The notes under the pieces were generated by a model. The model ran no database searches. It saw only the letters and a list, made by a program, of their open reading frames with translations, and had not been told where the DNA came from. Shown piece after piece: positions 1 through 38,570 of a DNA stretch of 38,570 nucleotides (positions within the stretch are counted from its first letter, which is position 1; each line of letters begins with the position of its first letter). Made by a program: the position numbers and the translations under genes. The stretch comes from Desulfobacterales bacterium (GTDB lineage Bacteria > Desulfobacterota > Desulfobacteria > Desulfobacterales > C00003060), in contig JABXJW010000008.1 in assembly GCA_013375395.1 (NCBI GenBank), positions 1 to 38,570 on the forward strand. Direction: 5' to 3'.

Positions 1-157
1 GAAATTCCGCGTGTTTTCGTTGATATTCCTCATTGTGATCTATGGGGCAGGCAGGGCGGGCGGGGCAAGCAGAGAGCCCTGGTGGAATTACATGGTAGAT
101 TACCAGAGGACAGAAGGCGTGGGGCACGCCGCAGAGAGCACAGCGCATGACCACCAT
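1..157 (-). CDS. Partial cysteine-rich small protein (start present, end outside window)
   Basis: An open minus-strand frame begins at ATG 157 (or ATG 148) and runs off the left edge of the window. The visible 52 residues contain CALC near the N-terminus, a further Cys-His cluster (HAFC) and more Cys residues (SACP, ACP), which could form a zinc-binding site. It starts 14 bases after the stop of the preceding open frame, so the genes look translationally coupled. No convincing Shine-Dalgarno sequence is seen. I do not recognise the family. It could also be a spurious frame, since a competing minus-strand frame covers the same bases. Confidence 0.3.
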   Translation of the reverse strand, partial: MVVMRCALCGVPHAFCPLVIYHVIPPGLSACPARPACPIDHNEEYQRKHAEF

Positions 158-171
158 GAACAACGAAGTCG

Positions 172-300
172 TTAAGAAGTGTCTGGGAAAGATGAAACAA
201 CGTCGCGCTCGATTTCCTCAATCAGGGTGGGCAGGTTAGGTTCTTCGAAGCTGATACCGGGTGCTGGGATCCGGTTGTGCTTGAGATCAGGAGGAATGTG
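172..300 (-). pseudogene. Possible frameshifted C-terminal tail of the upstream small gene
   Basis: This stretch has no ATG of its own but reads as protein-like sequence: [19 protein letters not shown], then [13 protein letters not shown] and stop. It lies exactly one base out of frame with the end of the gene at 287-556. A single-base deletion in the GGGAAA run near 300 would fuse the two. It is either a frameshifted C-terminus or a tiny overlapping gene with an unusual start. The evidence is only the protein-like composition and the frame relation. Confidence 0.25.
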
Positions 301-556
301 TTTCCCGATAAGAGGCTTCGCGCGCCAGTTTGGCTTCGTAGTACCCAACCCACTGGATGAAATCGCGGCTCTGTTCCAGCTCACCGGCTTTGTACAGGTG
401 GTAGAAGTCGGCAGAGAGGAGCCCATAACGCCTTTCTAATTCGGTCAGTTGTGCATCCAAACCGTGGATGTCTTGAATGATCTCGTTAAGGGTCATGGCC
501 TTGTAAGCTCGGGACGTTTTGAGGGGTTTCATAGGATTTAGGGTTGAAGCAACCAT
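287..556 (-). CDS. Hypothetical helical protein, possibly truncated by a frameshift
   Basis: I do not recognise the family. The frame from ATG 556 gives 89 residues; the frame remains open upstream to a TTG at 595. The central part is predicted amphipathic helix ([20 protein letters not shown]) followed by an aromatic-rich stretch ([16 protein letters not shown]), as in small antitoxin-like or DUF proteins with a coiled coil. It ends at a TGA immediately after YRETHSS, while the +1 frame continues with a plausible protein tail to 172. The annotated protein may therefore be shorter than its ancestor. Its neighbours are a partial Cys-rich gene downstream and a truncated rhomboid gene upstream, so this end of the window looks decayed. 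Confidence 0.4.
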
Positions 557-635
557 AACATTCCAATCTTTGTTAGTCAATCGGATTTCTTGCAAAATAG
601 GGGACGGAGGAGACGGGGCTGGTTGGAAAGGTTTA

Positions 636-932
636 TCATCGATCTGCTGTGTGAGAATCCGTGTGAGAAAATGTTTCCAAAATGGGCCAAATCATCCAAA
701 ATCTGCGAAGATCTGCCAAAATGGTGAGAGGCACAGGCACTAGGTTCTTGGAACTCAAATCCACTGCGTTGGTAATTTCATAGGGAATGAATCCCAGACG
801 AAGGATCAATGGCCCGGCACCTCCTGGTACGAAAAAATTCTGATAGACAAAAACAGAAAGGCTGGTCAAGATCAGACAGGTGTTGACAACCGGGATTGTC
901 TTGGATGGGTTTTCATCTCTTAACGGGATCAT
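636..932 (-). pseudogene. Truncated rhomboid-family protease, N-terminal fragment
   Basis: The first 65 or so residues match the N-terminus of bacterial rhomboid intramembrane serine proteases. They start MIPLRDENPSKTIPVVN, followed by a hydrophobic first membrane segment (TCLILTSLSVFVYQNFF) and the typical LGFIPYEIT before a VPVPLTIL stretch. Full-length family members then carry a conserved TM core with GxSG and catalytic His, normally over 200 residues. Here the frame passes at about 737 into unrelated sequence and stops at 98 residues, so the Ser/His dyad and most TM helices are missing. An AGAGGA site precedes ATG 932. It diverges from the flavodoxin gene. It is probably a non-functional remnant left by insertion or deletion. 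Confidence 0.6.
640..738. repeat. Cluster of short imperfect direct repeats at the rhomboid break
   Basis: The plus strand shows GTGTGAGAATCC followed directly by GTGTGAGAAAAT, then several spaced copies of CCAAAATGG / CCAAATCATCC / CCAAAATCTG. The cluster begins precisely where the rhomboid reading frame loses family similarity. Short subterminal repeats of this sort are seen at the ends of some mobile elements, but no transposase is visible here, so the role is inferred. Confidence 0.3.
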
Positions 933-1091
933 CTGGTTCCTCTGACTGTTTGCTAAGAAGCGTTATGATAATGAGTACAGATGGACACCCAGCCCGGAAC
1001 TAGAGGCGGCAATCGTGCGTGCCGTGTTTGGCAAGAACGGATTTTTTTGAGCTGGCATATCTTTGTCCGCGCAAGAAAAAGGAGGGTTCAG

Positions 1092-1568
1092 ATGTCAAAG
1101 GTACTGATAAGTTACTTCTCAAAGTCCGGCAATACAGAGAAGATGGCCGAGTACATCAAAGAGGGATTGGATTCATTAGGCGATGTCGACGTTGATCTGA
1201 AGAAGGTTCAAGATACCACAATTAAAGACCTGCGTTCATCGGACGGGATTGTAATCGGGAGCCCCACGTATTTTGGGGTAATGGCAACAGAGGTCAAGCA
1301 GTTAATGGACAAAAGCATTCAATGCTATGGCAAGCTGGTTGGCAAAGCTGGAGGGGCCTTTACGTCATCCGGAATGATTGGCGGTGGGAATGAAACCACC
1401 ATCATGAGCATCCTACAAGGGCTCCTTATCCATGGCATGATTGTTCAGGGTGTCCAAAAGGGGAACCACTACGGTCCTGTGTCGGTTGGCGCCCCTAACG
1501 AAGAGGTTCGTGATGAATGTGTGGAGTACGGGAAAATGATAGGCGCACTCGTCAAGCGGTTGAGTTGA
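1092..1568 (+). CDS. Flavodoxin / NAD(P)H:quinone oxidoreductase-like flavoprotein
   Basis: This encodes a 158-residue flavodoxin-fold protein that binds FMN and would carry electrons or reduce quinones in the cytoplasm. It has an N-terminal strand and phosphate loop (ISYFSKSGNTEKMA, residues 5-18, the flavodoxin signature), a second FMN loop (GSPTYFG near residue 57) and a third (TSSGMIGGGNETT near 90-102). It resembles the WrbA and flavodoxin_1 families and lacks extra domains. ATG 1092 is chosen because AAGGAGGG sits a few bases upstream; an upstream in-frame start at 981 has no such site. It is convergent with the giant surface-protein gene. The substrate cannot be determined from sequence. 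Confidence 0.85.
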   Translation: MSKVLISYFSKSGNTEKMAEYIKEGLDSLGDVDVDLKKVQDTTIKDLRSSDGIVIGSPTYFGVMATEVKQLMDKSIQCYGKLVGKAGGAFTSSGMIGGGNETTIMSILQGLLIHGMIVQGVQKGNHYGPVSVGAPNEEVRDECVEYGKMIGALVKRLS

Positions 1569-1841
1569 AGCGGATTCGCTCTTGGGGGCAGGTCTGACTT
1601 CAGATAAGGCGCGTGCTTGGTATGGCTGACACGCAGTTGGCAGTATAGATATCATAATGAAATCACAGGCTTGTTTGTCGAGGTTGCAGTAAAGATGCAT
1701 AGCAGAGATTTGTGTCCCGATGCCAAATGGCTTGTACGGACTACTATACTACATATAGTGGCTTCATAAGAGCAAAAGGCGGGGCCATTGCAGACCCTGC
1801 CTTTGCTGTCTCTAATTCAAGGGTCCACTTTATGTTGCTGG

Positions 1842-4800
1842 TCAATTGTTTGCTCTGTAGCTCCTCGCCTTCCTTCGGTACAACGAAACAAGGCAAACTG
1901 GAATTACAAGAAGAACCACAACCATACTTAACGTAATTACTGGACCAAAACGAACTGTGGAGTAACTGATAGCCACCAAGGGAATGAAACCGAACCGGAC
2001 CGCGGCTTTCAATGATTCATGCCCCTTTATGTAATCAGCAAAAGGCGGCGAGACTTCATAGTAAGATCTCACGAACCTTCTTCCCACTGAGTTCTTCAGC
2101 AAGATATTATCACGGAACTCTTTCAGGGTTACAATATCGTCTGCCATATTGGAGCCGTAGGCTGCTGTGGCGATAAAGCAGCCACCACCGCCGGTGTCGT
2201 CGCTTGGCGGGGTAGGAGCGGGACTGCTAGCTCCACCTGCTTGGACGCCTGTGAAATGATACAGCTTGATCTTAATGGTTGGAGGACTGGTGTCCTGGTG
2301 GTTCGCCCTTGAACCATGCACCATGCCAGTGGCATCGGATGCCAGTACCCAGGCCGTACCGTTGTACAAGTAAACGCTCAGGTTGCTTACGTCTGTGTGG
2401 CCTGGGCAGGGGATGAAGACCTTCACTGGGGTGTTGAACACAGTTGGCGGTTGGAGATTCATAGGAACTCCAACGGCATCCACACCGGCTTCATCAAACG
2501 GTGGAAGTTCATCTATAGGCCCTAAGATCGGTTGCACCGGCTCGCTGTTGTCGTAGATAATCTTTGCACCTTCCAGATCGCCGCTGGTTACCTCAATACC
2601 AACAGCATCTATATAATCAGGATCATCAAGGGCAGGGTCATCGTCTGCTACAGGCACAGTGTCTGGCGAGTTGGTTTCAGCATTGGCGTGTTCCGTTTCC
2701 GTTTCAATGTTGAAATCGTAACTGGTTTGCGTCATCCAGTCGCCTCTTCTATCTTTGGCATCGACCCCAATATTGATATTAGTGTCATATGAGTAATTTC
2801 CAAGGATATCTTTAGACCTGTCGTATACCGCCCAAAGTTTGGTTACCCGTGTATCCTCGTCCTCAGTAAGCTTCACCACTCTAACAACCGTAGTATCACT
2901 TAAATCTCGTGTGTATTTGTCATTGTTGACATCATCGACATCATCGTTGATTGTGAACATGATGCTGGATGTGTCCGTAATGTCTATTCCATCTGCATCC
3001 TCAATGCGCACGGCAAAGGAAGTGTCATTGGGAACGCGGGTGCTGTCATCTATCCCCGCATTGTGGTGAGGATTGGTTTCCTTTACCTCAGGGGGTGTGA
3101 GCACCGGAGAGGTATCGTCAGCCGGATCTGTGCTGTTGACATATTCCTCGTAATTCGTCCACGAGTCATTATCGAAATCGTCTTCAGGATTAACACCTTC
3201 TAAGGAATCTATGTCATCATTTGGGTCAGCGTTAATAATTTGTTGTTCCCACCAGTCGGGGAGGTTATCTGGTTCAGAGTCATATGTTTCATACAGCCCT
3301 ATGAAGCTCTGAGAAGCCCGGGCACTATTTAAGGGCGAGTAGGACCGAAAAGCTGGGAAGAAATGGTAATCTGTCAAAGAAGGTGTCACCGTGTAGTAGC
3401 CTTCCTCCAAGTCAGTGAAACTATAGTCACCGCTTGCTTGTGGGTATGTGGTCTGACTTGATGCTCCACTTAAAGTCAATAGAACGTCCGCACCACTGGC
3501 AGACCCTCCGCTAAGAGTTATTTCTCCGGCAATGCTATAAGTTGTGACATAAGGAAAAGTGACCAGCACCTGCCCGCCCATGAAGTCATCTTGGGTCATC
3601 GTGAAAACGTTCAGCCCCTGACTGAGCGTCCCTGACATGTCAACTGTGGTATAGCCCGTGAACTGTCCGCTGTGACTCCAAACTGAAGTGTCGCCTTTCT
3701 TGAGGTTGACGTTTGATGGATGAAGATCGTTATCCCAAAGGTTCAGGTCGAACAGTTCCATTGAATTTGTGTCTGCGCCCGCTGGCACATCAATTTGAAT
3801 GAGTTGAGGCGACCAGCGGTCATACAGACGGTAGCCATCCCCGTTGGAATCAACAAAAGCTGATATCACACCAATGTTTTGATTTGGCAAATACGCGTTT
3901 TGTCTTGCGGGGAAGGCAAGTGTATCATCATCATTCAAGACCAGTAGATTGCCGCCCTCTCTTGCCCAAATGTACCCATCTTTGTCGCAGAAGACGAACT
4001 GCCTACCGCCTGAAAGGAGTACAGGGCCTTTCCAGATGTTACCGTCAGGGCCAATAATACTGTAGTAGTATTCATACGGCTGGTCCGACTGGTAGTGTTC
4101 AAAACTGACCCAGACTTTACCTTCATTATCAGTCAAAGCACTGGTGAACTGATACTCATCATTTTTTTCAAGGGTGTCAGGCAACAATGGTGGGTTAAGG
4201 GTTGTACTTGCTTTGACTATAGCCCCATTCGCGTCGCGGACTTGATAGCGTATCTCCTTGCGATCATCCGGCCCAGTAGTAGTCTCCCAGTAATGATTGA
4301 ACAAGAAGACTGTTTTTGTACCCAAGGTCCGAACAAATTTACAATTCAAATCCCCTGAGTTTGTCCGAGGTACGGATTCAAAGACTGTTCTTGGTACTAT
4401 TTCATTTCCATCCGAATCATGTAACACAAACCATAAGTCCGATGTGTTTGCCCCGCCGTTGTAAGTTTTACCGGTGACGTAGAGACCATTATCAAGGGCA
4501 TACTGTGGACAGTCAATAAATGTATCTTCCCGAAAATTTCCGTCAAAGGAATTTACCGTGTTACCAGCCAAATCGAATATTTCGAGTGCATAACGGTGGC
4601 TTTGAATGTCTTCATAGTCGCCACCTCCGCCTATCCTCTCATACTCTTCCTCTTCCCATATAAGACATACATTTGGTCCAAGTTGCAGTATGTATCCTTG
4701 TACAATGCCAACATCGCATGCGTAGAAACCATTGAAAGGAGTCCCTTGTAAGCGCTGATGAAGTCTTTCATCGATGATAGAAGCATTTTGATCTGCCACG

Positions 4801-7616
4801 TCCATAAACGCCCACGCTATCGTACTACCCCACACACCACTAACGCGATTGCGCTTTTTTGAAGCTAGTCGCCAGAGGTGATGATTTTCATCCAGAAACG
4901 TTCCTTCGATGTGACTGGTGTAACCTGGTTCCGTATTGAAGTTCGGGAAACCGGGCGGTATGTCTACGAATTCCTGCCACCCGAAGTACTCAATCTTTCC
5001 CCAAACGATATCGTATTGCATAGTCTGACCAGAAGGGATGCTGTCTGGCAACGTAACCAGCCAACCGGTCCCAACCTTTGAAATTCTCACTGTCAGGCCC
5101 AATTCGGTAGCGACCATTTCGTTGGCCCCACAGGGCACGATTTCGTCTGCACGATGAATTCGCACTGGAACAAGTTCGAAATCACTCATGCCGGAATGTT
5201 CGGGTAACAGGACGAAAGTGTCGGTTGGGTGAATAGCTTCGGTTGGCATTTCCAGCGTCACGCGGCTCGCCCATACGCTTTTGTCGACCCGAACGGCTGA
5301 AACCACCGTTGGCGCGGCATTGACGACAAAGTCGTAACTGGCAGGTGCCTCGTTGATGTTCCCCGCTGCGTCTTTACCCCGAACCCAGAATGTATAAGTA
5401 CCGTTTGGCAGGTCATACGCTTTCGATGTATCTGGTGTCCAAGCTGAACAATCAGAGTCCACCCCGTCAAGTTTATACTGATAAAAAAGATTTGAGGTAT
5501 GTGAGACATCGTCCGACCCGGTCCATGAAAACGACACGGAGGAATCCTCGCTGACCGAAGGCGGAACGGTTACGAACGATGTAATGGGGGCCGATTCATC
5601 AGAGGGGTAAGCAACGATATCCTGTTCCGTTTTGTTCGCCCTTAAATTGTTGAACACTAACGTCGCTGGGCCGAAGTCGTATCCGGGTGCGGAGGGAGTC
5701 ACCGAAACCGAAACGCCTCCCTTGACACCAGTGAAGGAAAAACTGCCATCGTCTGTGTGATGCGTGAGTGTTTGTTCAGAACTGCTCAGCGTCAGGTCGA
5801 TGCCTCCGGGAACAGGTACTCCATCGTTCCTGAGCGCCGTCCCGCTAATTGTATAGTTTACCGGCGTGTATGAAAGATATGCCGTTGCATGGATATTTCC
5901 GCTGAGTAGGGTAAATCCGTAACCGGAAGCTGTGCTTTCCCTCACAATGTTTCCTTCGTCGTCGCGAAATACCCACTTCGTAAAGGAATGACTTTCCGAC
6001 TCGGTAGAAACTGAAAACATCAACTGTTGCCCGGAATCAATACCTAAATACTTGGGGAGTGCGGGTGCGGACCATAACTGATATTTCAAATTGTGCAAGT
6101 CAGGCCCATGCTCAAATCGGATCTCTATGTTATTCGTTATAGGGCCACCAGACACTACTACCCGTAACTCCACATAGCTTTCGCTTGTATGTACGATGGG
6201 ACCTGAATAAATCGGTGATAATGCAAAGCCAGCGTACCTGTCAATAAAAGAGAAAAAGTAATTGTGTGTGCCCGCCTGTAATTGCGTTTGAAACGCGTAT
6301 GTCCCGTATGAGGGCGTTCCACTCTTAAGAGTCATGGTGTACGGACCAATTCCATCAATATATAAATCCCTATGAATTTCAGGCGCATCACCGTCTTGAT
6401 CGTAATAGTCCACCAAGAATTCAAATGTGTTATCGGGATTGCCCGAGCTTGGTACCACGCGGGGATTAGATAAAACTGGACTGTGTTTGGGGCGGACAAC
6501 AAACGAGTGATTACCCTTTGCTGGCCAATGGCCATTCTTGGAGGCTGAAATAATCACTTGGTACGTGCCTGGTTGTGTCGGTGCAGTGAGACCCGAAACA
6601 TATGAACCTGAGGCTTGGGAATAGTTACAACTACCATCCGCAGTCCAAACATGACGATACCCACTGGCCGCATCAGCATCAGGCACAAGTCTAAAGATTG
6701 TGTACTCCACTTGAGCATCTGAAACATTGTTTCCAGACTCATTCAAGACGTGAATTGCGAATGAAATCGAATCTCCAGGATCGCAAAGACTGGGGAACTG
6801 CGGATTCAATAATTGCAGAGCGTTTGTCAAAGAATTGACCAGCGTGATTCGTACCTCCCTCAGGCTGAGTTGCCCCCCATAATGAGCCCAAGACCTAGTT
6901 CCCCCCTCTTGGATTATGACAGCCTGTGGGGACCAGCTCCATGAATATGTACAGCCTTGCGTGAAGATGACTTCATCACAACTAATTGTGATGCTGGTTG
7001 GTTCAAGTATGCGGGGTGATAAAGCGTTAAATGGAAGACCTACCGGAACGTGAAAAATTCGCTCATTGGCATTGAAGAGGTCCCCCACGTTATAGGTGGC
7101 ATTCCAAAGTTCTACGTTGATATCGAAGTTGGTCGATATAAGGCCGAGGCCGTACTGGTACCATGAATAGAAATTCCAGACGTCATTTGCTGTTGTCCCT
7201 AGTCCTAGGAGAAGGGGTATACCTTCGATGGCTCCACCTAGCGCAGCAGATACTATGCCGCCCACTGTGGGAACTAGTCCATCACTGTATCCGCTCCATT
7301 CAAGTCCAGATTCACAGATCCACTCTACCTTGTAAATGCCTGTTTGGTTACATGTGTACGAACCCAGGAATCCAGTGCCCACGATCGCCGCAAAACCTTT
7401 GTCGCCTTCGTTACTGCCAACATCGAACGTAATTGTCCCATTGTTTGAATTCACGGAGATGTTTGGATCGGATGTAAATGAGGAGGGATACTTCGTGATC
7501 CCTATTGTTCCTGCATCATATGGGGGAGAGAAAGTCTCACAAAACGCCAGATTGGACAGAGCTGTAACCTGCATTGCAAACAGAAGGATAAGAGCCATCA
7601 ATCCTTTGCTTTTCAT
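1842..7616 (-). CDS. Giant secreted multidomain surface protein with CFI-box C-terminal anchor
   Basis: A 1924-residue exported protein. Residues 1-27 form a signal peptide ending near LAFC. Ig/FN3-like beta domains follow at about 270-390 and 690-790 (WVRGKDAAGN). Two carboxypeptidase-regulatory-like domains lie near 580-660 (YTISGTALRNDGVPV) and 1360-1430 (YSIAGEITLSGG). A long beta-rich, WD/propeller-like central region runs from about 850 to 1300. A calcium-binding, thrombospondin-3/dockerin-like stretch is near 1455-1490 (DDFDNDSWTNYEEYVNSTDP). A domain like the choice-of-anchor U type follows at about 1680-1790. The end carries the CFI-box signal (GGGGCFIATAAYGS near 1810), a hydrophobic helix at about 1885-1908 and a basic tail (RRKAR). 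The CFI-box architecture is known from deltaproteobacterial surface proteins and suggests sorting or lipidation at the Cys. AGGGAAATAAGG precedes ATG 7616. The upstream GEMM riboswitch suggests control by a cyclic dinucleotide. Ligand or adhesive target is unknown. Confidence 0.85.
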   Translation of the reverse strand: MKSKGLMALILLFAMQVTALSNLAFCETFSPPYDAGTIGITKYPSSFTSDPNISVNSNNGTITFDVGSNEGDKGFAAIVGTGFLGSYTCNQTGIYKVEWICESGLEWSGYSDGLVPTVGGIVSAALGGAIEGIPLLLGLGTTANDVWNFYSWYQYGLGLISTNFDINVELWNATYNVGDLFNANERIFHVPVGLPFNALSPRILEPTSITISCDEVIFTQGCTYSWSWSPQAVIIQEGGTRSWAHYGGQLSLREVRITLVNSLTNALQLLNPQFPSLCDPGDSISFAIHVLNESGNNVSDAQVEYTIFRLVPDADAASGYRHVWTADGSCNYSQASGSYVSGLTAPTQPGTYQVIISASKNGHWPAKGNHSFVVRPKHSPVLSNPRVVPSSGNPDNTFEFLVDYYDQDGDAPEIHRDLYIDGIGPYTMTLKSGTPSYGTYAFQTQLQAGTHNYFFSFIDRYAGFALSPIYSGPIVHTSESYVELRVVVSGGPITNNIEIRFEHGPDLHNLKYQLWSAPALPKYLGIDSGQQLMFSVSTESESHSFTKWVFRDDEGNIVRESTASGYGFTLLSGNIHATAYLSYTPVNYTISGTALRNDGVPVPGGIDLTLSSSEQTLTHHTDDGSFSFTGVKGGVSVSVTPSAPGYDFGPATLVFNNLRANKTEQDIVAYPSDESAPITSFVTVPPSVSEDSSVSFSWTGSDDVSHTSNLFYQYKLDGVDSDCSAWTPDTSKAYDLPNGTYTFWVRGKDAAGNINEAPASYDFVVNAAPTVVSAVRVDKSVWASRVTLEMPTEAIHPTDTFVLLPEHSGMSDFELVPVRIHRADEIVPCGANEMVATELGLTVRISKVGTGWLVTLPDSIPSGQTMQYDIVWGKIEYFGWQEFVDIPPGFPNFNTEPGYTSHIEGTFLDENHHLWRLASKKRNRVSGVWGSTIAWAFMDVADQNASIIDERLHQRLQGTPFNGFYACDVGIVQGYILQLGPNVCLIWEEEEYERIGGGGDYEDIQSHRYALEIFDLAGNTVNSFDGNFREDTFIDCPQYALDNGLYVTGKTYNGGANTSDLWFVLHDSDGNEIVPRTVFESVPRTNSGDLNCKFVRTLGTKTVFLFNHYWETTTGPDDRKEIRYQVRDANGAIVKASTTLNPPLLPDTLEKNDEYQFTSALTDNEGKVWVSFEHYQSDQPYEYYYSIIGPDGNIWKGPVLLSGGRQFVFCDKDGYIWAREGGNLLVLNDDDTLAFPARQNAYLPNQNIGVISAFVDSNGDGYRLYDRWSPQLIQIDVPAGADTNSMELFDLNLWDNDLHPSNVNLKKGDTSVWSHSGQFTGYTTVDMSGTLSQGLNVFTMTQDDFMGGQVLVTFPYVTTYSIAGEITLSGGSASGADVLLTLSGASSQTTYPQASGDYSFTDLEEGYYTVTPSLTDYHFFPAFRSYSPLNSARASQSFIGLYETYDSEPDNLPDWWEQQIINADPNDDIDSLEGVNPEDDFDNDSWTNYEEYVNSTDPADDTSPVLTPPEVKETNPHHNAGIDDSTRVPNDTSFAVRIEDADGIDITDTSSIMFTINDDVDDVNNDKYTRDLSDTTVVRVVKLTEDEDTRVTKLWAVYDRSKDILGNYSYDTNINIGVDAKDRRGDWMTQTSYDFNIETETEHANAETNSPDTVPVADDDPALDDPDYIDAVGIEVTSGDLEGAKIIYDNSEPVQPILGPIDELPPFDEAGVDAVGVPMNLQPPTVFNTPVKVFIPCPGHTDVSNLSVYLYNGTAWVLASDATGMVHGSRANHQDTSPPTIKIKLYHFTGVQAGGASSPAPTPPSDDTGGGGCFIATAAYGSNMADDIVTLKEFRDNILLKNSVGRRFVRSYYEVSPPFADYIKGHESLKAAVRFGFIPLVAISYSTVRFGPVITLSMVVVLLVIPVCLVSLYRRKARSYRANN

Positions 7617-7694
7617 CCTTATTTCCCTCCGAGTTGTCGCATTGTGGAAAATGCGAGAGAACAGACTAAACAGGACTAATCAGGGATATCGTAA

Positions 7695-7728
7695 CAAAAA
7701 AAGGGAGCACCGCCCGACTGCGCACTCC
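7695..7728 (-). terminator. Intrinsic terminator after the small secreted ORF
   Basis: On the minus strand GGAGTGC pairs with GTGCTCC (7 bp, two wobble pairs) and is followed by a run of seven or more T. It lies 7 bases past the stop of the small ORF and about 80 bases before the giant gene. It could act as a partial terminator or attenuator between the two. Confidence 0.6.
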
Positions 7729-7734
7729 TTTAAG

Positions 7735-7950
7735 TCAGACTGCCCGAAGGCTATATTTGAGTCCAAGAATTTTATCCGGTGATTGTATGATGTCCGATAT
7801 TGCGCCATTATCCTGCAAAATATCACTGTGTGGGTCTCCCGGACACACCTCATCAGGTTGAACATCGATTTCCCCCTTCATGCAAGAGCGGTCAAGAGGA
7901 CCTAGTAGCCAAATCTCGCCAACATGGCTTAAAGGAGCTAGACCCAGCAT
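7735..7950 (-). CDS. Small putative secreted protein downstream of the riboswitch
   Basis: A 71-residue frame from ATG 7950, unrecognised. The frame extends upstream to a strong AAAGGAGGG site. Starting at the ATT (7968) or CTG (7965) about 10-13 bases after that site would give an N-terminus ILAIFFMLGLAPLSHVGE that looks like a signal peptide with little positive charge, so a non-ATG start is plausible. The mature part is acidic and contains two Cys (DRSC, EVCPGD) and the stretch DILQDNGAISDIIQSPDKI. It ends just before an intrinsic terminator and lies between a GEMM riboswitch and the giant secreted protein. The context suggests a secreted or periplasmic product made under cyclic-dinucleotide control. 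No function can be assigned. Confidence 0.45.
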   Translation of the reverse strand: MLGLAPLSHVGEIWLLGPLDRSCMKGEIDVQPDEVCPGDPHSDILQDNGAISDIIQSPDKILGLKYSLRAV

Positions 7951-8197
7951 GAAAAAGATAGCCAGAATATGTCTTCTCCCTCCTTTCTTCTCCTAAGTAA
8001 CTTCATGTATATTGTGGCAGACACTGCCTATATATGCGACATATGGTGCTACCCGGGATTACTGAGTTTTTTGAGTTTCTTCCGTGCATAACCCTGAAGC
8101 GAAGCGCCAGGGTCAATTGCTAAACTGAACCTCTAGCTTCCTAAATGGGGTATTGATCTGGCGTTATTTGCAAAAAAGGCTTTCTGATATCATGCAC

Positions 8198-8220
8198 AAA
8201 AAAAGCCGAACTGCGCTTTT
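8198..8220 (-). terminator. Terminator of the riboswitch expression platform
   Basis: On the minus strand AAAAGC and GCTTTT form a hairpin followed by a T-tract. The same 3' arm (GCAGTTCGGCT) is also complementary, with one G-U wobble, to AGCCGAGCTGC at the 3' end of the aptamer. Aptamer folding and terminator folding can therefore compete, as expected for a transcriptional riboswitch. Confidence 0.6.
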
Positions 8221-8243
8221 GGTGACTTTTACGATGTCACACT

Positions 8244-8360
8244 CGGCAGCTCGGCTATCTTCGGACAGAAACTCAGCTAAACCCGCAACAACAGGAAAAT
8301 ATAAAGACCCGTGGCTTTCCGCCCCCCACCTCACGATGGGTTTGGCTTTATCAATTTTCA
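8244..8360 (-). ncRNA. Class-I (GEMM) cyclic-di-GMP-type riboswitch aptamer
   Basis: The minus strand contains the family's landmarks in order: GCCAAACC, a short P2 hairpin (ACCCATC GTGA GGTGGGG), the GCGGAAAGCCACGGGTC block, a longer P3 arm, and the 3' receptor-like segment AGATAGCCGAGCTGCC. In known GEMM RNAs the corresponding blocks are GCAAACC, a GNRA-capped P2, GCAAAGCCxCGGG and GGTAGCxGGGTTACC. The next genes on this strand are a small putative secreted protein and a 1924-residue surface protein, which fits known GEMM control of extracellular proteins. The nucleotide aligned to Vc2 G20 appears to be G, which favours c-di-GMP over cGAMP, but the alignment by eye is not certain there. Confidence 0.8.
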
Positions 8361-8755
8361 ACTCCAATAAGCAATTTGAGAGTCATTTGTTGCCTCCAGT
8401 TAGTATCAAAGCATGTTCTGCAGGCTTGAACAGCCGGCTTTTCAGGTCTTTCACTGTATGAATAAGCCCTGACAGGGTCGAAGAGCTAGGTAGGGAGAGA
8501 CTACTCCTGGTAGGAGCCGATTGCATAAAAACGCGCAAAAGTCAAGCCAAATTAGCGGATTCCCCATATATTTTAAAACAATCAGCTCCTAATGCTCTGA
8601 AAACCGGGAAAATGGACCACTAACCACGCAACAGAAGAGGTCGGGATGGAATCAGGAGAGTGGCACGGGCCTAGAGGAAGGTGTTATCACACAATTCTCA
8701 GCTCTGAGTGTACAATATGTTGTGGGGCGGCTCCGGCAGGTGAAATTGTTGATTT
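8361..8755. other. Noncoding stretch, promoter region of the riboswitch
   Basis: About 395 bases without a supportable gene. It should hold the promoter for the minus-strand riboswitch transcript. I see no clear -35/-10 pair and no convincing ORF, only small imperfect inverted repeats. Confidence 0.5.
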
Positions 8756-8776
8756 CTTGCCACTGTACGTAACAAA
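8756..8776. repeat. Left end of the two-recombinase element: 7-bp direct repeat plus inverted repeat
   Basis: CTTGCCA (8756-8762) is followed immediately by CTGTACGTAACAAA (8763-8776). The latter matches the reverse complement of the right-end 14-mer at 13 of 14 positions, and CTTGCCA recurs exactly outside the right end. In a tyrosine recombinase system this reads as a 7-bp crossover core next to a recombinase-binding arm. Confidence 0.7.
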
Positions 8777-8852
8777 ATGATGGTTGACCTTTGAGGGATC
8801 AAGGGTCAGTATCTGCTTGGTTTTTCTAGCAAAAGGACGAAAGGAGGCAGAT

Positions 8853-10043
8853 ATGACCCTTGAGCAAATTGACCCCCAAAACTACAGATTACTTAGACCA
8901 TGTGAATGTGTTGATCTCTATGAGATCGGTGAAGTTCCCTCCCTGTATAGCCCCGTAACGCCCGAAATTCAACCCCTGGATTGGCCTGTTGAAAAAGCCA
9001 AGGAAATGGTCCCAGAGCCCAGACGGCAAGCGTTTGACCATTTGCTGGGCAAGCTTCATGGCAAGCAGTTCATAGGTATGGACTATGCCGAGGAGTACTT
9101 GCGCGATCAATACCGGCGAGGTTGCCGTGCCAACACTATGCGAAGCAGCTCAAAGGGGATCGAGTTGTTTTTGAACTTTCTGACACAAGCCGGCAAGATG
9201 AGCCTGGATCAAATCGTTCGTGAAGACCTGTATGGGTTCATAGAGCGCGAACAAGACCGTGGTTTGAAGCCTCGGACCGTGGACACAAGGCTGAAGGCTG
9301 TAAAGGCTTTCTTGCGATTTTTGATCGACCAAGAACTGGTTCATCACCGATTGTTGTCGAGAAGGATCACCGTCAAGGTGCCTGAGTCGCTGCCTCGCGC
9401 CATCGACCCGGACGAGGTCGGGAAGCTGCTATCAGTGATCAAACACGTTCGCAACCGAGCGATGATCTTGGTGCTGTTGAGAACGGGCATGAGGATCGGA
9501 GAGTTGCTCAACACCAAGGTCGGTGATGTTAACTTGAAAGAGCGAAGAATCGAGATCTTCGAGGCGGAGAAGAATCGGGTTGGAAGGGTAGTCTATTTGA
9601 GTGATGACGCCCTCAGTGCCTTGAGCCGGTGGTACAAAAAGCGTGATTCCCACAAGGACTTTGTCTTTTATGCAATGGGTCGCCGCACCATGACTTATCA
9701 AGGTGCCCGAGCAATGTTTAACAAATACCTGGCTGAGGCCGGTCTGGCCGATAAAGGATATTCCTTGCACTGTTTGCGGCACACCTTTGCCAGTGAGTTA
9801 TTAAATGCAGGGATGCGTCTGGAGTGCGTACAGCAACTGCTCGGACACAGCTGTATCGAGATGACCAGGCGCTATGCCCGGCTTACAGACAAAACGCGGG
9901 AAGAGGAATACTTCCGAGCTATGTCTATCATAGAAAAGGGGGAGATCGATGGCCATTATCGATTCGATAATCCATTACAGGCGGTTTCTGAAAAGACGCA
10001 ATTGTTCAGCCCACACAGTGAAGAACTACATGAACACCCTTAA
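8853..10043 (+). CDS. Tyrosine recombinase A of the mobile element
   Basis: A 396-residue site-specific recombinase. A SAM-like N-terminal DNA-binding domain spans about residues 75-180 (AEEYLRDQYRRGCRANTMR), with a catalytic domain at about 190-375. Visible catalytic residues are Arg in RTGMRIGEL, His-x-x-Arg in HCLRHTFAS, His in LGHSC and the nucleophilic Tyr in RRYARL; the strand Lys is probably in EAEKNRVGR. About 70 unfamiliar N-terminal residues precede the usual fold. ATG 8853 is chosen for AAAGGAGGCAG immediately upstream; an upstream in-frame ATG at 8784 lacks a site. Its 3' end overlaps the next recombinase gene by 95 bp, implying coupled translation and probably joint action at the two element arms. 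Confidence 0.85.
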   Translation: MTLEQIDPQNYRLLRPCECVDLYEIGEVPSLYSPVTPEIQPLDWPVEKAKEMVPEPRRQAFDHLLGKLHGKQFIGMDYAEEYLRDQYRRGCRANTMRSSSKGIELFLNFLTQAGKMSLDQIVREDLYGFIEREQDRGLKPRTVDTRLKAVKAFLRFLIDQELVHHRLLSRRITVKVPESLPRAIDPDEVGKLLSVIKHVRNRAMILVLLRTGMRIGELLNTKVGDVNLKERRIEIFEAEKNRVGRVVYLSDDALSALSRWYKKRDSHKDFVFYAMGRRTMTYQGARAMFNKYLAEAGLADKGYSLHCLRHTFASELLNAGMRLECVQQLLGHSCIEMTRRYARLTDKTREEEYFRAMSIIEKGEIDGHYRFDNPLQAVSEKTQLFSPHSEELHEHP

Positions 10044-10830
10044 GCACTTTGTCGTGTGGCTGAATGTGCCTGTGGAGCAGGCAACGCACAAGAAGATCCA
10101 GGCGTACATCGATCACCTTCGAGCAAAGAGATTGGCCCCAAAGACCATCAATTGCCATTTGGACAGCATCCGCGGGTTCTATGACTACCTGCGCTATGAG
10201 GAGGAAATCCCCATCACCAACCCCGTCAAAAGAGGCTATGCTCAGCGGCTATCAAGGCCTCTTCCCAGATATCTGAGGGATGAGGAGGTTGTCGTATTGC
10301 TTAACGCTATCGGCAACAGGCGGGACCAGGCCATGTTCCGCCTCATGCTGCGATCCGGCTTGCGAGTTGAAGAGATAGCCAATCTCAGGCTCAGGGCCAT
10401 AGATGCAAAGCGCAGGCGCATCGTCGTAGAAAACGGCAAGGGAGCAAAGGACAGGCTGGTCTACATTAGCGATGATGCTCTAAGGACCCTTGGGCAATAT
10501 CTGAAGGTGAGGCCCCCATCAAGATCAGGGAAGGTGTTCCTGGTTCAAAAAGGTCCTCACACAGGAAAGCCTATCTCGGTGCGTGGGATCCAGAAACGCA
10601 TAGAATACTACGCGAAGAAAACAGGCCTGAAAGTGTCATGCCATCACTTGAGACATACGATGGCTACCCAATTGCTCAATGCGGAAGCCGATCTTGTCAC
10701 CATCCAGGATCTGTTAGGACATACACGGATCAAAACCACTCAACGCTACTGCAAGGTGTCGAACTTGAAAGTAGAGAGAGATTACTTCAAGGCCATGGAA
10801 CGGGTGATGAGAAGAACTACTGCATACTAA
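9949..10830 (+). CDS. Tyrosine recombinase B of the mobile element (XerC/D-like)
   Basis: A 293-residue recombinase with standard XerC/XerD length and organisation. The core-binding domain is at about residues 1-90 (YRRFLKRRNCSAHTVKNY), with the catalytic domain at about 105-290. All catalytic residues are visible: Arg in RSGLRVEEI, Lys in GKGAKDRLVYI, HxxR in HHLRHTMAT, His in LGHTR and Tyr in QRYCKV. AAAAGGGGGAG precedes ATG 9949. It overlaps the first recombinase gene by 95 bp in a different frame. It is clearly different from recombinase A, so the pair could form a heterotetramer like XerC-XerD. It does not look like the host Xer protein, because it sits within a bounded element. Confidence 0.88.
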   Translation: MAIIDSIIHYRRFLKRRNCSAHTVKNYMNTLKHFVVWLNVPVEQATHKKIQAYIDHLRAKRLAPKTINCHLDSIRGFYDYLRYEEEIPITNPVKRGYAQRLSRPLPRYLRDEEVVVLLNAIGNRRDQAMFRLMLRSGLRVEEIANLRLRAIDAKRRRIVVENGKGAKDRLVYISDDALRTLGQYLKVRPPSRSGKVFLVQKGPHTGKPISVRGIQKRIEYYAKKTGLKVSCHHLRHTMATQLLNAEADLVTIQDLLGHTRIKTTQRYCKVSNLKVERDYFKAMERVMRRTTAY

Positions 10831-10832
10831 CA

Positions 10833-10887
10833 AGCTGCCATGGGAGGCGGAGGCGTAGCCGGAGGCCCTCCCATGGCTCTCACAGCT
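10833..10887 (+). repeat. Large hairpin after the recombinase genes
   Basis: AGCTG-CCATGGGAGG (10833-10847) pairs with CCTCCCATGG (10867-10876) and, after a 6-base bulge, CAGCT (10883-10887). The inner loop adds GGC-GTA-GCC. There is no T-tract, so a simple intrinsic terminator is unlikely. It may protect the mRNA or serve as a folded-strand recombinase site. Confidence 0.65.
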
Positions 10888-10928
10888 CGTGAAAGGAGGT
10901 GGTAAGGTTGACACACCTAAAGCAGGCC

Positions 10929-10957
10929 TTGACAAGACGCCTGTTCTTTGATATTGT
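10929..10957 (+). promoter_or_regulatory. Outward-facing sigma70-like promoter near the element's right end
   Basis: TTGACA, a 17-base spacer and TATTGT match the sigma70 consensus well. Transcription would leave the element about 45 bases later and run antisense to the neighbouring HDAC-family gene. Confidence 0.5.
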
Positions 10958-10998
10958 TAACACAACCTAACCAATTGAACCTGCTAGAAAAACCAGCC

Positions 10999-11019
10999 TT
11001 TGTTACGTATAGCTTGCCA
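10999..11019. repeat. Right end of the two-recombinase element: inverted repeat plus 7-bp direct repeat
   Basis: TTTGTTACGTATAG (10999-11012) is the reverse complement of the left terminal repeat at 13 of 14 positions. It is followed directly by CTTGCCA (11013-11019), identical to the bases flanking the left end. Confidence 0.7.
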
Positions 11020-11100
11020 GAATCGTAACTTGTTGAAATTTAAAGATAGCAAAGCCAAATCGAAAGTGCAATCAGCCTCTTTTCCATTCGCCTCAGTGGA

Positions 11101-11844
11101 TTATGATGACAACCCCTCTATCAAAGCAGCCACATTGTGACCCAGGACGTCATGGTTGTATCCACCCTCAAGGATAGCAAAGCAGCCACCCCCGGAGGCA
11201 CGGGCGGCCTGGCGGACTATCGTACCAATCGAAGAATAATCTTCTGTCTCTAGAAGCCCACCCCAATCGTCGATGTGATTGTCAAAACCGGCTGAAATCC
11301 CGATCAGATCAACTTGAACACCTGACAAAATATGCCCAACTTGGCGAACGTATTCCTCTCGGCTCCGTTCCGATGGGTTATGGATCTTCACCCAGTCCTT
11401 GTCACCCAAGATATTCACCGTCCCATCGCCAAAATGAAGGTCAATATCAAGGACAAGGGCCGTGCTTATCAGCCGTTCCTCACGCAACGCAAGAAGAGCT
11501 ATCGCCATGTTGTTAAAATAGCAGAATCCCCAGGAACTGTAAGAGGATGCGTGGTGACCGGGTGGGCGGATCAAACCGAAAGCAGGCTCCTCAAGTCCAA
11601 TACGAGCCGCCTGAATCGCCCCACCGGCAGCCAGCGCGGCAATCGAATAAGGGTCATTCTCTCGCACATAGTCCACATGAGTCTTTGTATGGGCGGCAGC
11701 AATTTCAGCCTCGGATGCTGGCTCGGGTGTGACAAACTCCACATCAGAGCCAATCACCTCCACTATCGCCTCCATTCGCCCCGCTTCAGCGGCTGGATCA
11801 GATGTATAAACCTGATAGAAATCCTTGTGAAAAACAACCTTCAC
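11101..11844 (-). CDS. Histone-deacetylase-family hydrolase (acetylpolyamine amidohydrolase/AcuC-like)
   Basis: A 247-residue arginase/deacetylase-fold enzyme expected to remove acyl groups from acetyl-lysine or acetylpolyamines using Zn2+ in the cytoplasm. Family landmarks are RPPGHHASS at about residue 93 (tandem His), GFCYFNN at 106, DIDLHFGDGT at 129-138 (zinc Asp and His), SAGFDNH near 186 (third zinc ligand) and LEGGYN near 225 (catalytic Tyr). It is shorter than typical 300-370-residue members but all catalytic residues are present, as in a compact bacterial subfamily. The N-terminus MKVVFHKDFYQVYTSDPAA is family-like, supporting ATG 11844. It lies just right of the two-recombinase element, which ends 80 bp from its stop codon and has not damaged it. 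The acyl substrate is unknown. Confidence 0.88.
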   Translation of the reverse strand: MKVVFHKDFYQVYTSDPAAEAGRMEAIVEVIGSDVEFVTPEPASEAEIAAAHTKTHVDYVRENDPYSIAALAAGGAIQAARIGLEEPAFGLIRPPGHHASSYSSWGFCYFNNMAIALLALREERLISTALVLDIDLHFGDGTVNILGDKDWVKIHNPSERSREEYVRQVGHILSGVQVDLIGISAGFDNHIDDWGGLLETEDYSSIGTIVRQAARASGGGCFAILEGGYNHDVLGHNVAALIEGLSS

Positions 11845-11961
11845 TATAATAAACCCGAATAATCCAAATCCATTCTTACGTCAATCAATTCATGAACGTA
11901 AATTGGCCCCCAGGCTTCCAAGCCCTTCTTGTTCTTGATTGACATATTCATAATCTGGGGG

Positions 11962-11979
11962 TACAGTAACGCTACTGTA
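11962..11979. promoter_or_regulatory. Inverted repeat TACAGTA-N4-TACTGTA, candidate operator
   Basis: A perfect 7-bp dyad with a 4-base spacer. On the minus strand a TATAAT box (11985-11990) lies just upstream of it, so the dyad would overlap the transcription start of the HDAC-family gene about 120 bases away. No good -35 box is visible, and the binding protein is unknown. Confidence 0.4.
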
Positions 11980-11986
11980 ATAGTAT

Positions 11987-12112
11987 TATAGACTTCCAGA
12001 GAAAGATTTTGGCTGCGTTATCGGTCCAAATCCTCGACGACGTACTACGAGTACGCCTTACTCGGATTTTTCCCTCTGGCCTTGCCACAATCTTTTTCTG
12101 AAATCCTATAGT
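11987..12112. repeat. 126-bp imperfect palindrome (REP/MITE-like element)
   Basis: The two halves are largely complementary. Outer arms ATAG..TTCCAGAGAAAGATTTTGG and its counterpart ending AATCTTTTTCTG..ATCCTATAG pair, then AAATCC with GGATTT, around an inner CGTACT-ACG-AGTACG hairpin. It has no ORF and lies between divergent genes. Its size and symmetry suggest a non-autonomous repeat; other copies would have to be sought genome-wide. Confidence 0.6.
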
Positions 12113-12180
12113 CAGACCTCCTGAAAGGCCGTAGGACGGACGCTCTCGGTGTTATACGGTTGGGCCGACTCTTGTGAATT

Positions 12181-12540
12181 ATGGAGATAACAAAACAGAA
12201 ATCAATTGTTTGGGTGGGGTCTTCCCGCCAAGATTTAAAGAAATTTCCCCGCGATGTCCAAAGAAATGTTGGTTTTGCCCTTTACAGGGCACAAATTGGA
12301 AAGCAACATCATAATACCAAACCACTAAAAGGATTGAGCGGTGTTATGGAAATAGTCACTTCCTATGCCACAGACACATACAGAACTGTGTATGCAGTAA
12401 AGCTCGGGGACAATATTTACGTGCTCCACTCATTCAAGAAGAAATCGAAGAAAGGAGCGAAAACCCCAAAGCTTGAAATAGACATCATTAAACAACGGTT
12501 CCAAAGAGCAAAAGAATTGGCAAAGGAGAAGACAAAATGA
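12181..12540 (+). CDS. higB: HigB/Gp49-like toxin of a type II toxin-antitoxin pair
   Basis: A 119-residue protein of the phage Gp49-like/HigB (RelE-fold) family, whose members cleave mRNA on the ribosome. Family features seen are SSRQDLKKFPRDVQRNVGFAL near residues 15-35, the PLKGLSG turn at about 48, the strand pattern Y..DTYRTVYAVKLGDNIYVLHSF at 60-83 and the basic FKKKSKKGAKTP that follows. The basic patch with YR and HSF is typical of the active surface. The following XRE-type gene starts inside its stop region (ATGA, 4-bp overlap), giving the toxin-first order of higBA loci. No clear Shine-Dalgarno sequence is seen before ATG 12181. Confidence 0.85.
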   Translation: MEITKQKSIVWVGSSRQDLKKFPRDVQRNVGFALYRAQIGKQHHNTKPLKGLSGVMEIVTSYATDTYRTVYAVKLGDNIYVLHSFKKKSKKGAKTPKLEIDIIKQRFQRAKELAKEKTK

Positions 12541-12869
12541 GCGACGAGATTGAATATTTGGAAGGATCAGGAAATGTGTTTGAGGATTTAGGATTTGATA
12601 ACCCGGAAGAAGAATTAGCGAAAGCTAAGCTTGCTTCAACGATATATGATATTATTCAGGATCGAAAATTAACTGAAAAAGAAGCAGGGGTTATTCTTGG
12701 AATTAGTCAATCTAAAGTATCCGCCCTTAAAGATGGGAAGTTGGCTGGCTTCTCAATAGAGCGTCTGTTTTCTTTTCTGCGAGCGCTTGACCAGGATATT
12801 GACATTGTTATCCACCCAAAATCAGAAAACAAATCTAGTGGAATCAATGTGACGACCGCTTATGCCTAA
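12537..12869 (+). CDS. higA: HigA-like XRE-family antitoxin
   Basis: A 110-residue helix-turn-helix protein. The HTH is at about residues 40-75 (LTEKEAGVILGISQSKVSALKDGKLAGFSIERL), followed by LRALDQDIDIVIHPK, a C-terminal strand characteristic of the HigA2/nineteen-like antitoxins. An acidic N-terminal segment of about 30 residues could wrap the toxin. It overlaps the toxin gene by 4 bp, so translation is coupled. In known pairs the antitoxin binds the toxin and represses the operon. The functional pairing is inferred from order and overlap. Confidence 0.85.
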   Translation: MSDEIEYLEGSGNVFEDLGFDNPEEELAKAKLASTIYDIIQDRKLTEKEAGVILGISQSKVSALKDGKLAGFSIERLFSFLRALDQDIDIVIHPKSENKSSGINVTTAYA

Positions 12870-12933
12870 TAGAATAGATGAGAAACAGATGAAAGAAACA
12901 GTATTAGAGATGATCCAATAAGGAAGGGTTTCC

Positions 12934-13173
12934 ATGGATATCGTATATGCCTACAGCTACCTGGCCATTCTTGGAATCCTTGCGATTGGATTTGCGGCTA
13001 TGATTTTTTACAGTGTTCTGCTCTATTTCAGGGGCAGGAAAATGGGCGTTAATAAGATTCGTCGGCCAGATGGGCGGGTTGAAGGGCACATACGCGATGA
13101 AGAAGAAATGGATCACGATTTTGTACTTGATCCTGAATATGCCTGCTTATCTTGTAACATATTTCACCACTAA
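12934..13173 (+). CDS. Small membrane protein of unknown function
   Basis: A 79-residue frame. Residues 5-33 form a hydrophobic helix (YLAILGILAIGFAAMIFYSVLLYF) followed by a basic stretch RGRKMGVNKIRRPDGR and an acidic tail rich in D/E with CLSC near the end. AGGAAGG lies before ATG 12934, a plausible ribosome site. It faces the conjugation operon tail-to-tail. A second plus-strand frame beginning MKKKWITILYLIL at 13097 overlaps it and could be an alternative gene, but has no ribosome site. The family is not recognised; it could mark the left border of the conjugative element. Confidence 0.5.
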   Translation: MDIVYAYSYLAILGILAIGFAAMIFYSVLLYFRGRKMGVNKIRRPDGRVEGHIRDEEEMDHDFVLDPEYACLSCNIFHH

Positions 13174-13265
13174 CGGTAAGCTGCATAACAGCAACGCGAG
13201 TAGGGCTTTCTATAGGGAACGCCCAGTTTTTTTTATGAATGTGACCTTCTCTCTGATCGTTATTC

Positions 13266-16200
13266 TCACGGCCTCTCATGGCCAGCAGGAATTTTTTCCC
13301 TATAGACCTTATGACTCTCCGGGGGCTGGGTTTCAGGACCTGAGGACTTTCCACGTAGTTTTCGCATCGAGGCTTTAGCGTCTTCCCATGGCTCCCCAAC
13401 GAATCCACTTGCTCCAAAAGAAAACTCGGTCTTTCCGTGGGCCAGCTCGTCGGTTGCTCTCCAGACATTATGGAGTCCTTGCATATAGAATTTGTTGTAC
13501 ATTTCGCTATCAAGTGTCCCATCCGGCCGAGCCGCTTTTTCTCTTGCCTCGCTTTGCATTCTCCGTACCATACCGTAGTATAGGTTGTAGTTGTGATCCT
13601 CGATATTTTTTCTTCCTATCTGAACAGACCCTGTAGCTTTTGCGCCCAGGCCCAACAGACCCTCAGCGGGAGTTCCGATCTTTAGTGTACCCCTTCCGTC
13701 CACATTGGTAAAAGTTGTAGTATTCCCGGTGCGGCTAACAATACTGCTGAGTGACTGTGAAAAGGCCTGGGCCTGCCTTACCTCCTCCATCTCCCTGCTT
13801 GCCACGGTAACGGCTCCAGATATCCTGTCGCCGAGTACAGGATTCTTTGCAATAACCGCACTGAGCATGTCAGTTGATGCTATTTCGGGGCCGGTCATCA
13901 AACGAGACTTATCTATGAACGTCGTGGCATCCATACCACCTTCGATATGGGTCCTCACGGCTTTGCCGGTATTCGGATCGATCTTCTCCACTACGAACGC
14001 TTCAGGGCCAGCGGTTTCCCTGAGCACCACATCTCCTGTCGAGGCCCTGTAGCCTCCCTTACCTTCGATTCCGACAACTGCGCCTTCGGGTGTGGACAGG
14101 ATAGTGTATTTTCCGGCAGGTCCCGCCTTGCCTGTAATTGATTTCACCTTGTCTTCAGTTAAGCTTCTTACCTCACTTGCGTAGTTTGCGTTCGACAGTA
14201 CCACACCTTCCTTTGTCGTCAGCAGCGAAGACTGAAGGTGACCGGCCTTGTCTGTCCACACGTTCATTTGTGCTGTTGCGCCGGCCAGTTTGTTGGCATC
14301 AACTGATTTACCCTGGCTGGCGAACCATTTGCTGAAGTTCTCCGCCTCCTCGGGCTTGATTATCCTGTCGCCGATTCCTTGAGAGGCAAGCATTGCACGG
14401 CCGACGGGGTCTTGCCCTATGTTCCTCAAAAGCTTTTGGGTCTCCGTGGACATGCGGCCCGTGGCGCCAATCTCGTCCAGCCCTTTTCTTATCGCCATCT
14501 TGGAAGTCTCATTATAGAGCTTGCCCGACTCCCTGAGATACTCCGCCGAGAGCCCTGCATTTTTTACATAGTTGTAGCTGCCCATTTTCTGCATTGCCTG
14601 TGCCCTGGCCTGAAGGCTTCCTATGTCTTCTATGCTCACATCCCTGGCCCCGGCCTGCTCTGACAATTCCTTGATCATGTGAACGTTCTGGCTTTGCTGA
14701 TATTCGGCCCTGTCTTTGAGGAAATCAGAAACGTTGCCGTATCCTGCTTCAGTTGCAATCGTCTCCAACTGGCTCTTGTCTTGAAAACTCTCGAGGCTGT
14801 CTACTTTGGCCTGCATTCCGACGTAGTCGTTGATGTCACCGCGAAATCCTGCACTTTTTGCCATGTCGAAGGCTTGCTTCAGGCCCTGGAAGTTGCCGAT
14901 CCTGGCCGTTTCCATGAGTTGCATGGTGTCAAGCGAGGTTTTCAAGCCAAGACCGTCGCGCAGTGTTTCAATCGCCGTTGCTCTTGAAAACCGGGACTCT
15001 ACGCCAAATTTTTGTATGGCACGCTGCACGTCGTCTTCTGTGACGGCAGTGGCACGCGCTATGGTTTGTATCTGCTCGTGCTTAAAGACGCTATCTGCGG
15101 CCTGCATGGCCGCGGCCCCGCCCGTTTTCACGGCAGCGCCTCCAGGAGACCCGCCACCAACCCTGTCTACAGTTTGGAGGCCGGCCTCGGTACCTGACCT
15201 GATCTTGTAGCTCCCGGCTGCTCCACGCTGGTGAAAAGAGTAGTCGTTTGCCCAGGCCTGCGTGGGATAGGCTTCGCTGATACCCCGCTGGTATGCGGCT
15301 CGCCTGGTAGGTTCACCCTGTGATGTGAGTTCGGCAGCGACCCTTCCGTGAGAACCGGCAGCAATGGAGCTGCGATGAATCATGTGCGCGAAAGCAGACC
15401 CGCCGAACTTCATAAGCATAGCGCACATGGCCCCTGCCATGGAGAGTGCCATCAGGCGCGAAGCGCCGAACGCAGCCATGGCTTTGTACGACTCGTTTTC
15501 AAACAGCAACATTGACTTCAGGCCCAGTTGTCCCTCGGTTATTTCCCTGAAAGTATTTGCTGCGTAATCCATGGCAGTGCTGTGGACGATGGCGTCACAT
15601 ATTCCCCATGAGCCAAGAAAGAAAAAACTGCCGAGGATGAAGGTCAACGCCCGGGGAAATAAGGGTGTAGGAATCAGCAGAAAAAGAAAGGGCATGAGAC
15701 CCAAAAATATTGCGTAGTAACCTCCCTTTATTATGGGCAGCCATTCGTTGAGCATGATGCCTGCCCCTATCATGTCAACGCCTTTTCTATAGCTTCCTAC
15801 GGTTTTAACGACTTCATCAGGAGCGCCTTCCTGAATCACCCTGTCAAGCTCGCTCGCTATCAGGTACTGGCGCAGCAACCGGTCAGAGGTTGTTGCCACG
15901 CCGAGCAGGGACGAAACCAGGCTGTTTATCTTATCCTTACACACCGTCTCAATCGGCAGCCCGCCATAAGCCGCATAGTTTCTTTGAGCGAGATCCGCCC
16001 GGGCACATTTATGCGTCCAGAACGTTCCGACCGTAGCGCTTGCCGCAGTCAGGCCGGTCAGATACGGATTGAGAAAGTTTTGCCAGTCCTGCCGGCAGGA
16101 CAGAGAGATACCATTCGGATTGGCTGCATCGTACCAGACGGTAAAGATCGCAGGGCTGGCGGCTGACGCAAGAATTGGCACGAAATCAGTATTTATATTG

Positions 16201-16892
16201 ATGTCATTGACGTTGATGGTGCTTCCCGGTCTTCCGACTTCGAATAAAAAGCAATCTTCTATGTATCGTCTGAGCGACATATTGACATATTTGCCTGTCG
16301 CTTGATTGGGATCGACCATAGACAGGTCCACTCCATTGCTGAAAGCCTTATTGATAATGTCAAAACCTATGCCTCCGGCCTCCTCTCTGAAGCCCTCGAT
16401 GTTGCCGGCTGTCCATATCATCTCGACGATTCCGGATTCTATCTTGTTAATCAGCCCGGCCAGAAAAGCAACGCCATCAGGGACCCCTCCGACGGATTTG
16501 AACTTGCCGCCTATGGTCTCGTCCGTGACGAGAACCGTGGTAGTATTTCTGATGAACGCGTGATACACGATTATCCCGCAGAGAAGTGTTCCAAAGAGGT
16601 AAGCCCAGATGAGAGCCGAAATCTTGCCGCCTGTCAGCGATTTTGCGAGAAGTGTCAATCCCCCGCCCACAAGCATCATGACAATGATTCCGAAGAAAAG
16701 ACCCTGGTAGTTTGCATCTGACATGACCAGAGCCAGACGCTCGAGCGCGTTTACGACATAGGGCAGCTCTCCGTACACCTTGATTGTCTTGAGCGTGTTG
16801 GGAATATCGGCATAAGCACGTGCCGGCACGAAAAGAGCCGCGAGAGCGAAACTAAAGAAGAGTAACGTGAGTGCTTTCCGGATTTTTGGCAT
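13266..16892 (-). CDS. traG: TraG-like mating-pair stabilisation protein of an F-type T4SS
   Basis: A 1208-residue inner-membrane and periplasmic protein of the F-type conjugation apparatus. The N-terminal region matches TraG_N: signal/TM1 at residues 8-28, further TM helices near 55-75, 88-108, 385-440 and 470-500, with a cysteine-containing periplasmic loop between about 120 and 380. The C-terminal 600 residues are soluble, alanine-rich and helical with repeated Gln/Glu/Ala segments, and may extend into the recipient or act in exclusion, as for F TraG. It is longer than F TraG (938 residues), mainly in the soluble part. It starts 9 bases after traH and is the last gene of the operon. Confidence 0.85.
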   Translation of the reverse strand: MPKIRKALTLLFFSFALAALFVPARAYADIPNTLKTIKVYGELPYVVNALERLALVMSDANYQGLFFGIIVMMLVGGGLTLLAKSLTGGKISALIWAYLFGTLLCGIIVYHAFIRNTTTVLVTDETIGGKFKSVGGVPDGVAFLAGLINKIESGIVEMIWTAGNIEGFREEAGGIGFDIINKAFSNGVDLSMVDPNQATGKYVNMSLRRYIEDCFLFEVGRPGSTINVNDININTDFVPILASAASPAIFTVWYDAANPNGISLSCRQDWQNFLNPYLTGLTAASATVGTFWTHKCARADLAQRNYAAYGGLPIETVCKDKINSLVSSLLGVATTSDRLLRQYLIASELDRVIQEGAPDEVVKTVGSYRKGVDMIGAGIMLNEWLPIIKGGYYAIFLGLMPFLFLLIPTPLFPRALTFILGSFFFLGSWGICDAIVHSTAMDYAANTFREITEGQLGLKSMLLFENESYKAMAAFGASRLMALSMAGAMCAMLMKFGGSAFAHMIHRSSIAAGSHGRVAAELTSQGEPTRRAAYQRGISEAYPTQAWANDYSFHQRGAAGSYKIRSGTEAGLQTVDRVGGGSPGGAAVKTGGAAAMQAADSVFKHEQIQTIARATAVTEDDVQRAIQKFGVESRFSRATAIETLRDGLGLKTSLDTMQLMETARIGNFQGLKQAFDMAKSAGFRGDINDYVGMQAKVDSLESFQDKSQLETIATEAGYGNVSDFLKDRAEYQQSQNVHMIKELSEQAGARDVSIEDIGSLQARAQAMQKMGSYNYVKNAGLSAEYLRESGKLYNETSKMAIRKGLDEIGATGRMSTETQKLLRNIGQDPVGRAMLASQGIGDRIIKPEEAENFSKWFASQGKSVDANKLAGATAQMNVWTDKAGHLQSSLLTTKEGVVLSNANYASEVRSLTEDKVKSITGKAGPAGKYTILSTPEGAVVGIEGKGGYRASTGDVVLRETAGPEAFVVEKIDPNTGKAVRTHIEGGMDATTFIDKSRLMTGPEIASTDMLSAVIAKNPVLGDRISGAVTVASREMEEVRQAQAFSQSLSSIVSRTGNTTTFTNVDGRGTLKIGTPAEGLLGLGAKATGSVQIGRKNIEDHNYNLYYGMVRRMQSEAREKAARPDGTLDSEMYNKFYMQGLHNVWRATDELAHGKTEFSFGASGFVGEPWEDAKASMRKLRGKSSGPETQPPESHKVYREKIPAGHERP

Positions 16893-16901
16893 GGAAAAGC
16901 C

Positions 16902-18374
16902 TCAATGAGTCGCTCTTGAAATCGTACTTTGAATGCGGGCCGCCCCTCTTTTTTGAGCGTCTATGAATGCTCTATTTAATCCTTGTTCGGCCCGCATCAT
17001 CTTTACCACACCCGAGTATGAGAGGTAAGCCATTCTCATCATTTCACCGGTCTTATTCTTCATGTCCTTAAGCGATTCCAGAGTTGACGCGATAAACGTC
17101 AACTGGCAACTTTTCTGATCATCACCTGTCGAACTTCCCATCTGCTGTCCGGATATGTACTGAGCATAGCTTAAGATATCGTCCAAATATTTGTGATAAT
17201 CACTGAACATTGAATATATGTAGTGCTTTCCGACCAGCCTCTCGAATTGAAGAGCCGCTTGTCCGGGATCAGCGTCCTGTCCCATGTTCAATAGATACCC
17301 CTTTAAAGCAGTGTAAGCGTTTTCAGGGGTATTTTGCAGCATGCTCAGCTCCTCTGGTATAAAGGCCGCTCCGGTCATCATTTTGTTGGTGATATTGGTC
17401 AGTGTGCTGATGACCCAATCCCGATAACTGTTGTAATGTTGCGAATTAACGGTGATGCCCGTGCTGCTGAGTGGAGCGCACGTTCCGGTTGCGTTCATGG
17501 CTTCGATTTCACCGGTATAGATCTTGGGTGATACGTCTGCGATCGTATTGTTATTGACGCACGGCGGAATGTACTTGTGATTGACGCTGTTCGTGATGGT
17601 AACGTCGCCTATCAACCCCCGCATGAGGTTGACATAAGCACCAGGGTAACCGCGGAGATCCGAAAGGTTCTTGAGCAAAGACCCGTCAGTGAAAAATGCC
17701 TGCTTCATTAACGCCGGGCATTGTGCGATGAGATTGTCAGAGGTTATCCCTCCCCCTGCAGCATCCTTGGCGTTTTCCGGGGTTTTGTCGCCTGCAGACT
17801 CTTTCATGGCCTGCCACAATTCCACTGCGCCAGTGCTCTGCGCAAAATCCGTCCATGCCTGAGTCCGCTCGGAAGAAATCTGCTGACTATCGGTTGCCCC
17901 GTCAAGAATTGTCGTTGCCACCACCTTTCCTGCCTTACAGTCATCTAGTTGCAATTGGTTAAGCCTGTCGACGATTGCTTCAAAAGCCTTGATACTGTTG
18001 GCGCATGGTTCACACAGTGTGTTCAGGGCAATATCGAAGGCGAATGCCGCGGCCGCCGGGCCCATGATCCGCTGTAACTTTTGGACAAGATAGTCGAACT
18101 GCATGAAGCTGAATCCTCCCAGGTAAGCATCTATGCCTCCGCAGCCTGCCGTGAAGCGGGGTTTTGATATGCTCACGAGCGGATCAGCGTGCGTTGACCA
18201 GCGGGCGGACATGTTGCCGAAGGTGGCGTAATTTCGCTTCTGGGTCTCAAAATTATCCGGTCCAGTGACTACGCTCTGGTTAATCCAGTCGTCAACCCAG
18301 TCCGCACTGGAGTTTGACGCTGCGATGAAGACAAAAACGAGTGATAGAATGATGGATGTTTGTTTTAGTCTCAT
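16902..18374 (-). CDS. traH: TraH-like pilus assembly protein
   Basis: A 490-residue periplasmic protein of the F-type T4SS, needed for pilus extension and retraction in F. A signal peptide at residues 1-24 (cleavage after SNSSA) precedes the family N-terminus DWVDDWINQSVVTGP. Conserved features include the GGSIDAY-like segment (CGGIDAYLGGFSFM, 78-91), ALNTLCEPCANSIKAFE (CxxC) at about 117-133 and a long helical C-terminus. TAGGACCC before ATG 18374 acts as the ribosome site. Its neighbours are traC upstream across a 173-bp repeat-bearing spacer and traG downstream. TraH normally works with TraF, TraU, TraW and TrbC, which are absent here. Confidence 0.88.
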   Translation of the reverse strand: MRLKQTSIILSLVFVFIAASNSSADWVDDWINQSVVTGPDNFETQKRNYATFGNMSARWSTHADPLVSISKPRFTAGCGGIDAYLGGFSFMQFDYLVQKLQRIMGPAAAAFAFDIALNTLCEPCANSIKAFEAIVDRLNQLQLDDCKAGKVVATTILDGATDSQQISSERTQAWTDFAQSTGAVELWQAMKESAGDKTPENAKDAAGGGITSDNLIAQCPALMKQAFFTDGSLLKNLSDLRGYPGAYVNLMRGLIGDVTITNSVNHKYIPPCVNNNTIADVSPKIYTGEIEAMNATGTCAPLSSTGITVNSQHYNSYRDWVISTLTNITNKMMTGAAFIPEELSMLQNTPENAYTALKGYLLNMGQDADPGQAALQFERLVGKHYIYSMFSDYHKYLDDILSYAQYISGQQMGSSTGDDQKSCQLTFIASTLESLKDMKNKTGEMMRMAYLSYSGVVKMMRAEQGLNRAFIDAQKRGAARIQSTISRATH

Positions 18375-18406
18375 GTTGGGTCCTACAGAACCAAAAAGGA
18401 ACTAAT

Positions 18407-18438
18407 CACGAAAGCACGAAAGTACGAAAGCACGAAAG
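18407..18438. repeat. Four 8-bp tandem units (CACGAAAG) between traC and traH
   Basis: Units are CACGAAAG, CACGAAAG, TACGAAAG, CACGAAAG. They sit in a 173-bp spacer inside the operon and encode nothing visible. The array may form by replication slippage and could vary in copy number. Confidence 0.7.
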
Positions 18439-18547
18439 AATTGAGTTTCAAAAAGTTGAACATATTGCAACATCGTCGCAAAGCTGGTCTGAAAAAATTT
18501 TGCTGGAAAAAGTTTTCAGCCAGAAAAACAACTTCACAACTAACGGA

Positions 18548-19909
18548 CTAAGGCACTTGTCTCTTTGCGTTTTCAACCATAACCGACAGGGCCTCGGAAT
18601 AAGTCTTTCCGCTTTTTACGAGTTGTTCGATCTCTGCGTTTTCGCCGGCATCCGATGTATAGAGATAGTACGAATAAGGATCTACGATTAACCTGGCCAC
18701 GCCCGTGCCCATGGGAGTATCCATGAAGATTTCGGAATATCGTGGACGGGGAGTTCTCACGGATTTCAGAATCTTCATTGTAAACTCATCATAATCAATC
18801 AGCTTCTTATTCCGCGCTTTCTCAAAATCAGGGGATTCAAGCAAAAACTTGAATGCGGAATTCGACATTATGACGCTTCCCACCTGCCCGAAACTTTCAA
18901 AATCGAGCAGTGACTGTGTGATCGTTGTAAAGCTTCCACCATACTTTCTTGCCCTTCTATACCCTTCCTCGATTACGTCCTTAAGCAGAGAGCTTTCCTT
19001 AAAAAACTGCCATGCCTCATCAAAGATGATGAGTCTCTTTTGTGACTTGTCAGACAAATACAGGTTCGCAGTAACATAATTCAAGATCTGTAAAGTGATT
19101 ACGTTTAGCAGGTCTTTCTGGGGCTTCAATTCCTCCAGCTCAAGCACGACGAAATCATCCTCTTCTATGTTCAAGGTCGCCGGCCCATTGAACCATTTGC
19201 CGTACTCGCCTTGAGAAGTGAAGCTTCTCAGGTTGAAGGCCAGATTGGCAGAGACGGTCAGAAGATTCGAAATACATCTGTTGTCACCCCCGCACTCCAG
19301 TTCCATAATCTCATTGGAGGTCTTGCTCGGAGAAGCAAGGGCGTTGTAGAGACTGTCAATACTTGCGTCATTGCCGTATTCGCCGTGGACCAACCTGATA
19401 GCGTTCTTTATCAGGGTCATTTCGGTTTCGTTCGGAAGATCGCCGGTTCCCGAATACACCATTTGAGCAACGATAGCGCTCAGAACGCCTATCTCATCAT
19501 TGATATCGCGAATAAAGGTGAACGGATTGAGACATATGTTGGCATCCTTTCTGAAATTCACGAACTTGCCGCCCACTATGTTGCACAGCTTCCTGTATGA
19601 GCCGCCAATGTCGATAATGCGCATGATTGCGCCTGATGCGTAGTAATTGAAAACCATGTAGTTCACCAGGAACGACTTGCCGTACCCGCTTCCCGCGCAA
19701 ACGAGGGCATTCTGGTTGTTCGCCCTCTTGTCAAAAATGTCGAGACAAACCAGTTGGCCCTTTCTTCCCATGAGCATGATATGGGGGTTGCCGCCGCCCC
19801 GGATGTCAGCCTGAATCGGAAAACATTTTGCGGCAACCTTTGGATGGCAGATAAAATCCCGGTCAATAAAGTTTACGTTCTTTTGCACGTTGTACATCCC
19901 GAGCGGCAA
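18548..19909 (-). CDS. traC: TraC ATPase, C-terminal (motor) part, separated by a frameshift
   Basis: A 453-residue frame carrying the VirB4/TraC motor domain that powers pilus assembly. Walker A is at about residues 71-79 (CAGSGYGKSFL) and Walker B at about 290-298 (LIIFDEAWQFF), followed by arginine-finger-type helices (EEGYRRARKYGG) and the family C-terminus. The N-terminal half is encoded by the preceding frame at 19863-21041, displaced by one base. Together they make a normal full-length TraC of about 840 residues. ATG 19909 has no ribosome site, so independent translation is doubtful. See the entry for the other half. Confidence 0.8.
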   Translation of the reverse strand: MPLGMYNVQKNVNFIDRDFICHPKVAAKCFPIQADIRGGGNPHIMLMGRKGQLVCLDIFDKRANNQNALVCAGSGYGKSFLVNYMVFNYYASGAIMRIIDIGGSYRKLCNIVGGKFVNFRKDANICLNPFTFIRDINDEIGVLSAIVAQMVYSGTGDLPNETEMTLIKNAIRLVHGEYGNDASIDSLYNALASPSKTSNEIMELECGGDNRCISNLLTVSANLAFNLRSFTSQGEYGKWFNGPATLNIEEDDFVVLELEELKPQKDLLNVITLQILNYVTANLYLSDKSQKRLIIFDEAWQFFKESSLLKDVIEEGYRRARKYGGSFTTITQSLLDFESFGQVGSVIMSNSAFKFLLESPDFEKARNKKLIDYDEFTMKILKSVRTPRPRYSEIFMDTPMGTGVARLIVDPYSYYLYTSDAGENAEIEQLVKSGKTYSEALSVMVENAKRQVP

Positions 19910-21041
19910 AGCAGAGAGCAGAAGCCCTCAGGATGCCTTTGTCCTCCTGCATGATAAATCCTCTTGATTCCCATATCCTTTTGATCCTGGCGGTCGCTTC
20001 CATGGATTGCCTTGCCGATGGGGACATGTGCCACAGGATCGGCATGATTCTGACAAACTCCGTGCCTTTTTCTATCTCGTCCGTTGCCCACATGTATTCT
20101 TCCTGCTTGCGTTTGAGAGAAGGGGCCAGGCTTCCGACACCCTGCTGCTGCAATACGAAGTTGCACTTGCCGTGCAATTGGGTCTTCAGCTTATCGAAGA
20201 TGACGTTCACCGTGAGAATAAACGGGTTGTTTATCTGGCTGGCATCGGACTGCACGCCCCAGATGTCGCCGGAAACATAATTGAACGTAAGGCAATCAAC
20301 GAATTGGGCCATTTTTTTGACTGTCAGGCACTTGAAATATCTCTTGCCTGCCTGAATGCTGTCCCATCCTGACACAACGGGTGTTTCGGAAAGAATGATC
20401 TGTTTCCTGATAGGTACGGTCTCATCATAATATGAACCGGTTTCGGGCGGGTTGTCATTAAAGAGCTTCATCAACACCTCGATCAAGCCGTCAGGGGGTA
20501 ACAGGCCGGGGCAGAGATGGGCTCCGGCCAGGATTTCGCCGATATTGTTTCTTAGATCAAGAGCAGTTGCTTGCTCCACAGGTGTGTGCAATTTCAGGCT
20601 TACAAAGAGTCGAAAATTTCGGGCAGGTATGCCCTGAAGTCTTTCAAAGCCTCTGTGTGCGCCTTTGTCATAAAACTCCATTGTCTTGTCAGCCACAGTA
20701 TTCATGAGCCCGGACTGTCTGGTCTTAAGGCGCTTGTAAAGGTGGGTGTACGGCAAGATGTACGGGTCAGCATAAAGGGAAAACTGGAGCACGGTTCCTG
20801 CAGGAAGCCCCATATTGAAGATCCCCTCCAGTATTTCAAATGTCTGCTTGCCTGCATATACCAGGGGGGTACACTCCCAGATAAAACCGATGGTTTGATC
20901 TGTGTTGATATACGCGGATGTTTCCGGATCGTAAGCCATGTACGGCAGATAATCCGAAAGCCTGGTCCTGCGGGTCATTGCTCGCAGTTCGCTGTTCATC
21001 AGACCGCCTTCACTGCCGAAGAGGATGTTTCTTAATCCCAT
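19863..21041 (-). CDS. traC: TraC, N-terminal part, ending at a frameshift
   Basis: A 392-residue frame matching the N-terminal domain of F-type TraC: LSDYLPYMAYDPETSAYIN near residue 27, then FIWECTPLVYAG and a GTVLQFSLYADPYI block. The start ATG 21041 is favoured by AGGAAG upstream; a TTG at 21065 gives 8 more residues. Similarity to TraC breaks after ILRASALC, where the sequence CTTTGCCGCTCGGGATG must be read one base later to give LPLGMYNVQKNV, the beginning of the motor half. The current frame continues to a TGA at 19863 with non-family residues. Causes could be a sequencing error, a real inactivating mutation or programmed +1 shifting. No classical slippery heptamer is evident. Confidence 0.8.
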   Translation of the reverse strand: MGLRNILFGSEGGLMNSELRAMTRRTRLSDYLPYMAYDPETSAYINTDQTIGFIWECTPLVYAGKQTFEILEGIFNMGLPAGTVLQFSLYADPYILPYTHLYKRLKTRQSGLMNTVADKTMEFYDKGAHRGFERLQGIPARNFRLFVSLKLHTPVEQATALDLRNNIGEILAGAHLCPGLLPPDGLIEVLMKLFNDNPPETGSYYDETVPIRKQIILSETPVVSGWDSIQAGKRYFKCLTVKKMAQFVDCLTFNYVSGDIWGVQSDASQINNPFILTVNVIFDKLKTQLHGKCNFVLQQQGVGSLAPSLKRKQEEYMWATDEIEKGTEFVRIMPILWHMSPSARQSMEATARIKRIWESRGFIMQEDKGILRASALCFAARDVQRAKERKLY

Positions 21042-21065
21042 GAGAGTCTTCCTGTAAGCGTTCAA

Positions 21066-21097
21066 GGAGTAATGGAGTAGTGGAGTGTTGGAGTAAC
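21066..21097. repeat. Four 8-bp tandem units between dnaB and traC
   Basis: Plus-strand units are GGAGTAAT, GGAGTAGT, GGAGTGTT, GGAGTAAC. The array is immediately 5' of traC on the minus strand. On that strand the units read as ACTCC-type repeats and so do not supply a ribosome site. Confidence 0.65.
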
Positions 21098-21115
21098 GGC
21101 AGCTTGCCTGTGCTG

Positions 21116-22504
21116 CTAGGCAGCGTGCTCCTGCGCCATGTTCTCAAACCGGGTGTACTTTTCCAGGAAGGCAAGCCTGACAGTGCCTGTCGGGCCATTG
21201 CGCTGTTTGGCCAGGATAAGCTCTGCGATCCCCTCGCTGGGGTTATCTTCTGACTTGCTGTACACCTCGTCACGGTAAATGAACAAAATAACGTCAGCAT
21301 CCTGTTCGATCGCACCGGATTCACGCAGGTCGGACAGCACCGGACGCTTGTTGGTTCGCTCTTCCACCTTGCGGTTGAGCTGGGAGAGCGCCATCACCGG
21401 GACGTTTATCTCCTTGGCCAGGGCCTTCATTGACCTTGAGATCTCGGATATCTCCAGGTCTCTGCGTTCGGCAGAGGACCGGCCTTTCATGAGCTGCAGG
21501 TAGTCTATGATGATCAGGCCGAGGCCCTTTTCCATCTTCATGCGGCGCGCCTTGGCCCGTATCTCCAGAGCGGAAATGGCCGGTGAGTCGTCGATGTAGA
21601 TCGGAATGTCATAAAGGGTTCCTGCGGCCCGGTTGATACGGGACAAATCGGTTTGACTCAGGAACCCGCCTCGCATCCGCGATGAGTCGACCCTGGCTTC
21701 TGCTGAAAGCATCCGCAGTGAGAGCTGCTCCCTGGACATTTCCAGTGAAAAAATGGCGGTAGGACTTGCCGTTTCAAGACTCGCGTTGCGTGCGATGTTC
21801 AGGGCAAGAGCAGTCTTGCCCATGCTCGGCCTGCCGGCGATCACAACGAGGTCTCCCGGTTGAAAGCCGGAGGTTTTTTCATCAAGGTCGTGATAGCCGG
21901 TGGGAATACCGGTTACGAGGACCTTGTTCTCATACGCGTGCTCCACAGCCTTGTATGTATGTGCAAGAATGCCGGCCAGTGAGTAAAAACACGGCTTGAT
22001 CTTGTGCTCTGAGATGTCGAATATGGCCCGCTCGGCAAAATCGAGGATATCGTCCAGGTCCCCCCTGTCTTCAAAGCACCGGCCGGCGATGGAGGCGGTC
22101 TTTTCAAGAAGACGCCTCAAGGTGGCCTTTTTTCGGACGATTTTTGCGTAATGCGCCGCATTGACCGCCACTGGAACCGTGTCCATGAGTTCCGCGAGAT
22201 ATAAAGCCCCGCCCACGGAGTCAAGTTGGCCTTTTTCTTTCAGGGCGTTTGCAAGGGTGACCAGATCGGCAGGCTCGTTCTGCTCAAAGAGATCCACGAT
22301 GGCCGCAAATATCTTCTGATGGGTCTTGCGGTAGAAGTCTTGTTCCGAGAGGATTTCCAGGACCTCCGGGAGTGTTTTGTTTTCGATCAGTACGGCGCTC
22401 AGTATGGACTGTTCGGCCTCCATATTGTGAGGCGGAACCTTGTGCAACCATGGATCAACGTTCACAGCCTCTGTTCCTCTGACACTTCGTGCGCAATCGT
22501 GCAT
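21116..22504 (-). CDS. dnaB: DnaB-type replicative DNA helicase inside the transfer operon
   Basis: A 462-residue hexameric 5'-3' helicase that unwinds DNA at a fork. The DnaB_N domain is at about residues 20-125 (PPHNMEAEQSILSAVLIEN, ALYLAELMDTVPVAVNAAHYA), with the RecA-like domain from about 195. Walker A is GRPSMGKTALALN at about 215, Walker B LIIIDYLQLM near 330 and an ALSQLNRKVEERTNKRP segment at about 370. All motifs are intact. GGAGG lies four bases before ATG 22504; a GTG at 22465 is an alternative start. It sits between traV and traC, an unusual place, and suggests element-encoded replication like that of a plasmid. It is likely not the sole chromosomal DnaB, though this cannot be checked here. 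Confidence 0.92.
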   Translation of the reverse strand: MHDCARSVRGTEAVNVDPWLHKVPPHNMEAEQSILSAVLIENKTLPEVLEILSEQDFYRKTHQKIFAAIVDLFEQNEPADLVTLANALKEKGQLDSVGGALYLAELMDTVPVAVNAAHYAKIVRKKATLRRLLEKTASIAGRCFEDRGDLDDILDFAERAIFDISEHKIKPCFYSLAGILAHTYKAVEHAYENKVLVTGIPTGYHDLDEKTSGFQPGDLVVIAGRPSMGKTALALNIARNASLETASPTAIFSLEMSREQLSLRMLSAEARVDSSRMRGGFLSQTDLSRINRAAGTLYDIPIYIDDSPAISALEIRAKARRMKMEKGLGLIIIDYLQLMKGRSSAERRDLEISEISRSMKALAKEINVPVMALSQLNRKVEERTNKRPVLSDLRESGAIEQDADVILFIYRDEVYSKSEDNPSEGIAELILAKQRNGPTGTVRLAFLEKYTRFENMAQEHAA

Positions 22505-22522
22505 ACAGCCTCCAGAATCTGC

Positions 22523-23023
22523 TCAATCGATTTCTTTGCCCGAAGACATGATCCACCTTGGTTTTGAGGCAAAGAAATAGACGTACCTGTATCCGAATAG
22601 ATTGTTATCACTGCCCGTATAAGAGAGAATAAGGACCCGGACCACGTCCGGGGGCACAACCAGTGGAGTGGCGGGTTTGCCGATCAGGGCCGCCATCTTC
22701 TCGTATTTCTTGTTGAGGTAATCGTATTTTATGTCAGCGGTGGCGGCTTCCGAGTTGCTTGCCGGAGGCGCTGTTTTGGCCAGGTTGTCACTGCCCCCCG
22801 GCCTTTCTGATTTACTGCCGCCTGCGTTTCCGGGGTCATCCCCTGAAACGCTTATTTCATAGGCTGTTGGGATGCCCACACACCGGCCCTTGTCGGTATC
22901 CGGGCACTGAAACTCCGAATCGTACGGATTGAAGACCGAAGCGCAGCCTGTTGTGAAGAGCAGCATGGCAAAGAGTGCGTATAAATACCGTTCAGATTTT
23001 GGTGTTTTGTTTCTTGATTTCAA
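22523..23023 (-). CDS. traV: TraV-like outer-membrane lipoprotein
   Basis: A 166-residue lipoprotein of the T4SS core complex (VirB7-like role, anchoring TraK and TraB at the outer membrane). The signal peptide is followed by a lipobox LFTTGC with lipidated Cys 27. Right after it is the TraV signature FNPYDSEFQCPDTDKGRC, with the paired Cys of the family. A Ser/Gly/Pro-rich linker at about 60-95 leads to a C-terminal segment DYLNKKYEKMAALIGKP and PPDVVRVLILSY. Its start overlaps the 3' end of traB by 32 bases. Order traB-traV-(dnaB)-traC follows the F-type arrangement except for the inserted helicase gene. Confidence 0.88.
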   Translation of the reverse strand: MKSRNKTPKSERYLYALFAMLLFTTGCASVFNPYDSEFQCPDTDKGRCVGIPTAYEISVSGDDPGNAGGSKSERPGGSDNLAKTAPPASNSEAATADIKYDYLNKKYEKMAALIGKPATPLVVPPDVVRVLILSYTGSDNNLFGYRYVYFFASKPRWIMSSGKEID

Positions 23024-24284
23024 TGTCTACTCCTTCGCTGATTACGAGCGTTACCGATTTTGTCGCTCCCACCTCGATCACGGGCAGTGTCTGCTCGGCA
23101 AGTTGTAGATAGAACTTCTGAAGTTCTTTTGCGGCCTGAGAAATCCCCTTGCCGATACCCGCTTTTGTTACATTCTTCGTGTCCGACTCGGTCCACATCT
23201 GCGTTGTGGCGCCGGAGCTTGGATTGTAAGTGGTATTTGTCGTGGTCTGTTCAACGGCTTCGCCAAATCCTGCCAGAAACCCGGCCAGGGCGCTTCGGGC
23301 AATATGGATGCCCATCTTGGCAACCACCTTGCCGGCAAGCCCCACCTTGCCGTCCTCATCGACAACAAACCCCTTGATCGACTGGTCTATGACGGCATTG
23401 CCGTTCTTTGCCACGCAGGAGATCGTCAAGACCCGGATATGAACGCGTTCGTCTGCGAGATTGCCGGTCGCCTCGGCGATTGCAAAGCATCCTTTCAGAT
23501 CGGCCTTGACCTTGTTCGGCAATACCGCAAGGTCTTTGATCCGCAAGAGCACCGGCAAGGGACTGCTTTTGGCCGCCAACGTAGTAGGGGCGGCTACGCC
23601 CGAGAGCAAGGTCGCCTCCATAAAAGAAGGGGGCAAATAGATCTTTTGTTTTTTTTTATCCGGTTTCTTCTTGAAGTCGCCTGGTTTGTCTTTGTTTTTG
23701 ACTACGTTGATGCCGCCAACCATCTCAAGTGTCTCTTTTTCAGGAATCGGAGGCGTTACCGGTGGAGGGATGCGATAGGCGCGGGAAGGCTTGGTTTTTA
23801 CAGGTTTTTCGTGAGGTTCCGGGGGTGTGGTTTCCTTTTTTCCGGGTTCGGGCGGTATTGTTTCCAGTGGTTCTATTGACCGGGCTAAGGGAGAGATTAA
23901 ATGGTCCGCCGGTGGAGCAAAGGAAGATCTGTTTTTTACCTCATCGATCTGTTTGGATAACCTTTGAAGCTCCTTTTGCTGCTGTTCGACTATATCGATT
24001 GTTCGAGTGTAAAGGCTTTTTTCGATCATGCCGGAATCTATGTCAATCTCGTGTTCGTCGGAGACCTTGGCGCGCTTGTCTTCTTTTGAGCCGTACTTGA
24101 TCTTGTAGCCGAGCAAGGCCAACAGGACTACGGATGTAACCACGCCGACCAATACGATCCTGCGCTTCCGGTCAGGAGACAATCGTTGCCAGAAACCCTT
24201 TATGCCCCCGGGCGCTTGAACGTGAGGGCCGGTATCGCCGGCCTTGTTTGTTGCCTGGCTGCCAGGCCTCACCCCAAAAAACAT
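22992..24284 (-). CDS. traB: TraB (VirB10-like) core-complex protein
   Basis: A 430-residue inner-membrane-anchored periplasmic protein that spans the envelope in the T4SS core. One TM helix is at about residues 43-62 (RIVLVGVVTSVVLLALLGY). A coiled coil near 88-115 (EQQQKELQRLSKQIDEVKN) is followed by a Pro/Glu/Lys-rich stretch at 120-200 and the TrbI/VirB10 beta domain at about 215-430. Key C-terminal features are SFMEATLLSGVAAPT, LKGCFAIAEATGNLADERV, and the alanine/glycine-rich antenna region ARSALAGFLAGFGEAVEQ that inserts in the outer membrane. AGGAGATTTCACTT precedes ATG 24284. It lies between traK and traV. Confidence 0.92.
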   Translation of the reverse strand: MFFGVRPGSQATNKAGDTGPHVQAPGGIKGFWQRLSPDRKRRIVLVGVVTSVVLLALLGYKIKYGSKEDKRAKVSDEHEIDIDSGMIEKSLYTRTIDIVEQQQKELQRLSKQIDEVKNRSSFAPPADHLISPLARSIEPLETIPPEPGKKETTPPEPHEKPVKTKPSRAYRIPPPVTPPIPEKETLEMVGGINVVKNKDKPGDFKKKPDKKKQKIYLPPSFMEATLLSGVAAPTTLAAKSSPLPVLLRIKDLAVLPNKVKADLKGCFAIAEATGNLADERVHIRVLTISCVAKNGNAVIDQSIKGFVVDEDGKVGLAGKVVAKMGIHIARSALAGFLAGFGEAVEQTTTNTTYNPSSGATTQMWTESDTKNVTKAGIGKGISQAAKELQKFYLQLAEQTLPVIEVGATKSVTLVISEGVDIEIKKQNTKI

Positions 24285-24296
24285 AAGTGAAATCTC

Positions 24297-25157
24297 CTAT
24301 CTTTCCGTATGCGTTCGCTCGACGATAAATAGTCTTCGCGGCGCATTTGCCCGCAAGGTGTGGGTTTCGAGCGCGATAGCCACGGGATTTTCAGTAAGCT
24401 CGGCCACAAGAAAACTCTTTTCCGCCAGTCGGATCGAATCCTCCTTAAAAGACTCCTTTAGCGAGAGGACATACTCCTTGAGGCGGATTCCCTCGCCTTC
24501 GGCTATCACCACACGGTTTAAAACCACATCGATGTCTTTGAAGACCCTGACCGGCTGATTCAGTTTCTTGATCGTGAAACTGTCGGGAATATCGTCCGTA
24601 TAGACCTTTTGAGTGACCATGATGACCTTCTTCTCAAACGGGATTCCTTGAAATAGAGAAAGGTTTTTCTTGACCCTCTTTGTGTTTCCGACAAGCCGGA
24701 CATGCTGGGCCGGGATTTTTTTTGGGGTGGCGATCAAGGTGAAAATCTGATTTTCCCCGCAGATCACGTAAAACTCTACTGGATCAGCCCTGTGTTTTTT
24801 CTTGCCCGTTATCGTCTCCTTGATGACGAGGAACTTGACAAAGGCATTGGAGCCCTCGATCCTTACGGACACCCCTTTTTCGGAGGAATAAACAACGTCC
24901 TTTACCAGGGCCCCATCAGGGCATGTAATCCGGTTAATATCCCTGTTGCTCAGCGTGACTTTAGTCGGAACTTCCTGCATTACATGAACTGACGTATTTT
25001 CGAGCGTACGGGGCACACGGGCCCGCGGTGGGCCCTGTGCCTTTGAATCAATGACGAGAAGCAGCGGCAACACCAACACCACAAGGCTACTTAGAAGGAA
25101 TTTCTCTAATACCTTTAAGAAAGAATCTTCCCTGTATGATCTCGTATTTGATTTCAT
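24297..25157 (-). CDS. traK: TraK secretin-like protein
   Basis: A 286-residue exported protein of the TraK family (VirB9-like component). The signal peptide at about residues 14-39 (FLLSSLVVLVLPLLLVIDSKA) precedes VTLSNRDINRITCPDG, a TraK hallmark. Beta-rich repeats follow (VEFYVICGENQIFTLIATPK, with a long conserved IPAQHVRLVG region). ATG 25157 is chosen because it leaves a normal basic N-region before the signal helix; it overlaps traE by 71 bases. The upstream frame continues to 25214. TraK interacts with TraV and TraB in F, which are encoded next to it here. Confidence 0.85.
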   Translation of the reverse strand: MKSNTRSYREDSFLKVLEKFLLSSLVVLVLPLLLVIDSKAQGPPRARVPRTLENTSVHVMQEVPTKVTLSNRDINRITCPDGALVKDVVYSSEKGVSVRIEGSNAFVKFLVIKETITGKKKHRADPVEFYVICGENQIFTLIATPKKIPAQHVRLVGNTKRVKKNLSLFQGIPFEKKVIMVTQKVYTDDIPDSFTIKKLNQPVRVFKDIDVVLNRVVIAEGEGIRLKEYVLSLKESFKEDSIRLAEKSFLVAELTENPVAIALETHTLRANAPRRLFIVERTHTER

Positions 25158-25647
25158 AGGTCTTTGTCCCTTCGTCAACAAGCGAATGCTGGGCGTACTG
25201 CCTCTGTATGCCAAGGACCTCTATCCTTTGTTCATTCCGATATATTTTGATGCGATCAGGATAAAAGATATTGGATATGTTTAGTTTCTTTACTATTTCC
25301 TTCAGTGTCGCAAGCTTCTTGTGAAGCTGCTGATAGAACTCGGGCGAGGCAAACTTCAAGCAATCATCGGCCTGGTCGTTAAAGGAAGTCGGGGAATAGT
25401 TCAAAAGCAAGCCGAGCGTGTAACGAACAAACAGTTTTATGTAGTCATCGTTTACATCGTTTCCGCTTATAACGATCCTCTTATCCACGACCGGGGGAAG
25501 GATGACTACTTTCTGCCGGTTTATTGCATGAATCGACATGAATATTGAAACAACCGAACTAAGTCCCATCACAACCACGACGAACTTCAAAAGCCTGTTC
25601 TCGGCCCACAGGTTTGACACCCGGTTTTGATAGATATTTAAGTGCAT
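25087..25647 (-). CDS. traE: TraE (VirB8-like) inner-membrane protein
   Basis: A 186-residue bitopic membrane protein of the F-type T4SS. A short cytoplasmic N-terminus precedes a TM helix at about residues 20-42 (LLKFVVVVMGLSSVVSIFM). The periplasmic domain carries IHAINRQKVVILPPVVDKRIVIS and YIKLFVRYTLGLLLNYSP, typical of TraE. The length equals that of F TraE (about 188). The start at ATG 25647 is 3 bases after the traL stop, so the two are likely coupled. Confidence 0.9.
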   Translation of the reverse strand: MHLNIYQNRVSNLWAENRLLKFVVVVMGLSSVVSIFMSIHAINRQKVVILPPVVDKRIVISGNDVNDDYIKLFVRYTLGLLLNYSPTSFNDQADDCLKFASPEFYQQLHKKLATLKEIVKKLNISNIFYPDRIKIYRNEQRIEVLGIQRQYAQHSLVDEGTKTYEIKYEIIQGRFFLKGIREIPSK

Positions 25648-25650
25648 GAG

Positions 25651-25926
25651 TTACTCACAAAAGAATTTTTCAAAGGTCGACGGGTAATTCCTGGGTGTTT
25701 TCAACCCCAGGAAATAGAGTGAATGTCTAATAAACGATTTCGGATAGCTCTTTTTAAGCCTCAGATAGAAGTATGGCCCGACAAAGAACAATAACCATGA
25801 CCACCCTCCAAAGAGTGATGAGATTATGAAAAATATAAGCAACGTTGCGACCTCGTCCGTTTCAAACCAAAGGACTTGAAGAGGGGATGCCAGATATTGA
25901 GGAAAGTAGTTTTCTTTATCTTGCAC
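25651..25926 (-). CDS. traL: TraL small inner-membrane protein
   Basis: A 91-residue protein of the VirB3/TraL family needed for pilus assembly. The segment YLASPLQVLWFETDEV is the family N-terminus. TM helices lie at about 26-45 and 47-63, then the motif YFYLRLKKSYPKSFIRHSLYFLGL. It uses a GTG start at 25926 preceded by GGGAGGGAG. It is the first gene of the traLEKBV block, after a roughly 100-bp spacer with two palindromes. Confidence 0.88.
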   Translation of the reverse strand: MQDKENYFPQYLASPLQVLWFETDEVATLLIFFIISSLFGGWSWLLFFVGPYFYLRLKKSYPKSFIRHSLYFLGLKTPRNYPSTFEKFFCE

Positions 25927-25997
25927 CAGAGTTTTCTCCCTCCCAAAAAACGGGGGATTCCCGGGCTCGGGCCGATATTTTCACGGGCGAAAACAGA

Positions 25998-26036
25998 GTC
26001 TCTACATGTATAATAGAGACAAGGTGAAATTTTCAC
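25998..26036. promoter_or_regulatory. Two adjacent palindromes before traL, candidate operator
   Basis: GTCTCTA (25998-26004) and TAGAGAC (26014-26020) form a 7-bp dyad. A second perfect dyad, GTGAAA-T-TTTCAC, follows within a few bases. The space between the arms of the first includes a TATTAT/TATACAT-like -10 on the minus strand. This suggests a repressible internal promoter for traL onward. Confidence 0.45.
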
Positions 26037-26242
26037 TCCTTAGGCACGCTCTTTTCCGATGATTGGTTCGGCTGATGGATTGTGGCGCCTTGCTTGGGGC
26101 TCTGGTTGTGATAAAGTTGATACAGTTTTTCCAGATTGATAAGAGCGTTTTTCTTCTTTCCTGCCGCCCCAACTCGTATGATCAGGACCACATATACGAG
26201 AGAGGCGAGGATTGTGAGAATTATGGCTATGTTTATGATCAT
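26033..26242 (-). CDS. Small single-pass membrane protein
   Basis: A 69-residue protein. Residues 2-25 form one TM helix (IINIAIILTILASLVYVVLIIRV); the rest is hydrophilic with a KKKN patch and Gln/Ser-rich tail. The family is unrecognised. It is located between the coupling ATPase and traL, 12 bases after the ATPase stop, so it belongs to the operon. It could be an accessory of the secretion channel, but nothing in the sequence indicates a specific role. It is not TraA-like, because only one hydrophobic segment is seen. Confidence 0.6.
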   Translation of the reverse strand: MIINIAIILTILASLVYVVLIIRVGAAGKKKNALINLEKLYQLYHNQSPKQGATIHQPNQSSEKSVPKE

Positions 26243-26254
26243 TTGGCAAACAAC

Positions 26255-27586
26255 TCAGAATACGTTCACGTGAGGGTATTCAATCTGAAAATACGGTGGT
26301 TTTACATAGGGCGTTTTTCCTCTGTATTGGCCCTGATAGGAAAACAGGAAGAACTCTCGCTCTTGCAGGTTAAGTATATGTTCAGGCAGGATGGTATTCT
26401 CCTTGACCTCCCTTATGGTAATTGCTCCTCCGAGAGACAGCAGGGGGCTGAACCTCTTTTGCTCGCCTGAATAGTCGGCCACGTATTCTGCCGTGGCAGG
26501 GTCATTCACCCTCATAAATACCTTGGTATTGGTGTTATCGAGAATTTTTTTGGCAAAAGGGCGGCCTATTTCGGCTTCCAGGTCTGAAATAGATTGCGTG
26601 AACGCATGCACCCATGCGCCGGCTCCGCCTGCTTTATTGAAAAGCTCGTCAATTCCTATGTACATCAGGTTACTGGCCTCATCGAGATAGATTGCAAGCG
26701 GGGGGCTGACTCTTCTACCGGAAGCATAGCGCCTGCCAATAAAGCTCTGAATCATCGAAATAAGCACCCTTGCAACAATGTGGGCGGTTTTGCGGGTGAG
26801 CAGGCTTCCGGTTTGAACTATGAGTATTACCCGCCTGTTCTGTTCGAGTCTCTTGATGAACTGGTTGCTCTGAGCCCTGCCAATGATTTTGCCCACGTTT
26901 CCCGTGGAAAGAGATGTGAGCGTGGTGCGAAGGGATGATGAGATTTTTGCAAAGTAGTCTTTGGGTGAATCGAGTATTTGCATAAGACTGGCAAGGATGT
27001 CAGCCTTTTCAGGTGATTCCGGCATTGATTCAAGTTCGGCCTTTAGGTCTTCCAGGCAAGCATGGGAGGCTCGCTGCTTAATGTCATTCAGATTTATCCA
27101 GCACTTCTCGTTTCTCGCCTTTGCAAACAGCAGTAGGGTAAGGACGATAATAAGTGTTGTTTCGTAAGCTATGTTTACGAAAAACTCTTCTTTTGCTTTT
27201 ATGCCGGATACTACATGTGATACCAGCTCTTCGGGCATAAAATAGTATGCCAGGGGATCAATGGACGCGGAATATTCAGGAAATATGGGAGTGATAAGGC
27301 AAAGCTCATGTTGTCTGTTTTCCTCAAAGGCCACCTGGACTATGCTGGAGAGCAGGTCAATATCCCCCTTGGGGTCGAAAAGGGTCACCGAGTAACCCTT
27401 GCGAATATCCTGGGCAATCATAAGTTCGATGAGCTTGGTTTTTCCGATCCGGGTGCTGCCAAAGCAGAACATGTGCCCCTTTCTGTCAGCGTCAGGGAGC
27501 CAGATGTCCTTTGCCGCCTGAGGTTTGCCCAGGCGGTAACCTCTTCCGAGTAATGTGCTTTGAGCTTTTATCTTAAACGATCCCAT
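26255..27586 (-). CDS. traD: TraD-like coupling ATPase without membrane anchor
   Basis: A 443-residue type IV coupling-protein motor that would feed DNA to the secretion channel. Walker A is at about residues 42-50 (FGSTRIGKTKL), then VTLFDPKGDIDLL; Walker B is at about 296-304 (LAIYLDEASNL), followed by GAWVHAFTQSISDLEAEIG and TNTKVFMRVNDPATAEYVA. The closest match is the TraD SXT/TOL-type group. Canonical TraD has two N-terminal TM helices before the motor; here the protein starts almost at the motor domain. The neighbouring 251-residue membrane protein overlaps its start by 19 bases and may supply the anchor. The C-terminus lacks an obvious relaxosome-binding extension. Confidence 0.85.
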   Translation of the reverse strand: MGSFKIKAQSTLLGRGYRLGKPQAAKDIWLPDADRKGHMFCFGSTRIGKTKLIELMIAQDIRKGYSVTLFDPKGDIDLLSSIVQVAFEENRQHELCLITPIFPEYSASIDPLAYYFMPEELVSHVVSGIKAKEEFFVNIAYETTLIIVLTLLLFAKARNEKCWINLNDIKQRASHACLEDLKAELESMPESPEKADILASLMQILDSPKDYFAKISSSLRTTLTSLSTGNVGKIIGRAQSNQFIKRLEQNRRVILIVQTGSLLTRKTAHIVARVLISMIQSFIGRRYASGRRVSPPLAIYLDEASNLMYIGIDELFNKAGGAGAWVHAFTQSISDLEAEIGRPFAKKILDNTNTKVFMRVNDPATAEYVADYSGEQKRFSPLLSLGGAITIREVKENTILPEHILNLQEREFFLFSYQGQYRGKTPYVKPPYFQIEYPHVNVF

Positions 27587-28323
27587 GATGCCTCGTCTCG
27601 CTTCGCCTTAATCCTGCGTATCAAAGAGACTCCCCATATGGTGATAAAGGGCAGAGCTACGGCCATCGTGAAGATTGCGACTGTTTCGTAGGCCATGTCG
27701 ATCAAATGAGGCTTTGTATTGAGAAGAATTCTGTATATTTCATAGGCCAGGGAGTTATGCTTGAACGAAACCCATTTTGCCACTGACCACGCGGATTCTC
27801 GAGTAATAGCGCCTGAAAGCGCCGTGAGCCCCGCAAAAATAAGGCCCCCCTTGACCATGAGGGAGGCCAACCTGCCGAGCAAGAAAGCGTCTATGGACTT
27901 TCTCGTGAGGATTCCGATGCGAAATCTGGACAGGTAGCAGCACAAAGCGGCTGTTAGAAGAATGGGAAAACAGCTCAGGGTTCGCAGAAAGATCTTGGAT
28001 TGGGCTAAAGGGAAATAGTGTGCAACGGTTGTCGTGAGTTTTGCGTCGGATAGAACCGGCAGGGTGAGGGAGGCAAGCAGCACAAAGGTCAGGCCTTCGA
28101 CAAAGCCGGAGCCGAAACCTGTATTGAAGAAGTTCAATTTGCCCTGGATCGTGAGAAACTCGTCAGGGATCTCCTGGCCCGATTTTTCTATCACAAAGAA
28201 CTGCTGTATCTGTGAGATTGCAGACAGCAGCGTTGGAAATTTTCTCCGAGTCGTGTCTCCCAGGCCAACAGGTATTATTACGTCCTCTGAGGCATCAAAG
28301 GTACGGGTTGATGATTTGGCCAT
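27568..28323 (-). CDS. Polytopic membrane protein, putative partner of the coupling ATPase
   Basis: A 251-residue protein with about four TM helices: near residues 78-97 (FVEGLTFVLLASLTLPVLS), 117-133 (CFPILLTAALCCYLS), 155-175 (KGGLIFAGLTALSGAI) and 219-240 (IFTMAVALPFITIWGVSLI). The soluble N-terminus is about 75 residues. The family is not recognised. It overlaps the motor gene by 19 bases and precedes it. Since the TraD motor here lacks its own TM segment, an anchoring role is a reasonable inference, in the manner of split systems such as IcmP/DotL. No direct sequence proof exists. Confidence 0.7.
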   Translation of the reverse strand: MAKSSTRTFDASEDVIIPVGLGDTTRRKFPTLLSAISQIQQFFVIEKSGQEIPDEFLTIQGKLNFFNTGFGSGFVEGLTFVLLASLTLPVLSDAKLTTTVAHYFPLAQSKIFLRTLSCFPILLTAALCCYLSRFRIGILTRKSIDAFLLGRLASLMVKGGLIFAGLTALSGAITRESAWSVAKWVSFKHNSLAYEIYRILLNTKPHLIDMAYETVAIFTMAVALPFITIWGVSLIRRIKAKRDEASWDRLR

Positions 28324-28361
28324 GACGGCCCCCTCTTGTTAGACGTTCGAGTGGTTTTTAA

Positions 28362-28652
28362 TCATCCGAAAAAAGCGTGAAACTGGTAAAGGACCCATTC
28401 CCAATAGTTTGCCAGCATTGTCTTAATGAAGGGGATGAGCATGGTTACGAAGATGGTCAAAATTCCTATTGCCATGTTTCGCTCGATAATCGCATAACCG
28501 ATCCCGGCAAAGAAGATCACGGAGCTGATGAAGAGCACAGTTGAGAAGCCTGGATAGTGTTGTTTCAGGAACGGCGCAAAAAAGAGTGCTGCTATGACAG
28601 CAGTGATAAAGAGAACCGTAGCCGATATTGATATAAGTTTTTTAAATATCAC
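28362..28652 (-). CDS. Small membrane protein, possible VirB2/TraA-like pilin
   Basis: A 96-residue, strongly hydrophobic protein. An N-terminal hydrophobic segment at 8-28 could be a signal helix. Two more helices (FSTVLFISSVIFFAGIGYAI and MAIGILTIFVTMLIPFIKTM) are separated by a short polar IERN turn, the topology of VirB2-type pilins. Pilin sequences diverge strongly, so this remains a guess; no other pilin candidate appears in the operon. It uses a GTG start overlapping the stop of the transglycosylase gene (GTGA), giving tight coupling to a peptidoglycan-opening enzyme. Confidence 0.5.
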   Translation of the reverse strand: MIFKKLISISATVLFITAVIAALFFAPFLKQHYPGFSTVLFISSVIFFAGIGYAIIERNMAIGILTIFVTMLIPFIKTMLANYWEWVLYQFHAFFG

Positions 28653-29170
28653 GGCAAGCCCGCAAACTTTTTAATAGAATGATTGATTTTCTCAAGATAG
28701 GTGACAGCTTCACCCCTTCTTGCGGAACTTAGTTCCGGTAAAGACTTCCCGGTATGGTAGCAAACCAGTGCGTTCGGGTTATAGCCATACCTGTTGATGC
28801 ACTGTTTCAATATCCACGCCCCAACCATGGTGCAATAACAAGGGTCGTTCAAGTATTGCCATCGCTCTTTCAGGTGCTTTTTCCAGTATGAGTTGATCTG
28901 CATGTGGCAGTAATCAACAGAACCATTTTTGTTGTGATTGATTGCGTGCGGCTGCATGTTGCTCTCAACCCGGGCTATCGCTTTGAGAAGGTGGGGGGAT
29001 ATGCCGTAACGTCGGCTAACCTCTTCAAAGCAGAAAGCCCAGGCGGATCGGCTGGGAAAAAGCACGATCATGATCAGTATAAGCATCATTGGTTTAATAC
29101 AGTCGGACCCTTTTGCCAGGGGATTTAATGGTTGGGAATTTTTGCTGTAACCCGTAATCAGGTTAATCAA
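28649..29170 (-). CDS. Lytic transglycosylase (VirB1/IpgF-like)
   Basis: A 173-residue periplasmic enzyme that would cleave peptidoglycan to let the T4SS span the wall. A hydrophobic signal segment near 28-44 (MMLILIMIVLFPSRSAWA) precedes an SLT domain: FCFEEVSRRYGISPHLLKAIARVES with the catalytic Glu in RVESN, then GLMQI-type motif as DYCHMQINSYW, and YNPNALVCYHTGK. The GLMQ sequence is replaced by CHMQ, as in the IpgF/VirB1 type. The predicted start is TTG 29170 after GGGAG; ATGs at 29089/29086 are alternative starts with a better signal peptide. It overlaps the preceding ParR-like gene. Confidence 0.85.
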   Translation of the reverse strand: MINLITGYSKNSQPLNPLAKGSDCIKPMMLILIMIVLFPSRSAWAFCFEEVSRRYGISPHLLKAIARVESNMQPHAINHNKNGSVDYCHMQINSYWKKHLKERWQYLNDPCYCTMVGAWILKQCINRYGYNPNALVCYHTGKSLPELSSARRGEAVTYLEKINHSIKKFAGLP

Positions 29171-29417
29171 AATCTCCCTTTAACTTCTCAAGTGCGTTTT
29201 CAACCTTATCGGGACGGTTTGTGGGCGTAATTCTTTGCCGGTCCTTTTTCCTGTATTGCAACTGATTCATCAGAGTCCGGCCTGCGTCTGTTTCTATGTA
29301 TGTCATCAGAGCGGACTCAACGACCAGTGAACGGTAACCTCGCGGAAGGTTATTTATGAATTGAATGATCTCCGGATTATAGAGATGGAAGATCATTCTC
29401 TTAGAGTTCACTGACAA
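29163..29417 (-). CDS. ParR-like ribbon-helix-helix partition protein
   Basis: An 84-residue protein. The N-terminus KRMIFHLYNPEIIQFINNLP followed by RGYRSLVVESALMTYIE has the strand-helix-helix rhythm of RHH DNA-binding proteins such as ParR/StbB. A charged C-terminal tail (ENALEKLKGDFD) resembles the ParM-contacting end of ParR. TTG 29417 is chosen since GGAGG lies 7 bases before it; a GTG at 29432 is possible. It directly follows the ParM-like gene, the parMR order of plasmid R1. The 11-bp repeat array upstream of the operon is its likely target. The assignment rests on fold pattern and context. Confidence 0.6.
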   Translation of the reverse strand: MSVNSKRMIFHLYNPEIIQFINNLPRGYRSLVVESALMTYIETDAGRTLMNQLQYRKKDRQRITPTNRPDKVENALEKLKGDFD

Positions 29418-29456
29418 ACTCAAAGCCTCCACAAATGTTGGCCGTAGGCCGCAGGA

Positions 29457-30455
29457 TCAGGATGCACCCAGTGCAAACTTCAAAAAGCCCCACGCGTTGC
29501 TGTATTCGGAATCATCAGGCACAAGTACAAACTGTTCCGGGTATTTATGCCGCAGATTGTGCACGTAATATGCTCCGCCTCCAGCTATGATAAGCCTGTC
29601 CGCTCTTTTGAGAAAGCCGTCCCACCCGGAATTTACCTCCCGGCTGAGCCAGTCGGAGTATGCCTCTGTGGTTTTTCTGATACACGTCGATAAATCCTTG
29701 GATGCGCCATACAGCGATACGTGGCCCTTCTGAAGCACCTCTTTTACGACCTGCTCGCACAGATTGAAATTGAACTCCTTTTGCAGATACGTCTTGAGAT
29801 CTTCGCAGATCCGGCATATTCCGGCATCCTTCAGCATGCCTGACCATTCCCTGTTTGGCCTCCCTTCTATGACCGCCAGCACATCCACGGTATTGAAGCC
29901 AATATCGAGAACAAGTACATTCTGATTGATGCGGTCAGAGAGTGGTCTTCCGTGATCATCGAGCATGTAGTCGAACAATATGCCCTGGCCCTGGGCTCTG
30001 ACCTCGATATTGTCGAACTGTATTGTATTGCCTGACACATTGTAGGCTGACAAACGCCTTTGAAGTTCGTGCCTCTTGGGGTAATAGGCCAGAGGAATGC
30101 CCAGGCAGAGTCGTTTTTTGGCAGAAAGAAGGTCAGCAAGCTGGAGTGAAGCGGGTTCTATAATACCGGCCATTGCTTTATAAGCCAGCAAAGGAGAATA
30201 TGTCAGAAGAAACTCAATACCTCTTGTGGCAAACACATTCTGAGATTGGAGAGCTGTATTGCCCACCACGAAGGTGCGACCGTTAAACTCATATTCCTTT
30301 TGCTCGGCCAGGTCCCCAATGATTCCATCCTTTGCATATGCTATTGCTGTGGGGTATTTCAGCAGAGCAATAGTTTCGCGGCCCTCGTTATCCACTATAT
30401 TGGCAACAATCTTTACGTCGCCAAAGCCCACGTCAAGTCCGATATTAACGTTCAT
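29457..30455 (-). CDS. parM: ParM/StbA-like actin-family ATPase for DNA segregation
   Basis: A 332-residue actin-like protein that in plasmids polymerises to push DNA copies apart. The phosphate-1 loop is IGLDVGFGDVKIVAN at residues 5-19, phosphate-2 is LVLDIGFNTVDVL at about 185-197 and the adenosine motif LIIAGGGAYYV is near 290-300. RTFVVGNTALQ and YSPLLAYKA occur between them, as in the ParM/StbA family. The length is close to R1 ParM (320). GAAGGGAGAGAG precedes ATG 30455. It is followed by a ParR-like gene and preceded by a DsbC-like gene, and it belongs to the same operon as the T4SS genes. Confidence 0.85.
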   Translation of the reverse strand: MNVNIGLDVGFGDVKIVANIVDNEGRETIALLKYPTAIAYAKDGIIGDLAEQKEYEFNGRTFVVGNTALQSQNVFATRGIEFLLTYSPLLAYKAMAGIIEPASLQLADLLSAKKRLCLGIPLAYYPKRHELQRRLSAYNVSGNTIQFDNIEVRAQGQGILFDYMLDDHGRPLSDRINQNVLVLDIGFNTVDVLAVIEGRPNREWSGMLKDAGICRICEDLKTYLQKEFNFNLCEQVVKEVLQKGHVSLYGASKDLSTCIRKTTEAYSDWLSREVNSGWDGFLKRADRLIIAGGGAYYVHNLRHKYPEQFVLVPDDSEYSNAWGFLKFALGAS

Positions 30456-30482
30456 GACTCTCTCCCTTCATATAGAGTTGTC

Positions 30483-31286
30483 TTAGTCTTGCGAGGCTGC
30501 CAGGAGTTTTGTCAACGCGGTCAGATTAGCTCCTGACACGGAGCGACCATCATCGGCGATGAAGGTAGGCACACCACTTATGCCGATTTGATGAATCAGC
30601 TTTTTTGCCTTTTCGATCAAAAGATCACCTTTTTCGCATTGGTAATCGTCTGTATTGCCCTTTCTCCAACTGTCTTTTTGATAGTCGTCGAGGGTGAAGT
30701 TGCGACATACAGCCTCAACGCATTTTTTCCCGCCGTAAGGGCTGTGCACGCTGTAGAGAATGACGTTAATCCGGGCATTATACTTATTGGCCAGATCCTT
30801 TATCCGGGACTCGACTTTATGACAGTACGGACACAACGGGTCTGTGATCATATAGACGTTGGTTTTCGTGACCCTTGGTCTGTATATGAAGGCTACAACC
30901 CTGTTGAATTTCGATCTGAGAGAAAGGAATACGGATTTCTTGATCCGGATAGTTTTATTTTGGGAGATATTTTGGCCATCCTTGTATAAATGCCCCAGAA
31001 TCATGGAATCACCAGAGACGTAACACGGTAAATACCGGCCGGTTTGTGTTTTAAGTATGACTTCACATAACCCGAGGTCTTTGATTGGCTCTCTGGATAC
31101 AATTGAAGCGCCTGATAGAGAGTCTCCCTTGAGAATCTTTGAAATTGCCGAGAGATCGATTTCCGAGCACGTGTCGCCACAAAAACATGGTGGGACCGTA
31201 AAGATCGATAAAGCCATGAAAGCCATCATCGCCGGGACCGCATGGCAGAATCGCCGCCACGGCCATCGTACATTCCGTAGTTTCAT
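30483..31286 (-). CDS. DsbC-like periplasmic thiol:disulfide isomerase
   Basis: A 267-residue exported thioredoxin-fold protein that would isomerise disulfides in transfer proteins such as TraH and TraV. The signal segment is near residues 15-37 (PAMMAFMALSIFTVPPCFC), then an N-terminal dimerisation-like domain (ISKILKGDSLSGASIVSREPI). The thioredoxin fold carries the active site TDPLCPYCHKVE at about 142-153 (CPYC). The cis-Pro loop is ISGVPTFI at about 238-245, then DDGRSVSGA. ATG 31286 has an excellent AAGGAGGTTTATC site; an upstream in-frame ATG (31379) lies within the repeat array and is unlikely. It is the first gene of the operon. DsbC/TrbB-type proteins are common in F-like transfer regions. 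Confidence 0.85.
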   Translation of the reverse strand: MKLRNVRWPWRRFCHAVPAMMAFMALSIFTVPPCFCGDTCSEIDLSAISKILKGDSLSGASIVSREPIKDLGLCEVILKTQTGRYLPCYVSGDSMILGHLYKDGQNISQNKTIRIKKSVFLSLRSKFNRVVAFIYRPRVTKTNVYMITDPLCPYCHKVESRIKDLANKYNARINVILYSVHSPYGGKKCVEAVCRNFTLDDYQKDSWRKGNTDDYQCEKGDLLIEKAKKLIHQIGISGVPTFIADDGRSVSGANLTALTKLLAASQD

Positions 31287-31313
31287 GATAAACCTCCTTT
31301 GTTGTGCGTCCAC

Positions 31314-31445
31314 GGTGCCTGAATTGCACCTTAACTGGCGCTGAGTTGCACCTAAAGTGACACTGATGGATGCCTTCAATGTACTTTCGGGTCAGGCTCA
31401 GGTCACTTGCAGGTCGCTTTCACATCACCTGTTTTGTCCTTCTGT
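31314..31445. repeat. Array of about eleven 11-bp repeats, parC-like centromere/operator
   Basis: Read on the plus strand from 31325 in 11-base steps, units include TGCACCTTAAC, TGCACCTAAAG, TGACACTGATG, GTCACTTGCAG, GTCGCTTTCAC and ATCACCTGTTT. T is present at unit position 7 in ten of eleven, C or T at position 6 in ten, and G or T at position 2 in ten. A twelfth weaker unit precedes at 31314. Plasmid R1 parC consists of ten 11-bp repeats bound by ParR beside parMR. A minus-strand TATTAT box lies at 31450-31455, just outside the array. Binding by the ParR-like protein here is inferred. Confidence 0.65.
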
Positions 31446-31649
31446 TTTTATAATAGGCACGGGGTGAAATTCCGGCAGTTTCAGAGGAGGGTTATTATTT
31501 CTGTAGAAGATACCCTCGGTATTTTCCGGCATTTGTGAATGCCGATGGTAGTGGTCTACCTCATAGCCGGAATGAGCGTGGAACAACGGAGCTTGCGAGA
31601 TCGCCCTCGTAACCGCCCCGATAAAGAGTAGCGTGGTAACGGGCCACAT
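31425..31649 (-). CDS. Possible small exported His-rich protein
   Basis: A frame from ATG 31649 encodes 74 residues with a short hydrophobic N-terminus (MWPVTTLLFIGAVTRAIS) and a His-rich part (HAHSGYEVDHYHRHSQ). No good ribosome site is present and the end overlaps the 11-bp repeat array by 21 bases. It could be a chance frame. Confidence 0.2.
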   Translation of the reverse strand: MWPVTTLLFIGAVTRAISQAPLFHAHSGYEVDHYHRHSQMPENTEGIFYRNNNPPLKLPEFHPVPIIKTEGQNR

Positions 31650-31917
31650 TTTCAGCTTTCGGAAATTGTGGTGGCTAATGCGGCGAATTGCTCCGATTGC
31701 GGAGGCCAACCGGCGCACGCGGTGTAAGAAAGCAAGTAAAGAAACGATGCACCACAACTGTGTCTTAACGCAGCCATCTTTGGGCGGGCATGTAGAATCC
31801 GCCTGGCGGACCTTTAAAGGGCCGGATAGCAGCGCAAGGCACTGATAATGGCGGCTTTTAGCTTCTTTTGTTCAGGCGGGATGCCTGACAAATCAAGCAA
31901 GAAGCTGCTTAAGCTGG

Positions 31918-31965
31918 CCTTGATTGAAGTTAACGCGGGATGCGGACTGCAATCGAGGTTTTTTT
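31918..31965 (+). terminator. Intrinsic terminator B in the control region
   Basis: CCTTGATTG pairs with CAATCGAGG (9 bp, one wobble) and is followed directly by seven T. Confidence 0.6.
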
Positions 31966-31996
31966 GTTTTGAGGCGTTATGCCCGGACAGGGTGCA

Positions 31997-32048
31997 GTAG
32001 CCGTCAGTTTGGCGGCGAAGCGGAAAAACTGACGGCTACGGGTTTTTT
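31997..32048 (+). terminator. Strong intrinsic terminator C in the control region
   Basis: GTAGCCGTCAGTTT pairs perfectly with AAACTGACGGCTAC (14 bp) and is followed by GGGTTTTTT. It would insulate the downstream integrase gene from upstream transcription. Confidence 0.75.
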
Positions 32049-32196
32049 CCGGCTGTCATGGATTGTAACATGCTGGATTTGTATTGGAAACTGGTCGTAA
32101 GGCAGGCCGGGGCAGGGCAGCGGATAGCACAAAGGCTAACCCGTTGAAAATGTTAGTGGAAGTGCCATCAGTCACCAAGTCCAAAAAACACAAATT

Positions 32197-32223
32197 GACA
32201 GGGTGCAAGGCTTGCAGCCTGTC
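32197..32223. promoter_or_regulatory. 27-bp dyad upstream of the integrase gene
   Basis: Outer arms GACAGG/CCTGTC and inner arms TGCAAG/CTTGCA are arranged around a central G, giving 12 paired bases of 13 per arm. It could be an operator, a recombinase site or part of an oriT. It begins within a TTGACA hexamer at 32195. Confidence 0.55.
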
Positions 32224-32319
32224 CTGACTTCCTTTTTTCCACGCTTAGGCGTGTTCACATATAGCGAATTATGCATCCGCATTATCCTGTTTGCGCTGTC
32301 TTCAGGCAGTGCAGGGACG

Positions 32320-32332
32320 CTATCTCAGATAG
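32320..32332. promoter_or_regulatory. 13-bp palindrome CTATCT-C-AGATAG before the integrase gene
   Basis: A perfect 6-1-6 palindrome located 84 bases before the integrase ATG, at a position suited to a repressor site. Confidence 0.4.
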
Positions 32333-32416
32333 TGAGCGGGTGGATCGCATTGACCTTTTTTGATCGAGGACTACCCGGTTCCTCAATTCGCGTGAGACAA
32401 AAAGGAGGTACTTGAT

Positions 32417-33361
32417 ATGACAAGAACAGATCCTCTGATCACAGGGGCGATCAAGGCGATAAAAGCAGCAAAAAACGGCTCGGCAAAGACCCAACATAAT
32501 CATATCCAGGAGGCCAAGCGTTTCACGGAAACCCTTCGCCAGCTTGGATATGGGGTCCGGCAATGGAAAAACATCTCAAACAAGCATGTCGGGGCCGTGG
32601 TATGCGAATGGAAAAACGCGGGGTTGGCGACAGGCACAATAAAGGAATATCTTTCCGGGGTGCGTGCAGTGACCCGTTTTTTCAAGAACCATCGAATAGC
32701 CCTCGAAAACTCGGCTTTCGGGATCGAGAACAGGGTATATGTCTTAAATCAGGACAAATCGGTTCCAGGGGCGGTCTATGAGCGGATTATCGCTGATTTG
32801 AAGGCCAGCCCGGAAATCAACGACAAGCGGGTGGCTGCGCAGTTACAGCTTCAGCGGGAGCTAGGGCTAAGGAAAGAAGAAGCGTTCAAGTTCCAGCCAG
32901 CCCGGGCTGTGATGCGGGACGGAACCGTGTTTATCCAGCACGGCACCAAAGGGGGGCGTGAACGGATAATCCACCACGTGTCGGTCAGGGCAAGGGAGGC
33001 GATAGCATATGCAAGGTCGGTGGTCAGTGGGAAAAACACAATTCCAAATGACATGACCGAAGCCCAATGGGAGCGCCAGTTCTATAAAACGATCCGTTTA
33101 CACGGACTATCGCACAATTCCTGTGGCGCATCATCCCACGGCCTCCGGCACGCATATGCCCATGCCCGATACGAACAGATCGCCGGTTTTGCCCCCCGGT
33201 GCAAGTTCGAAAGTCACGAATCATTTCGTGCGAACGCTGAATCCGCGGCAGGCGACGATTGGTCGAAAGCCGATCGAGACGCCAGGCAAATCATAAAGGC
33301 CGAGCTGGGCCATGGCCCGGATCGGGACGATGTCATGGCCCAGTACCTGGGTTCCAAGTAA
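32417..33361 (+). CDS. Integrase_1-family tyrosine recombinase of the integrative element
   Basis: A 314-residue site-specific recombinase, the likely integrase of the conjugative element. The SAM-like N-terminal domain spans about residues 25-95 (QHNHIQEAKRFTETLRQLGYG), with the catalytic domain at about 120-312. Catalytic candidates are Arg in LGLRKEEAF, Lys in GTKGGRERI, HxxR in HGLRHAYAH, His in LGHGPD and Tyr in MAQYLGSK at the very end. This matches the phage-integrase SAM_2/integrase_1 domain pair. AAAAAGGAGG precedes ATG 32417. It is transcribed away from the par/tra operon and terminated by a strong hairpin. It is unrelated in detail to the two recombinases of the small element. Confidence 0.88.
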   Translation: MTRTDPLITGAIKAIKAAKNGSAKTQHNHIQEAKRFTETLRQLGYGVRQWKNISNKHVGAVVCEWKNAGLATGTIKEYLSGVRAVTRFFKNHRIALENSAFGIENRVYVLNQDKSVPGAVYERIIADLKASPEINDKRVAAQLQLQRELGLRKEEAFKFQPARAVMRDGTVFIQHGTKGGRERIIHHVSVRAREAIAYARSVVSGKNTIPNDMTEAQWERQFYKTIRLHGLSHNSCGASSHGLRHAYAHARYEQIAGFAPRCKFESHESFRANAESAAGDDWSKADRDARQIIKAELGHGPDRDDVMAQYLGSK

Positions 33362-33366
33362 GATTT

Positions 33367-33398
33367 AAAAGCCGGTCCATGGCGGGACCGGCTTTTTT
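33367..33398 (+). terminator. Intrinsic terminator of the integrase gene
   Basis: AAAAGCCGGTCC pairs with GGACCGGCTTTT (12 bp) across a 6-base loop, followed by T residues. The A-rich 5' side makes it bidirectional. Confidence 0.9.
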
Positions 33399-33755
33399 GT
33401 GTTCTTTTTCCATTGGCAGCCCTTGCCGCGCTGGGCTTGGCGGCATTTCCGCTAGCGGCCTTCCTGGGCCGCTAATCTCCGAAAATTCTGGTGAGAACGG
33501 GCTGAGAGGCCCTAGAAACGACCGGATCATTTATTGACAGATTGCGTAAGGTGTACCATATTGGTTTCATGATTGCGGCGGGGGACACCGTTTCAGCCTC
33601 GGGAACCATGCAAAGTTGGGCGGTAACAGGAGCGGTGTGTTCGGTTTTGCATTGAAAATGCGCCTAATAAACGGCAAGGGTTTGAAATAATTCAATGTCT
33701 CGTATGACTCTCAGTCGGAAGGTCGTGCCGTTTTACGTGAGCTTGAGTGAGGCGG
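33399..33755. other. Noncoding interval between integrase terminator and tRNA promoter region
   Basis: About 360 bases without a gene I can support. Two short frames here have no ribosome sites. If the integrase acts next to its own gene, an attachment site could lie in this stretch, but no repeat with the left side was found by eye. Confidence 0.4.
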
Positions 33756-33783
33756 AAATGAAGCGTTTTCGGCGCTTCATTTT
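33756..33783. terminator. Hairpin with T-rich tail upstream of the tRNA
   Basis: AAATGAAGCG pairs with CGCTTCATTT (10 bp) with a 7-base loop. It probably blocks read-through into the tRNA gene. Confidence 0.6.
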
Positions 33784-33822
33784 GCCCATTTTGGGGCGTT
33801 TTTACCCAGTTTGAAAATTCCA

Positions 33823-33852
33823 TTGACTGACCGTAAGTGCGCATGATATAAA
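33823..33852 (+). promoter_or_regulatory. tRNA-Thr promoter
   Basis: TTGACT, an 18-base spacer and TATAAA lie 16 bases before the tRNA 5' end. Confidence 0.75.
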
Positions 33853-33868
33853 AGATTTTAGTGAATTA

Positions 33869-33943
<75 letters not shown>

Positions 33944-33953
33944 GGGGAACAAC

Positions 33954-33988
33954 AAAGGGGTTGACCGATAAGGTCAACCCCTTTTTTG
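33954..33988 (+). terminator. Terminator of the tRNA-Thr gene
   Basis: AAAGGGGTTGACC pairs perfectly with GGTCAACCCCTTT across a 5-base loop, followed by a T-run. Confidence 0.92.
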
Positions 33989-34134
33989 TCTGGCTACACT
34001 GCTGATCCAGGCCTCTATTATCTTTTCCGGTAGGCGGGAATATCGGGAATAATACTTGAGGATCTCTTTCAATGACGCATTTGGAAAGAATATCTGTCGC
34101 CCTTATTCACAACAAAACATATAGGAGGTCGGTT

Positions 34135-34230
34135 TTGAGAAAATCATTTCCCATGAAAGGAAGTCGTTCCCCGGAATATTTGGCCGGAGCATACGAACAA
34201 CAGTCTCCAATATTAAGCCCGGCCGGATGA
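34135..34230 (+). other. Tiny ORF or gene remnant in the gap after the tRNA
   Basis: TTG 34135, preceded by AGGAGG, opens a 31-residue frame containing MKGSRSPEYLAGAYEQQ. On the minus strand near 33985-34110 there is also a protein-like fragment (SLKEILKYYSRYSRL) without a start. Both may be debris from past insertions next to the tRNA. Confidence 0.2.
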
Positions 34231-34281
34231 CGTCCCCCCTTCCCTCCCAAACAAAACAACTTCTTTCACGGGCAGACCTCT

Positions 34282-34821
34282 TTATTCTGTTCTTTTTTGA
34301 TCGATGTATGTTGGAGCTGTCTTTGGCGACTTGCCACCTTTTACTTTGTGGTAATAGGCATAAGTCATCGGTTCCCCATCTTTAAGCATTTGAGCATCAA
34401 CCACCTTCCCCACAAAGACAACGTGCGTTCCCACGTCGACAGTGTTAATAACTTCTGCCTCTAAGTATCCGATGGCGTTCTCCAAAACGATGGGCGCACC
34501 CGTTACTCCAATCTTGTAATCTACACTTTCGAATTTGTCGATTTCCCGGCCGGACTTGAATCCAAAACGGCCGATAAATTTCATAGGGGTTTCCGTGGAA
34601 AGTATCGAAACGGTGAACAGTTTGCTTTCAAGAGTAAAGTCGTGAGTCAAATTCTTCTTATTTATGCTTACGGCGATTGTGGGAGGTTTTGATGTTATTT
34701 GAAAAACCGTATTGGCAATCTGTCCATTAAACCTTTTGTCCTTTTTTGAGCTGACAACATACAGTCCATAACCGAGCTTGTGAAATGTATTGGGCTCCAT
34801 TTTTTTCTTTTCAGTAGTCAT
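34282..34821 (-). CDS. Flavin reductase-like FMN-binding protein
   Basis: A 179-residue protein of the flavin_reduct (split-barrel) family that binds FMN and transfers electrons from NAD(P)H or a partner. Characteristic blocks are FHKLGYGLYVVSSKKDKRFNGQIANTVFQIT near residues 9-37, PPTIAVSINKKNLTHDF, FTVSILS and FGFKSGREIDKF. The C-terminus VGTHVVFVGKVVDA is also typical, with LENAIGYLEAEV. ATG 34821 is chosen because it lies just after the upstream ferredoxin gene with GGAG close by; an upstream in-frame ATG would overlap the ferredoxin. The neighbouring genes suggest it supplies electrons to rubredoxin or the flavodiiron protein. Confidence 0.85.
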   Translation of the reverse strand: MTTEKKKMEPNTFHKLGYGLYVVSSKKDKRFNGQIANTVFQITSKPPTIAVSINKKNLTHDFTLESKLFTVSILSTETPMKFIGRFGFKSGREIDKFESVDYKIGVTGAPIVLENAIGYLEAEVINTVDVGTHVVFVGKVVDAQMLKDGEPMTYAYYHKVKGGKSPKTAPTYIDQKRTE

Positions 34822-34841
34822 CACTCCGTATGTTCCCTGCA

Positions 34842-35036
34842 TCAAAGTTTTTCCCATATGATGCAGTCGGCCAGACAATTTTTGATAGCGTCTTCTACCT
34901 CTTCTTCCGGGTACCCAGGAAGTTCAATCACCTCGATATAGCAGACGTCGTTTCGCACAAAGACAGTTGGACACAATTCCAAACATGCATCACAGTCAAC
35001 GCATTCACCCAGATCAATTGCCGGCACCTTCATCAC
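34842..35036 (-). CDS. Ferredoxin, single [4Fe-4S] type
   Basis: A 64-residue monocluster ferredoxin. The cluster ligands are visible as CVDCDACLELCP (Cys 12, 15, 18, 22 approximately) with a distal Cys in CLADC near residue 56. Two of the Cys in the second half (NCLADC) may form a disulfide or the fourth ligand, as in Desulfovibrio ferredoxin I/III. It has an acidic C-terminal half (EEEVEDAIKN). It lies between the flavodiiron-protein gene and the flavin reductase, with 13 bases separating it from the former. It is a likely electron donor within this operon. Confidence 0.9.
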   Translation of the reverse strand: MMKVPAIDLGECVDCDACLELCPTVFVRNDVCYIEVIELPGYPEEEVEDAIKNCLADCIIWEKL

Positions 35037-35049
35037 CTTGCCTCATCTC

Positions 35050-36234
35050 CTAATCGGCAAGGGCCTGGGCTATCTTATTGCCGAGCTCATAGCACGCCCT
35101 GATGCCCTCCTCATCCGGGACATATTGTATCTTCAAGCCAGGATCGATCAGTTCAAACTTCATCGCATCGAGTTCCTTGTTGATCAATTTAACCGCTTCA
35201 CCGCTCCATCCATAAGACCCAAAGGCAGCGCCGATCTTCTTTTTGGGCTTAAGACCTTTCATGTAGGAGAGAAAATCGCTTACCGTGGGAAACAGCCCAT
35301 TGTTCAAAGTTGGCGAACCGACAATTATTGCCCCGGCATCAAGGACTTCGGTCATAATGTCACTTCGGTGACATCTCCGCAGGTGCATGGGTTTGGCATC
35401 CACGCCTTCCTGGCCAAGGGCATCCACAATGCACTCGGCCATGGTTTCGGTGCTGTGCCACATGGTATCATAAATGACCAGTGCCTTTCTTTTCGGTGCC
35501 TGGTTACTCCACTCCACGTAGGCATCTATGATCTTTGAGGGGTCCTGCCGCCATATGATACCGTGATCAGGGCAGATCATATCCAGGGCCAAACCCATCT
35601 CCGTAACCTTGTCTACCAATTTGAGTATCAGAGGAGAATAAAGAAGCAAGATATTGGCAAAGTATTTCTTGGCATGGCCCATAACGGCATCGTCGGTCTG
35701 GTCGTCAAACCTTTCAAGCCCTGCGTAGTGCTGCCCAAAGGCGTCGCTGGAAAAAAGGAGCCTGTTCTCATTAACATAAGTAAACATGCTATCCGGCCAG
35801 TGGAGCATCCTGGTCTCTATGAAGGTGAGAGTCCTTTTCCCCAGGCTCAATTCCCCGCCATTTTCCACCGGCTTGTAATTCCATTTCTGGGGAAAATGTC
35901 GGGTGAGATTTTTGTGACCCATCTTGGAACAATAGAGAGGTTTATCCTCCCCTATTTTGTGCATCACCCTTGGCAGGCCACCGGAGTGGTCCATTTCCGT
36001 GTGGTTGCTGATCACGCAATCTATCTTCCTGGGATCAACGACTTGACTGATGTTTATGATAAGCTCGTCGGCAAACTCTTTTTTCACGGTATCTATCAGG
36101 GTGATTTTTTCATCCATAATCAGGTAGGAGTTATAGGTGGTTCCCTCATAAGTAGAATACCCGTGGAAATCCCTGGTGTTCCAATCGATGGCACCAACCC
36201 AGTAAATGTCTTTCAAGATCTCTACAGGTTTCAT
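35050..36234 (-). CDS. Flavodiiron protein (FprA/ROO-type oxygen or NO reductase)
   Basis: A 394-residue cytoplasmic enzyme that reduces O2 to water (or NO to N2O) using electrons from rubredoxin. The N-terminal metallo-beta-lactamase-like domain spans residues 1-245, with di-iron ligands in NHTEMDHSG (His, Glu, Asp, His), MLHWPDSM, SSDAFG and CPDHGIIW. The C-terminal flavodoxin domain starts near 253 (ALVIYDTMWHSTETMA) and binds FMN, with GSPTLNNGLFP and GSYGWSGEA loops. All metal ligands appear intact. ATG 36234 is preferred since AGGGGAAG precedes it and the family starts at MKPVEILKDIYWVGAIDW; an upstream in-frame ATG adds 22 non-family residues. Rubredoxin and ferredoxin genes nearby support the function. 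Confidence 0.93.
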   Translation of the reverse strand: MKPVEILKDIYWVGAIDWNTRDFHGYSTYEGTTYNSYLIMDEKITLIDTVKKEFADELIINISQVVDPRKIDCVISNHTEMDHSGGLPRVMHKIGEDKPLYCSKMGHKNLTRHFPQKWNYKPVENGGELSLGKRTLTFIETRMLHWPDSMFTYVNENRLLFSSDAFGQHYAGLERFDDQTDDAVMGHAKKYFANILLLYSPLILKLVDKVTEMGLALDMICPDHGIIWRQDPSKIIDAYVEWSNQAPKRKALVIYDTMWHSTETMAECIVDALGQEGVDAKPMHLRRCHRSDIMTEVLDAGAIIVGSPTLNNGLFPTVSDFLSYMKGLKPKKKIGAAFGSYGWSGEAVKLINKELDAMKFELIDPGLKIQYVPDEEGIRACYELGNKIAQALAD

Positions 36235-36302
36235 TTCTGCTTCCCCTGCTGTTTTTTTCTGAACTTCGGTTTTTTCCGGTTGCGCGTTATGTTTTTTCAC
36301 CC

Positions 36303-36330
36303 CGCAACTCGTAACACGTAACCCGCAACG
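36303..36330. repeat. Four 7-bp tandem units between two operon genes
   Basis: Units are CGCAACT, CGTAACA, CGTAACC, CGCAACG. The array sits in the spacer between the flavodiiron and reductase genes and echoes the 8-bp arrays found in the tra operon. Confidence 0.65.
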
Positions 36331-36338
36331 CGACTGGT

Positions 36339-37526
36339 TTATCTCTGATTGATAATATGATTATAAGCCGAAAGGGCTGCCTTGGCCCCTTCGCCGGCAG
36401 CCACTATCACCTGTTTGAAGGGCACATCGGTCACATCCCCGCACGCAAAAACACCGGCAACGCCGGTGTGGCACCTCGAGTCTATTACAATCTCCCCTAT
36501 ACGATTGGTCTCCAGGGTATCGACAAGCAACCCGGAATTTGGCAGCAAGCCGATCTCCACAATGATCCCCTGCACATCAAGCTTGCTGACTTTGCCGGTC
36601 TTCAAAGATTGCATCTCAATCCCTTCAACGGCCGAGTCTCCCATAATCCGAAGGATCTTGTATTCGGTGAAAACCTCAACATTGGGCGAATTCATAACCT
36701 TATCCTGTAGTATCTCATCACCGGTCAGGGGGGTCAGGGATACCACGTAGACCTTACGGGCTACCTTCACAAGGTCAATGACGGCCTCAAGAGCTGAATT
36801 CCCACCGCCCGCAACTGCAACGTCAAGGTCTGCAAATAGAGGCGCATCGCAGGTAGAACAGTACGTCAAACCCATGCCGATCAATTCCTTTTCTCCCGGC
36901 ACATCGAGCGGCCGAGGACGCTTTCCGGTGGCGATGATTACCGTCTTGGCAAGATACGTCTTCGCCTCGCTCGTGACGATCTTCTTTATCTTCCCGGTCA
37001 ATTCCAGATCTGTCACCCCAACCCCTACGACCTTTTTCAGGCCGTACTTGTCTACGTGCTCTTCAAACTTTGCAATGAGATCGGCAGTCTCTATGTAGCT
37101 AAAACCGAGGTAGTTATCCACATCATAGGTCCACGCTACCTGTCCGCCGATGTCTTTAGTGATAACCAAGGTTTTTAGGACTTTTCGGGCTGCATAAACA
37201 GCAGCGCTCAAACCGGCAGGTCCCCCGCCGATGATGATAACATCATGAAGTGGTGGAACAGGCCCTTTTTCAGCCAGCCCAAGCCTATGACTCAACCGGC
37301 CGGTGGCATCCAGATTGACCAGATCACTATATCCGCCTATGGGTTCGCCGTCGATCAGGATCTGCGGCAGCGTACCGCTGCCGGTTTTTTGTCTCATCTG
37401 CTGCCATGCCTTCGATCGCGGCCGTGCCTCAATCTCTTCAAAAACGACCCCCTTTTCTGCCAGGAACGATTTCGCCTTGGAGCAAAAAGGGCACCCCTCT
37501 GTCGAATATATTATTACGCTGGCCAT
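36339..37526 (-). CDS. Glutaredoxin-thioredoxin reductase fusion protein
   Basis: A 395-residue fusion. Residues 1-78 are a glutaredoxin domain with active site CPFC (12-15), TLPQILIDG (cis-Pro loop) and GGYSDL. Residues 92-395 are a thioredoxin reductase-like flavoprotein with FAD motif IIGGGPAGLSAAVYA, redox site CSTCDAP near 220-226, NAD(P)-binding GGGNSALEA and C-terminal ACGDVTD. The layout parallels AhpF with the thiol domain N-terminal, so electrons likely pass from NAD(P)H via FAD and CSTC to the CPFC site. ATG 37526 follows GGAGG at good spacing. The next gene upstream encodes a Sec-containing glutaredoxin, a likely partner. The NADH/NADPH preference is uncertain. Confidence 0.93.
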   Translation of the reverse strand: MASVIIYSTEGCPFCSKAKSFLAEKGVVFEEIEARPRSKAWQQMRQKTGSGTLPQILIDGEPIGGYSDLVNLDATGRLSHRLGLAEKGPVPPLHDVIIIGGGPAGLSAAVYAARKVLKTLVITKDIGGQVAWTYDVDNYLGFSYIETADLIAKFEEHVDKYGLKKVVGVGVTDLELTGKIKKIVTSEAKTYLAKTVIIATGKRPRPLDVPGEKELIGMGLTYCSTCDAPLFADLDVAVAGGGNSALEAVIDLVKVARKVYVVSLTPLTGDEILQDKVMNSPNVEVFTEYKILRIMGDSAVEGIEMQSLKTGKVSKLDVQGIIVEIGLLPNSGLLVDTLETNRIGEIVIDSRCHTGVAGVFACGDVTDVPFKQVIVAAGEGAKAALSAYNHIINQR

Positions 37527-37547
37527 GATCGCCTCCGGCTTTGCCTT

Positions 37548-37805
37548 TTAAACCTTAGAACTCTGGGCAAGGCATTTCAGGGCCAGGTCAAGACGATCAC
37601 GGTCAAAGCCCACCATCACCTCGTTGCACACCGATATGACGGGGACCCTGAGACCGCCGGATATCTTTTTCATTTCCGCAAGCGCCTCCCTGTCTTTGCT
37701 AACGTCGTAGCTCGTGTATGCAACGCCCTTTTTCGAAAGGAACTCCTTTGCCCTCTTGCAATAGGGTCAAGTCGGGGTCGTGTAGATCTTTACTTCTTTA
37801 CTCAT
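37548..37805 (-). CDS. Selenocysteine-containing glutaredoxin-like protein (UxxC)
   Basis: An 85-residue glutaredoxin/NrdH-like selenoprotein. Translation from ATG 37805 (AAGGAGG eight bases upstream) gives MSKEVKIYTTPT, an in-frame TGA (37767-37769) and PYCKRAKEFLSKKG. The TGA falls exactly on the N-terminal redox Cys of CPYC, making UPYC. The frame then stays open for 72 codons with correct family features (RVPVIS cis-Pro loop, GFDRDRL C-terminal motif) to TAA. A SECIS-like hairpin sits at the right distance. It resembles the Uxx-star glutaredoxin-like selenoproteins. It was not detectable as one ORF because of the TGA. Neighbours are rubredoxin upstream and the Grx-TrxR fusion downstream, which may reduce it. 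Requires SelA/B/C/D in the genome. Confidence 0.85.
37736..37749 (-). promoter_or_regulatory. SECIS-like hairpin after the UGA codon
   Basis: On the minus strand AAAGG pairs with CCTTT around the loop AGTT; the loop G is 24 bases after the UGA. Bacterial SECIS elements use a small hairpin with a G early in its loop at about 16-37 bases from the UGA, so this fits. It lies inside the coding frame, as expected. Confidence 0.6.
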
Positions 37806-37843
37806 TGCAAACGCCTCCTTACGCTCGTCCGTCGACGGCCTCA

Positions 37844-38002
37844 CTACTCCTTTTCGAACTCGTCCTTTGTTGCTCCGCAAACAGGACAGGTCCAATCATC
37901 AGGCAGGTCATCAAACTTTGTCCCCGGCTCAATCCCATTGTCCGGGTCTCCCTCTGCAGGATCATACACATAGCCACAGACTGAACACACATACCGATCC
38001 AT
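37844..38002 (-). CDS. Rubredoxin
   Basis: A 52-residue Fe(Cys)4 electron carrier. The sequence reads [19 protein letters not shown], then continues with a Trp-containing segment to [16 protein letters not shown]. The four iron ligands are in CSVCG and CPVCG, with typical spacing and length (52 residues). AAGGAGG lies upstream of ATG 38002. The frame ends at TAG 37844. It is 39 bases before the Sec-glutaredoxin gene. In such clusters rubredoxin delivers electrons to the flavodiiron protein, which is encoded 1.6 kb downstream in the same direction. Confidence 0.97.
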
Positions 38003-38029
38003 GATCTCCAGCCTCCTTCTTGCGCCAAA

Positions 38030-38446
38030 TCACTTGTTCCCGGATTCCCCAACCTTCTCGACAACCTTCTGTAATTTTACCGAAACCTCCTCGGCAATCT
38101 TTGTCAACTTCTCACTTTCGATTGTTTCGAGAGCAACCACGGGATTGATAGCCGAAACATAGGATTTTTTGTCATCGGTTTCATAGACAATGACGTTACA
38201 AGGCAAAAGAAGCCCCACGTCAAGATCAGCCTCCAACGATCGAAGCGCATATGGCGGGTTGCAAGCCCCTAATATCACATACTTTCTAAAATCTTTATCC
38301 AACTTCTTTTCCAGAGTCGCCTTCACGTCAATTTGTGTCAGGACCCCGAATCCCTCTTCTTTTAACGCGCCCGTGACCATGGAAATCGCATCTTCATAGG
38401 ATGTGTCCAAAACAGCGCTAAAGGCATATTTTTTGACTTTCTTCAT
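38030..38446 (-). CDS. DUF302-domain protein
   Basis: A 138-residue protein matching DUF302. Typical features are the YEDAISMVTGALKEEGFGVLTQIDV start, KYVILGACNPPYALRSLEAD with the conserved CNP, GLLLPCNVIVYE and a short helical tail. The fold is a small alpha/beta domain of unknown biochemical role; family members often accompany redox or sulfur-handling genes. Two Cys (GACNPP and LLPCN) are conserved in this family. It is the first gene of the minus-strand operon reaching to the flavin reductase. Its ATG 38446 has GGAGGATG-type spacing (GGGAGGATGTCGAC upstream). Confidence 0.88.
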   Translation of the reverse strand: MKKVKKYAFSAVLDTSYEDAISMVTGALKEEGFGVLTQIDVKATLEKKLDKDFRKYVILGACNPPYALRSLEADLDVGLLLPCNVIVYETDDKKSYVSAINPVVALETIESEKLTKIAEEVSVKLQKVVEKVGESGNK

Positions 38447-38570
38447 GTCGACATCCTCCCAACCCGGATAAACCGGAATTAAGGGTTCGCGTAAAAATAA
38501 ATTTACATTTTCAGGAGTCGAGGCGCCGGCATGGCAAGACGCGAGAAGGGCGAATAGCAGGCTATTTAAC

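Follow-up and report, generated by a model that had tools for sequence, protein, structure and literature searches.

A two-recombinase element that looks mobile and lies at a dispersed attC-like repeat in Desulfobacterales

The window (the whole analysed stretch of 38,570 nucleotides) contains an element of 2250 bp, from 8763 to 11012, whose content is two intact, overlapping tyrosine recombinase genes, A and B, enclosed by inverted terminal arms (Table 1). The overlap of 95 bp, the near-perfect 14-bp inverted ends and the CTTGCCA just outside each of them had been pointed out in the initial annotation of this DNA, and all of them stand. A second, subterminal inverted repeat goes beyond what had been noted there. 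A longer version of A, starting at TTG 8784, is unlikely. Near the right end there is a promoter-like sequence that would point outwards; the number of such matches across the whole region was not above that of shuffled sequence. In the end alignment of the relatives, about 10 of the 17 right ends have an outward-pointing -35 box, TTGAC(A), and a TTGAC box also lies inside the left end. A GC-rich palindrome, GCCATGGGAGG..CCTCCCATGGC (10836-10880), lies 3' of the B stop codon and was also seen in L012, not in other relatives.

Table 1. The element, its ends and the site that holds it (window positions)
Feature	Position	Strand	Remarks
Left 7-bp core CTTGCCA	8756..8762	+	Host side of the left junction; same as right copy
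Left terminal arm CTGTACGTAACAAA	8763..8776	+	13/14 inverted match to 10999-11012; kept in relatives
Left subterminal inverted repeat TGGTTTTTCTAGCA	8818..8831	+	14/14 to 10982-10995; in relatives CTGYTTTTTCTA / TAGAAAAARCAG
Recombinase A gene	8853..10043	+	396 aa, N-terminal extension of ~80 aa; ATG 8853, preceded by AGGAGG Shine-Dalgarno
Recombinase B gene	9949..10830	+	293 aa, simple (Xer-like); ATG 9949; 95-bp overlap with A
Outward promoter-like TTGACA-17-TATTGT	10929..10957	+	Putative
Right subterminal inverted repeat TGCTAGAAAAACCA	10982..10995	+	14/14 partner of 8818-8831
Right terminal arm TTTGTTACGTATAG	10999..11012	+	13/14 complementary to left arm; kept in relatives
Right 7-bp core CTTGCCA	11013..11019	+	Same as left copy
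attC-like dispersed site holding the element (core and right half)	11013..11071	+	78.3 bits with model R2, built from this site itself and 10 others

A c-di-GMP-I-GGC riboswitch (8241-8355, minus strand, 64 bits against a gathering threshold of 59), repeated in many relatives, is located upstream of the gene for a putative surface protein of 1924 aa (1842-7616, minus strand). On the other side, a Gp49/HigB-like and HTH antitoxin-like gene pair (12181-12869, plus strand) adjoins a histone-deacetylase-type gene, and conjugation-type genes are also found in the window, e.g., for a TraG_N protein of 1208 aa (13266-16892, minus strand).

Both A and B match PF00589 with the complete set of R-K-H-R-H-Y catalytic residues and are thus tyrosine recombinases; the sequence leaves no doubt about their fold. 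Their scores against the integron integrase profile TIGR02249 were 73.5 (A) and 114.5 bits (B) for a cut-off of 265, and those against the XerC and XerD equivalogs 152-204 bits for cut-offs of 330-335. The A and B families matched each other at 212 bits, while the best reference tried reached only 130, and they form separate clades with broadly matching branching orders, so that A and B are likely a duplicated pair working together, perhaps with one recombinase for each arm.

A genome scan provided about 20 distinct A/B pairs, in metagenome-assembled genomes (MAGs) of Thermodesulfobacteriota, Myxococcota, Pseudomonadota and Nitrospirota (labelled as Desulfobacterales, Deltaproteobacteria, some of them placed in Myxococcota, Pseudomonadota and Nitrospirota); MAG data are the source of all the evidence on this family. 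The distribution is patchy, with B detected at E<=1e-70 in 10 of the 395 genomes of the phylum of the window. The initial annotation had proposed looking for the same ends around other such pairs, and nearly all intact pairs with readable ends did turn out to be bounded by CT[AG]TACGTAACA...TGTTACGTA[TC]AG or a variant of it (CTGTACGACATAAA in G395 and G397), with a 7-bp repeat outside. No recognised ends were found at L011/L026, where A is incomplete, nor at L019 and L022. In the aligned ends both the arms and the subterminal CTGYTTTTTCTA / TAGAAAAARCAG are conserved, and the gene pair, its overlap and its ends are kept across several phyla. Complete copies measure 2034-2551 bp, which leaves no space for a third recombinase or for cargo, and the claim that the element has two genes, no third and no cargo extends to every complete copy. 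The genome of the window has a single copy, and recent identical copies were not seen; relatives were absent from viral contigs with the patterns used, from phages at 1e-30 and from plasmids at 1e-40. In a Nitrospirota MAG (L013, JAJDBX010000017.1, after 4252), a truncated B copy adjoins an apparent CRISPR array.

Both ends were found in 13 copies, 12 of them with two full 7-mers (L008, at a contig end, was not counted). The 7-mers were identical at both junctions in 9 of the 12, where about 0.001 identical cases would be expected by chance (4^-7 each), and these nine carry six different sequences: CTTGCCA (window, L003 and L020), CTACTAT (L005), CATCTAC (L009), CACCTAC (L010 and L027), TGTCATA (L105) and TGCCATA (L106). 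Relatives show the same ends and the 7-bp core again, so the repeats in the window are not due to chance. The cores of the other three copies are mismatched, 6/7 in L021 and in L025 and only partly shared in L007 (CATCCGA/CATCTTA). An incoming circle is known to leave coupling or footprint sequences in SE and Tn554 elements (PMC10214605), and these mismatches may be what such sequences would leave.

Insertion does not occur at random. All four copies in the genus of the window (window, G413, G395 and G397, the last two in a divergent version of the target recognised by eye) lie at the same position, the core, of a dispersed repeat of ~60 bp that we call the site; this repeat nature of the target had not been anticipated in the initial annotation. 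The covariance model detected the site in 18 of the 22 genomes of the genus, a single genome having as many as 24 matches at E<=1; the A/B pair is present in 4 of the 22. Of the two hairpins that the site might form as a folded single strand, as attC does, the first had little support on 11 sites and modest covariation on 55, and the second had none. By inspection, the GTTRRRY R box is absent at the crossover, where the junction is CTTGCCA / TGGCAAG. Outside the genus, a dispersed repeat that begins at the core or within a few bases of it forms the target flank in G450, G192, G286, G454 and G009 (in G009 with repeats on both sides of the element); for L007, L010 and L005 the evidence of a repeat target is weak or absent.

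A joined-flank search of the relatives recovered the same locus, beside the histone-deacetylase-type gene, in G409, G399 (two copies) and G411. In all of them homology to the right flank begins at window position 11012/11013, i.e., at the core, and the left sides are unrelated in each. With G000:C469, G412, G414 and G396 the window shares only ~55 bp, from the core onward. The expectation that an unoccupied site should have a single CTTGCCA was borne out in part: there are genomes of the same genus with an element-free site, one CTTGCCA and right homology starting at the core. The left flank, however, differs in every relative, so no relative offers an empty site that matches on both flanks.

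An all-against-all comparison of 76 site loci showed that unrelated DNA adjoins the sites both left and right, with the combinations swapped between loci. Blocks conserved to the right start at the core, for example in G000:C469 and G399:C219, in G414:C518 and G396:C87, and in G408:C168 and G412:C259, although right-start boundaries are favoured in this comparison because the sites were picked by their right half. Blocks conserved to the left (G399:C300 with G414:C518, among others) stop either between core +7 and +12 or where the site ends, and one toxin-type left block is common to G414:C25, G399:C219 and G411:C94, which have three different right sides. No second core marks the end of a conserved block. 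Genes on the left are directed away from the site in 50 of 58 cases, and those on the right towards it in 40 of 60. This two-sided swapping resembles what is found at cassette junctions, and gene segments appear to be exchanged at the sites. We do not claim that every site marks a gene cassette, as many are beside large ordinary genes and the blocks end without a second core. A boundary of the rolling-circle (IS91) type, prompted by the CTTG tetranucleotide, is disfavoured by the swapping on both sides of the core.

Three element-free sites carry next to their core, at exactly the spacing of the element, a perfect copy (11/11 bp) of an element arm, the left one in G399:C63 and G414:C25 and the right one in G409:C309. 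The next best arm match among the other sites has 4-5 mismatches, and the shifted-position controls gave none. Of these, G399:C63 is the same histone-deacetylase site that is occupied by the element in the window. The simplest reading would be that the arms are footprints, left by an element that resided there and was later lost; alternatively, these could be full-strength native sites of the same enzymes. The sequence to the left of the core is also more similar to the right arm than is sequence at shifted positions. Mobility, which the initial annotation could only infer, is indirectly supported by sequence comparison, through the unoccupied sites, the footprints and the unrelated contexts of insertion.

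A 7-bp core flanked by inverted arms is how a tyrosine recombinase site is built. We consider it quite probable that this is a minimal autonomous two-recombinase element, which would be excised as a circle and enter attC-like sites by strand exchange over 7 bp. The gene pair, the ends, the 7-bp repeats, the family, the target repeats, the unoccupied sites and the footprints are the observations behind this reading. A and B, duplicated and coadapted, would bind the inverted terminal arms, possibly one each in the manner of XerC/XerD, with the subterminal repeats as accessory sites, and would cut on either side of the core. The excised circle would have an arm-core-arm junction, across which transcription from the putative outward promoter of the right end might enter A, and would be inserted at host sites whose core 7-mer is the same or almost the same. 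Its preferred targets would be the dispersed attC-like repeats, which would also be the junctions of exchanged gene segments, and the pair might have some role in cassette shuffling.

Within this preferred reading there is the matter of who owns the sites. One conceivable refinement, to which we would give somewhat less than even chances, is that they belong to another integrase, IntI or some other, and that the element parasitises them as a specialist. Models for such a lifestyle are IS1111-attC elements and group IIC introns, both of which act on attC. The known mobile elements that target integron sites (PMC11187229, PMC7923331) count in favour, together with the mostly uniform orientation of the sites relative to genes and the integron integrases above the curated cut-off in four genomes of the genus (G000:C390, G399:C92, G401:C11 and G398:C20), with fragments in others. 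However, no site-model match was found beside the IntI genes scanned, G398 has IntI and lacks sites, and by inspection the site ends do not show the usual GTTRRRY. Within the genus neither the A/B pair nor the integron integrases track with the sites. Two other recombinase genes are worth recording here: at L138 (G411:C142) a separate IntI-like one starts about 200 bp from a site, and a similar one in G000:C487 adjoins a gene resembling an IS91-type transposase.

The other possibility, a rather unlikely one, is that the pair is the integrase of its own cassette-shuffling system, integron-like with two recombinases, so that the element would be the enzyme cassette and the dispersed sites the cassette sites. 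The swapping of partners on both sides of the core would fit, as would the core common to element and sites (with exact arms too in three cases), the likeness of the sequence left of the core to the right arm, and G450, which has the pair and many sites and no integron integrase match, as is also the case in G395 and G397. Against this, the pair is missing from most genomes of the genus that have sites (it is present in 4 of 22, sites in 18), many sites adjoin large ordinary genes, a second core is not always found where a block ends, and the arms are nearly constant while the sites differ between lineages. If true, this would be a second, non-IntI gene-cassette system, with its recombinase pair on a mobile cassette of its own and its sites across the chromosomes of uncultured bacteria.

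Whoever owns them, the target sites make up a class of hot spots for recombination, present in uncultured Thermodesulfobacteriota and their relatives, at which gene segments are apparently swapped at a 7-bp core. The element itself, at 2 kb and free of cargo, would be among the smallest tyrosine-recombinase transposon units and a clean system for studying how two recombinases divide one site.

A degenerate RIT or Tn554-type element that has lost its third gene seems highly improbable to us: RIT typically has three adjacent, overlapping recombinases, and A (396 aa) is close in size to RitA (398 aa), but all the complete copies lack a third gene or any remnant of one, and neither the A nor the B family is as close to RitA/B/C or the Tn554 proteins as the two are to each other. 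We can practically discard a static chromosomal Xer-like pair with repeats arising by chance, as in spite of the similarity of the proteins to XerC/XerD/XerA the scores are under the Xer cut-offs, the pair is patchy (10 of 395 genomes) and found at different loci, and the junction repeats and footprints contradict it.

The element would work in the manner of the tyrosine recombinase transposons. It is not a RIT, a Tn554 or an integron, and appears to be a small mobile element of a kind not described before. The five groups of prokaryotic tyrosine-recombinase transposons counted in a 2023 study are all larger or have more genes (PMC10214605), and in the mainly open-access literature searched we found no description of a two-recombinase element without cargo. 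RIT elements share with it the adjacent overlapping tyrosine recombinase genes, the terminal inverted repeats and the little or no cargo, but have three genes in about 3.5 kb instead of two in 2.0-2.5 kb (PMC3414803; PMC10214605). Unlike RIT, our element has 14-bp ends, a 7-bp core and an attC-like target; no complete copy has the ritA-B-C trio, and A and B form groups of their own in a comparison with few RIT references and long branches. Tn554 and its actinobacterial relatives also have two tyrosine recombinases and a short end-adjacent core copied between sites; their large recombinase (about 600 aa), TnpC and cargo are all absent here, where 396 and 293 aa proteins are everything that is encoded. 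SEs and GInts have inverted end motifs around a short spacer and use tyrosine recombinases only, but carry Tfp/GinC, Srap/GinD and cargo, whereas there is no further gene in our element and its 7-bp core is mostly identical on both sides (PMC10214605). The bipartite module (BIM) is likewise a two-gene unit with a tyrosine recombinase, but its second gene is not a recombinase (PMC3414803). Finally, integrons and the attC-targeting elements (IS1111-attC and group IIC introns) have in common with it a palindromic target family at gene-segment junctions, but the enzymes here are two tyrosine recombinases and the sites are not canonical attC.
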